A model generated the notes under the pieces. That model worked only from the letters and a program-made list of their open reading frames with translations, did no database searches and was not told the origin of the DNA. A stretch of DNA of 64,000 bases from Scatophagus argus (Eukaryota > Chordata > Actinopteri > Scatophagidae): contig NC_058512.1 in the NCBI RefSeq assembly GCF_020382885.2, positions 5,668,802 through 5,732,801 on the forward strand, read 5' to 3'. The position numbers were made by a program, and so were the translations under genes. The stretch's first letter is position 1, and every line of letters starts with the position of its first letter. Shown here one piece after another: positions 1-64,000 of this stretch.

Positions 1-1169
1 GATGGGTTGAACTGATTGACAGAACAATCGGAGGAGGTTTCATGTTTGGAAAAATACAAGAATCACTAATCTTGCACTTCTACACCTCTATTCAAGAGGC
101 CAAGTATTATTTCAGTTTGTATTACTGGGAGGAGACAGAGCAAGAAGAGAAAGACACTGACACTGTAAACATGACTAATACCTCAGGGACACATCATGAT
201 TTATGCTCTCCACGCAGGGTTTGACTATGCGATATAATTTATGCTAATCACACTATACTAAAAGCTTAAATGTGCATCACTGACAGTCATATTGCATTAC
301 ACCCCGAAACCTCTCAGCGTAAGACAGAAGTAAATATTGTACTGAAATTATGTGTGCAAGGATACAAACGTTTTGAAGGTCAATACATTTGGCTTCATAA
401 CTAAGTGCTGAAGCGCTTGGCAGCGATTCAGAATAAACAAAGGAAAACCTGTTGTGGATGATTTTTAACAACCTGCCCTTGTGTAGCTTTAATATTTCAG
501 CCTCTCCTTCCATCTCTGTTGTCTTGCTTGCATCTTTTTCCATTGTGTGATGATGAATGCCAAATATTTGCATTTTCATAGCAATTACCCAGATAGATTT
601 TACTAATGTGACCTTATTAGGACCTCTGGCACTTTCCACAGCGCTTTGTTTTTCAAAAAACCAACAGCGCAGCCATTCTCAGTGAGAGAAAGGGCAGATT
701 TTCACCTTGTTTGTACTTCTCTCGGGGCGCATTGAATAAATAAAGCAAAATGTTGTTTATTGAAAAGACCAGATGAAAAATCTGGCAGGTTCAAGATCAG
801 AGAAAGTCCTCTGCATCAAATAGCTTCGTAAATAAAGAGCAAGTGAGGTTAAGACTGATTACTGAAGAAGCATATAGCTGGTGATGTGGAAACAGAAGCA
901 GATGCAGGCCGGGGTCCCATGAGTTAGCCTGTACCCGAATAAGACTGACCCGCCATTGTGGTCTAACTCTCGGTGCTTTGTTTACTCTATAGTGCTTATT
1001 GTGGAATGGGAAGCTGGTGTACAACGACTATAAATGAGACAAGCTTGCACACACTCAGCCAGCAGCCAAAAGTGAGGCTGGCAGTCCTGGGCATTCAGGA
1101 TCTGCTCTGTGGGAAAAAGCTGTCGATTCTGAATACAAACTCATTACTGCTTACTTTGAAAGCTTGCTG

Positions 1170-1261
1170 TGCATGCATGCTGATGTCACCTAACTCCCAC
1201 TGTTCAGCACCCCTATGCATGCATGCTGATGTCACCTAACTCCCACTATTCAGCACCCCTA
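1170..1261. repeat. 46-bp tandem duplication, two copies
   Basis: Copies at 1170-1215 and 1216-1261 differ at one visible base (cactg versus cacta). Each begins with the alternating purine-pyrimidine run TGCATGCATGC. The near-identity implies a recent duplication. Confidence 0.93.
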
Positions 1262-1449
1262 GGGGGAGTAACCAGTGTTCCGTGTTGGCGACCACGGTCA
1301 ATGGACAAACCACTGAATTGGCTGAACCTTCTCTCGAGTAAATTGTTCAGTACGTAACCTTGCATAAAATGGTAATTTTTACACTTTGGTTTTTGTGCAG
1401 ATTAAACAAAACAAAAGGTATTTTTCATCTTTAGTGATGTTGATAAGCA

Positions 1450-1803
1450 TCCATTCATCCATCCATTCTCTTTATCTGTGCATGGTCGCGGGGCGGCTGG
1501 AGCCTATCCCAGCTGACAGTGGGCCAGAGGAGGGGTATCCACTGGACTGGTCGCCGGTCAATTGCAGAGCCAACACACAGGACAGACAACCACACACACA
1601 TACACACACACACTCACACATAGGGCCAATGTAGAGTAGCAAGTTAACCTAATGTGCATGTTTTTTGGTCTGTGGGAGCAAACCGGAATACCTGGAGAAA
1701 ACCCACACAGGCACAGGAAGAACATGCAAAACCAGATTTGAACCCTGAACCCCCTTGCTGTGAGGCGGTACTGCTAACCACCACAACACTGTGCTGTGCT
1801 GGT
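1450..1803 (+). repeat. Dispersed teleost repeat, LINE 3'-end type (L2/Maui-like)
   Basis: It starts with a CCATC-type short repeat, then has the familiar block gtcgcggggcggctggagcc, a cctggagaaaacccac block and aagaacatgcaaa, with an internal CA-rich stretch. This arrangement is very common in fish genomes, and I associate it with LINE 3' ends, most likely L2/Maui type. The class assignment is from memory; the repeat status is more certain than the family name. Confidence 0.7.
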
Positions 1804-1965
1804 AGACAAATTTTGTTCATCGCTAGCTGTTTCCCCGAGTCTTTATGCCAAGTTAAGCTAATTGGTTGCTGGCTGTAGACTTTAATTAACAGACAGAGAG
1901 GGCAGACAGGAGAGTGTTATTGATCCCCTCTGCCAGAAAGTATACTACTGAAATATTCCTTTAAG
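1803..1965 (+). repeat. Dispersed teleost repeat, 'gctaagctaa...attcctttaa' type
   Basis: It contains gtctttatgccaagttaagc, gctggctgtag, a tgagagtg-like block and the typical terminal attcctttaa. The same family appears in opposite orientation at 58252-58370 and in part at 36405-36660. No coding capacity is visible; it looks like a short non-autonomous element. Confidence 0.65.
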
Positions 1966-3594
1966 CTGATATTGAGACCTTGTTAGCAAACTGTTTGTTT
2001 GTTTGTGATGTTTGTTTACAGACATGGACCAACATTAGCATTCACTTGTAATCGAGCACCTGGCGAGTCACCCATCAGTCTGTATAACATCATATTTACT
2101 CCTCTTAGTTTGTTTACAAAAAAGCCAATGTGAAAAGGAACCAGACCTGAACGGGATTGCAACATTTTTTTCCCTTGGCCTGAAACAAATGAACCACACT
2201 GATGTGAAAACACCTGTGGCTTTGGTTGAAACTTGTTTGGGAAATATCTGGCTCTGGATCTTTAGCATGCTAAAGGATTTATTGTGTTCACCAGCTAGTT
2301 GTTAAGTTCGTCTGTTCGCTGGGTAAGACAGTGCAGATCTGTGTCGATAATAGCTGAGTAGCTGGCATTGAGAAAACTGGAACAAATTTTACTGTTCAGC
2401 CTCCCGTGGATGTTGTGGGCCAAATTTAGTGCAGCATATGTGATGAGGTGTGCTTACCCAGTCTGTCCTAACATTCTAGCCAGCATTTTTCCTCGGCACC
2501 CGCCCACAATGGATATTTATCCAACGCTCAGTTATGGGAAGATACAAAAGTACTGAAGATGTTTCCTGTTGGAAAATCATTGTTAATCATTGAAAATCAC
2601 GTTAAGATGTGTTCAAAAGTGACCTAAATATTACCATGTTAGAGGAAGCGTACAGCAAGTTGACTGAGGTGAATTAGAAGGCAAAGGGTGATGGCTGGTT
2701 CCAGTCAGTAACTTGTTTGTTCTCAACACCACTGAAGTATTGAGTGATGGAAAGGAAGACTCTGATGGATGAATGTCTATTGAGGAAATCTGAAAGAGAG
2801 GTGGGGTGGGGCGCGGGTGACGGCAGGATGGCAGTTTGCCACCTGCAAAAAAAAAACAAAAAAACAAAAACAACTAGCAGTTAGGGTCCATCCATCTTAA
2901 TCTCTGTCACACCCATTCATAAACACTAACATACTGTATTGAGGGAGTGTGGGTTTTTTGGCTCACCTCTCTAGTATTTGGAGTTGGGACCAACAACAGC
3001 AGTTATTTTACATGATCTGAGGTGAGCTTTGGGGAGGATGGTTGGAAGCCATGTTCATAGATGCAGAAAATAAGGAAAATAATGTTTATCTCAACCTTTC
3101 TTTGAGTTGTCTATTTTTTACCTAAGTGGTATTTTCTTGGATGACAAGAGGTTAGAAATATATGACTCTGAGAATATGAGTGACTATGATAATGACTATG
3201 ATGACTATGACAATTAGTCATTGGTTTTGTTTTCTTGCCCCTGCCAAGACATGTAAGTTTTGCATCTGGATATAATATACTTTTTTTAAAAGCAGTTCTT
3301 GTATCCAAGTGACTCTGAGATCATTAAGTAATGAACAAAAGAAAGAAATTAACACATCTCAAAAGTCTATGGGAGATTTTAATCCACATCTGTATCTAAA
3401 TGATGTACACACTGTTAAATAAGTGAGTAAATACACGGCAAACCACATCTGCTGAGGAAGACCTCGTGATGAAGAAAAATGCTAGTAACTGTACCTTATA
3501 CAGTATATGCACGTTAGTGTAAATACAGTGTAAAAGTATTTTGTGATAAGTGGTAGGTAATGGTGTTAATTTGTGCAAAAGTCACCTTTGTTTT

Positions 3595-3675
3595 TACTTA
3601 ACTGTACTTATTTCTGTCCTCGTGCTGCTGTAACCAAAATTTCTCCTCTGTGGGATCAATACAGGGTTTTCTTAA
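3595..3675 (+). repeat. Short dispersed repeat remnant ending in 'gggatcaatacagg'
   Basis: Tactgtaacc-type and ctcctctgtgggatcaata sequence resembles the common fish repeat tail that reads ctgtgggatcaataaagg. Only a fragment is present. Confidence 0.45.
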
Positions 3676-4184
3676 TATAATACTGTTAAAAAGTCATTCA
3701 CTAGTGCTTTATACATCTGTAATTTTCAGTGTTTTAGATGTTCGCTTTGTTAATGAATTAACTGTGGGCTCTGCAGCCCTTCTCCAGAAAGAAAGCTGTC
3801 AGTTTGTCTTTGGCTCCGTCTTGCTGATCAGCGAAGGCTCGTTGCCTGCTTCTCCTGCTGGCCTCAGCTAACACATGCATGCACAGACAAACTCACGCAA
3901 TTACATAATTGCAGCCAGAGTGACGTGTTGCCATATCCTGCGCATGACTCTTGAAATTTTAAACAGTGCAGTCTGCAGAGATGGTCAGTGGGTTGCTGCA
4001 GGGATCCTGCTAACAGCTTAAAGAGTTAACTATAAAGACAAAGCACGTGTCAAGGCTTCAGTACATTTTGATCAAAGTGCACATTGTATGGTAAAACAAT
4101 GTCTGAAATACTCTCCCTTCGCACCTTACCAACACTGGAATTGGGGATGGACGTTTTGATACATTTGTACATTTCTGAAAACCA

Positions 4185-4500
4185 ACAATCCAACATTCAT
4201 GACCACTCCAAGCAGTAATTGGACCACCAGCTGTATGGAGGCCCTATTAGATAGACCACTCAAAGCACCTCACCACACGCACTGCTCATTCACACACAAA
4301 TTTATACACTGGTGGCAGAGGCTACCATGCAAGGAGCCACCGGCGATACCTGTTTACACACCAATGAAGAGGGACTGAGAGCAATTTGGGGTTCAGTATC
4401 TTACCCCAAGGACACTTAGACATGCTGACTGCAGGGACCGGGGATTGCACCGCTGACCTTCTGATTTTGGACGACTGCTCCACTTCCTCCAGAGCCACAG
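4185..4500 (+). repeat. Dispersed teleost SINE-like repeat
   Basis: Order of recognisable blocks: ccactcaaagcacctcacca, attcacacacaaatttatac, ggcagaggctaccatgcaag, agcaatttggggttcagtat, aaggacacttagacatgctg, and a tail ggattgcaccgctgaccttc. The tail looks like a degraded tRNA-type box B region. The family is widespread in ray-finned fish from memory; the copy is decayed. Confidence 0.65.
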
Positions 4501-5823
4501 GAGAGAAAATAAACAAGGTCTGGACTTCTCTTTCAAGCTTTCTTTTGTCATTCTGCTGGTAGTCTGTCATTTCTTTGGTGCAAAAGGAGTACCACACTGT
4601 GTCTCTGAATGAAGATGGTCTGAAACTGTGTGCCATTACTCCCATCGAAAATTAACCACATCTACAGCCATCTCTTCATCCCGCCTTCGAGTGTGGCCGT
4701 GAAGCCAGTTGGGACGACATGTTGTAAAAACTAATTAGCTTCAAAAACACTGACCACGTTCATGCTGGAAGTGAAGCACCAGCCAAATAGATTTCTTACA
4801 CCCAAGCACTGAAAAAAAAGCTCATAATCAATCTAAGCATTAGCAAATGATTTAATAACCACGAATAAAGCGCACAGTTACCACTTAAAGTGGCGCCCAT
4901 AAATACTATTTAGACCATAGAAAGTGGGAAAAATCATTCCTCATGTTAGCATTCAGCATTTAATCTCTCATTTATCGATGATCTCTGATAATGACATAAG
5001 CACAGTGCCAAAGCAGGGAGAAGATTGAGAGTGGGTGCCAGTGGAAGAGCTTTAGGGATCTAATTTAGCTGTGGGTGTGATTCTAGCGTGATTAGTATTT
5101 ATATGACACATCAGCTACATTAGGCAGTGCTTCGCTGTTCCACATGCCACTCTTGATCTTCCTCTCTCCTCCCCATTTCAAAGACATGGCACATCGGTGA
5201 TGGGCACCATCTGGCACTCGCTGTTGGCACGAGTCCGGCTCTGTGATTATTGCCAAACAGCATGAACAAGGGTTCTCGCTCTCCCTCTTCTCTTGGTGTG
5301 TCTCTCGTTCTCGCCTCTCCCTCTGTTTCACACCTAGCCCTATATCTGTCATTTCTTCACACAAACAAACTCATGAGGGGATGGATACACATTGGTAAGG
5401 ACATAACATAACAGTTTTACGGTTTCACGTCTCCGGTGAATGGTCTGAGGCGATTGCGGGTTTTAGATGTGTTCACAGCTAACTCTTCACATAGCACTGT
5501 GTCTGCGGTGTAAAAGAAAAACAGACTATACACTGAACAAATAATTCTCTTCATTTTGATTTTCTTGTTTTCTTGCTGTGAAAATCTCGTGCCCCTGCTG
5601 ACTGAACATTTCCTCTGTGTAGTTTGATATGAATGAGCGTGATGCCCACGGTGTATTTCCTCCTTCTCCCCTGCGATGTGCCTGTTGCTCCGTGGCTCAG
5701 CCCCGAAGTAAAGATGGATTACTGCAGGAGAACTGCCTGCCCTGCCCTTTACACATTTCAAACACGCCACTTCTCCATTATCAGCCTCATCCACGGGGGA
5801 AGTGGTGCGCATGTGCACACGCT

Positions 5824-5849
5824 CACACACACACACACACACACACACA
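5824..5849 (+). repeat. (CA)n microsatellite
   Basis: An uninterrupted CA run of about 13 units. Confidence 0.97.
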
Positions 5850-7491
5850 GCTCTGACAGGGTTGTTAGCAAAAGGTCAGTGTTGAGAATCTGACAAATCT
5901 TTCTTTAGAGAAGGAAAAACCTCTCATATCCAGTTAAACTAAAAAACACACCAGCTCTTATTTTCCTCTCTTGTTTTCTTTCTATCAGTTTCTATTTATC
6001 TCTGTCTCCTCCTGTCTCTCTCTCTGTGTGTGTGTGTTTTTGGTTTAAGATACACAGCAAGGAAGAAATCTGTTCATGTTCAGATCAATTTCCTGTCAGA
6101 TATGGACAAGCTGGTGATTTGAAATATCAGAGAAGAGCAAATCCAGGCTGTGCAGTCAGAAGATTATCCCGATGTTGCTTAGCTGAAGGGACTTAACCTC
6201 AGGATTCAATGAGTGCATTATTGACTGACTGATAAGTGAGGCGGTTTTTGATTTGTGTTGAAAATTTAGACAGTTATTTTTTTTCTTTAAAGAATAAATA
6301 CTCCAGCGTGGTTTAAATATATTTGATTGAAATGTCTTTGATCAACCATCATTTTGATGGCTTGAGTTTTTCAACAATACCTAATCAATGTGTTTCCATT
6401 CTGTAACTGCTTCTCCATACATTGCACTATACATCTGTGGTCCACATGGCTCATGTGGGAATGTTTGCCCATGCATTGCAAGGAGTTACAGGAAATGCAA
6501 TCGTAAAGACAAACATCCCGCCGTGATTACAATCTCTATTCAAATAATGAGGAAACTAACCAAAATGATTTTTGTTGCCTAACCTTTACCACACACAGAA
6601 CACTGGATGTGAATCTGGTCTCTAACTGCTGTACGTTGTATGCCCACCATCCACCTCAACAAAAACCCCCGCTAAGTCACGTAGCACGTTCTGCTCTTGA
6701 ACATAATCCAGGCAGCAACAGCTACAAAATGTTAATTGGAAGAAACAACTCTCTGTGTGCTGTTAGGGGCTGAGCGGGCAGTGTAGGTTGCTTCTTAGAG
6801 CTGTTTGAGTGATGACATCTGCCTACTATGGCTGAAAATGATGCTACAGTAAAGTTTTGGGGGCAATAAGCTGAAAAGAACTGCAATTTGGGTTGCTGTA
6901 GGTTCATCACTACGAGTGCAAACCCTTTCACTTGTCACTTGGATTATAAAAATACAGAGTACACAGGAAGTTAGGGAAAGAATGTGGTTAATGTAAGGCA
7001 ACAATTGGGATGGTCTTGCATGAGAGTTGGACTCGCTACAGGCCCATCCACCACCCTGACGTATGGGACACACTACTTTCTGAACACCCTGAACTTCAGC
7101 AGAATAATTACACAATAGTAAACATAATTTCTACAGATGCACGATACATTTTAGACTGAAAAATGTTCAACCAGATGGAGGACTTCCTGTCGTGAACATC
7201 AACCTCTTGTCCGTGAGTAAATTGCTTGTTTTTTTCTCCGCTTGTTTGGCAGTTTTTATAGCTCTGGAAAAAACTACACCTTAGCCTTTCTTACCCACAG
7301 GTGATGCTTAAAGTGCAGGTTATAAACTTCTTTTTAAAGTATACAATTGTGAAATGATTGGGTATCAGCCATAAGAAGCAGTATCGGCTGAAAAAAATCC
7401 ATATGGTACATCCCTAATAATTTCTACAAACACTGGGCTGCCTGTTTTTTAAAAAATACTTTTTCATACTTTTTTATTTTTTGTTATTAAT

Positions 7492-7510
7492 ACACACACA
7501 CACACACACA
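7492..7510 (+). repeat. (AC)n microsatellite
   Basis: An uninterrupted AC run of about 9 units, following a T-rich stretch. Confidence 0.95.
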
Positions 7511-10500
7511 GCTTTTTCTGTCACTGCAATACATTTTGCTGTTTCATCTTTTGCTCGTTGCTTCAAACACGGATGCACATTCACTCTTTTCCTTTCTCTT
7601 AACCTCTGTGGATTCCTGGGAATTAATTTTAAACTCTATCTGGTCACGTCTTTTCCCTCCCTGTTATGATAATGGCAGAGAACTGTCAATGTTTAATGAA
7701 TGGCTGGAGGCTGGATACAGGTTCCAAAATATCCTTGTGACCGTGAACATGGGAAGTTCATCTATAATTTGCTCACACATTGCCGTGTTTCATGGAAGCT
7801 CAGCTAAATGTGCGAACACTGAGGCACACATTTCTTTCGGACAAGTTTCTGCTCATTTGCACACTGCATGTATAGTGCAGATGTTGGTTTCCCTGAATAA
7901 AACTGTACACAGAAACAGGTTCTGGTTCATTTGGACCGTGGAAGGGAAAGCAAAGCTGCCCGGGCAATCTCTGCTACTCACTTCCTCTCTGATGCCGCAC
8001 TCTCACCTCTTTCCTGCTGCTCCTATACCCAATCCAGAGTTTGCACCATTTCTCCTCATCCCCATTTAGGTGTGAAATGTATTTATATTCAAAGCGCAGA
8101 AAAACGAAGAAATGGGGGGCCTCTTTCTGATGTCTGTGGAGTAGCATATTCCTCTGGATAAAACCCGGACAATGAGGAGCTGTCAGTAGCTATGAGCCAA
8201 CGTTGGAGCTGTGTGGAGAGTATTTGAAATGGACTGCTATGCCCTTCTGGGCCACATGAGAAAGTGAATCAAAGGCGGTGAAAGGTAGTGTGAGCCCAAG
8301 CTGAGAAGTAGCACTCTGGAGACAGGGAAGTAGACAGAAACACATTATGGAGGGCAGGAGTAGTGTGAATGAGGGCTCCATGCACCACAGCCCACAGCTC
8401 TTAACCACCGCCTTGAGTGACAGCAAAGACACTACGAATTGTTCCGACTAGATTGTGCACTTTAGAGCACAAATTCTCCATATTACCTTGACTCAGATGC
8501 GCAAACAACCCTTATTTCCCCATATGCTCTTTAAAACCTTTCAATGCAATCAATGGTGTCTCTCAGAAACCTCATTAGGCTACATTGTACTGCCTGTTTA
8601 ACCATGCAAGACATGCAGCACGGCTCCATCATGGGGATCTATGGGACAAACGTGTCTGGCAGCCGTCCTTCACCCACAGCGAGCCAACAGTGAGATGCCT
8701 CCACGTCTCCTTTAACACTATTATTACTTTTTAAAATCTTTTAAAGCCACTGTGATTAACTTTTAATGCGAATGAATATTTCACTGCACACTAGAGTAAG
8801 GCATTTGTTTAAAAAAGTAGAGAGGAAGGAAGGTGGAGGAGTGAATGAGGGATACATGGTGAGAGGGGGAAAAAAAAGATATTAAGATGCATGAAGAGTC
8901 ATCCCAAACTTCCTTCCCTGTGCCCAGTCTCCTGAGTCTCTTATATGCTCCACCAGCTCACTCCGTGGTCTGGTCTATCGCAATCGAAGGACAGCGTGCG
9001 AATATCCAGCCTTGTCATGCGATGTTGTGTCACTGGAGATGTGCGTCAGGAAGCGCTGATTCATGATGGGTGTGTGGTGAGAATGGCGCGTGATGAGTTG
9101 TTACTGTAGGCGCTGTCACAAAATGTTCGTCTCAAGCCCTCCCAATGGATCAGTCTGTGGCCTTCGTCTTACGAGTCTTGGAAGATGAAATCCTCCAACA
9201 TAGCACCGCCACCATGACTGGCATGCATATGCATATCACTGATGTGAAGAAGCATTCATTGACAAATAGGATGCTTAAAGGAGTCAGCACAGAGAGGAAA
9301 CAATACAAATGTGAAACTGGGCCACAGTGCAGATATCAAACACGAGTGGCATCCCCACAGATCCGGCAGTAAAGAGGGAAAGAGCAAGAATGCTTCCTCA
9401 GCAACCTTTTTCTCAATTATCTGCTGTTCGGTGAAGGCGATGACGGATTGTGTTTGAGGAAAAAAAAAAAAAAACAACTCTTAGCGGACTCATAGTTTAG
9501 CTGCAAACACACGGTCCAGAGAGTCATTAATCCATCTCAGAGTAGCAGCCCATCAAGCTCCTCCAGCGAAATGCCTGATCGAGCAACAGACAAGGCGGCA
9601 GCAGAGATAAAGCAGCAGAGTACAGATCTGATTAGGCTGCCGTCTCCGCACACTCCACAGGGATTAAGCACAACAGTTCCTTGTTAGACCTCCCCACTTT
9701 GTTCCATACATCCCATTTGCCATTAGCAAGAAAAAAAAAAGAGAGAAACTCCACTCGGTAATTAACATCCCTGCTCAGCCACAGAGTCAGGTCTACGTAA
9801 TAACATGTAGTTAATGTGCCACTGGTGCTGGATAAATAACATCAGATACATTATGCATTATTCCTCCTGTAATGTGAGATGCTTAAAAGCCAGAACAAAT
9901 GAAGTGCTTATTTATGAGTTTTGGGCGGGTACAAAGTGTTCACAATGTTACGTTCTGTGGCCACAAGTATCTGCATTTGCATTATAAAATTTTATAGTAC
10001 AAACACACACATGTGGCATAACAGTTTGCGCTTAGCTAACATATTAATGTTGTTTTTGTTTTAGCTGAAACACACTAAAATACTCGGTCAGTTGATCACA
10101 GCAGCTTTGACAGATCTGAGGTCAGATTTTTAGAGGCCTTTTGGGCGAGGACATATATTTTATTTTCATTTTTCAAAATAAATTCCCGTCTGAGCTTTTC
10201 GACTTGATTGATACTGTGTGGTGTGCTGAGTTGTGCTTTTCTTTAAGAGCTAAGACTTCCCCTTCAAGAGGCTTTTTTAATTGATGGAATCTGTCCTGTC
10301 AGATTTTATGGCTTTCCCATCACTCACTCCTTTTCAGGCTTCCCTTTATCTTTCCTCTCCTCCAACACCTTTCTCTCTATCGCTGCCAGATTGTCTCTTT
10401 AAACTCAGCTCAACTTCAGCCTCAAAGAAAAGAAAATCTCTTCCCCTTTCAAAGCGGGAAAATCCTCTTGTCACACATGAAAGAAGCATGTCAACTTGAC

Positions 10501-12426
10501 AGGTCGATTGAGTGATAAGACCTCATCTGACCATAAAACAGCGCCGAACGCTGTAATATTGAGTTTAATAATTCAGATCATCCACAGAGGAGAAAAACAC
10601 ATGATGTTACAGTACAGCACACCAGAACGATAATTTATCTTGTGTCATATTACCCTCTCAGTAAAGTCCTCATCTGTATTTCTTATTCCCTTTCTTCACG
10701 ATGACGAACTACGGCTGCTTCATATGACATTCCTGAGCCGTAACAAACACTGTAATATTCTAATCTTTCAAGATGAAGCTGCATTTAGTTTCTGAATGAA
10801 TCGTTTTCTTTATGTGCTTCTTCTCCCTCTGCTCTTATTCTCTCTCGTTCTATTTCTAAATCGCAGATCTTTTCTCACAAATCTTTTTATTTTTTGCTTT
10901 CTGCGCTCTTATCCTCTTTCTTCTTGTCCTCTCCCACTGCCTTTCTTGTCCTTCTCCTCCTCTATGTTTCTTCCTTGAGGAGGTTTGCACACACGCTGTA
11001 AATAAATTAAAAATGACCAGATTAGGATAATAGTTTGATTGAATCATTTATGTGGGTTACAGTAACTCAACCTCAGAAATAATATCATTTGTCTGATAAT
11101 CAGGTTAGTCTCGAGGATGTGCTGTAGCTACAGGAAACACCTTATTAGAGTCACGGAATAATAAATAATAAATGAGTGAGTAGGTGAGTACACACCATCA
11201 AATCACTGGAAGCGATTGGTCTAAGGTGTATACGCGCCACATTTCACAGCTCCAGTCCACAATTAAAAAGACTGATGATGAATCTTGGCCTGTTAATTGG
11301 GTTCTGCTTTCAGATTTACTACATAATTTGACTAATATAACCCCTCTAAGGTGCTTACATGAAAGTTTAATAATCAGAGCGCTGCACGTAATGAGTTCCT
11401 GAGACTTCTTCATCATCAGCAAGATCAATAATTACCTGGCAAACCTAGTGTATACAAACCGGCACATGTTACATGCCTTCTAATAGATTGTCAGAGAAAT
11501 GCATTCATCAGTTCAGTTCATTCAGATCAGTTTCACAAAGCTGGTTGTTGTGTTAATATTTAGAAAGGTCCAATAGGTTTACTGTCATCTAATATATTAT
11601 TGCATCGTGGTATTGTAAATGAACAGTGAAAAGTAGAGGGTGAAGGTGGAGAAAAGTAGAATTTCACACTTTGCGTACTGCGGAGCAACATCAGATAAAA
11701 AGCATTCCCGGTCCTGATCAGCTGTTTACCTGTCAGTGTTTTTTGATCATTACACAACTTTTTCAGTGTTTTGCTGCTCCTGTACTAACCTGTTTGAAAC
11801 ATATTGCTGGCATCACTTTTTATCACGTTTTAAGAAAAATCAGGGTTGTGTGTGAAAATTTTATTTCATGTTTTTGCTTTTTCTGTCGAGAGATTAAAAA
11901 CCCCTCACCTCAATTAAAAAAAAACAAATTTTCTGGTAAATTTTCGATGTGTCACACTTCACTGGGTTAATCCAGTGATAATCAAATCATATTCCTGCAT
12001 GTAAAATTTCTTTTCCTCTCTCTCTGCACTGCATATTTTTCGTCTGCAGCTGCAAGATTCGCTTATTCTACTTAACAAGCCTTGTTTTTCTTTTTTTTGG
12101 AATTCTGACATTTACAACTAAGAGACCGGGATTTCAATTTCATAGCAATCCACACTTTTCTTTTTGCCTTTCTTCACCCTCCTGTAAAGTGTGAAATCCT
12201 GTTTGTTAATTGATTGATTTCAATTCAAATCTCAGAGCGGAATGATTATGCAGTAACTCTGCGTGTGTGTTTGTGTGTATCTGACACTGTGTGCATCTGT
12301 GTGTGTAAAAGGGAGATAAGAAGAGTCGAAAAATGACAAGAGTCGAGGAGGAGGGAGGTGGGCACACGGGTGCACAACTTAAATCTGTGTTGTTGTTCAC
12401 CTCATTAAATCTAAGAGGGGGAGCAT

Positions 12427-12428
<2 letters not shown>

Positions 12429-12473
<45 letters not shown>
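12429..12473 (+). repeat. (GT)n microsatellite
   Basis: About 22 uninterrupted GT units, among the longest simple repeats in the window. It lies about 280 bp downstream, in the gene's direction, of insyn2b coding exon 2. Confidence 0.97.
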
Positions 12474-12474
<1 letters not shown>

Positions 12475-12755
12475 TAAACCTCTTATAACTGTGTTCAGTG
12501 ATCAAACCCGCAAGCGGTGTTGGTGTGCAATGAGTGGCCATACTTAAAGGGCTGCATCTGTCTGTGCCGTCACACAGAGCAGAACGACAATCTTACCAAG
12601 CCATAAAACTCAACTCCCAAAACTGATGTGATTCGAAATGACAGCGTGATGCACATAACCGTGCGCCGAGACACGCACTGCACTGTCAGTGCTCACATGT
12701 AATAACAAGTGATAAATATGCAGAAATTCACATGTGGACGCATCCGTTCACATAC

Positions 12756-15700
12756 CTGTAGATGATGCAGGCACAGTCCCTGCAGGTCCCACAGTTCTCA
12801 ATGTCCTGTCCGGTCCTGTAGGAATGTCTTCTGTTGAAAAGCACAGAGATGACATATCAGGGGTAAAAGAGTGACATTTTTTGTGTGTGTTTGTGTGTTT
12901 ATGGTAAGACATTTATCATTTCCTTTTTCAAACTGAATTTCTGGCACACACTTCCCTGCAAATATACCAATATCCTCTCTGAAATCACCCCTGATAATTT
13001 TTTAATGAACGATACCCCTTCCAACAGGCGCGGGCTGTTACATAAACCATGAGTCACTATATTACTCCAGGCCTAAAATAATGCTTATGAGGTAAAAGTC
13101 AAGTCTGCATGCATTAGCCCCATCACTGAGCTCTTACACACGAGATATGTCACTTTATGAGACAGAAGGCCGTGCAGTCACATGTTCAAATGTCTGGAAA
13201 ATATAGTAATGGCATTAGGGTTAACAGTGTGATTTGGATTAGGCTGCTCAGATATCAGTCAAGGCTTTCCATGGATTCACAGACACACATCCATCCATGT
13301 CTATCGTTTCCTATCCAAGAGTTTTCTCGTCCCTGCATCGTGTACTATTTTGGTGTGATAAGGCGGGAGAAATTACTAAGCAGCTTACAATGTAGGAAGC
13401 AGATTAATTAAAGACTTGATGAGAATGGTAAAGGGTTTACACTAAGAGGCATGGCAGCATATGAAACCACCAACATGATGACAGCCAAATGCTGATTCCT
13501 ATCTATCCCTGTCTGCTGCATGTATGCATATGGAACGAGCTGCTGCAAAAGGGGTGAACACCAAACTCCCAAAGTGCTCCCTGTGGTTTGACACCACATA
13601 AATTTGTGAGTGAGATCGAGAGTTACACGACTGACAAGAGACTTCCCAAAAATAATTAAAGCCGCTCCCCTGCCTCCTGTCTGTTACTCACCCTGCTGTT
13701 TTAGCCACTTCTGCCTCTCTTGTCTCCTCATTCTCACCAAATTTACATTGTGTTCTGTCCACACAGCTTTGTTGCCCGAGTATTTACAATGCTTATAATG
13801 CTGGGATTGGCTATAAATAGAGGAACTGCATCACAGCGAGGCTTAGGCACAACAACCATAATATTCACAGCACATGATGCAGTGAGGTTATTACTGCTGG
13901 GTTGTGTATTCCCCTTTTTGAAGAATAATCTGCCTAATACAACCCACTTGTCTACTCCATTCTAGCAGAGAGGAGTGCAAGGCTATGATCACATCATCAT
14001 GTCTACCCCTCATTTGTTTTTCTCTGAAGGGAACTAGATTCTTAGTTGAGAAATTAACTGTCTGGGATTAAAACGGCAGGCGCTTAGGCTACATGCTGAC
14101 ATTTACTTCCCAGGTCTCCAAAATACCAGGCACTCATAATTTACATTGTCCCGGCTTTCTTTCTTTCTTTCTTTCAAGAGTTAAAGAGTTAAAGAGCGGT
14201 GGACTGAAAGTTAAAGTTGACCACAGTTTACCTGTTGGTTTTTCACACCACTCTTGCCCCTGGGCGGACAGCCCCTGTTAGCCCTGGGTTTACGGCTCCA
14301 TTAGCCTACGGCTTCCAGTCATTTCACATTTACAACTTCAAATGTGGGATAGCTCCTCTCTTGGCTCAGGGCTTTCACACTTCATTTAAACCTAGACAAA
14401 GCCCTTTCAGAACTCTTGATTTAACCCTGGGGTATGCAGCATTTCACACTACTGCTAACGTTATACCTTTGAACACCACCTAGGACAGTGTGATCCTGGG
14501 TCATCTGCCCTACCATGTGAAACACCTGGGAGTCATTTTTAATAGGAGTGAAAACAATCCAATCAAGTAAAAAAGCAAAACAACAAAAAATCCCCAATAA
14601 ACAAGAAGTTGGGAGGAGGGAGCATTTCTTCAGGTACCCATGAGACATCTTTATATTAAAGAGATATTGGATACCCGAAAGTTATGACTCCATTTTTTTG
14701 TCATGATGTTTGTGTTACATCATAATCCTTTTTTGGGGGGAGATTATGATGCCCCCTGACACCACTGTGTCAGAGGGCTGACCATATTCAAGTGAATAAA
14801 AGGACTTTTTTGATGCAGGTTGGTCTAAACGTGGCCTTTGGTCAACACCAGGGCTAATTAAAGGAGTTGGAGAACAGGAGTAGAGGACAATTAAAACAGT
14901 TGGTATTGGTATAACTTTATACTAATATAATAATAGTAGTAATAGTAATAGCAATAAGTTAATAGTCAATATTGAGGCATTACCTTTTCATTCTTGTAAT
15001 ATAAACAGAACTGTTCAACCGAAATAAAGCATTGGCTCACCCGTCTCTCTCGGCTTCTTTCTTCTCAAGGTCTTGAATGACATCCAGTAGAACCTTAATG
15101 GTGTTCTGGCTGGTCTCCAGAACCCCTTCCAGGCTGTGCAGTTGGTTCTGCAGGCTGCGAATATCATGTAGGGGTCCATTAGGACTCAGCAGCTTTTCTG
15201 TCACCCTGGATGGGTCCAGTTTACACCTGGCCCCAGACACCAGCCCTCCCAGAATTTCTTGGACTTGTCTTAGTGTGTCAGCCTGAGTGGCAGACAGGGG
15301 CCCAGCTGTAGGTCGCTCCCCCGAAGCAGCGCAGCCCCTGGCTCCAGAGCAACCCTGCTGGTTTGGAGGGAGTGGGTGTTGGCTGTTGGGGGTGTTGGGC
15401 CTGGAATTGGCTCCTGAGCAGAGCATTTTGTGTAGTGCCCCAAGCTGAGCCTGGGCTGAGCTGAGACAGCTGGGTTTAAAACAGGCCTTGGCGGGAGAGG
15501 AGGAGGAGGACTGTTTCTCTCCCTTCATCACAGCAACTGGTGGAGTTTGAGCTCTGTGCTTCAGAGAGCTGGCTCTCTCACAAAGCTTGGGTGAGTCTGT
15601 ACATTTTACATCTTCCTTTTTCTCATCCATGTCTTTATCTTTCTTAATGGCCTTGCTGTCTGCCCTGAGCATGGGTGTTCGGATTGTAGGACCTGGTGGA

Positions 15701-18012
15701 TCACTTCCCTTTTTGCGTGGTGTGTAGGGTGGAGGTGGTGGGGGAGGAGGTGGAAGTCGAATGCCCCTCTTATCCTGAGCATTGTAGGGGGCCTGAGAGG
15801 GGGGGGTGTATGGTGGCGCAGCACGAAATGTGGAAGAGTACAAAGGAACAGCTTTAGTTGGTGTTGCACACAGCTGTGTATTTGGAACAGTGGACGCATA
15901 TGTTTTCACAAGTGGAGGCGGAGAAGTGCAAGATTTCATTCTGGGGACTGGAGAGGCGTAAGGGGTAATTCCTGTGTTAGCAGCAGAGGTATTTTGCAGA
16001 GCTTGACATGGGATGTTGCAATGAGATACAGTTTGTATGAGAGTGGCATAAGAAGGTGACGTAGAGTTTTGTTGAAGGCCATGGGGACCAATTGGATGTG
16101 TGGTAGAGTAGTATGATATGGAGGTGCAAGACAGGGCAGTTTGAGTTGAAAATGTGCAGGGTGTTAGATTTGTAGGAGGTGTAACATTTGTGGCATTATG
16201 TGGTGGTTGGTGTGTAACATTTGGAACAGTGGTTGGATGTATGGTAGGATCAGAGGGAGTCGCACTAGGGGTTGTCGTTGGGGTAGGGGTGGAACAGGTC
16301 AGGGCAATTGATGGTACTACATTTGAGATAGGGGAGGTACAGTTTTGGGTGGGGCAAGGTGGTGCAGTTGAGGAAGGACTGGAGCAGACCGTAGCTGTGT
16401 TGGGGGTTGTTGGTGGTGACACAACTGTATAATAGGGAATGGGGTGTTGGACGGTAGTACAAGCAGAAGTAGAGGAAGGAATGGACAGTTCTGTCGGTGG
16501 AGGTGGGGTGGTGCAAGCTGGCTTGGCTGGAGAGGAGAGGGGTCGCTTAGAGCAGTGTTCAGGGGTCTGTGTTGGTGCACTTGTGGTTGGGGGAGAGGTA
16601 CAGTAAGGCACAGTAGTTATTTGAGTGTCAAGAGGGTCTTGATTCGTAGTTGGGGGTGCAGGACTCTCAGATTGAACTGGCATTGAGCTGGATGATGCTG
16701 GCGGAGGTGGGGAAGCACAAGGGCTGCAAGTTTGTGTCTGCGTAGTGCAAGGCTGATGATTTGCAGGAGAGTGACAAGATGAGTCTGTTTGTATTTCAGT
16801 GGTGCACTGTTCAGCATTTGGAGGTAGGGTTGGACAAGAGTGGATTGTTTGAATTTGAGTTCTGCGTTGTTTGTCACTCAAAGGTGAAGAGTGATGCTGA
16901 CTGTCTGTTTGACTTTGGGCGGTGCAATACTTTGAAGTTAAAGGTGTGGTGGAGCTCTCAGTTTGAACTTGAGTGGTACAGAGTTTGGTATTTGAGGGTT
17001 GTGGGGATGGACTGGGGCTTTCGGTCTGAGTGAGTGTGGTACAGTAGTGCACTTCCTTCCCAGGATCACTTGTCGTCCTATTCAGCCGCTTTCTCCTCCT
17101 CACCACAGAAGGAGTGCTGCTTCCCTGACGCTTAGGGCCATCTCGACAGGATACAGAGGAAAAATGGCATGGCTCAATGTTATGAAGAACCGAAGGGGGG
17201 CAGCTGTGCCTTGAGTTTTTTACAACACTAACTGCTGATTTGATTTCTGTCCTGGAGGCTTTAGACCTCCGTTCTACCACAGTTCGATCCCCAGGCCCAG
17301 GAGGACCATTCTGATCCTTGGATCCAGGCAACAACACATGGTTATGCGAAACATACTCATCTTGAGAGTCATGTTCATCATCCCCATCCACACCCACTGA
17401 GTCCCCAAGGCTGTGGCTACGTGAATGTGTTGAAGAGAGAGACTGGGGCTTTTTCAGGCATGGGGAGGTTTGAATTGCTGTGCTGGTGCTCGTACTGGGC
17501 CTGCGTGTCATTGGCAAAGTTAGGGAGTTAGTCTGAGGTGGTGCCCAGCATCGACGTGTAGGACCTGGCGTCAGTGGATGAGGAGGGGCCCTGGCTAAGA
17601 AAGCAGCCACCACCTCTATAGTACTTGCCATGTCCCCACGCACAGCTCCCACCACAGAGGTTTGGCCAGGCAGACCCTCAGCTCGTGGCCCATCCCTGTT
17701 AATCCATGGCTGGGGGGACCTACTGCTGTGTTTGCGAAGAGGATGTGGGCTGTCACAATCTGTGGCAGGCCTCTGATGGCTATTGTTTTCTCCTGTTCCA
17801 CTGTTGCCACTGCTGCTGCTGCCATCCTCCAGGTCTTTAAAACGGACCTGATGGGTGCGGTTGCGGCGCCGCTTGAGGCGGCTCTCAATATCTGGGGAGT
17901 CTCGATTGAGCAGCACAGAGCGCACAGTCATTGTCCCGGGCAACTTGTCTGCCAAGGTGCTCTTGCCGTTGGTTTGGCCTGTGAGCAAGTGACTGGGCTC
18001 TTTGCTCACCAT
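12756..18012 (-). CDS. insyn2b: Inhibitory synaptic factor 2B-like (FAM196B family), 5' two coding exons, partial
   Basis: Coding exons read on the minus strand are 18012-15041 (start ATG at 18012-18010; 990 codons plus 2 nt; donor GTGAGC) and 12830-12756 (acceptor CAG at 12833-12831; donor GTATG). The phases join cleanly into ERDG-RHSYRTGQDIENCG, followed by a CxxCRDCACIIY block that is the hallmark of the INSYN2/FAM196 family. Residues 29-57 (VRSVLLNRDSP, then QVRF) resemble INSYN2B more than INSYN2A. Residues 176-186 hold the family IQTSPxLKK motif, and residues 909-989 form a predicted coiled coil ending in VLLDVIQDLEKKEA. INSYN2 proteins are known components of the gephyrin/collybistin inhibitory postsynaptic complex. 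Exon 1 is unusually long: residues 321-740 are Cys/Thr/Ser/Pro-rich repeats including an LC8-motif ladder, and residues 754-762 are nine prolines. The C-terminal exon was not found down to position 1, so the gene is open at the left edge. The choice of B over A paralogue is less certain than the family. Confidence 0.88.
12831..15040 (-). other. Intron between the first two coding exons of insyn2b
   Basis: The intron is bounded by GTGAGC (complement of the bases ending at 15040) and CAG (complement of 12831-12833), about 2.2 kb, with matching phase on both sides. It contains a short CTTT tract near 14157-14176 and an AT-rich stretch with imperfect TAA-type repeats near 14921-14960. No second gene was recognised in it. 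Confidence 0.8.
15727..16662 (-). repeat. Degenerate Cys/Thr/Ser/Pro-rich repeat region and polyproline tract in insyn2b exon 1
   Basis: Residues 451-762 continue the low-complexity array with recurring C-(T/S)-x-P style units (for example around C471, C500, C558, C573, C629, C695 and C715). Further isolated QT motifs occur at Q492, Q624 and Q660. The tract ends in nine consecutive prolines (residues 754-762) followed by a basic segment. I recall no segment of this length in mammalian INSYN2 proteins. The composition suggests a disordered linker. The polyproline could bind profilin, SH3 or WW domains, but nothing in the sequence decides between these. Confidence 0.7.
16663..17052 (-). repeat. 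Tandem ~20-residue coding repeat with QT (LC8-type) motifs inside insyn2b exon 1
   Basis: Residues 321-450 contain LTQTES, QVQTES, QSQTDS, QIQTIH, EIQTDS and QTQTCS, with the central Gln at residues 329, 350, 368, 388, 408 and 427. A degenerate PVQSES follows at Gln 447. The steps are 21, 18, 20, 20, 19 and 20 residues (54-63 bp). Most units also carry a Cys-Thr pair a few residues upstream (C324, C345, C363, C403, C422). The (T/V/I/S)QT(D/E) core matches the known recognition motif of dynein light chain LC8 (DYNLL1/2). LC8 binding itself is inferred. Confidence 0.85.
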
Positions 18013-20877
18013 TGCTCTTGTCTCTCTCGCTCACCCAACATCCACAGGCAGTTTGATGTTGTGAAGGCCTAGTTGTGTTAGTGCGTCAACAAGGAAAGCG
18101 ATCTCCGCTTTACTATGTACTCATTGTAACAGTGAGAGATCTGTACAAATGATTGACTGAGTTCCAGTTTCATCACAGAGCAGATATAGCTGTTATAGCT
18201 GTGTGCAGCTGCTCAGGTAATCCCAAATCTGTACACCAACTAAGATTGTCCTCTAGAAAGGATTGATTACCATATTCAAGGTCTTCAAGGTGTAGTAATA
18301 TTAAACACAGCGAATAAACTTTATGGGTCTCTACTCATACCTTCGTACAAAAATAAATATATGCAGCATCAAATTTTCTTTAAAATGAGCTTGTGAGAAG
18401 TGTCCATATGGCTCCATGTCTTCTGAAAACTTATTCCCATTTCTCTTTAACTTTCCAGGGAGATGAACTCTTGATGAGGCTTGGGAGGTTACTGTCAAAT
18501 AAACAGGAGGGAAGGGAGTTCAGAGTGTCCATCCTTTCTGTGTCCATCACATTGGCTACTTGTCTCCTTGGCAGACCATCCCTCTCCACCTGCTTTGTCC
18601 CATGGGCCCTCAGGAGATTGGATGGCCAAAGTATAGGATGGGCCTTCCTGTTTCTCTATAAACGGCTATCTGTTTCACTGTGTTTTGTTCTCCCTACCTT
18701 CCTTTTGATTCATCTCCCTCAGTTTCTTTCTTTTCTAAGCTCTTCTCTCAGTGACTCATTCTCTCATGGTTGAAGACAGCGTGAGCTCCTAAAGAGAGCA
18801 GAGAGACAAAGAAAGAAAGAAAGGAGTAAGAGACTGTAGTTGTTTCCACATTATTGCATTTTCATGGAAACGCCATGTGCTTGCTCCTTAGGATAATGAG
18901 GAAGATATAAGATAGGCAGCCATATTAAAAATGCATGAGAGCTGGGGTCAACACAGAGTGAAAAAAGAAGACATCATTTCAGAAAAAGTAATGAAAGGAT
19001 GTAGGTGGGAAGAGAAAAAGAGAGTATAGGAAAAACACAAGCTATATCATCAACAGTGGAAGAATATCCACCTAAAACAAGTGAAAACAGATTGTAATTA
19101 AGGCCTATTCACACTGGCTGAAGGGTACACTTATGGTTTATGCGTATTTGATATTCCTCTCTCTATGACTTCCTTTTAAACGTAATGTCTGTCTTTTCTA
19201 CCAGCGATTACGAACCTTGTTGTTAAAAGAAGCCGTGCTGTTGGTAGTAGTAGCAGTACTATTAGTATCCAGTATTATTCCTGCTCATGGGGGCACGGTC
19301 TGGCTGTTATCGCATTCCTCGTATGCGTGTGTCTTACAGATTTTCCTTTTCCGCCATGTTTAACAGTCTGTGGCCCTGTTATCAGTCCTTGATGATCTGC
19401 CATGGTGACATCCTTTCTGATTCATCTGGTCACTGTGTGACAGTCTGTCTGCCTTGCTGTATTTAGTAGTATGTTCTCGTCACTCTGATTCTGCGGTCTG
19501 TTTTTGACGATCTATGGCCTTGATTCGTATATATATCACTTCCATTTCCTGTCTGTGCCACTGGCAGTGAGGCGTGATGCTGTCGTTTGCCTTACACGAT
19601 CTATGGATCTGCAACTTGTTATCTCCTGGTGATTGCCTCTGACACTGACAGGCCCGGGCTAATTCTGTGTGCGAGTGTGACTAGCCGTTACTCTGTTCCC
19701 CTCTCTTCTGTGGGAGGGGTAATTAGTGACTCCTTCTCAGCTCCCAGGTTATTTAGGGAGAGAGATACCCGAGGGGCTGCCACTTTTATTTACGTCCACT
19801 GTTTTCCTCTCTTTTTTCTCCGGCTCTGAAGAGGAGGATCTTTGTTACAACCACACCCCATCTGTCAGCCTCTTTAAAAACAGGGTTATTAGGATAAATT
19901 GTGATTAAAGTCACAGCAGACAGGATCCTTCGGGGGAAATAGTCAACCATACGGACTTAAATATATTAAAGGATTTTGAAACAAACTACAGGATTCGCTC
20001 TCATTTTACTTTCTTATTGCTGCAGAGTATACAGATGCGCTGTTTAACTGCCGTGAGATGTATCACCCGGGGTTACAGTACACTGAGGAGGACTGAATTC
20101 TACACTGTAGAGGCTAAAAAAAACAACCAAAAGCACAGATATATCTATAGCGTTATTCTGCTGCTTTGATCTACACTGCCCGTTTGACCTTGATGATTTT
20201 CTTTCCTCTTCCCCCTGGATGAAATCATGTTTCCACTCCTCCTATTTTTCATTAATATCCCATTTCACTCCGCTTGTCGGTCTTCCTACACATCTCTTGG
20301 AAAAGCACTCTACTTTTTACATTCACCCTGACAGATTTTCCTCTGAGTTTCATCCATCCGTCGCAGGACCATTACCCTTACTCATTCTGTGGGGTGTCAT
20401 CTCGATCCTACCTTCTTTCTGTCTCTTTTCCATCTGGCCCCTCTCATGTTTTTTCTTTTTTCACCCCTGTCCTTCAGCTCTTCCATCCTTCCTCCCCTCC
20501 ACCACCACTTGCTGTTATCTCTCCCACTGACTCTTTTTGTCCCACATCCCTACTGTTCCTCCCTCTCGATCTGCAAACTACCCTTGGATCAAAATTTACG
20601 CTGACAGTTTAATGAATCCAGACCGTCTTAATGCTGCATGGGCTCACTCCTGTGGCTGAGGCCAGCTCTTTCCCACATGTGACATTTTCATGTTGAGTGT
20701 TATTGGCAGACAAGAGATAAATCACCGGGCAGGAGGAGGAAGGTGTGCAACGGCATAATGTCAGCAAGGGTCATAACTCTTTGCAGTTATTATTTAAGAT
20801 TTACTACAGTCTCATTGCTAGCTGCCTACCTCTCTGAGGAGGCTTCACTGTGAATATCGGCTTCTATCCTTTTCCCT

Positions 20878-20900
20878 GTGTGTGTGTGTGTGTGTGTGTG
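20878..20900 (+). repeat. (GT)n microsatellite
   Basis: About 11 GT units followed by a cacgcgcatgcacgc alternating stretch that could favour Z-DNA. Confidence 0.93.
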
Positions 20901-22569
20901 CACGCGCATGCACGCATGTGTGTGGTTTTATGGCTGTATATGTGTGTGTGAGATGATAATGCTAAGGTCACATCTGATCTCCCTGTGCTGACTCTGAGAA
21001 ACATATCTGATGCATTCAAAATACAAGGAGCCAAGACTCTGGTTGCGCAGATCTAATAATATTCTGAGCCTGAGTCTTTCAGGGATGTTGAGAATTGCAT
21101 CCATGCCAATAACACACCTTTGGGCCTCACTGTGCTGAGGAGGTGGAAGGTGCCGGGGATTGAATTGTTATGTAAATGCATGTCAGATCGGATTGTCTAG
21201 GCATGCTTAAATTTGTCAGACAGGACTGAGATGAAGAGGAGGCACAGAGAGGAAGAGGAAGGAGAGGAGGTAGACATGCTTAGTTATATTTAGAGATGCT
21301 ATGAGACACACAGCAAACAGAGAGGAGTAGGAATGTGAATAAGTAGGAGGGAGAGGAGGCGGAGGGAGACAGACAGGCAGAGGTAGGGGACAGGGAGCAA
21401 AGCAGGAGGGAACAACCCCTGGCAGCAGAGGAAATGTCATGGTTAGGGTTCAGTGAAGTGGTAAATCAGGAGCATCAGCGTGTCAGGGCATTTAAGGGGG
21501 AACTGGAGAGGAACTAAGAAAAGCTATATGATCAGTTATTGGCCTTGTGAGCAAAAGGAAGGATAAGAGTTATACCTGCATTCGGTCAGATGAATTTACA
21601 GCGCAGGCAGGTACCAGAACGGATGCAAAGTGCAGGAGCCTTTGTGGTGTGTGCAATTTTGTCCAAAGAGATCTCAAATTCAGGAACAACTCCCTTAGAG
21701 TTGCCTATAGATGAATGTTTTGTCAGGTAAGCATTGAGTGCAGCACACAGCAGCACAGCGATGTCTCAAACAGGGGATGTTTCGTTTTATTTGATACGAT
21801 AAAACCAGCAGGCACATTTAAAAATGCAGACGTAAGTCCGTAAGGGACTTTGTGCGAACAAAGATTTGTATGTAAACAGACCCACATGCATACATAAGCA
21901 GTGCTGAGGCAGAAGTCAACCACAACCTCCCTTACAAATTTAAATAAGTAAAAGAATAAGTAAAGTAAAACACATGAGGTATTGTCTTCACGGAAAAAAA
22001 TGGTACCACAGCTGGAACCAGTGTTACTGAGTTAGCAGCCTCTGACTGATGATATCTTAAGCCTGATCAGAAAATTAAATTACACAAGCAAACACAAATT
22101 CAATTAAGATTCTTAATTCATTACATATCCAAGGCAACTCAGAGAACACAACCCTTGTTATTCCTGTCAGACACTTGTGTAATTGCAAGATGTAAATGCC
22201 GGTTTGCTTGTTAATGAATGTGTTCTGGCATCCACTTTGGTCACTTACAGGCAGACTTCAGAGCAGGCTGTATTTCACCAGGCGCTAGCTGCGGTGGAAG
22301 TATTAAATGATCGGCAAACAGAAAGCTTGAAAATTTCTAGCAATATCCTTTTTTGCTTCATCAAAATAAAGTTATCGCCCTCAGCGTTGAGGCAAACATG
22401 GAAGTGCCATAAGGTGCACTTGTGCTCAAGATGCCAACGGTCTTACAAAAGACTGCGCACATAAATAACTGTCCCTTTTCAGCAGCCATGAGCTCGTCTC
22501 TTACATGTGACGAAAGCGCAGTTTCTTGCGAGTTTCTACACAAGTATGTGTCTACACATACAAAGACAG

Positions 22570-22760
22570 TTAGTGACTAGATGGAAAAGCATTAAGCAGC
22601 CTAAGAGCCAGATATTTCCCTAAGGAATTGGTGGCAACCAATACAAAGCGAAAAGGGAGTGTATACTGGACTCACGGTCATCGGGTGGTCATAAACATGA
22701 CTCCAAATGAAGGATCCTGCATCTGCTGGATTTCTAAATAAGCCGATACTTACTTGCTTC
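22570..22760 (+). repeat. Dispersed teleost repeat, 'agccagatattt...ttggtgg' type
   Basis: Blocks agagccagatatttcc, ggaattggtggcaaccaata and gactccaaatgaaggatcc match, in the same order, related sequence at about 47800-48085, 49850-50025 and 56865-57430. The shared order shows these are copies of one repeat family. Confidence 0.65.
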
Positions 22761-24338
22761 TGTACAAATTGAAATGTGTTTAGGAGTCAGTTTAGCATGT
22801 ATGTTTTTAGGGGTTTTAGTCTGATGTTCCCACTACTTCCTTTATCTTACACACCATTTCTAATATTGATTTGAATCATTAAAAACTCTTGTGAGAAGTG
22901 GTTTTCAGACCAGAGGAAGTAGGCGATAAGGAGGTTCATATGCCATGATCAAATCTGCACGAGTTACACGACATGTTGGTCTTATTGTACATAACTTTAC
23001 CAGTTGGGATACTTTTATAAATAGCTACTTGCTAAACACAGCACATGATGCAAATATATTGTACACAACTTGCCCTGTCGCCCAAACAAACACAAACACA
23101 AGCCTGCAAAGTCACTGGCCAGCTCATTACTAAAGAGGACAGAGTGGCCTTGTTCCAGTTTCCTTGAAGGATGGCCGGATTACTTCTAACTTTAGTGAGT
23201 GTTAGTGCCAGAAATGATTTGTTCCATCTGTCTTCTTTTGACCAAAATCCTCTGCCTAATATGGAATCCCTATATGTGGGTCAATGGATTGTGATAAGCT
23301 TACTTAGCCAACTGTGAGCAAATTTGAGGATGTTTGAGTATCTGTGAAGGAAAGCCAGAGTAAACACTGTTTTCGATCTTGTGCGCATTCTGTAGTTTAA
23401 TTGTCTTGTTTCTCTGGCTGGTTAGTTCTTTTATGCTCTCGCTTTAGTGTCTCCCTCCTCCACTTTGCCACTGGATTCAGCGAGGTTAAATGTTCAAAAG
23501 ACCTCTGTGTGAAACATCAGCAGCAAAACAGAACAGGTGGCTCAGCTGACACGTCCAACGCACAGCGGCACACTACATAGGTACATACAGTCTGCTCCCT
23601 GGGGGTTACTCTCTGTTCAGCCGTCGTGCTGCAATGTCCCTGTCCAAACTAATGTCCCAAGGGTACATCATAGTGTGTCACCTATAAAGCCAAGCTGCTG
23701 TCAATTCAACAAAAACACCTGGCCAGCTGATGGATAGATTTTGGAGTGTGCAGAAAGTAAAAGACAATAAAAGTATATGAGAGGAGTGCGTTAACTTCTG
23801 TTGGTTAAAAAGAGAGATCCGAAGTGAAGGCGACAGCAGACACATTTATAAGCAATGTGAGAAGAGGATTACATATAATAAAAAAGAGGAAGCTAGGAGA
23901 TGGAGATAGCTGACCCCCTAAAAGACAGATTGATGAGATAAGATAAAAGAGAAATATACTGTACTGTGCAGAGCAGAGGGAGCGAGAGGACAAGAGAAAA
24001 GAGTTGTGCCACGACAGGAAGGATTAACAGCGCAGCATTTCCTCACATAGCAAATGTGCACCTGTGCGTGGTGAAGGCGTGCATGTGTATTAGATGCCGC
24101 GCATGCACGGATGACGGAGTGCATGTGCTATTACATTTGTATCGCGAGTGTCAACGATAAGAGCACAGTGAGATAAGTTAACTGAGAAACACGACGGATG
24201 TGCAAACTAGAACAAACTATTACTCATATAGTGATTATAATGTTAAAGCACTCTAGTATTATTGAAATACATCAACAATTTACCATTTTACTCAAAACTA
24301 AAACGCTCATGCAGAACAGCATGTATCGGACCTTGCTT

Positions 24339-24413
24339 ACACACACACACACACACAGATCCATACAAATGGAATTCCCTCACTCAGTGCCTCCTCCTCC
24401 TCCTCCTCCTCCT
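24339..24413 (+). repeat. (AC)n followed by (CTC)n microsatellites
   Basis: An AC run at 24339-24358 is followed by eight CTC units at 24390-24413. Another CA run lies at 24646-24660. An open frame through the CTC run is repeat-derived and not a gene. Confidence 0.93.
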
Positions 24414-25049
24414 GCTCAAACTTTCTGCGTACACCCCCACACACAGAGTCCTGCTCATGACAAATATGCAATGAAAGCACGCTGCTGGAATCTGCAAAGC
24501 TACATCACTGACAGACCAATCTAAGCTCCTCACTCTTTAAAGCTTCTCATAAAGCTGCACAATCTCAGAAAATAACTCCCACACCTGCAGTAAAGCAAAT
24601 CCCAGTATCCAAACGCACACGTACAATCCCATTTCACTATATTTCACACACACACACACACAGCCACACACTATGAGCACATGAACACACCCCTATTGTC
24701 AGAATAAATATGCGCACGCACGTACACACACATTCACACACACACACTTGCCAAACACATAAACAAGATGTATGCATGCACGTGTGTGCACACATGCAAG
24801 GACACACACTGCCTTTCTTTTCACTGTATAATTCAGCAGAATGTAAAAAGAGCCAAAACAAAACAGCAAGTAAAAGATACTCGTTGCTGATGACTGCTGC
24901 ATTAAAAACAAACAGACACTTCTATGATGCTTTCAAATCTTGTCTCAGCTCTGATCTTTCTCACTTGGTTATCTCTATGGTGATGCTGAGAGAAGGCTGA
25001 TGGTAAGATTGCTGTACTATCTTCCATCAGGACACAGAATTGAGTCACA

Positions 25050-26110
25050 CATACCACATCTCTCTCTTCCTGCTTCTCTCTGTGTTGTCTCTGTCTCCCA
25101 CAAACGCTCCCTCCTCTTCTCGGCTATTCCTTCACGTCTCTTCAGCCCATTCTTCCATCCCTCTGGCGTTCGTGTTTGCTTTTATTCCCACCTCTCTGTC
25201 ACTGCTGCTCGGTGAGCTTCACACCGTTTCCCTTCCACTGTGCAGAGTCCATCTGCTCCTCTCTTGTCTCCCCTTTCCTCTCCTCCTCCTCCTCCTCACC
25301 ACTTTCTTCTTTCCTCTCTGGTTGTGTCTTTCTCTATCTCACCCTCCTCTTCTCCCGTGGATTCATGCCTTTCACGTGGGAACCTTTTTATCCATCCCTC
25401 AGAGCTCTGAGCTCCGCTGTGCCTACCTAGCTGTCTGAGCGTTTGTGCTGTGAGTGGAAGTGAATGGACAGGAGGGGGAGCAAGAAGACAAGAGTGTGCA
25501 AACAGGCAGTTATCCTCTCAGATGCTCCTCTCAGTTCTCCCTGTCTTGCTCCTTTTTTCTCTCTCCCCCTTTCTCTCTGCATCTCTCCATCATGACCCCT
25601 TCTCCGTGTCGCCATGCAAGCCCCTGTATCCTTGTAAGCAAAGGGGGGTGGGGGGGAGCGTGGGATGGAGAGTGGGAGGCAGAGGGAGGTGGAGCTAGTG
25701 AGTCGGTCTAATTAAAAAGCAGAGTATGTACAGCTGCAGAGGGCAAAGAGGGAGACAGCGAGAGGAGGAGAGGGGAGGAGAGAGGGGAGCAAAGTGATCA
25801 AGGGGGCGGAACCAAGGGACAGAGAGGGAAGAAGCAGTCAGTAGGGGGTGGAAATGAGGGGAATGGGAAGGTTGTGGGGGGGCAGCTTGTAGTGTGAGGT
25901 AGAGAAAAGGAAAAAGCTGACAGGACACCACGGTCAGCTGGAGAGGAATGCAGAAAGGTCATGCATAGAGAGAGAGAGCGAGGGAGGAAGGGGGGAGAAA
26001 GAGGGAGAAGGAGATAGGAACAGACAGGTAGGATTATTCTACAGATATCTCCCATATGAGGGGAGGCAGAGCTGGGGAACCGTGACCAGCAGGATAATAG
26101 AGACACATGG
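25050..26110. repeat. Polypyrimidine tract followed by polypurine tract
   Basis: On the plus strand, about 25050-25620 is strongly C/T-rich (tctctctc, cctcctcctcct blocks). The strand bias then flips, and about 25640-26110 is strongly G/A-rich (gagggagg, agagagagagcgagg). The switch point lies near 25630. Long open frames here are products of the bias. Confidence 0.75.
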
Positions 26111-28194
26111 ACAATGGCCCTCTGAAGCAGAGGCAGATCCACAGTCAGCGAAGGTTAAACCACTTCAGTGTTTTCAGGCCTCTTTAAATTAATATGCGTA
26201 AGTGTTCACAGTTGTGCATTCAAATTAAAAGGCAAAACACTGCTGCATTAAGCTAATCTCATATTTTTGCTTGTGTTATTGTCTGTCTGAAGTTCTGCGC
26301 ATGGGGAACGTGTTGTTTTTGGCCAGGCTTGATGACTAGAACAAATTGATTTTTTTTATTATTATTTTTTTTTAACTTGTCGTACGTGGACCCCATCATC
26401 ACTGCACTGACTGTTGTCACCTGAGGCTGGTTAGTAGAAACCCCTCTATACAGCAGAGATAGAGCGATAAAGTCTACACCTAAATGCCTTAAGGGCTGAG
26501 ACATCTCATCCCATTTTATCAGCTCTGATCACTTATCTTGTCCTATCTCCCCTTTTCTATCAGGCTTAGATTAACATCCCAGTGAATCTTGTTTTTACAT
26601 CTCTCAGATGCTCTTTCTTTTACACTTTCAGACCCCCTTTTTTGTACAATATCAGTGAAATGGATTTCAAGTGGAATTTCATGGAAAGAGCACGATTATT
26701 CCCACAGAGTTTACAGTGATAAGTGTCGAATGGACAGCACTGTCTGCTGAAATATTGATACCTAATGTACTTCTGGTATACATATAAAAATCTGCAGAGG
26801 GTTTAACTGGACCCCTCACAAGTTTCTTGCTATAACTACGCTCCTACTTATGCAGATATTTAAACAAAAGAGGTTGATTTTTTTCAAATTATACTTAAAA
26901 CAAATTTAAAACAAGTCTCATTAGTTATGACAAGAAAATATGTTGTAACACATGTCACATGAACAATATCTTGTTATCAAAAGGATTGTAGACTGCAGAC
27001 AGACGCTAGAGGCTGACATCAGCCTGCTAACATAGTCAGATCAACAATGCAAGAATGTTAACGTCTGACCATGAACTACCTGCACAGACAGTCAGTGACT
27101 ACAGATGAGCAAACAGCAGCTACAGAGCCAGATGTATCAGTCAGTAGAGCAGATCTGCTGAATCAGTAGAGCTGCTGGAGTGGCTAAACAGGGAGCCAAA
27201 CAGTAAAATAAATAACAATACCCAAAGAAAAAAACAGACTGTTTGATTGATTGAGAAGCCTGTTATAAAAAGCAGGATGACAAGGTTATCTGTTGATTGC
27301 TGCAAAGTAAAATGTGGAGCTCCCATGAATCCATAACATGGACAAATATAAAAACTAATGCCTGATGTGCAAACTTATCCAGGTAATTCAGAAACAGGCC
27401 CCAGGATCTGCACCTGCAGGTGGATTGAAGCAGAGTGACGCAATGGTTAATGGGATGTTCAGGGTCATGTGCTGCACTGAGAGTTTTGCTTTGCAGTGAC
27501 GCTGACATCTATGAAAGTTGAAAGGCGAGTGATGCTAGAATCAGTGCTTGTTTGTGGCTGTTGGAGGCTGTCAGTGTGGCACGGCAGCAGATGGAGCAAT
27601 GGAGGATAATGAAAGGAGGACAGACTGTATGAGGCTTCCAAACACGCGGCGTCTAACGGCTATAGAGAGGACCTTGACTTTGCAGACGACAAAGAGTTCC
27701 TGCTGGTAGTTTTTTGGGTAGCGTTTAGTTTGTCATTTTGACGATGTCTGTAGCTCCCCACCATCTCAAATGTCCTACTGGTGATTACAGTGGAGCTGTG
27801 AGAAGGTCAAGGCATCTTGGAAGAGATAAAACGCAGTTCTCAATAGTTTTAGAGACTTTCAGGCACAGTAGCTGTCTGCACATCGCTTTTGCTGCAGCAT
27901 TATTGGTATTTATCACAAGAGCCATCTGTTTACTGATATACTGCATTTGCTGCATACCCACGTTAGCCAGGATAAAAAAAAAAAAAAAGTTGGGGATTTT
28001 GCATTTCTGAGATAACCTGAAGGATTAAGTGTTCTTTTAAGGGCTGACAAAATGTTCCTACCTCTCAAAGTAAATAAATAAAGCCAAACTGTCATATAGC
28101 TTACCTCATGAGTTGGTGTTCTGAAATACATATTCATTGGACCCCGTAAATATGTTAAATGTCGTTTGACTTAGGTGTCAGTATACCTTTTTGA

Positions 28195-28530
28195 GTGTTG
28201 GTCTAACACTCGGTCAGTTGGTCAGTGAGACCACCACTTTGGTTCAGACTGGAATATCTCAACAGTATGGAAGAGAAATTTTGTAAAGTCATTATAGTCC
28301 TCAGATGATAAAAATAATTACTTTGGACACTCTAACTTTTCTTTCAGCGCTACCAAGAGGTTGACTTTTGTAGTATTGAAATATTTCAGCAACCACTGGT
28401 TGGTTTGTCGTTAAATTTTGTACATCAATTCATGTTAACATCCAATAGTTTGTTTAGTCTGTATACCATATTCTCATCTCGTTACTGGTGAGCATAGCAC
28501 ACTTACGTTAGCTTCTTAGACCACTTTTGT
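28195..28530 (+). repeat. Dispersed teleost repeat, 'ccactttggttcagactgga' type
   Basis: Blocks ccactttggttcagactgga, atatctcaacagtatgg, a gaaattttgta block and a second half repeating caaccactggttgg and aaattttgtaca are typical of a very common fish repeat. Related fragments are at about 31125-31215 and, reversed, at about 63265-63385. Confidence 0.6.
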
Positions 28531-29512
28531 ACCTGATAAGATGCCTCACAGAGCCGCTAGCATGGCTGTCAACCCTTAGTCTCGTCATCTGACAAATCAA
28601 TAGTCGCTCTTTCTCTTGCTTTGTATTGTCCACATGAATCAGTCACATCCTCCCAGGGTGAGGCCATGAAATCTAATTTATTATTTATCAAAAATAATCC
28701 AAACGCTCCCTTCAAATATCGAAATTAGATTGTGCTTTCACAGTGCTCACAGAGCCACTAAAAGAACACCACCAGCCTCACTGGCACCATTAATCAACCT
28801 CTGTGCCTGACCTGCAACAGAGAGGTGAATTTTAAGCGGATCCTTTAAAGTACACTCAGATCAAGTCATCAGTCACAGCCTAATGCAAAGTTGCAGTTAA
28901 GGGGAACATGTCTAGGAGCGAGATCTAACCACGGCCATTACCTGAAAAAAGATTTTATTATTTTGTTATCTCAGTTTCAAGCATGATGGATGAACGGAGG
29001 GGGGATTCAGTCATTTGGCGGACCTGGACGTAGCTGGCTCTTCCCTGTTTGATCTGTGCCGGGCCCAGGACATTGTCAAACATCTTAAGTTCCTTTGATG
29101 GATGAGGGAACATTTCCCGCTTGGTTTTTGTGCCGATTAATGACTTTCTGTGTCTGTCCTCTTGTCTAGAAACAAGGCTGGAGGTCATGCTGCTCGGCAA
29201 CATAATAAATGGCTGAGAAGATAGACTGTAGAGAAGGTTCTCGCTGCTGCTATGTATCAGAAGGCACTAGCAGCATCATTCTTAATGTTTGGTCCTTTTG
29301 TCTGCCTCAAATAAATCTTGGAAAGTGATCTGCAGAAAAGGATCAAAAGCAGTCCTAGTTCAATCAGCATGGAGCTGCAGAAAATAAGAAAGTTTTCATT
29401 TTGATTGCCTCAGGACATGTTCTCTTTGGTAGCTCTCTCCAGCAGGTGGTGATGTTGTTCTTAAAGTATCAGGCAAGGTTTAATTACAATACACTTTCCA
29501 AATGATTCAGAA

Positions 29513-29525
29513 GGGGGGGGGGGGG
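29513..29525 (+). repeat. Poly-G tract, 13 G
   Basis: An uninterrupted run of 13 guanines spans the line break at 29520/29521. It is a possible quadruplex-forming or sequencing-error-prone site. Confidence 0.95.
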
Positions 29526-31124
29526 AAATTTGTTTCTTTCCAATGTCTCCTTTTAGCCTCCTTGTCTTCATATTCATTAGCGAAGAGTGAAGGAGGAAAC
29601 AAACACTCCGATGATGAGCATTAGAGAGCGTGTATCCTCCTGTGTTACGTCTGTGTTTGCTCTTGGCTATGTGAATGAAATCTAGCTCTGAGCCCGTGTG
29701 CTGCTGATGTCACTGATGCCAAGCATCTTAAAGGAATGTCACTTGATATAATTCATTTTTTAAAAATGGGGTTAAATATAGCACAGAGTTCTCACATGTT
29801 CTCCAGGTATGTGATGCTGATAAAGTGATGATGCAGCAACCATGAACATCCCGATCCGCTTTGGTCCATTTCATTTGATGTTTTTTAGGCACACATCAAA
29901 GGCTCTCCAGCCTTTGCAGCTTGCCAAAGATTAAAAAGGAAATGCTATTTTATATTTTCTAGATTTTGGCAATAACCTTAAACTAATTTTATTATAGAAA
30001 GCATTACTGTTTCTAATATAAGAGATTAATATGAAACAGTTTGGCTTTAGAACAGATACACTTCTGAACAGCGGAACAATTTCAGAACAATTTGCATCCC
30101 TGGACCGGGGAGGAGAAGTCTGTATTGTGTACGATTAATTTATGTTGTTTTTTTGAGTGTTACATTTATTATGATCAGTGCAAACCGTTCTCAGTCTACG
30201 AATAAACGTGACGTGAGATGATGAAAGATCTTTGTCTGCAGGCATACGACCATTAGTTACATAAACGGGTCTAAAGGTCTCCATTTAGAGGAAATACTTT
30301 CTACTACGTGTATGAAAGTGAGACTGAGGACAAGCACCATTTTATGTTTTGGTTTTTTGCAGGGGGGGAGATAAGTTACATGTATGTATATGGGCTTGCT
30401 GTAGCCTGGCAGGAGTCTTAGGTCATGCAAGCCTCTTTTGTTGTTATTGTAATAAAACACTGATGTTCAGGTGGAGTTTTAGCCGTCAGGTTAATATGCA
30501 AAACGTTGCTGAAAGAGCTGCAAAGCGGCTGAAAATGACACAAATGTGCCTGCATGTCGGCGCCCAGGGTGCCGTCGTTTCACAATCCATCCATGAACCT
30601 GACAAATAAATGATGAGCTCAGGGTTCAGTATGCAGCAGGATAAAAATTCAGGCTGGGAATCTCACATCAGCACATGGTTATCGCCATTCAATCACCACA
30701 TACCACATAATTTTAATCAACAATCACAATATTTTTTCTTTTGTGAAAACTAACATATCTTTAGGTTTTGTTACTACGAGCCAAAATACCTTCAAAAACA
30801 CCTGGAATAGGGAAAAAAAGACAGAAAAAGAAAACAAGCGCCTTCAGGTTCAAGAGTTGCAGTCTCACATGTATAAATACTGTATTGTTTTACAGCTCTG
30901 CCTGGACGTCAGGTATTTTCACCTGACATAATAGAGCACAGAAGTCTTTCTAAAATTATGTCTACCTGCATATGCATCCGCATCGCTCCTGCATAGCACG
31001 ACTGAGTGTTGATGCCGTTTATTCTTTTCCATTTTTTTGAAACCATAAATCAACTTGGGAAGGCTAGCCCTCCTCACATGGTTTTATAAACACTAATCAC
31101 ACTCCTTTATCATGAGCATTTCTT

Positions 31125-31215
31125 TAATTTTGCTGGATGGATGAAATCTGATGATATTTTGTACTGATATTCATGGTCCTCAGAGGGGATGATGTCACAA
31201 ATATAACTCTCAAAC
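31125..31215 (+). repeat. Fragment of the 'ccactttggt' dispersed repeat family
   Basis: The tggatggatgaaat, ttttgtactgatattcatgg and tcctcagagggg blocks match the internal part of the element at 28195-28530. Confidence 0.5.
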
Positions 31216-31989
31216 AACAGTTTGGTTCATAAGAAACATAAAAACAGCTGGTTTCCTGTGAAATTTACTGTGAATATACCAAAAATATGAGTTGTTACTG
31301 AGTACACTGAGGTCGTGTCTATTTTCTTTTTTTTTTTTTTTCGTGTGAATTAGTTGTTCAAAGGGTCGCTCCATCAAATGACTGGAGCTGGTTGCAGGCT
31401 GGTACTCGTTCTTCCAGCAGGACTCTTGATTGATCTCTTCGGAAAGTTATTTAATTCATCAGGTAGACACTCTAATGAAACGCTAACCCGGTTGGAAAAA
31501 AACAAAATCCATGAATCAACAACTCATCAACATTTAAAATGTATAACTCTATAATTACCGATCTATTAGAAAGAGTGAACGCAAGCATTTATTTGATGAA
31601 TTACTGGCAAAATAATAAGGATAACCATCCAGAGAGAAACACCAAAATGATTTATTTTACTTATAACTTCTGTATAAAGCTGCCCATACATTAAACTTCC
31701 CTGACTTCTGACATCTCTCCACTTTTGTAAAAGCTCCTAATAGCAGATGTAAGATCATCAGCAGTGAGCTGAGGGAACATGTTTGGCAAAGAACATGAAG
31801 GATATATATATATGAAGTATCATAGTATTAGTTAAAGCCTTCTATGAAAGCATCTTTAATCAAATCTGAAATTCATTTCTGCTTTTGAGCCCACAGGAGC
31901 TCGTTTCCTGTCCACTTCATAACAAACAGAAAAGGTCGCTGGGGCACCTGCTGCTGCCTCATGCACCTTGTGGCTTCTTACCTGCTGCG

Positions 31990-32252
31990 CTATCAACTTG
32001 TTTTGTTTACCTCTCCGCTCCTGACACGTGGGAGAAGGGGAGAAGGAGGGAGGAGAGGAGGGGAGGGGTGGAGGGAGGGCAGGAGAGGCGGATTAGCGCA
32101 GCGTCAGTGCTCGGTTTTAGACTACAACAAACACACAAGTGATTGAGAGAAAAGCGTACAAGGGAAGAAGCCCATTTCCACCTGCCTGTCCTCTTCGGTC
32201 AGCATCAGCATCTCTCCGAGCTCTCTCCATCCAGCACCCGCTGCGTTCAAGC
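31990..32252 (+). promoter_or_regulatory. Candidate promoter and 5'UTR of the BNIP3-family gene
   Basis: The region upstream of the ATG at 32253 changes to a G/A-rich, CpG-containing character. It contains a CACGTG palindrome at 32025-32030, with further ACGTG cores just inside intron 1 at 32311-32315 and 32386-32390. ACGTG is the core of hypoxia-response elements, and mammalian BNIP3 is a well-known HIF-1 target. No TATA box is obvious. The transcription start cannot be placed from sequence alone. Confidence 0.45.
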
Positions 32253-35200
32253 ATGTCTCTGTCCGGCACGCAGACACCGGAGGACGGACTCTACGGTGAG
32301 TGGCGGTGGTACGTGGACCAGGCCGTTGTTTACCCTGTTACATCACCACATGTGTTTGTTTTGCCTTCACAGCCACGGCGTAGATACGTGTGTTTTTCTG
32401 CTCAGACGCAGCTATTGGAAAGCGAACCATCAGCCTATTGAGGCTGTTCTGTGCGTGCACAAAGCGGTATTTCATTTGCAAACATCAACAAAGTGGGTAA
32501 ACATCACAGGCTGAGCAATGACCTCCCTTCATTAGCTTCAGCGCGTTTACAGGTCTGGCGTGGGGATGTGAAACCGCAGCGGCGGACGTGATACTAACAG
32601 CATGTCAGACTGAGATCAGGTGTGAGAGGATGCCACACAGGCAAGAAGGCACTGCCAGTTTTATAGTTGGCATTGTTGTTGCCACTGATACTGTCATTGT
32701 GTAAACGGATTCCCTGACTCACCTGTTTGTATCTCTGTAAGCCAATTAAGATGTGGAGATTTCCTGACGCTTATAGCTCCACTGTGCTGTGTGCACGTTG
32801 CTTGGCACAGAGGATGCTGGGTAAAACATGACACTAAGGGACTGTATGAAAATGATGTGCAGGTTGGAGTTTATGTCATTTGTAGCCTGACCGACTGACT
32901 ACGTTTTATAGTGAAGTACTGATATCAATATTTAGGAAGTCCAAAACATAATTAGTGTGCGCATGTTTACAAAGAATACCAGCTGCACTTTGTTTTTTAA
33001 CTAAGGCCTGATAAAGTAATTGGCTTTGTATAAACGTAATATAATTTTTAATTGAATTTGACAAAATATGCAAATGAATCAGTGTCCACCCGCTGCTGTT
33101 TGGATTTGGTCGTATCAAGATGAACTGCTGGTGGCACTAATTAACCAGTCAGGTGCCAGTGAAGGAGGAGACTGCACATTGTAATTAAAAAGTCAAACCT
33201 GAAACGATGGGAAACCATGTGGAAAATAATCTTTTATTTTGTTTCATGTATTAATTTTAGGAACTTTACAGTCTCCTCATAGTCTCTTCACTGGTAAGCT
33301 TGAGATACTTTTAAATCACATGCTCATGAGTTATTCTTTGTCTGATTCATTGCATTTTTCCAACTTTCCCACCTCAGCCATGTGTGAAAACTTTCTGGTA
33401 ATATTACAACTTTTTCATATTTTTTAAAATGTACAAATTGAAAAGGGACACTCGGACCCTTCAGCTGGCAAAAAGCACCTAGTGCACAATCGACCTTGGC
33501 ATAATTTTGGTGTATTTTGTCAGCGAATTTTGCAAAACCAAATAAGAAGGGAGTAAGAAAATCTAAATCAGAGGCAAGAAAAAAGAAAAAAAATAAACTA
33601 AAGACACCCTGTTTTCGTAGAACAACAAGACCCTCCCTTCAGCAAAAAGAAAAAAGACACCCATATCTGGAAGCAGACATTCACAGCCTGGCAAATAAAA
33701 AAATGAATCTGTTGTGTTGCAGTTCATTGAGTCTTTTAACATCCAGCTCTTGTCCACATTACATAAAGCTGATTTGGCAGCGGCACAGATGAATGTGTAC
33801 AGGATTGCAGCACAGAAACTGATTTAGTGCTGCAGAATGGTGACAGAGAAGTCAGGCAACAAGGCTCTTGTTATGTCATAACTCCCCTCTGTAGAAAAAT
33901 AACTAGGGCAATGGCACAGTTTCCCCGCTCTGCCCTCCCTCTCTTCTTTACTCCCACCCTCCCCCCTCCCTCCAGCTCTGTGCCCACTCATGTCTCTACC
34001 CCCTCTTGCTGCTGTTTGTGTGATTACACAGTGTCATAAAGTGAAGATTAGAGAGATCACATGAGGGGGAAGGATACTTTGGTAGGCAGATGAGGTGTTG
34101 ATATTTTGTAAATGTTGCCTGTGTCACAGAGGGATACAAACAGCATGACAAGAGAGAAACAAGGGGAGGAAGGGAGAGGGTGAATAGCTAATCTCTGACA
34201 GAAATAAGACCTTACGTAAGCAAGCATGCTGTCAGCCTGAGTTAGGCCTGCCCCACTGTTTGGCTGTGGGTGCGTGCGCGCCGTATACAACAGTATGCAT
34301 GTGTGTGCATGTGTAAATCTCTTCCTTGTCATGCACCCAATGAACCTGCGCGTCCATTCATTCATATGCTCTGAGTGTGTGTGTGTGTTCAGAAGTCATT
34401 GATAGAGAGAAACAGACCCTGGCTTTTTCACAGGACCGTCCAGCTGGATGTCCATTCTGCATTCAGCGTCTCTCAGGCCATCGAACATTGTGTACGATCA
34501 GCACACACCTGTCCACTCACTGTCCACTCCAAACCAAACCTCCAACTTTTTTACTAGATTGGCTGATGTGGTTAAAAAAAACAAAACAAAAAAAAAAGGA
34601 TCACAGTTTTGTTGTGACAAAAATATTAGTTGAATGAGTGAGTGAATGAATGAAGTGAGGTTACCCACGTGCATCATATGGAGCACCAGAAGAGGATTAG
34701 TAGGTCATTCGGGGACAACAAAACATGCAGTGGTCAGTTATCTAAAGAAAAGACCATTAAATTAATTGTTAGGATAAATACAAGCACAGCATAAAAAAAA
34801 AAGACAAAACGAATATTTTGGGTGTGTGTGTGTGTGTATGTTATTTATTTGAAACTCACTGAAAAAAATTGATAAGTAATTTTTTAATTACAGTCTGCTC
34901 AGAATCATTAACACGGTAAAAAGACTTTGCCATCAAACAACAATATTTCATTACATTTGTCAATGCGATTCAGCTGGTAGTTAAGTCTCATTCAGTCAAT
35001 GCCCAGCTCTGATATCTTGTTAGAATCTGATTTCCAGTGATAGATCCACTCTCAGCAGAGAAAACAACAAAACCGATGCACTCAGTGTAAACACTGAATT
35101 TGAAGGTCAAAGATTTGTTTACTTTCCTCTTCACAGCTCCTCATGGGGCTCGTTACAGTCTAACATGTGTGTACAAAGCGCCGCTGTTTTCCGCCTTCTT

Positions 35201-38200
35201 GCTGAGTGCCCGAGCATCATTACAAACTCTGCTGCTTGTGCCGTTCGCTCGTCAGGCTCCTGGGTCGAGCTGGAGGAGCTGATCGCAGCCGTGAGCCGCA
35301 GGGAGAGTCTGACCGGGCCGGAGGACAGCATCTCCTCCACCCTGCAGGGGGAGCTGGAGAGGATCCTCCTGGAGGCCCAGCTCGAGTGTGAGAGGAGTAG
35401 AGACAGGTAATGATGCACTTTGCCTGTGTGGGTCTAGTTTTTTGGCATGCACAGTAATGAGCTTCATTCTGTGCTCTGTGGATCTTTAAGTTGTTTTTCA
35501 CAATACTAAACCCACAGTGTAAAAGTCTGCTTGTTGTCCACCAGTCCTCCACAGGTCGGGACTCCACAGTCCACCGGTTCTCCAAGACCCTCTAGTGAGC
35601 AGGACAGTGACTGTGTCCCCATACAGGTATTCATTTTCATATGTTGTTAATATCCATTAGATTACTTCATTCTCCTTTGTGTAAATATTAAAAAAAAAAA
35701 TACACACATTTAATTTTGTTGTGCCCATTAACTACAAAATACACACAATATATTTGCATTCAGTTCATTTTACGTTATTGCTGACCGATTGCCAAATGGA
35801 AGAGGAAGTTTTTGTATTGATTTCCTCTTTCCCAGCCATCCATTTCAGTACAGTTTCAAATCAGCTTGCAGAGACGTTAAGCTTGCTAGTGATAGGCAAT
35901 CTATCTCTTTTAAAATATTGTTGAGATCCAAGAGAGAGTCAGATGAGTCGTTTTCTGTTTTATTGAACTGTGCTTGAGCAGTTGCTTCTTGCTAAATGGT
36001 TGTTTGAGATTTCCCCCTGAAGATTTACAAGAGTTGTTGTAAATGTGTTCAAATTGAATCAGTATCAGTAACGTAGATGTGCTGAGTCTGCACTAGTCGC
36101 TGTACTCCCCCCTCCTAACATTCTCTTGTGTGTATGCTGTTTTTCCCCGACTATTGCACATCATCTGATCATTTATCCATGTTACAGGAGGAAAGTGAGC
36201 GACGAGGGGACACTGACTGGGTGTGGGATTGGTCCAGTAGACCTGAAAACATCCCACCAAAGTAAGACCAGCGTGTTTAAAGTCATTTATTACATTTTCT
36301 ATTATATTTAATTATGTTTGCTACTGCTACATCCCCAAGCTAGAGTTCTGTTAAGTATCCACAGAGAGTTGTATTTCAAAGGTGTGTCAAAAGAATAATA
36401 CTTTTTTGACTATTAGCTTAGCTTAGCATAAGCACTCAAAGCTGAGGAAAACAGCTAGCCAAGCTCACCCTAAAGCTCATAACTCTACCAAAGAGCACCT
36501 CTAAAGCACACCAGCTAACATGTGGTATCTAGTTTGTCTCTATACTGACTCTCTATACAAACAGAAAAATAAAAACAACAGTTTGTTTTGTGTTATGCAG
36601 TTACATGCCGTTACCTGGAGTTGTGAGTCTTGTCATCACTGTGAGGTTGCCAGAGGAGACATTGGCTTGTTTGTGAGGAGTTAGCCTACATAACAAATGT
36701 ATTTATATTTGATTAAAGAAATGTCTTTTGGTCTTTGGCAGTGGTTGACTAACGAGGCCTCTTTCAGTTGCAAAATCCCCCCCCAAAAATTAGGATTTTG
36801 TTGGTGTCTAGTGCGCCTCATCAGTTTGATTTTGACAGCAGGTTCGAATGCCGTGTTTTAAATTTTGTTTATACCTTTGAGTGTTGAGAAATGCATGAAT
36901 CACTCTCGTTTTTTATTTACACTGCCATGCTTGACATTTAATCTTCTGCAATACAATAAGTCTATTTGACAGCGAGTAGCTTTAATGGTCTCAGACTCTC
37001 AATGCCTCGCTACCTTTCAGCATTCTCAGTCTTCTCTCTTGTGTTCTCATTATCTCTGTTTATTTTTTTTTTCCCTTTCTATCTTCCCTCTCCTCACATC
37101 TCTTATCTCTGGCTCCTTATCCTCCTCTCCCTCCTTCTCTCTCTCTCTCACTCTCTCTCTGCAGAGAGTTTGTGTTTCAGCACCCAAAGCAGCAGGGCTC
37201 CCTCAGCGTGAGGAAGACAGAGGTGATGAAGAGAGGTATCTTCTCCTCCGATGTCCTCCTCCTCCTTGGTCCCTCATTGCTGGCTTCACACCTGCTCACA
37301 CTTGGAGTCGGGTGAGATACACACACATATATTTGCATATAAACTCACTTTTTATCCATTTTATTTTATTTGAAGTTAATGTCTGAAGCACCTGTATTAA
37401 AACGCTGACAGCTACACTAAGTCCCACCTCCCTTTAGTTACTGGTACAGGACAGAGATCCTAACATTAGCTTCACCATCCCTGCGTGCACACACAAATAG
37501 TACGCAGTAATTGTGCTGTTTGCAAACAAGTCTTTTTTTCAATGTAATCTCCACAAACTAACATAGGGGATTAAAGATCCAGTGTGAGAATTTAGCGACA
37601 ATTTGCAACCAACTGAACACCTCTCGTTTTATCCTCCTCTGTGGTGTTTAAAAACACGAAAGACCCTCTCCAGAGCCACTGCTTTTTTTTTTCTTTATTC
37701 TGAGGACATTTTCTTGGCCTGCCCTTATCTGAGTTAGGTTGGTTACCCCTCGCCTCTGTTAACTTTGTTGGTTAGTTTTTTATCATGAGGCGTGATGATT
37801 GTCGGGGTTATGATAAGAATATCAAGCTCAGGCCTATTCAAAGCATATCAAGTACTGCCGTTTTGGCACATCCCACAGCGTCTCATCCAGATGCTGAAGG
37901 GATCCACGTATCTGGATGAGAGGAAACATCAGTATCAGATGATCAGAGCAACTGCACAGCGCGGCATTGTTTGTCCCAACAACGGTGGAGGTCTGGGTTG
38001 AGTGGTGGTTCGCACGCTCGACTTCCACTCAAGAGACTGCAGCCTGCGTCTCGTGTGAAACCGGACTTCACTGATCTTGTCCTAAAGCTAACCACACACT
38101 TTTTGTGCCTAATCTTAACCAAAGTGATGTTTCATTTTAAGTAAGTGTTAGAGAGGCATTGTGGCAGGAGGCCTGGGCATCTCTGTACATGTGAAAGGCT

Positions 38201-38653
38201 CAGTGTAAGGTAACGAAAACACAGTGACTATTTAGTTTCGGGTGATCATACTTTGATGAAAGCATAATTATTCCCTTTTTCATCCTAAATCCTTCACACT
38301 GGACCTTTAAAGAAGACCTAAGGTGGTAAACTTATGGAGACACAAATAAACACACTGTTTATTCCATTCTTTACACTTGCTCTTGTGTGCTCTTGATCCT
38401 TCAAAAGACCCAATCTTCTCAACTGTTCATATAAAGTATAGTATCACTGTTACTACAACCCCATGCACTCCGCCAAAACCTGTCGCCAAAGCTTAACAGG
38501 ACTGTCGAAGCTAGCTGCGGTTGCTAAGCTATGCTTCGACAACTGCTTTCTGGGTGAGGGGTTTAGCGAAAGGGCCGTTATCAATTACTGCTTTCTCTTT
38601 TCAGGATCTACATAGGAAAGCGATTGGCTGCTTCCACAACTAGCACGCTGTGA
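32253..38653 (+). CDS. BNIP3/BNIP3L-family mitophagy receptor, complete, six coding exons, 181 aa
   Basis: Coding exons: 32253-32295, 35256-35406, 35545-35626, 36188-36261, 37165-37311 and 38605-38653, all with GT-AG borders and matching phases, ending in TGA. The protein starts MSLSGTQTPEDGLYGSWVEL. SWVEL is the LC3-interacting region that recruits Atg8 proteins. LERILLEAQ is the BH3-like segment, and TDWVWDWSSRPENIPPKEF is the family's most conserved block. The C-terminus is a single membrane helix (PSLLASHLLTLGVGIYIG) followed by a short KRL tail. Family members sit in the outer mitochondrial membrane and drive hypoxic or developmental mitophagy. The length is slightly below human BNIP3 (194). 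The helix keeps Ser-His but has Thr where human BNIP3 has Ala176. Teleosts have several paralogues (bnip3, bnip3la/b, bnip4); I cannot choose among them, so no symbol is given. Confidence 0.93.
36405..36660 (+). repeat. Dispersed teleost repeat in intron 4 of the BNIP3-family gene
   Basis: Blocks attagcttagcttagcataa, aaaacagctagccaagctc, gcacctctaaagcacaccag and a tgtctct-acaaacagaaa stretch follow the order of a very common fish repeat that shares its 'gctaagctaa' end with the element at 1803-1965. Confidence 0.6.
37571..38310 (+). repeat. MITE-like element with matching inverted ends, in intron 5 of the BNIP3-family gene
   Basis: The left end ttaaagatccagtgtgagaa pairs with the inverse of the right end ttcacactggacctttaa. 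Internal blocks typical of this fish repeat are gcaaccaactgaacacctc, agagccactg, taacgaaaacacagtgac and gataattattccc-like sequence. There is no coding capacity, so it is non-autonomous. The middle (about 37790-38150) looks like extra sequence inserted into the usual element. Confidence 0.75.
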
Positions 38654-39060
38654 CGTTGGCTGTAGCCCAGTGACCCCATTCGCTAACAATCTGGCCAATA
38701 AGGTCAAAGTCCGCCCTCTCTACTGCACTAAATTGCCTCCTTCCTTGTTCATCATGGGACAACCTTAGGATCCTGCCTGTCTGTCTCTCTGTTCATCTGT
38801 ATGTCTGTCTACCCAGCAGCACTCTGCCAGTCTGTCTGCCTGTCTGTCTGTCCGTCAGCCTTTCTGTCAGCCTGTGCATGTCGTAGGGCCCAGAAGCGGA
38901 TGAATGCCGACCAATGAGTCAGACTGAGGTCACTTTTACTCTCCTGGAGAGTAACGCTGATCTCAACCAGCTAAAGCATAATCAGAGAGGAGAGATTGCC
39001 CAGATACAAGAGACAGGAGAGAGAGAGAGAGAGAGAATTTCACCTAGCTAGAACAATAAA
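38654..39060 (+). other. 3'UTR of the BNIP3-family gene with candidate poly(A) signal
   Basis: After the stop codon there is a CTGT/CTGTC-rich repeat stretch (about 38775-38880), a GA microsatellite (39016-39036) and an AATAAA hexamer at 39055-39060. Another AATAAA lies at 39321-39326. Which is used cannot be told from sequence. Confidence 0.5.
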
Positions 39061-42000
39061 TCCCTTTGATACGAAGAGATGAAAGCGGTTCATTGGGAAC
39101 AGTGTGCTCGGACGAAATGAGAAAGATAATATGTGGTAGCCTTTCACCCAACCTTTGAAAAAGCAAAATGTCTGTCATTTGTCAAAAGTAATGACCCTCT
39201 GTAAGTCTAAGCTGCTAAAAGTGGTTCTTGGGGGTTTTCCTGCCCTGATGGTGTAGCTAAAGTAGAGACTTTTAGTTGGCTGAGTGAATGTAGAAGTGGC
39301 TCTGGTTGTGCTTTTTGTCCAATAAACCAATTAAATATTTGACCTCCGACAAAGACAATCATGACCCCATTAAACTTCACTCCTCAAAACTTTGTGTGTG
39401 CCTCTCGGCTCTTTTGTTCTCTTCCAGTCTCATCCTGGCAGTGCTTGTTGTACACATGTTCATCTCATTTAATAAACGCAAGGAAAGCACAAAGACTTGC
39501 TGAAGTAAGCTTGAGCCAGTAACGTATACTGTATATGTTCAATGTGTTATTAGTTTTGGGTTATGGCTGTCTGGAGATTATTTGGCAATCATAGAAAACT
39601 CAAAGGAAAGACAACCTACTGTGTGGTTAACAACCTGAAAATGCATCACAGCATCTGTTTAAAATTTAGTCCCTTTTTAAGAGGTAAGTCACCTCACATA
39701 GCTGTGTTGATTTGTCCTGATAAGGTCTTTGGTGTGTGTTTCAGCGGTGTTGTCTTCCTCTTGTCTTGAAGAAATGTTATGACGTCACACCCGCGTGTCT
39801 CTTTCCATCTGCCTTTGTCATTCCTTAACTCAAATAAGCCTTTCTGTTCTCTTTTTTTAACAAGCTGCTGCTTTGACCAGTCAAGGATTTGACATTTTAT
39901 TGCATTCCCATAAACCAGAAACCCGTTTCCTCTTAACATCTCATGAAAATAGCTGGCCTGAATTTCGAACGGAGAGCCTGAGAAGCACACTGAGATTTTG
40001 CTGTGCTGCCTTGAATGTAAAGTGCCCATTTGTTGTCCCGCCTGACCAAGCCCAATGAGTTTATCAGCCATTAGCGGAGTGTTTGATGTGAGGGGTCCTG
40101 CTGAGCTTGTTAAGCTACTCCTAGACGCACCAAGCTGACATGCAACAACAAGCTCGTCTTGGCAGAGCACTAAAGCACCTGGTTTCCATTCACAGACATC
40201 CACATGTAACACACCCACACGTACATGTTTTGGCATCACTTTTACACAGTAAGGAATAAAAGTAAGTACATTGGAAAGTATGAGATGTTGATTCACCAAC
40301 ATAGACTGCAATGTTGCACTTAAGGTTTCGCAAAAATGATAAAATTGTGGGGTATCCTTTATTTTCATACTTTTGACCAACTGGTAATAATTACAGGCAA
40401 CCATGTAGGTTGAAAAACTCCCCATAATAGCAAAACGTATTCAGAAGAGGAGAAAGGTGAACGATGAAATTTTTAACTCATGTGTGACGTCACTCCCAGC
40501 TCCGACTTCCTACTTCCTGAGGTAAACGGAATGCAGCATAATTACTGTATTAATGCCTATCTTGTTAATATAAAACGCTCCATCTCAGGTTGGGACTCCC
40601 AAACCAGAAAGGTCTCTTCAGTAACTATGGATTTAGCTGCCTTGTGTGTTTACCAATACAGTATCTTGCATTTCAATGACCTTTGAGAGCTAGCTATTGT
40701 TACTGATGCTTGGAAGGAAAACAGGAACAGATTTCTAGACTAGAAAACTAATTAAAATAATTTAACTGTTGGCAATTGTTTCTTGCCCTGTTGGGTGACA
40801 TTGTATTTATCAGGGTACAGTTTTATCATCAACAAATGGGTCAAGGTGAAACATACAAAACTGACGGAATTACCCTTTAGAGCTGTGAGTTTTGACCTCT
40901 GGGTTGTCCCACATTCAACACCGCCCCCACCCAGAACCATTTATCTTAAGCTTGGGGCAAACAGGCGGTCACAGGTGGGACAATCTGTTGTAAATCATGT
41001 TCTCACATAGTTACATCCCCTGTTGCTGTGAACCCTTCTTCATAGCAGGGGACGGTGTTAAGATCTATCAACCCTGTAATATCCTCCCTGAAAAGGGGGA
41101 CAATTACTACAGCAAACAGCCTTAAATACCATGTGTTATTTTTCTGAGCATAAAAGTGAAAGAGCCGACCTTCAGATACATGTGGAATATGGTGACAACC
41201 AGGAGTCTAAGCATTAGCTCTTACGAAAGAAAATCTAAATCCTCGTGCTCTTGTCTCTTGAATCTGCTGAAGGTGGAGGAGACTGAGGCGGAAATGTGGA
41301 AGAAATCTATTCATTTCCTGGACTGCACTTCAGAGATTGGACATCTGCCTCTCTGGGAAATGCATTATCTTCTCGCTCCTATATTGCGAGACAGGAAATA
41401 GAGAGTCCTGTTTCAAAGGGTTTGGATGTAACAAAAGAAATTCAGTCAAAGTGGCTTTGCCTTAACATTCAAACAAGATCACTAATTTGAGCCTCCAGCT
41501 CAAATAACTTCACTTTACCACATGTAGCCCACATCCTGCTCATGATCCACTTATTTTCATGAATAGTAGCTTATAATTCCACATAACAGAATGACATACT
41601 CAGATACAAAATGACATAAAGTTTACCAAACCAACACACAAGTGAAAAACATTTTGGTTCTTATGCTCTGGGCTTAAACAGTCACCCTCATACACAATAA
41701 ATGTATTCACCTCCAATATTTGGTTACTGTGTTCAGTAAATACAGTTTGTAGGGGGAGATCACTGTGTCTCTTCACATGTGATTTAACATTCAATATGCC
41801 CTGCTTTCCCACGAACACTTTCAAACAGAGATTCTTGCATTTTTCATACTCTCTGTCACTCTGGAGAACACAGCAGTAAGTGTGTCAGAACAAATGACCG
41901 TGTTCTCCCACCATGTGCTGTTTCCTCCGTATGGCGGACCTTTCTAGCCCAGACACGCTTGCTTTCAGTGTGCCAAAACTAAGAAGGATTAATGAGAGCA

Positions 42001-45000
42001 CCTGGAATAAGACTCAATGGAGCACAATGCAGAGCTGTTCAAACTGTGTAAACAAGCTGCCCCGATACGGTGTAGGTGTGTTTTGTCCTCCTCATCTTGA
42101 AGCAATTGTTTGCCATGTTTCGCTGCGAAGAATCCTTTATGTTTGAACTGTGTAGCATCGGACAGTATTGGGTTTGCAATAGATGTGGTGGAGAGGAAAG
42201 AAGACTAAAGCTGCTTCATCAGATCTGTTTGTTGTATGGTTGAACAGCTTTGGAAACCCCTTCTCACCCTTCTGTTGTCAGGACTGGGTGGCTGTGTCTG
42301 AAAATTTCTGTAACTTTCTGAATCAGACGTTCACACCAAATTCACACCATAACTGACCAACTATTTCTGTTAGTTTTCATGTGAACCACCATGTCTCTCT
42401 TCACTCTACAGCGGCCTACTTTTCATTCCTCCTCTTTTGAGAATAAAAGTAAACACTCTTGATTTCCAATGTGGTTGACAACACATTGTACAAAATAGGT
42501 TTTCTATAGCAGAACCTGGTCTGAGGAAACAACAGCCTCTTACAGCTCAGACTTTGAATTCATAGCGATTGCTAGTATGCTCACAATGACAATGAGACAA
42601 TAAGGCATCGCGAAATTTATCCCAATTCGTCCTGAGGGGGAAATGAATGTTTGTGAAAATCGATCCAGAACCTCTTAAGATTTCCCACACAAAACCTCAT
42701 TAAAATCATTTTGATTCATCCTCTGAAGACCACAAATGGCAGTTTAATTTCCATCCAAGAGTTTCTGTCGTATTTCAGTCTAGACCAAAATGATGATCTG
42801 ACCTGCCATTCTTGGAGTCATGCTGCTAAAAAAATAAAAGGAAAGAGAGAAAATTCAAAAGAAATGGGAGGATGTATCACTGGAGGTGTTTGTGTGAAAA
42901 ACGGAAAGAGAAAGCTGAACGGCTGAACTGGTGTCAAGTATCTGCGGTGATGATTTACGGCAGTCCACCTTACTGCGGGGTGTGTAGGTGTAGGTGAGAC
43001 ATGCGCTCAGATGGAGTGAGTGAGTGTGAACGTATCCAGCTGGTGCGAGTGACTGAAGGAGCAGCTGGATAGTCTGCGATGGTCTGAGAGTGAACTCATG
43101 GTTTACACATGGCAAAACCATCAACCACAACTTTGACCCGAGGCTTTGCGGGGGCCTTCATTAAGTACCCTTACATAATACTGGGAAATTTAGTGAGACG
43201 CTGAAACCACATTGTTGTTTCAAAAAGGATATGTTCCCCCATCGCACTGAGGCTATTCTGAGAATACCTTTGAGCGCCCATCATCAATCTTCTAGTGTAA
43301 TGGCCATGTTTTTCCAAGACGGGCAGTTTATGTTACAGAGTCCACAACTGAGAGCATTTTGAGTGATTTTACAGAGAGACGTGAAGGTGGGGGATTCAGT
43401 CAGGTAAATGGAATTGGAGAAATATAGCAATGGTTTCAACTGCTTCCTGTAATTTTCCAAAGTTCCAAACATTAGAAAAATCCTGTTTTTATACACAAAG
43501 CAGACTAATAGCTAAACTCACATTCAGCACAAACGAATATGCATTTATGCATTAATTTGGTCTGGTTACCTCAAGGCCAAGGACTCAATTACATTCCGCA
43601 ATCGTCACGAGCAGTGCCTCGTTTCTAAAGATTTTCTGTTCCATATTAGGCAAGAATAAATTTTCTGATTAATTTTGAATCTCTAACATTTGATGTGTAA
43701 TTTGTATTCATGCCCTCCATGCTGTGTTAGACGATTCCAGGAAACTCGACAGCTTTATCCACCATGACATACCAATTTGGCTCAAGAGTTTGCGGTCTAA
43801 ATATGCTGCAGGATGTGGGTCCATTTATTAAGCTTCTGCCTTGAGTTCAGAGTTACAGTCTGTCTTATACCAAATATCCAGGCAATTTAATGCTGTAATT
43901 TTGGGTTTGGAGTGAGCTCCCTCTGCCAGACAGGGTAGAGGTTTTGATAGATGCTGCAGATTTAATGAGGTGTTGGATCAGACCCCTCTGACTTGCTGAC
44001 TGGCTGCTGTTTCGTAACTTCATCAGGTAAGACAGTGCGAGGCTTGTAAGACGTTGCATCCCACAGTGTAATGAGCACTTAAGCACTCAGCGCAGGAGCA
44101 AGGAGACTTATGGTCACCACCAGCTGTGGTTTGCCGTGTTGTAAAAGTCGATGTCTGTTCCTCAAACACAAGGACGCTGAGGTAAGTTTCTTTATGAAAG
44201 AGCGTCTTGTGAAGACGTGGGAAATGTAATTACTGTCTTTAATACTGTATTTTCCTTGACATAAAAAAAATTTGTTCCACCACAAAGTCAACATTCGTAA
44301 ATCCTTTTCATTTAGGCCAGAAAATGTCACATTGAAGAGACAAGTTACATATTTATGTGCACCATTTGTGTAATATGCTAATGGGAATAGAAAAGGCACA
44401 ATATATGTATGGTGGCTGTGAGTAATACTGCTATATATAGTCCATAAGTGAATCCTCATCTCTGCACAGCTAATGCACAAGAAGAAGAAAAACAAAACCC
44501 ACCTGACCTGATTGTAAAAATGTGTTTATAATGAGTTAACGCAGATGTTGAGTTCAGATGCAGAAACCTGGAAGCCCCCAAAAAGAAACTGGGTGAATTT
44601 GATTAGAATAAATACACTTAAAACAATATTTGTAGGTCATGCGTGTTTTCCCCCTTTTTCTTCCTTCCTTTTCTTTGGGTCAGAAGTTTGGAAAAAAGGC
44701 TAATTGTCAGATTGAGAGCACAAACAGCCCTTACTGTCTTTCTGTGCTGCACTGAAAACCGCTGCTTAAGGTTGACTCATTGGTAACACAGTACGTTTCG
44801 CTGTCATTTTGGTTACAGTGGTGATATAATTTTTCATTTCTGCTCACGACTAACCTCATAAAAAAGGCTGAATTACAAGTGTGAATATGAGAGTCTCAGG
44901 ATTCGGTAATATTGGTATCACGAATAAAAATAGTCAGCAGATGGTGTCAGAGACATTTGAGGTTTGGTTTTATCTGTTCACTGTCTGACCTCATCAACCA

Positions 45001-46339
45001 CACCATGAATATGACTCAGCCCAGGTCTTCCAGCAGACTGATGTGGTATGCTGAGGTCTGGGCAGCTGCAGACCATGCAGGGAGGTCTGTGAAACTCTCT
45101 GTGATCCAGAGCCGGAACGCCTGTAAAAACTCAGTCTGAAAACAAATAGATAAAACGGATAAAACTCTGGGCATCCTGCTGCTGCCTGGATGGAGTCCAT
45201 ATCAATGCAGAACAAATGGCAGTAGCAGCGGTGTACAGACTAACTACAAAGAACACCTGCGGTAGATGTATGGAAACTATGACTCATTTGCTGCTGTTTG
45301 TTGCTATAGATACTTGTGTTTATCCTTTTAAGTGGGAATGTCATCTTGCAGCCATTGAGACTTGTCTTTCATTGAATCAGTGAAGGATTCAAACATCATT
45401 AATATAAATTCGGTGCTTTCTTTTAAATAGTGGCACTTGTTCACCCGTGGAATAAGGCTTGATCAGCTCATAGGATGCAAAAGGCAAGGAGAAAGGGAAA
45501 AACAAACATCATTAAGACCCGAACGTCCTCAGCTCTCTGCCAAATGTGGCAAGTCGCGTGGTGCCAGACATGCTGACGACCTGGAGGCCGTGTGAGCCAG
45601 CAGCCAGTCTGAAGCTCTGCTGGCCGGTTAACGTGGCTTATTAAGGCGCAGGCTCCAGAGTGCTCATTTCCTGACCTTGCCTGCGGATGGAAGGGGGGAA
45701 GCAAGAGCACATGGGAAAGGTGTCACATCTGATCCCTGGAAGGAAAGTTAAATAATCTCCCCGTGTTTCAGACAGGGTGTGAAGAAAATCCTTAAAAGTC
45801 TGATTGCTGGAGGTGTGAAACACATTTTCAGAAATTCACCCCAAGCACAAACTCAAGAATATTCTCAGCTCAGTTTGAGTTAAAACATGAATTCAGAGGC
45901 CAAATGTGTGGCTCCTAGACTGGATTAGAAACTACTCGTGCACAGTACATTTGTATAAGAGCCGGGGGGGTCGGAGGGGGGGGGACTGGTAGCAGCCAGT
46001 AGGAGCCAATGCAAAGAGTTTCCCCAGGTCACTCCTTCTCTGCATGGGGCCGTCTGAGGAAGGTTTTAAAAGCAGGTTCTGGCCTTGATGCTCCTCCCTC
46101 AGTAAGACTCCTGAGATCTTCACATTCATGCACCAATTCAGAGACACACACACAACTAACTGCTGTTAGCCTTACCCTGACAGTCTTGTCTGACTTCTGA
46201 TAAAAAAAAAAAAAAAGAAAAAAAAAGGCAAGGACTCACACACTGCTCACAGCAGACACAGACATACAGGAAACTGCCATTGTGTATTGATAAGTCACTA
46301 CAGAGAAACTGCTGACCTGGGATCAGTTGGAAGGACGAA
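39061..46339. other. 7 kb intergenic region between the BNIP3-family gene and thbs4b
   Basis: No recognisable exon on either strand. A minus-strand open frame of 243 codons (39694-40425) shows no family signature and no splice context. A poly-A-rich stretch at 46202-46228 lies just upstream of the thbs4b start. The last few hundred bases should include the thbs4b promoter and 5'UTR, but I see no clear TATA box. Confidence 0.55.
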
Positions 46340-49300
46340 ATGGGTGTTTGGACAGCCCTGGTTCTGGCCTCGCAGCTGTTACTAAAACTGTGCTTACAAG
46401 TGGAAGCCCAGGCTTTGGGTGAGTGTTATTTAAAGTGTTTTCATATCAATTATTTAAACATCATGACTGTTTTAGACAAAATGTGTCACATTGATTGGCA
46501 ATAACCACTTGCAACAGCTGTGGGTGCTGCTGAGGATGACAAGAATTCACGAAATGAAAATCTGCCTTTCAGGTGTTCTAAATCTTAGCACACACACACA
46601 GACACACACACACACAGAGAGAGAGAGATGTCTTTGATTTTATTTGAATGCTGCATTTTTCTGACATCCTGGCTGTGATGTAATCCTCCATTTTCATTAT
46701 CTGTCAGAGAAGATTTAATGGCTCCACCACCGGGTATTTTCACACACTATGTATGAGTTCAATGCATAATGGATAAAGCAGACACTGTGAAAGAAAATAT
46801 CATATGCAGACCCAAAGTACACAAAGGATTAGACATGGCGTGTGATACTCACTGAGGTGCGAATAAAATGCTAAATATCCCCTGTCAGTTGTAGGAGAGA
46901 TGAGGCAGTCAAATGCATTTTTGTGTTTGTGACAGGAAAAGATAAAGAATAAAAGAAGACAGACTTCTAAACCGACCATCTCTCTCTGCTGAAGTAAAGT
47001 CACCCCGATGAAAAGCCAGATCCTGCTTGATTACTCCAGCTGAGGAGGTTTAGCTTTCTGGCTCGTACTAATTCAAACAAAGTCCCAGCTAGGTCACACA
47101 CATGGGAATAATCAGAGATGATCTGGGCACAGTATTGAACTCCGAGTCACACATTCGCACAGACTCTCCTTTCCTCTCTCCCTTGCTGACACACACTCCC
47201 AGTCACACACAGATTTCTTCAAGGTCACACACAAATAGCTGCTGCAGACGACATGCAGTAGCATTGGTGTTTACAGTTAATCAGCTTCTTACAAATCACT
47301 CTGGTGATCGATGACATAGCTTTCATGCACACATTAATCCCCACAATCTTTTGGCAATAGCTGCCTGATGTTATGTATAAAGCAAGTCCACATTAATGGG
47401 GTTCACCATCCATCATTTACCTAGCAAATGGCTCATTGTCTGCACGACTGGAATGCACTGTGTTCAATAGGACACCAATTTACAACTGCGGGCAGTAAGA
47501 TTTTAGTAGTGCAGAGCAGCCATATTATCTCTGTAAAGGGTTATTGGTGTTAGCCTATTGATCGATAACAATGTCTCAAGGATGACTTCACAGGGAGTTG
47601 GATTACTGGAATTTGAAAGTTTCTTCTTTGGGCACTTAAGATTCAATGAGCACATCTTTAAAGCAATTATAATCTATGTTCTTATAATAACATTGGATCA
47701 AATGACACTGTGAAAAAAGCAGCCCCTGTAATGATCAACCTAAAGAACATTATCACTTGAATCTGCACTCCTCTCAACTTTACAGAATTCAGTTAAGTTC
47801 AGTGCTTAGCTGTGTGGCAACTTCACTGTTTTACTCAACTTTTGCCGCTCTTGTAGCATCATTTTTTTTTAGCAGCAAGCATGTGGTTTCAGTTAAAAAT
47901 CTCTAAAAACTCGATAACTTCTCAGTGCCAAACAGCAAATGAGCCAGATACTTTGGTGGAGACCAAAAATAGAGCTAAAAGAGAGAATAAAAATAAGTTA
48001 ACATTTAACTACTGGAGCTACAAATAAGTAACTGTTTCCTAAAAAGTTGGCCGTACCAGTTTAGAGGTTGCATCAGTCTTGCTCTCTCGTCTTCTTTCTG
48101 CTGCCCCCAAGTTGCCTCTGGAAGAATAAATGTTTTTGTCTCAGTCTAAGAAAAATGCAACTAAGAGCATATGTGGCTTCATTGTTTATGTTAATTACAT
48201 GCTGATGTTGATGATGTAATTCATCATTGCTAATGGTTAACCGGGTACCTCTAACCATAACAGTACAATGAATCACAGCATTCAACATCCAAGTCCTCAA
48301 ATGTGTAGTATTTTTTAAACAGTAAAATCAAGAATATTGACTATTTGTACACTTCATAGTAATATTTAACCGTGATAGATTTATATGCTGATGTTAAAGG
48401 AGAGGACACTGGAGTACTTTATGGCTTTCAGCTGAACTAGTTTTATGAAGCTTACAATTTAAGGTTAATCAAGGGGTGAAATGAGGCACTTTCTCAGGAT
48501 CTCTGGTGTAAGATGACCCTGACCCCCACAAAGCCCTCTGTCCAAAAGATTAATGAACAGCAGGACTGTGTGCTTTATGTGCAAGTGTGCGTCCATATGT
48601 GTCTTTGCAGTGTTACAGTAACTCAAAAAACATGAGGCATGCATTAAGGGTCATATGTTCTCATGTTGTTTTGCTCATTTTTGGACTTTTGTCAGTTTAA
48701 CAGACCAGTAAATCACACTGTGTGATACTCACCCAGTGATCTTGGCAATCGTGAATACACAAGATTTTCAGTGATGTAAACATCACTATGTAAGCAAGCG
48801 TTTTCAGTGGCTTAGTCACATTTAACTGCACACATTTTTAAAAGCCCCTGTGTAACTCTGAAACATGGCGTGTGCTGTACAAAACATGAGGGATAGATAA
48901 AAGAAAAAAAAGGAACAATCTCATCTGGGGATCACGCTTTGCAATCTTGGCTGACAACAACCAATCTCTGTGAGCATTTGGGAGCAATTTTGCTCCCTCA
49001 CTACAGTGGGCCTTGTAGACTGCTTTCAGGGTACTTGTGCATTCATGATGTGAGCAGATGGCAGGCTCGAGATTCACTGCACATCCCCTCATGGTCTGCC
49101 CAGCTCCAAAGTCACTGTATTAAAGAAAGACTCTAACCATGAGTGCAAGTGTACAGCAACTCTCTGGCATTATACTCCCACTCTACTCCCGCTCTCACCT
49201 CTCTAACCCCTGCCTGTGAGAACAATGAAAGAATTGTGGATGAAAATGAGAGCTCATATTTGTCAATCAAACAGCCTTGGTGTTAACCCAACAAAAAATA

Positions 49301-51236
49301 ATAATAGCACAATACTACTGTTCCTCACAGCACACAGCTCTGATTTCCTTTAAACATATTTGTGATTTCTCCGAGCCAACTCTGCCTGCCAAGTTTGTTC
49401 TGACTGATTGACACAGTATCTCACAAGAGCAGCAAACACTGGGTCAAGATCATCTTCTTGTCGACTCAGGAAACATTTACTTTAGAATTGGAACATTGTA
49501 AATATTCATATTTCACCGTCCATTACTCATGCACTTTACCGCTTCTCTCTTTATCGTTCCTGTCAACAGTCTATGATCTGCTCACCTCACCTGATTGCCT
49601 GCCAGACTTGCTGCAGGGGGGTCTGGCTGAGCAAGGGGTGAACGAGGCTTTCATCCTAACCTCCTTCAAGTTGCAGCCCAAAACTGGAACCACTGTGTTT
49701 GGCTTGTACAACCCCAGAGACAACAGCAAGTACTTTGAGTTCACTGTGATGGGGAAGCTCAATAGAGGTAGGAGAATTTAAAGCTGTACTAATCAATATT
49801 TTTACATTAACAATACATTAAAATACTGTGTGTTAAGAGGTTAGCTTATAATGATGAACCCACTGGAAATTATCACAAGACACTGCAGTTCCCCACATCA
49901 TTTTTGGCATCTTTCAGCTCGCTGTTTTGGTTTGGTGAACATAATGGAGCATTTAGCATCTAAAGAGTCAGATAATTATCTCAGCAATTTGGTGGAGACC
50001 AAAAACTGCAACCTGTAAATTCTGTTTCTTGTTACACCCTGTTTCCACTCTCCCTGCTCTATCATCTCAAAGCTGTGCTACGCTACCTGCGGAGTGACAA
50101 GAGGATGAGCTCAGTAACCTTCAACAACCTGGTGCTGGCAGATGGCCAACAACATCGACTGTTGTTCCACCTGAGGGGGATGCAGCAGCAGGGGCCAGGC
50201 GGGGTGGAGCTGCATCTGGACTGCAGGCTGGTAGAGACAGTCAGGGATCTCCCTGCAGCCTTCCAGGGTTTGCCAGCAGGCTATGGTATGGTGGAGCTAA
50301 AGACCATGCAAACCAGACAGGAGGTGACCCATAACCTACAGTATTTCCATACAATGATGAATAGCCTATGCTTCTGTCTCAGTAATGGATATGAAGGTTT
50401 CCAAATGGCTTAGCTGTCCACTTTGGCTTGTTTTATTCTCACAGGAGAGTTTAGACGAGCTCAAGCTGGTGGTTGGAGACTCATTTGAGAATGTTGCTTC
50501 ATTACAAGACTGCCATTTCCAACAAAGAGACTCCGTCCAGACTCTGGGTAAGATCCCTTCTGTGGAAGGAAATGCATACAGAAACAGCCAAATGTCTCCT
50601 GGGAAAACAATCCCAGCAGTAGGAAAACGGCTGTCAGTGTCTGTCAGAGTAACTTGAACGCAGGCTCAGAGAATCCCCCTCCTCTGCTTCAGTTTAACAA
50701 CATAACAATCTCTTCCTCTTAGGGGTCAACACCAAGCAGCTGTCCAATCAAATGCTGGAGTTAACAAAGGTGATAAATGAGCTGAAAGATGTCCTCATTC
50801 AGCAGGTAACTACCACAAACAGTTCCTCTGAGACCACTTAATCCCCACTTCCTCACCCCTGACCTCACCGACAGCTTGCACGACCCTCTTATAAACTTGT
50901 TTATGTTTGACCTTTTCCAGGTCAAAGAGACCTCATTTCTCAGAAACACCATCTCAGAGTGTCAGGCGTGTGGTAAGATCATGTCCAGCAACAGTCATGT
51001 CACGCCCAGTGACATAGTTTAACAAACAAATGAATGTGGTGAACTGAATGTAGGTTTTCCTGTGGTGTTTAAAGGTCTGGGTGGTACTGAGGTGGTGAAA
51101 CCAAGGTGTGTCCCAGGTGTCTGTTTCCGTGAAGATATGTGCATAGAGACAGCGGATGGTGTTGAGTGTGGACCATGTCCTGATGGGTACACCGGGGATG
51201 GTTTCAACTGTGACGATGTGGACGAGGTAAGACCTG

Positions 51237-51270
<34 letters not shown>

Positions 51271-54200
51271 TCTCTCTGTCTGACCCCTTTTCTAAGGCCC
51301 GGCCCCTCCAGAATTCTCTTTTTTGCATGAGCAGAAGTGTCATCAGACCTAAAAACTTTCGTGGAGAAGCCCTGTGAGAGCCACATACATTTTGCAGCTT
51401 CACCAGCGCTCATGTCCTCCTTTCTGCAGTGTCAGTTTAACCCCTGCTTCCCTGGAGTGAAGTGTGTCAACACTGCTCCGGGCTACCGCTGTGACGCCTG
51501 TCCGCTGGGCTTCACCGGCCTGCCAGTGGAGGGTGTGGGAGTTTTGTTCGCCCAAACCAACAAACAGGTACAAGATTGGATGAAATATGGAGGACTTTTT
51601 ACACAAAGACTAGAACATAAAACAGGATGCAAAGTACACACTAGATCAAAGGAGACATGAAACATCATTATAAAAATGGTTTCCCATGTAATCTTACTGC
51701 ATGAAAATACAGGCCAACACTTTATATTACAGCCCTCAAAAGGTGGTGTAATTATTGGATCGATTATTGGGTAGAGAATAAGATGACATAAGAGGAAAGA
51801 AGTGTAGGAGGGTTCCTTTATTACAGTGCAAGTCTGGGCTATGTGGCCAGTAAAATATAGTGGTCCCTTGTTCATCCCCTATTTTAAGGTTATAACAAGT
51901 AAATATTGAAAACGAGGGCTGGATATTTCACATGTAACAGGTAGTTTTAAAGGTACTCCAGGTCCCTGATAGACACAATTTATTTCTGCAAATTCTGCAA
52001 AAATGCATTATTGGTGCTTCAGTGCATAGGTGGTCACAATTTGACCTTTTTAGAACTTTTAAAACTTTTTTAAATGAACCACATGAGATTGCAAATCTGT
52101 CTGGTAACTATTTCATGTGAAACATGACCAGGGGCCCCAGCTAGATTTTCTGTAAGGGTTCACAGACCAAAAAGACCGAGGGCTACTGGTTTAATCTTTG
52201 TATTACATTTGGTTAACATTTGTTTTTTGAAATAAATAAATATAGTGAAGTCAAAAGTACAATAAAAAGTACAATTTTACCATCTGAAAGTAGTGGAGTA
52301 AAAATACAGAAAATACATAAAATGGTAATACTCAGGTAAAGAGGAAAGGTGTGTTTGCATTCATAATTTTGCCCATTTCAGGTGTGCGACGACATCGACG
52401 AATGCCAAGGACCCAACAACGGAGGCTGCACTCCAGATTCACAGTGTCACAACACTGAGGTAAGACTGTTGTCAAATATTATCTGGACACCACTCACGGT
52501 TTATGCAGGTCATCGTGTTTTTTCATTTGTGTGGCTTAACAACTGCTGTCCAAAGAAACCGTATGTCCTCATTCCACACAGGGCTCCTACCACTGCGGCA
52601 GCTGTAAGACAGGCTTCACAGGAGACCAGGTGAACGGCTGCAAGCCAGAGATCAGCTGTGGCAACAGCCTGACCAACCCCTGTGACGTCAACGCTCAGTG
52701 TCTTGTAGAGAGGGACGGGTCCGTCTCTTGTCAGGTGTGATTTCACGCTTCTTTCACTCAAAACTTCGCACACATCGTGACTGACTTTCTGAAGGGTTTC
52801 ATTTGTCTTGTCAGTGCGGAATTGGCTGGGCCGGTAACGGATACCTGTGTGGGAAGGATACAGACATTGATGGATACCCGGATGAGAAACTCAAATGTAA
52901 AGATGTAAACTGTAGAAAGGTAGGCAAAGGGCAAATTGTCAGCAAATGCAACTTTGTTGTCATAGACAGGCCTTTATATTTTCATTCTTCATCTGTGACA
53001 TCTCTTCACAGGATAACTGCATCTACGTTCCTAACTCGGGTCAAGAGGATGCCGACAGGGATGGTCAAGGAGACGCCTGTGACGAGGATGCAGATGGTGA
53101 TGGTATACCAAACGAACAGGTTGGTCTGAATAACTAAAGTGTTGCTTAATGAGTGGGAAAAAATCTCCTTCCTCTTAAACTAAATAAACAATTTAAAAAC
53201 CCTCTTGGATTAGCTGGAAAAAGCAAAGTAAAAGAAGTACTTCTTCCACTGCTGCTGCAGATAATCGCATGCACTCACAGAAATACACATGCTGTGAATG
53301 AGACCTTTGTGCTGTCCGTCTCAGGACAACTGCTGGTTGAAGCCCAATCTGGACCAGAGGAACAGCGATAAGGACAGCCACGGCGACGCCTGTGATAACT
53401 GTCGCATGGTGGAGAACCCTGACCAGAGGGACACTGACAGTGACGGCAAAGGGGACGCTTGTGATGATGACATGGATGGAGATGGTATGGAGAGAAATTA
53501 CATCACTAACACTGACGCTCGCACTTATATAACTGGCATCACTGAAGGCACTCAGTGTTGTGACTTCACATCTCCACCCTGCTATTACACTCAATTATTC
53601 AAGAATCATACTCATGTAGGCAGATTTTTATTTAAAACAAAAACATTTTCAAGAAACATATCATATATAGGAGTATGGGAGCTTTTGTGAGCCAGGTGAG
53701 GCATGAGGAACAGGAAATATATTTATATATAAAGTCAAGGCCAATTGCAGTCTGACCCCAAAGCGAAACTGAAGCTTTGATCATTCACCAGTATGATTAC
53801 ACCCCAAAACGCCCCACAGGAGAGAAGATAGTTTTTCCTTATCTCTGCTGTTTGACCTTTATGTATTTGTGGTGCTGCTGCTGCCTCCCTGCGATGAATG
53901 AAAAACATCATGTGAACACAAACCGGTGTTCGCAGACATAGCAAATGCAACATTGCAACCTAGTGGCGAAACCTCAAATAATACATCATAAAATCATTTA
54001 GCTGATCGAACTGTAGTATGGGTACAATGTCTCAGCTCCCCTATGCATTCATTAAACAAATATAAATCCATTTAAGTTTTATTTTATTTCCATTGTCAAA
54101 AAAAGGCAGTTAAATGACTTGTTTTACAATAGAGCTGCAACTAACCATTATTTTCATTCATTCACAAAGAAGTGACAGAAAATTGTGGAAAATTATCAAA

Positions 54201-57200
54201 TCGGTTTCCTAAAGCCCAAGGTGACATCTCTAAGTACCTTGTTTTTGTCTAACCAATGGTCCAAAGCCCAAAGACATTCACTTTACTGCCACATGAGAGA
54301 AATGTGACTGTTTATCAAAATTGGTGCAGATGATTTTGTTCCACATACCCATGGAGTCAGACTGACTGCCAACCAACACAAACCATCTCCTCCTCTCTTG
54401 ACGTTTGGCGAGCAGGCGTGAAGAACTTTCTGGACAACTGTCAGCGTGTCCAGAACAGAGACCAGCTGGACCGGGATGGAGACGGCGTGGGAGACGCCTG
54501 TGACAGCTGCCCCGACATCCCCAACCCAAATCAGGTTAGTCACTGCGAGATGAATAGCTGTGGTGGGAAATACCTACATTACATTACAATAGTACATTTA
54601 ACCAAGTTTTTTGAGATACTTATACTTTGCTTTGGTATTTATTTATTTATTATTCGGTATTTATTTGCTATTTCTTTCGGTATTTTTGTGCTTATACTTA
54701 TACTTGCATTCCACTACTTTTCCAAGGGCAAATGTTGTACTTCAGGGATGGTTTCCTGTAAATAATCTAAGATGTAGCTAAGAAAAAGCAAATATTAGAG
54801 AAAAGTCAGAAAAAAATACACATTTGTGCCTTTTCCCTTCTTTGCTTCCACATTAATCATCTCTGGTTGTCTCTTTTGATGTACATGTACAAGTACCTCT
54901 GATTGATAATACCCTTGTACTTGTTTAAAGGATCTAAGTACTTCATGTGTGAGGAAGTGGTGCTTTTGGTGAACTCTCTGCTCTTGTTTCAGTCTGATGT
55001 TGACAATGATCTGGTTGGAGACTCCTGTGACACAAACCAAGACAGGTAGAAATATTGTCACATTCTGCAGATATCTGACCTGTTTTTCAACAAGAGCCAG
55101 TCCCACAGCTTTCAATTACATCGTGTTTCACTTCCTCTGTAGTGACGGAGACGGTCACCAGGATACCAAGGATAATTGCCCACTCGTGATCAATAGTTCC
55201 CAGCTGGATACTGACAAAGACGGTCTGGGTGACGAGTGTGACGACGATGATGACAATGATGGGATCCCTGACATTCTGCCACCAGGACCGGACAACTGCC
55301 GGCTGGTACCAAACCCTGACCAGACTGACGACAACAGTGAGTGCTAGTTTCAGATACGAGCACTCTCAAATACCACACAATCAAAACATGAATGTTTAGA
55401 TATTATTGTTCACATCTTTGGCTGAAAGCAATCTTGACGAATAGAGATAAACTTTCACAATTTCATCTCCTCGCCGACATTCTCCCTGAACTGTTCCTGA
55501 CTAAACATTATGTGCGTTATTGGGCCAAAGTCTCACACCCACACAGATCAGGTAAAAAGTGGAAGATTAAGCGGCAGTTTTTGTTGGGTAAAAATGCCTG
55601 CATGTGCACCCATTTGTGACTCACTGGGACAGTACTTGTGTAAAAATGGGCTCTGAAATCAGTGGGAGTGGAGTGTCAATTTAAATTAAGTGGGAGGGAC
55701 AGTTTTTGATAGAAGTTCAGTGATGGTAAGTGGACAGACCTTCAGGATGTCCCAAACAATCTATATCTATATTTGTGCTTCTAAAATCACAGTTTAGAAA
55801 TGGCCTTTTTATCCAAATGTGGTCAACAGTTTGGAAAATATGAAAACAGAAAAAGTTTATTTGCCTCAGTAGGAGCTTAGTAAATTAATAAGGATGTCCA
55901 TGTTGGGAAAGATATTCATGCATTTTCCAAACTGAGAAGCAGTAGCACACACTGAGGTTTGTATGCCAAGAATCATCAAGAAAGTCTGCGACCTTTTTGA
56001 TGTCATAGCTGTTGTACTTTCACAGCCTTAATCAGTCACTTATTTCCTTCCATTTTATAATCCATATCATTGAACAGATTCTGAACTGTACGTGACATTT
56101 TACAAGGAACAAACAACACGCACTGTGCCAGAGAATTGACACCATAGTACTTTTTTTTAGCATGGCCAAAGCAGCACAGTATTAATTTAATTCTGATAAC
56201 ACACTCACACGGCAGGATGCAGATTGAGCTTCAACACGATCAATCAAAATTACATCAAAATGCAACACACATTCTTGTTACTTTAACACTCCTCCCTTTA
56301 AGAAAGGACATTTTTTGCATATTTGGGATATTTTATATTCAGGCCTTGCAGCTCTGCATCCTCATAAAAGAGACATCAATTTTCTTCAGAGGCAGGCCTT
56401 TTTGACGTTTTTGTTGAAGCTAAAATCTCCTCAATGTGATAAGACAAAACACACAGGTTCTTAAATGGAAAATGAAAGGAGTGCATCGTTTTGCAGTTGG
56501 CACAACACAATCTAGTGTCTGTAATCAAAAACTAACTTTTAATAAGTTCCTGCACCCGTAGCTGGATCGCAAAACAGCAATCCTCTGTCTTTTTGCACTT
56601 TAAGACTAAATCCCTTCACTGTTGTCCCTCAGATGATGGTGTTGGAGACATCTGTGAGTCCGACTTCGACCAGGACAAAGTGATTGACAGGATTGACAAC
56701 TGTCCAGAGAATGCTGAGGTTACCTTGACTGACTTCAGGGCCTATCAGACGGTGGTCCTGGACCCTGAGGGCGACGCCCAGATTGACCCCAATTGGGTTG
56801 TTTTGAATCAGGTGAGATTACTGTTGATGCTGCAGCTTTCCTCTACATGTGCAGTGGCTACAAGTTAAAGCTTGCTATAATCGATATTTTTTATGATAAC
56901 AGTGGCTCAAATGAAAATAGGAGAGTTGCTTGCAGAACATTATCCCCTGAATGTGCACCTTCCTTAGGCTTTATGGAGCTTGAGTCTCAGCAAATCATTT
57001 AGCTGTCTGGCTCTTAACTTTACTGGTTTGGCTCACTCTCAGCACTTTTACAGCTTGGTTTTCAGCCGCAACAGGCAACTGTTCTCCGCAAAAAAGCTCT
57101 AAAAACCCATAACCTTCTCAACACCAAACAGTGGACAGACACTAGTTAGCAACTAGCTGGTGAACAGAGTAGCCCTTTTAGCAGCTAAAGAGTCTGATAT

Positions 57201-58870
57201 CTCCTGCAGGAGTTGGTAGAGACCAGACACAGAGCTAAAATAGAATTAAAATTGGGCTTGCATTCATTAGCCACATACACAACTCCAAATGATGGATGTG
57301 AAAACAAGCAACTATTTGCTAGTAAGCTCACCATATCAACTTAGAGGAAAACCCATTTGTTAGCTCACAGTTGGTTTTCACTGCCCCCAAACGGCCTAAA
57401 AACAATCAATGACTGCAGGTTTAGTCCATTACTAAAAACTAAATATACAGTACAGGCAAAACAACTTGTAAAAGGCTTAAAATATAAGGTGCAATTCATA
57501 ACACTTTAGCAAATGAAAGTGCAGAATTAGCTCATTAACTCTCTCTTTCTTACACAGGGAATGGAAATTGTTCAGACCATGAATAGTGACCCTGGACTTG
57601 CTGTTGGTAAGATGAATTTCTTGTTGTTGAATATTGAATCATGAATGTACACAATGTTCTCTAAAGAACTCATTACACTTTGTCTTATCAGGTTATACTG
57701 CTTTCAGTGGAGTAGACTTTGAGGGCACCTTTCACGTGAATACAGTGACTGATGACGACTATGCCGGCTTCATCTTTGGCTACCAGGACTCGTCCTCCTT
57801 CTACGTAGTGATGTGGAAGCAGACTGAACAGACCTACTGGCAGGCAACACCCTTCAGAGCTGTGGCTGAGCCAGGCATCCAGCTTAAGGTGAAAGTACAA
57901 GTCATGTCACAAATCCCCAGCAGCAGATTCATACCCATCCTATTTTTATCCCACAACATATCTCCTACATTTCTGCCCTTCTCTTACCCGCCTGCTACCA
58001 CATTCCCATCTCACTTCTCTTTGTCTTGTTCGTCAGGCTGTGAAGTCTAGAACAGGCCCCGGGGAGCACTTGAGAAACTCGCTGTGGCACACGGGAGACA
58101 CCAATGACCAGGTTCGTCTGCTGTGGAAAGACCCAAGAAATGTGGGCTGGAAGGACAAGGTATCCTATCGTTGGTACCTGCAGCACCGCCCACAGGTTGG
58201 ATACATCAGGTACAACAAAGCTGCTAGATACAGTAGTTGTCTACATATTGGTAGATGAATAGTTTGATGTTTTGGGAAATTCACTTATTCTCTTTCTTGC
58301 CAAAAGTAAGATGAGTAGATTGTTATCATTCTCATATTGGTCTGGTCAGTATGTGGCTGACTGACCGGAAAGAAACTTCAGACCTGGGACATGCAGCACT
58401 GATTAAATCCCTTCCTGTGTTTTATTTAGGGCACGGTTTTATGAGGGAACTGAGCTGGTGGCCGACTCTGGCGTGACAATTGACACGACCATGAGAGGAG
58501 GACGACTTGGTGTTTTCTGTTTCTCTCAAGAAAACATCATCTGGTCCAACTTGAAATACCGCTGCAATGGTAAGGAAACACTTAATCAAGAATCCATTTA
58601 CATTTATACCTGATTTACAATTTTTTTAACTATTGTGATGACATGCCAGGGAACACTTGGCTTGTCTTTTTGCTACTCTCAAAGCATTTTACTCGGGTCT
58701 GAAAAGCGGGAAAGTATTTAGTGCTTGCATTTTGTCTTTCTGTTGAAGCAGCAATTATAGATGTTAATAGAATTAGCTTGTCTCACGATACCTCACTCTT
58801 TGCTTCCACAGACACCATCCCAGAGGATTTCCAGGAGTTCAGCACTCAGCACGGCGTTGACTCGCTCTAA
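46340..58870 (+). CDS. thbs4b: Thrombospondin-4, complete, 22 coding exons, 940 aa
   Basis: Coding exons: 46340-46418, 49570-49767, 50073-50323, 50445-50547, 50723-50805, 50921-50972, 51075-51226, 51430-51567, 52382-52459, 52582-52734, 52815-52919, 53012-53119, 53325-53484, 54416-54534, 54993-55045, 55143-55336, 56633-56811, 57558-57606, 57692-57888, 58037-58209, 58430-58569 and 58812-58870. All borders are GT-AG, all phases agree, and the total of 2823 nt ends in TAA. Order: signal peptide (residues 1 to about 25), laminin-G-like N domain, coiled coil ending in SECQACG (pentamer-forming cysteines), four EGF-like modules, calcium-binding type 3 repeats (DxDxDGxGDACD), and the lectin-like C domain. 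The C domain reads almost like human THBS4 (for example [20 protein letters not shown]). The protein is a secreted matrix pentamer of tendon, muscle attachment and heart. The short coiled-coil-to-EGF linker ([12 protein letters not shown]) fits teleost thbs4b as I remember it. The a/b label is less certain than THBS4. Confidence 0.95.
46419..49569 (+). other. Intron 1 of thbs4b
   Basis: The intron separates the signal-peptide exon from the N domain, from GTGAGT at 46419 to CAG ending at 49569. It contains CA-rich simple repeat near 46591-46615, a dispersed repeat at about 47800-48085 and nothing recognisable as an exon. First introns of matrix genes often carry enhancers; none can be identified here. 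Confidence 0.8.
47800..48085 (+). repeat. Dispersed teleost repeat copy in thbs4b intron 1
   Basis: Blocks aaaaatctctaaaaactcg, ataacttctcagtgccaaac, agccagatactttggtggag and accaaaaatagagctaaaag match the intron 17 copy at 56865-57430 in the same order. Confidence 0.7.
49850..50025 (+). repeat. Dispersed teleost repeat copy in thbs4b intron 2
   Basis: Blocks ttcagctcgctgttttggtt, catctaaagagtcagataa, tcagcaatttggtggagacc and aaaaactgcaacc are the same family as the copies in introns 1 and 17. It fills much of this 305-bp intron. Confidence 0.65.
51240..51267 (+). repeat. (GT)n microsatellite beside the exon 7 donor of thbs4b
   Basis: The run starts only 13 nt after the exon 7 GTAAGA donor (51227-51232). 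GT/UG runs this close to a 5' splice site can bind CELF- or TDP-43-type splicing factors. Confidence 0.95.
52200..52345 (+). repeat. AAGTA-rich dispersed repeat in thbs4b intron 8
   Basis: Blocks agtcaaaagtacaataaaa, gtagtggagtaaaaatacag and taaaatggtaatactcaggt are typical of a very common fish repeat built on AAGTA/ACTCAAGTA units. Related reversed sequence lies in intron 14 near 54570-54950. Confidence 0.55.
54570..54950 (-). repeat. AAGTA-type dispersed repeat (reverse) in thbs4b intron 14
   Basis: Gagatacttatactttgctt, tatacttgcattccactact and gtacatgtacaagtacctct read on the minus strand as the same AAGTA/ACTT-rich family as at 52200-52345. The copy is degraded. Confidence 0.45.
56865..57430 (+). 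repeat. Long copy of dispersed teleost repeat in thbs4b intron 17
   Basis: This is the fullest copy in the window. Blocks include cttgctataatcgatatttt, ttcagccgcaacaggcaact, ctctaaaaacccataacctt, agctaaagagtctgatatct, gagttggtagagaccagaca and acaactccaaatgatgg. Shorter copies are in introns 1 and 2 and at 22570-22760. Confidence 0.7.
58252..58370 (-). repeat. Dispersed repeat copy in thbs4b intron 20, 'tttgggaaatt' end
   Basis: Gaatagtttgatgttttggg, aaattcacttattctctttc and ttgccaaaagtaagatgagt correspond to the opposite strand of the family at 1803-1965. The copy lies between exons 20 and 21. Confidence 0.6.
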
Positions 58871-59822
58871 AGGCAAGACAAAAGTCTGACACCAAATCTT
58901 CACAGCATGCTTGTGTGTGGGAGTCCAGGAGTGTGTGTGTGTGTGTGTGTATGTGTGTGTGTGTGTTTGTGTCTGTCTGTCTGGGTATTTTTGTGTACAC
59001 TTACTGTGCATATATGACCACAAGATTCGTACTGTATGTGCGTATTATCATGTCCGTTTCCTTTTCGCAATGGTGTCCTCCTGTTTAATCATCTCTTAAG
59101 TGGTTTTGTGTGACATGACAAAACATGTGTTACCCTAGCAGAGCCATGACTTAGTAATGCCAGTATCTATCTGCTAACAACAACGTCTGGGAACGACATG
59201 CTGCTAGTCATAGCACAACAGGTAAGACTGCAGCAACAAAACCCATTTAATAGTGCTCTTTATTTCTAAGAGGCAGACTGTGTGATTTTTATTTTTTTCA
59301 CAAGTTGAATTGTCATACTTTAAGTCAAGTTTTTAAAATTGGTCACAGTTGTAAAAGAAACACACAAAGCATTTAAAAACCCTAGCTGAATATGCTAAAT
59401 GTTGTAAGTTATAATGTTTGTTTGTTTTTTTTTCATTGAACATGATGCAACATGACATGGCATAAGAACATAAACATCACAAAAGGCTAATAATGGACCT
59501 ATTTCAATATGACCTTTGCATATTGTTTTAGCACAAGAGGCCCCAGCAGACCCCAGTTTCCCATACACCTTGGACATTTTCAAAATAAAGGTCTAAAGGT
59601 TTTTCTCCCACAGAGAAGTGATTTTAGCTTAAGTGTAGTATTATAAACATGTTCAAGCAACTGCAAGGACAGTTATCACCAGAGAAACACCACCAAAACC
59701 TGTTTTGGATTGGTTTGTTGTATGTGCTTAACCATCAGCACTGTATTTTTACTCTTTTTGTGGAGAGGATGAACAGCTCAAATGTTGTATGACTCAAAAA
59801 TCAATTATTGTAGATGATTAAA
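58871..59822 (+). other. 3'UTR of thbs4b with candidate poly(A) signals
   Basis: After TAA there is a GT/ATGT microsatellite (58930-58975). Two candidate hexamers follow: AATAAA at 59584-59589 and ATTAAA at 59817-59822. The latter is followed by a T/G-rich stretch (cttgttttgtctctg) of the kind seen downstream of cleavage sites. The true 3' end cannot be fixed from sequence. Confidence 0.55.
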
Positions 59823-62030
59823 GCTCAGTGTAACCTTGTTTTGTCTCTGCATCATTTTGGTTCCTAAGATCTTGATCATTTCATATCCATGGACCAGGTC
59901 AAAATGAAGGGCTGTAAAATGTATTGAAATTCAAGTTGAGGTTCATGTAAAGGGTGACATCATCAGCATTCTTTTTTTCTTCAAGAATATTTACATCTTA
60001 GATAATGCTTGCTTGAAAATGCCTTGAAAAAGACTGTCTATGGATAGCTCCGGTGAACCACTCAAATGCATGAAAGTGACCAAACATAACAATCTCATTG
60101 TTTAGCTTGAGCAGGAAATACTTTCCTAATAAGAACATTCCTCTCCCTGATTAGCTGCTGAGATAAAAGAGAGACTTTGGTCTTTGCTCTCCTCCAGGGT
60201 CCTCCAGGGAAAAGACGATGATGAGTGTTTTTTACGCTTTAATACAGATGAGAAGAAGCTACATAACATCAAGCAGATTCTTTTATATCTGGCCTTTCTT
60301 TTTTTTATCAAGTATGTATGCGTGCTATGATTAATTTAGCTGGTACGGTAGGTAGGTTTTTCACGGAGCTGTAATATATCTTCAATTCAAAAGGTAAGGT
60401 AAAAGATTTCTTTAATTCTTTTAAGATAACAAGTTAAACTAGTCACCTGTAAATGAACAGATGGGCCCAGTGCGACTTAAAGTGCTGTTTTAATGATCAG
60501 AAATAATAAAATGTAACTGGTAAACAGCACAATGTTTGCCTAGTCTGTATTACTTCATGGTATGTTGGTAAAATAAAATTAAATTAAAAAATAAATCAGA
60601 AAATCAATAAATCAATCACATCCAGATTCTATCAGGTCTTCAATGGGCTGCTTTTGCTTTCAGTCTGGAGGAAGAATTGTATTCATCTATCTGTAGACTG
60701 ATGGGGTTTTTTTTGGTCCGCTGACTGAATGCGAAGGTTGTTGCTGATGCTGTTTTGTGTTTTTTCTTTTTTAAGAATCATTATTTAACCCAGACTTTGA
60801 CTGAACTCTGTAAAACTTGATTTGCATAAAAGCAAACAATTAGGCAGGGTGCTGCCACCACTCAGCAAGCTATTTTAATCCTAACGAGGGTGAATAAGCA
60901 CTAACCCTGCACCTGGTATTCAACAGTGAACGAGTGCGACCGCAGTTTGACAGCCACAGTAGCAAGCTGCAGTATTGTGAGAATAAAAAACAACTCAGCA
61001 ACTCAGGGGCCTCATCAAAATGCTCAAACAAAGGAAACCAGCAACAACAATAGCCATAGTAACAAAAAACATAAAAATATGACGTTTCAATGGAAGCAGT
61101 ATCATGGTCTGAAGTATTATTTGATCACACACTCAGTTGCAAAAGTTACTGCAGAGTTGTGTTCAGCAGCTTCCATATTTGTTGGTTTGTAGCACAGAAG
61201 AAAAAAGGCTGCCGACAGAGTTTAGAGATCAAGAGGTTCACCGCTCACTGAGAAAAAAGAAACACACCCAGGCTTTCATGCAGAGAACTGTGACTGAGGA
61301 TGTTGACGGTAACAGTGTGAAGCTCTTTGGGAAATCTGCTTTGATCACTCCTTCAAAAAGATATAAACACAAAAAAAAGAAAGAACAGAAAATGATGTGG
61401 CAAACTGGCAGTGAAGTTTCGATTTTAGCTCACACTCCTCTGCTGGAATTGTTTCCACCTCAGGGAGCAAAGGGAGTCACGCTGATTTAGTTTGTGTGCA
61501 GGGAAGCATCGACTTGTCTGTAATTTGTGCTGGGGAAGGATGAATGACGATATCTCACAATATCAGGGCCTAAAATTAAGAGTAAACAACACTGAGTATC
61601 AAATTTGGATAATATTTTACGGATTGGGTAATGGAAGCTTTGTTGAGCCTTGACTTGAAAGCTATAAAAACAGAGTCTATGCCAGTGGCTTTTTGAGGAT
61701 TAGTCATTATCATTAACATTAGTTTTGAAGGTTTTTGGTTGCAGACAGTGATGTCAACTTGCAAGACAAATAAGAAGATTTAAAAACAAGTCCAAAATTT
61801 ATAATAAGAATAATAAAATAATAAGAAGAATTTATTTATATTAGCAGTATTTTTTTTTTGGTGGTGCAGAAAATGTGGAAAACACAAGCAGATTAAAATT
61901 TTGTTTGACAGAATAAATGATGGATTATTCACAAAGCTTGATATAATCTGTACAGCCAAAGAAAAAAATAAAGACCCTGTAACAACACTGATTTATAATT
62001 TTGGTGCCAGTGCTTAGTAGATTTGAGATA
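59823..62030. other. Intergenic region between thbs4b and the Tc1-like element
   Basis: AT-rich with poly-A and poly-T runs. Open frames at about 60926-61490 show no recognisable domain and are Lys/Gln-rich as expected for A-rich DNA. No RNA gene or exon was recognised. Confidence 0.55.
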
Positions 62031-63223
62031 CAGTGCATCTGGAAAGTATTCACACTACTTCGCTTTTTGCACATTTTTTTATGTTACAGTCTCATTCCAA
62101 AATGGATTTAATTCATTTTTTCCCTCAAAATTCTACACAAAATACCCCATAATGACAAAGTGAAACAAGTTTGATTCATTTTTTTGCATATTTGTTAAAA
62201 ATGAAAAACAAAAAATGTAACATGGACCTAAGCATTCACATTCTTTGCCATGACACTCAAAATTGAGCTCAGGTGCCTCCTGTTTCCATTGATTATCCCT
62301 CAGAGGTTTCTACAACTTGAGCTGAGTCCACCTGTGGTAAGTTCAGCTGATTGGGCATGATTTGGAAAGGCACACACCTGTCTATATAAGCCCTCACAGT
62401 TGACGGCGCGTGTCGCAGCACAAACCAAGCCAAATTCTCCAAACAGCCAAACAAAATTCTGATGATACAAATCATCAGATGATGATACAAATATTAAGCT
62501 CTTTGACATGAATGACAAGTGTCATGTCTGGAGGAAACCAGGCACTGCTCATCACCTGACCAATGCCATTCCTAATGTTAAGCATACTGGTGGTAGCATC
62601 ATGCTGTGGGGATGTTCTGCAGCAGCAGAAACTGGGAGACTAGTGAGGGTCGAGGGAAAGATGACTGCAGCAATATACAGACACATCTTTGCTGATAACC
62701 TGCTTCCAACAGGACAATGAGCCTAAGCATACAGCCAACATCACAAAGGAGTGGCTTCAGGACAACTCTTTGAATGTCCTTGAATAGCCCAGCCAGAGCC
62801 CAGACTTGAACCCTATTGAGAATCTCTGGAGAGATCTGAAAATGGCTGTGCGCTGACACTCCCCATCCAACATGATGGAGCCTGAGAGGTTCTGCATTAA
62901 AGAGTGGGAGAAACTGCCAAATAATAAATTACTTATAGAATCATATTCAAAAAGACTTGAGGCTGTAATTGCTGCCAAAGGGGCTTCAACAAAGTATTGC
63001 TCACAGGGTGTGAATACTTAAATAAAGTAAATGTTATATATAAAAATATATTTTAATAAATTTGCTGAAAAAATTCAAGCAAACTTGTTTCCCATTGTCA
63101 TTATGGGATATTTTGTGTAGAATTTTGAGGGGAAAAAATGAATTTAATCCATTTTGGAATGAGACTGTTACATAACAAAATGTGCAAGAAGTGAAGCAGT
63201 GTGAATACTTTCCGGATGCACTG
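62031..63223 (+). mobile_element. Decayed Tc1/mariner-type DNA transposon
   Basis: The left end cagtgcatctggaaagtatt, preceded by TA, is the near-perfect inverse of the right end aatactttccggatgcactg. The inverted match extends over roughly 140 bp on each side. The right TA is mutated to CA. Inside, reading rightwards, are pieces of a Tc1-family transposase: [15 protein letters not shown], then after breaks WPSQSPDLNPIE and LWRDLKMAV. The DNA-binding half and part of the catalytic core are deleted near 62435-62500, and frameshifts and stops interrupt the rest. At 1193 bp it is shorter than intact Tc1 elements (about 1.6 kb) and cannot encode an active enzyme. Confidence 0.92.
62508..62978 (+). 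pseudogene. Tc1-family transposase remnant
   Basis: The open piece at 62508-62720 encodes the middle of the enzyme ([10 protein letters not shown], then GGSIMLWGC). A frame change follows, and the end of the catalytic region is recognisable from NSLNVL through WPSQSPDLNPIE to KRLEAVIAAKG at about 62975. The first and second catalytic aspartate regions are damaged or missing, so it is a fossil. Frame: plus strand, within the element at 62031-63223. Confidence 0.85.
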
Positions 63224-63264
63224 CATTTCACAGGAAAACTTTGAAAACTTTGACTTGTTCGTGA

Positions 63265-63385
63265 CACTAGACGAAAAGTCAGAAGATGATGATGTCAATA
63301 AGTTTTACTCTCTGGGCACCATGAATATCTGTACCAAAGTGGTGTCAACCCATCCAGCAGTTGTTGAGACAGACTGACTGACTTT
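63265..63385 (-). repeat. Fragment of the 'ccactttggt' dispersed repeat (reverse)
   Basis: Ctgggcaccatgaatatctg, taccaaagtggtgtcaaccc and atccagcagttgttgagaca are the opposite-strand form of the element at 28195-28530. Confidence 0.55.
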
Positions 63386-63442
63386 GCACAATTATACATA
63401 CTGCAATAAAATGGCAACTGTGATAAACTGTTCACAGCCAGC

Positions 63443-63819
63443 ATGGACAACAGCAACCATCCCTCATATGAAGAAGCTCCAGCTCGGTCCCTCCTCTTCA
63501 GAGCTGTTGGGCTTTTCACTGGAGACATGCATCTCTGCAGAGAATGGGTGAAAAGTAGGTGATGATCTTATCTTGTCTTCTCTGATGAAGACAGCTGATC
63601 AAACTGAAGTCACTATCTATCAATGACAGGACAGGTTGTGGTAATCCAGCTGCTGGACTGGATTTTCCGAGGAGTGGCCCAGGTCATGTTCGTCAACAAC
63701 CCTCTAAGTGGGCTCCTCATCACTTTAGGTCTCTTCCTGCAGAACCCTTGGTGGGCCCTGAATGGTCTACTGGGTACCCTTGTGTCCACTGTGTCTGCCA
63801 TCTTACTGGGGCAAAACAG
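63443..63819 (+). CDS. slc14a2: Urea transporter (SLC14 family), first two coding exons, cut by window end
   Basis: Exon 1 is 63443-63554 (37 codons plus 1 nt, donor GTAGGT). Exon 2 is 63630-63819 (acceptor ending CAG at 63629, donor GTCAGA). Phases match, giving [22 protein letters not shown], the same spacing I recall for fish urea transporters. Exon 2 then reads [16 protein letters not shown] and [17 protein letters not shown], both signature stretches of the first membrane-spanning half of UT proteins. These are passive urea channels; fish members act in gill and kidney. The rest lies beyond 64000, so length and paralogue (slc14a2 versus other fish UT genes) cannot be checked. The sequence just before the ATG ends in an acceptor-like ttcacag, so an upstream non-coding exon is possible. 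An alternative phase-2 join at a later donor also avoids a stop but adds residues unlike the family. Confidence 0.9.
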
Positions 63820-64000
63820 GTCAGATAGCATCTCCCTATCCTTATTTGACTTCATCATAGATGAAAAAAAAAAACATTTTCCTCCCGCCAGGAAGCCATT
63901 ATTACTGTTTGTTTCACTTATATTCCCCGGGGCTCCATTTTCTTTAGCTTTCACACTGTGCTATTTTCACAGTTGTGTTTTTCACTTAATTGTGTTTTGC

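Follow-up and report, generated by a model that had tools for sequence, protein, structure and literature searches.

The first coding exon of an INSYN2/FAM196-family gene of Scatophagus argus encodes a ladder of six Gln-Thr (QT) cores spaced 18 to 21 residues apart. The ladder is real, non-random and conserved. We give a probability of about 50% to the reading that it is what has been best preserved of an ancient tandem array, within a long disordered protein of the INSYN2 family, and that its units offer weak docking strands for the dimeric dynein light chain LC8. The protein would then be a new candidate among multivalent LC8 clients, a kind of protein already known.

The stretch of DNA analysed (the window) comprises 64,000 nucleotides and corresponds to C20:5668802-5732801 of the 570.7 Mb genome. 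On its minus strand, the open reading frame from the ATG at 18012 forms the first coding exon (15040..18012, residues 1-991), which is 100% identical over these 991 residues to P0001, a predicted S. argus protein of 1077 amino acids. FAM196 (PF15265) is the sole Pfam match of the window protein (40.6 bits against a cut-off of 27, E 3e-10), bearing out the INSYN2/FAM196 membership claimed in a preliminary description of this DNA. The database label of the protein is 'mucin-5AC'; the Pfam scan found no mucin domain in it, and the label probably reflects composition. A short second coding exon (HSYRTGQDIENCGTCRDCAC; FAM196 profile 407-428) lies on the minus strand at 12758..12826, with approximate borders: a genome profile match at C20:5681559-5681624 equals 12758-12823, and matching words run from 12826 down. 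The last exon (C20:5663803-5663991) is located ~4.8 kb beyond the window edge. It provides a CFWFL C-terminus after basic residues, present from chimaera and shark through percomorphs in most of the full-length rows listed, and this basic-aromatic end with one Cys might serve as a membrane or lipid anchor. The plus strand of the window also carries a BNIP3-family exon (35225-35407, Pfam E 2.6e-8), exons of a thrombospondin gene (TSP_3, TSP_C; ~53300-58050) and a urea transporter exon (63608-64000).

The Gln residues of the ladder fall at 329, 350, 368, 388, 408 and 427 of the minus-strand translation, exactly as first described. The six slots read CTTLTQTE (Q329; 17020..17043), CTTQVQTE (Q350; 16957..16980), CTAQSQTD (Q368; 16903..16926), RRTQIQTI (Q388; 16843..16866), CTTEIQTD (Q408; 16783..16806) and CTTQTQTC (Q427; 16726..16749), all on the minus strand. 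The residue before Gln (-1) is T, V, S, I, I and T in this order, and the residue at +2 is E, E, D, I, D and C; both descriptions given earlier, T/V/S/I before Gln and mostly D/E after Thr, agree with the translation, the acidic residue being found in 4 of 6 slots with Ile at 388 and Cys at 427 as the exceptions. Position -3 holds T, T, A, T, T and T, and -4 is Thr except for Arg at 388. The steps are 21, 18, 20, 20 and 19 residues, leaving linkers of 13, 10, 12, 12 and 11 residues (spacing minus 8), and a further step of 20 leads to the degenerate seventh unit SSMPVQSE (Q447; 16666..16689, minus strand), whose core is VQS. Composition-preserving shuffling of residues 321-455, 301-790 and 1-991, 20,000 times each, with the core [TVSI]QT and steps of 17-22, never produced a chain of six; the even spacing first noticed in the sequence is not due to chance. 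Four further cores on the same strand had escaped that first description: 181 AIQTSP within TSTAIQTS(P) (17464..17487), 482 PTQTPE within TSAPTQTP (16561..16584), 624 STQTAL within CTFSTQTA (16135..16158; CTFVTQTA is commonest in other fish) and 660 LIQTVS within YATLIQTV (16027..16050).

Conservation was assessed in 111 aligned fish proteins of at least 940 residues, drawn from the best 120 of 236 matches; 9 shorter proteins were left out, several of which lack much of the array. Three protein searches gave 236, 732 and 941 matches, the best 120 of each being used, and in the rows sampled the otocephalan (zebrafish-type) orthologues are represented by a Clupea fragment alone. Slots 329 (Q and T both 111/111), 350 (Q 105/111, T 109/111) and 368 (Q 107/111, T 105/111) are nearly invariant; 408 (Q 99/111, T 94/111) and 427 (Q 94/111, T 86/111) are mostly kept, and 388 has decayed in most fish (Q 58/111, T 34/111). 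At 447 the +1 residue is Ser in 75/111 rows. Outside the ladder, Q181 (Q and T 111/111), Q624 (Q 111/111, T 109/111) and Q660 (Q 107/111, T 110/111) match the best slots, and I180, Q181, T182, S183 and P184 are all invariant; Q482 is kept in 86/111. Mean entropy over columns -1 to +2 is 1.05 bit for the six slots compared with 1.77 for the linkers (p = 0.0002), and 0.56 bit for the four best slots (p = 7e-8); the cores of 329, 350, 368 and 408 are far more conserved than the linkers. The comparison of orthologues suggested in the preliminary description thus turned out with QT cores kept above linkers, slot 388 excepted. Conservation at positions -5 to -2 is close to that of the core (mean 1.09 vs 1.05 bit, six slots). 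For slots 329, 350 and 368, the conserved stretch roughly coincides with an LC8 strand (-5 to +2), and -6 is fairly well kept too. Each of these three slots retains its own -1 residue (T in 110/111, V in 105/111 and S in 102/111 rows, respectively), and this position is looser in 408 (I 76/111) and 427 (T 77/111). Slot 329 of S. argus has Leu at -2, where most rows have Pro (78/111). Cys occupies -5 of the six slots (residues 324-427) in 80-107 of 111 rows, with Arg at slot 388 in S. argus, a regular Cys kept in an array otherwise devoid of mucin features.

The six-rung form of S. argus is a minority state, since the longest unbroken chain (steps 14-24) reaches 6 or 7 in only 11/111 rows; it is 3 in 73/111. 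Counted with a wider pattern than the [TVSI]QT of the chain test, the stretch equivalent to residues 311-460 holds 3 cores in 12 rows, 4 in 24, 5 in 47, 6 in 25 and 7 in 3. Because slot 388 has decayed and 40 is the commonest long spacing between cores in the 111 rows, the usual arrangement in fish seems to be three rungs followed, after a gap of ~32 residues, by one or two more. Alternative splicing that removes the ladder was considered for gene models of Etheostoma, Perca, Pseudoliparis, Pleuronectes and Goodea and rejected: the borders differ between models, so that the array-poor models look like annotation artefacts.

The ladder forms the front third of a degenerate Cys/Thr/Pro-rich array with a period of ~20 residues that extends over residues ~320-790 (15643..17052, minus strand). 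Identity autocorrelation of residues 461-790 peaks at lag 20 (0.177; null 95% maximum 0.159), and in the ladder itself lag 39 comes first (0.25) and lag 20 second (0.202, null 0.200). Same-residue pairs between slots use different codons in 46 of 80 cases, which shows that the rungs are not fresh copies. Likewise, a recent minisatellite in S. argus was rejected, as inter-slot codons differ and Tandem Repeats Finder reported no 60-base array in the ladder, its only item there being a two-copy 11-base repeat (16671-16691). In Megalops P0145, lags 20, 30, 40 and 10 lead and CTSPPQTVPP-type units (Cys-Thr-Ser-Pro-Pro decapeptides) are found; Oncorhynchus relatives carry 11-residue units, salmonids having lineage-specific expansions of 10-11 residues. 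From the period running on to ~790, together with the repeat units of relatives, we read the even step as inherited from a repeat, with QT cores retained by selection on some units. P0138 (Oncorhynchus nerka) has ten GNPPCQTIP-type decapeptide copies, a lineage-specific expansion of the distal array. The notothenioid relatives P0081, P0087 and P0093 (1222-1391 aa) display extra IRPQTP units 61-65 residues apart, and P0102 and P0106 have IRPQTP-like units at wider steps.

An AlphaFold2 model, built from a 38-row alignment and of low confidence throughout, places residues 141-753 below a pLDDT of 50. The array region is thus predicted to be disordered, as judged from pLDDT rather than from a dedicated disorder predictor. 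A C-terminal helical region is predicted at residues 908-989 (15046..15291, minus strand; helices 908-929, 934-942 and 949-989), a candidate coiled coil; helix 949-989, for which such pairing may be considered, lies far from the rungs.

The S. argus genome contains five FAM196 loci: two INSYN2A-type (C10 and C21), a divergent pair (C12 and C14) and the window gene (C20). All five share an [I/V]QTSP site, and only the window gene carries the ladder; the C14 copy, which sits in a 1120-residue open frame, has none. Among the matches listed, 120/120 INSYN2A rows have [KR]STGVQTSP and a longest [TVSI]QT chain of 1. The [I/V]QTSP site also occurs in 81 of 86 non-euteleost INSYN2-like rows (95 rows, P0137-P0231, less 9 dropped as euteleost or fragments); of the five misses, two (P0216 and P0224) show altered forms, and P0220 carries the site but begins too far along for the pattern to match. 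For P0153-P0231, which include tetrapods, lungfish, paddlefish and cartilaginous fishes, the longest chain is 1 in 77/79 rows and 0 in 2/79. The ladder is therefore confined, among the rows sampled, to euteleost copies of the window paralogue. There it forms a graded series: one to four sites in the pike and salmon relatives sampled and three to seven in spiny-rayed fish. Seven of eight salmon/pike-group rows (P0124, P0125, P0126, P0128, P0129, P0136, P0151 and P0152) carry, in addition to Q181, between one and four QT units of the Cys/Ser-Thr type, one partial row carrying none, and 2 of 4 gadiform rows have three ladder units, the other two being partial models with none. In a small comparison, INSYN2A ranked behind the best BLAST matches listed for the window gene, which came from gar, turtle, newt, bird and shark and are either 'INSYN2B-like' or unnamed. 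Several birds (for example, Pelecanus crispus, Apus apus and Cuculus canorus) hold both types, indicating that the window-gene type is not INSYN2A. The name INSYN2B used in the preliminary description is thus plausible and not settled, with five FAM196 loci of which two are INSYN2A-type; the mammalian INSYN2B orthologue could be either the window gene or the C12/C14 pair. As synteny that might name the paralogue, a partial scan of selected window ORFs found no DOCK exon, and a genome search with DOCK DHR-2 lobe A gave 17 matches, of which one sits ~46 kb away from the INSYN2A-type locus on C21 and none falls on C20.

Among single candidates for a reader of the rungs, LC8 fits best, given the QT cores in predicted disorder, the linkers of 10-13 residues and the predicted C-terminal helix. 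LC8 rules and peptides were taken from PMC6607443, PMC5963919, PMC10046861, PMC12797016, PMC12057147, PMC3078936 and PMC12017986; PMC5746249 and PMC12187134 were also consulted. Our score is a rough one of our own making, distinct from LC8Pred, with a leave-one-out AUC of 0.79; at a cut-off of 0, it accepts 74% of the binders and 22% of the non-binders. It rests on 31 binders (29 with a Gln anchor and two TMT, including an ASCIZ site too weak to fit and one phage-selected consensus) and 27 non-binders; four weak binders were kept apart, and further tabulated non-binders, mostly lacking a Gln anchor, were left out. Four of the six slots exceed 0, in the plausible order 350 (2.37) > 368 (1.38) > 427 (1.20) > 408 (1.11), whereas 329 (-0.55) and 388 (-0.99) fall below. 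Q181, Q482 (-1.32) and Q660 (-6.07) are also poor scorers, and Q624 gives 0.32 in S. argus and -1.88 in the form commonest among other fish. At 2.10, the degenerate 447 shows that the score does not judge anchor defects. Across the 111 rows, the number of the six slots that have an anchor and score 0.5 or more is 0 in 1 row, 1 in 11, 2 in 28, 3 in 38, 4 in 29 and 5 in 4.

At the level of single positions the fit is mixed. The [T/V/I]QT anchor is present at 329, 350, 388, 408 and 427, slot 368 being SQT; of four SQT peptides in the score set, one is weak and three are non-binding. At +2, where D, E or P suits LC8, four of the six slots are acidic, and the Thr (Arg at 388) at -4 agrees with the polar residue favoured there; an internal Pro is disfavoured. 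LC8 prefers large residues at -3, large or basic (PMC6607443), and none of the slots carries one, a preference rather than an absolute requirement: small residues (S/T/A) occur there in 4/31 binders vs 10/27 non-binders of the score set (Fisher p = 0.063). Pro at -2 is found in the score set in 0 binders, one weak binder and one non-binder, and Ile before QT or QV, as in two slots here, in one binder and three non-binders. Linkers of 10-13 residues are compatible with an in-register duplex, the series being interrupted in most fish by the loss of 388, and fall between the favourable 6-9 and the possibly heterogeneous 12-16 residues described for ASCIZ (PMC10046861). Weak motifs can cooperate: single ASCIZ peptides have affinities of 7-20 uM in 6 of 7 cases, the remaining one being too weak for a fit, yet the seven-site domain gives 1.4 uM. 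In human ASCIZ, binding was abolished only once three SQT/VQT motifs had been mutated as well (PMC5963919). Thus the LC8 ladder first proposed is favoured by its QT cores, predicted disorder, near-ASCIZ linkers and conserved cores, and is disfavoured by the small -3 residues, the Pro at -2 in 329 and the SQT at 368. We regard it as plausible at about even odds, which is weaker than the preliminary description suggests. Among the open-access papers searched, we found none that treats INSYN2 with LC8 and none that pairs FAM196A with gephyrin. INSYN2B co-occurs with DYNLL1 in PMC12519442 and INSYN2A with 'dynein light chain' in PMC8074411, both expression surveys by title.

Sites 181, 624 and 660 are better kept than slots 408 and 427 yet have lower median LC8 scores, and LC8 alone therefore does not explain the conservation. 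We see a possible, if doubtful, alternative in a multivalent docking array for a partner other than LC8, one that also needs Cys, Thr and Thr at -5, -4 and -3: INSYN2 would have had one STx[I/V]QTSP-type site, and the teleost paralogue would have multiplied a related [S/T/C]-[S/T]-T-x-[I/V/T]-Q-T. The conservation of -5 to -2 alongside the core suits such a reader, as do sites 181, 329, 660 and the commonest form of 624, highly conserved yet with LC8 scores below 0. Furthermore, LC8-equivalent residues are seldom exchanged at -1 of slots 329, 350 and 368, each of which holds to its own (408 and 427 are less strict), and the single site persists throughout the INSYN2A rows listed and in nearly all non-euteleost rows. 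However, the INSYN2A version, KSTGVQTS, scores well as an LC8 site (2.66), and we know of no named domain that reads this QT pattern.

Two further alternatives were considered. The even step could come from a Cys-Thr-Ser-Pro-Pro-type decapeptide repeat, the region being mainly disordered spacer and the QT cores having no dedicated reader. Lag 20 at the top of the distal array, the leading lags of Megalops and the salmonid expansions agree with this idea, but the cores of 329, 350, 368 and 408 stand far above the linkers in conservation, and inter-slot codons have diverged where residues have not; we hold it to be improbable. Least credible, and very unlikely in our estimate, is a substrate block for ATM/ATR-type kinases, based on the usual definition of an S/T-Q cluster. 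Although several slots contain TQ or SQ, conservation also covers the Thr that follows Gln and the acidic residue at +2, and before Gln slot 350 keeps Val (105/111) and slot 408 mostly Ile (76/111); a synaptic scaffold would also be an unlikely ATM target.

If LC8 does read the ladder, its units, CTTx[T/V/S/I]QT[E/D]S, would each offer dimeric LC8 (DYNLL1/2) a weak docking strand, and an LC8 dimer would grip the same rung from two parallel chains. Occupation of the ~four usable rungs (350, 368, 408 and 427) would hold two chains together as a beaded duplex, and the C-terminal helix, a possible coiled coil, might help them pair. Binding at these rungs, for which the chances seem balanced, would be weak and dependent on avidity, and rung number would therefore tune it. 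The ladder resembles ASCIZ/ATMIN (7 LC8 sites in Drosophila, 11 in human) in its many QT cores, disordered chain, probably weak single motifs and some linkers of comparable length; ASCIZ anchors are mostly TQT at irregular spacing and have measured LC8 binding, whereas the candidate INSYN2 rungs are T/V/S/I-QT at a regular step. Nup159, whose 5 LC8 sites are flanked by FG repeats and a coiled coil, likewise places its motifs in a disordered block ahead of a helical region, and it appears as a stiff beaded rod in EM (PMC12017986); in the window protein the predicted helical region begins ~480 residues past the last rung. GKAP/DLGAP1 is also a postsynaptic scaffold with non-TQT anchors and a linker of similar order (17 residues), but has two non-canonical sites only and a measured Kd of 0.29 uM (PMC12797016); it belongs to an NMDA-receptor (excitatory) scaffold. 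The LC8 site of gephyrin, EDKGVQCE, shares the VQ anchor and the inhibitory synapse and differs in its Lys at -3 and in being experimentally reported (PMC12057147, PMC10913824). INSYN2A, the mammalian InSyn2, belongs to the same Pfam family and has the common QTSP site without a ladder.

The preliminary description also proposed that the protein may cross-link gephyrin complexes, which finds no support here: by analogy, the LC8 mode predicts a homotypic duplex, not an LC8 dimer that bridges an INSYN2 chain to a gephyrin chain. LC8 sites are present in gephyrin itself (PMC12057147), and LC8 binding raises gephyrin phase separation according to the review PMC10913824; a shared LC8-rich site without direct cross-linking could therefore occur. 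We infer a synaptic role of the window paralogue from its family, and the same review calls for functional study of InSyn1 and InSyn2. Tentatively, INSYN2 had one ancient [I/V]QTSP docking site, from which euteleosts may have made the graded series in one paralogue, building within a synaptic scaffold family a duplex rod, zipped by LC8, whose length changes in evolution with the number of rungs. Should LC8 read the rungs, the homologues would form a natural series of 1 to 7 evenly spaced sites, suited to experiments on the way valency and register govern LC8 assembly, and would offer a mechanism for an INSYN2-family protein. If the reader is not LC8, the family-wide QTSP site points to another INSYN2 partner.
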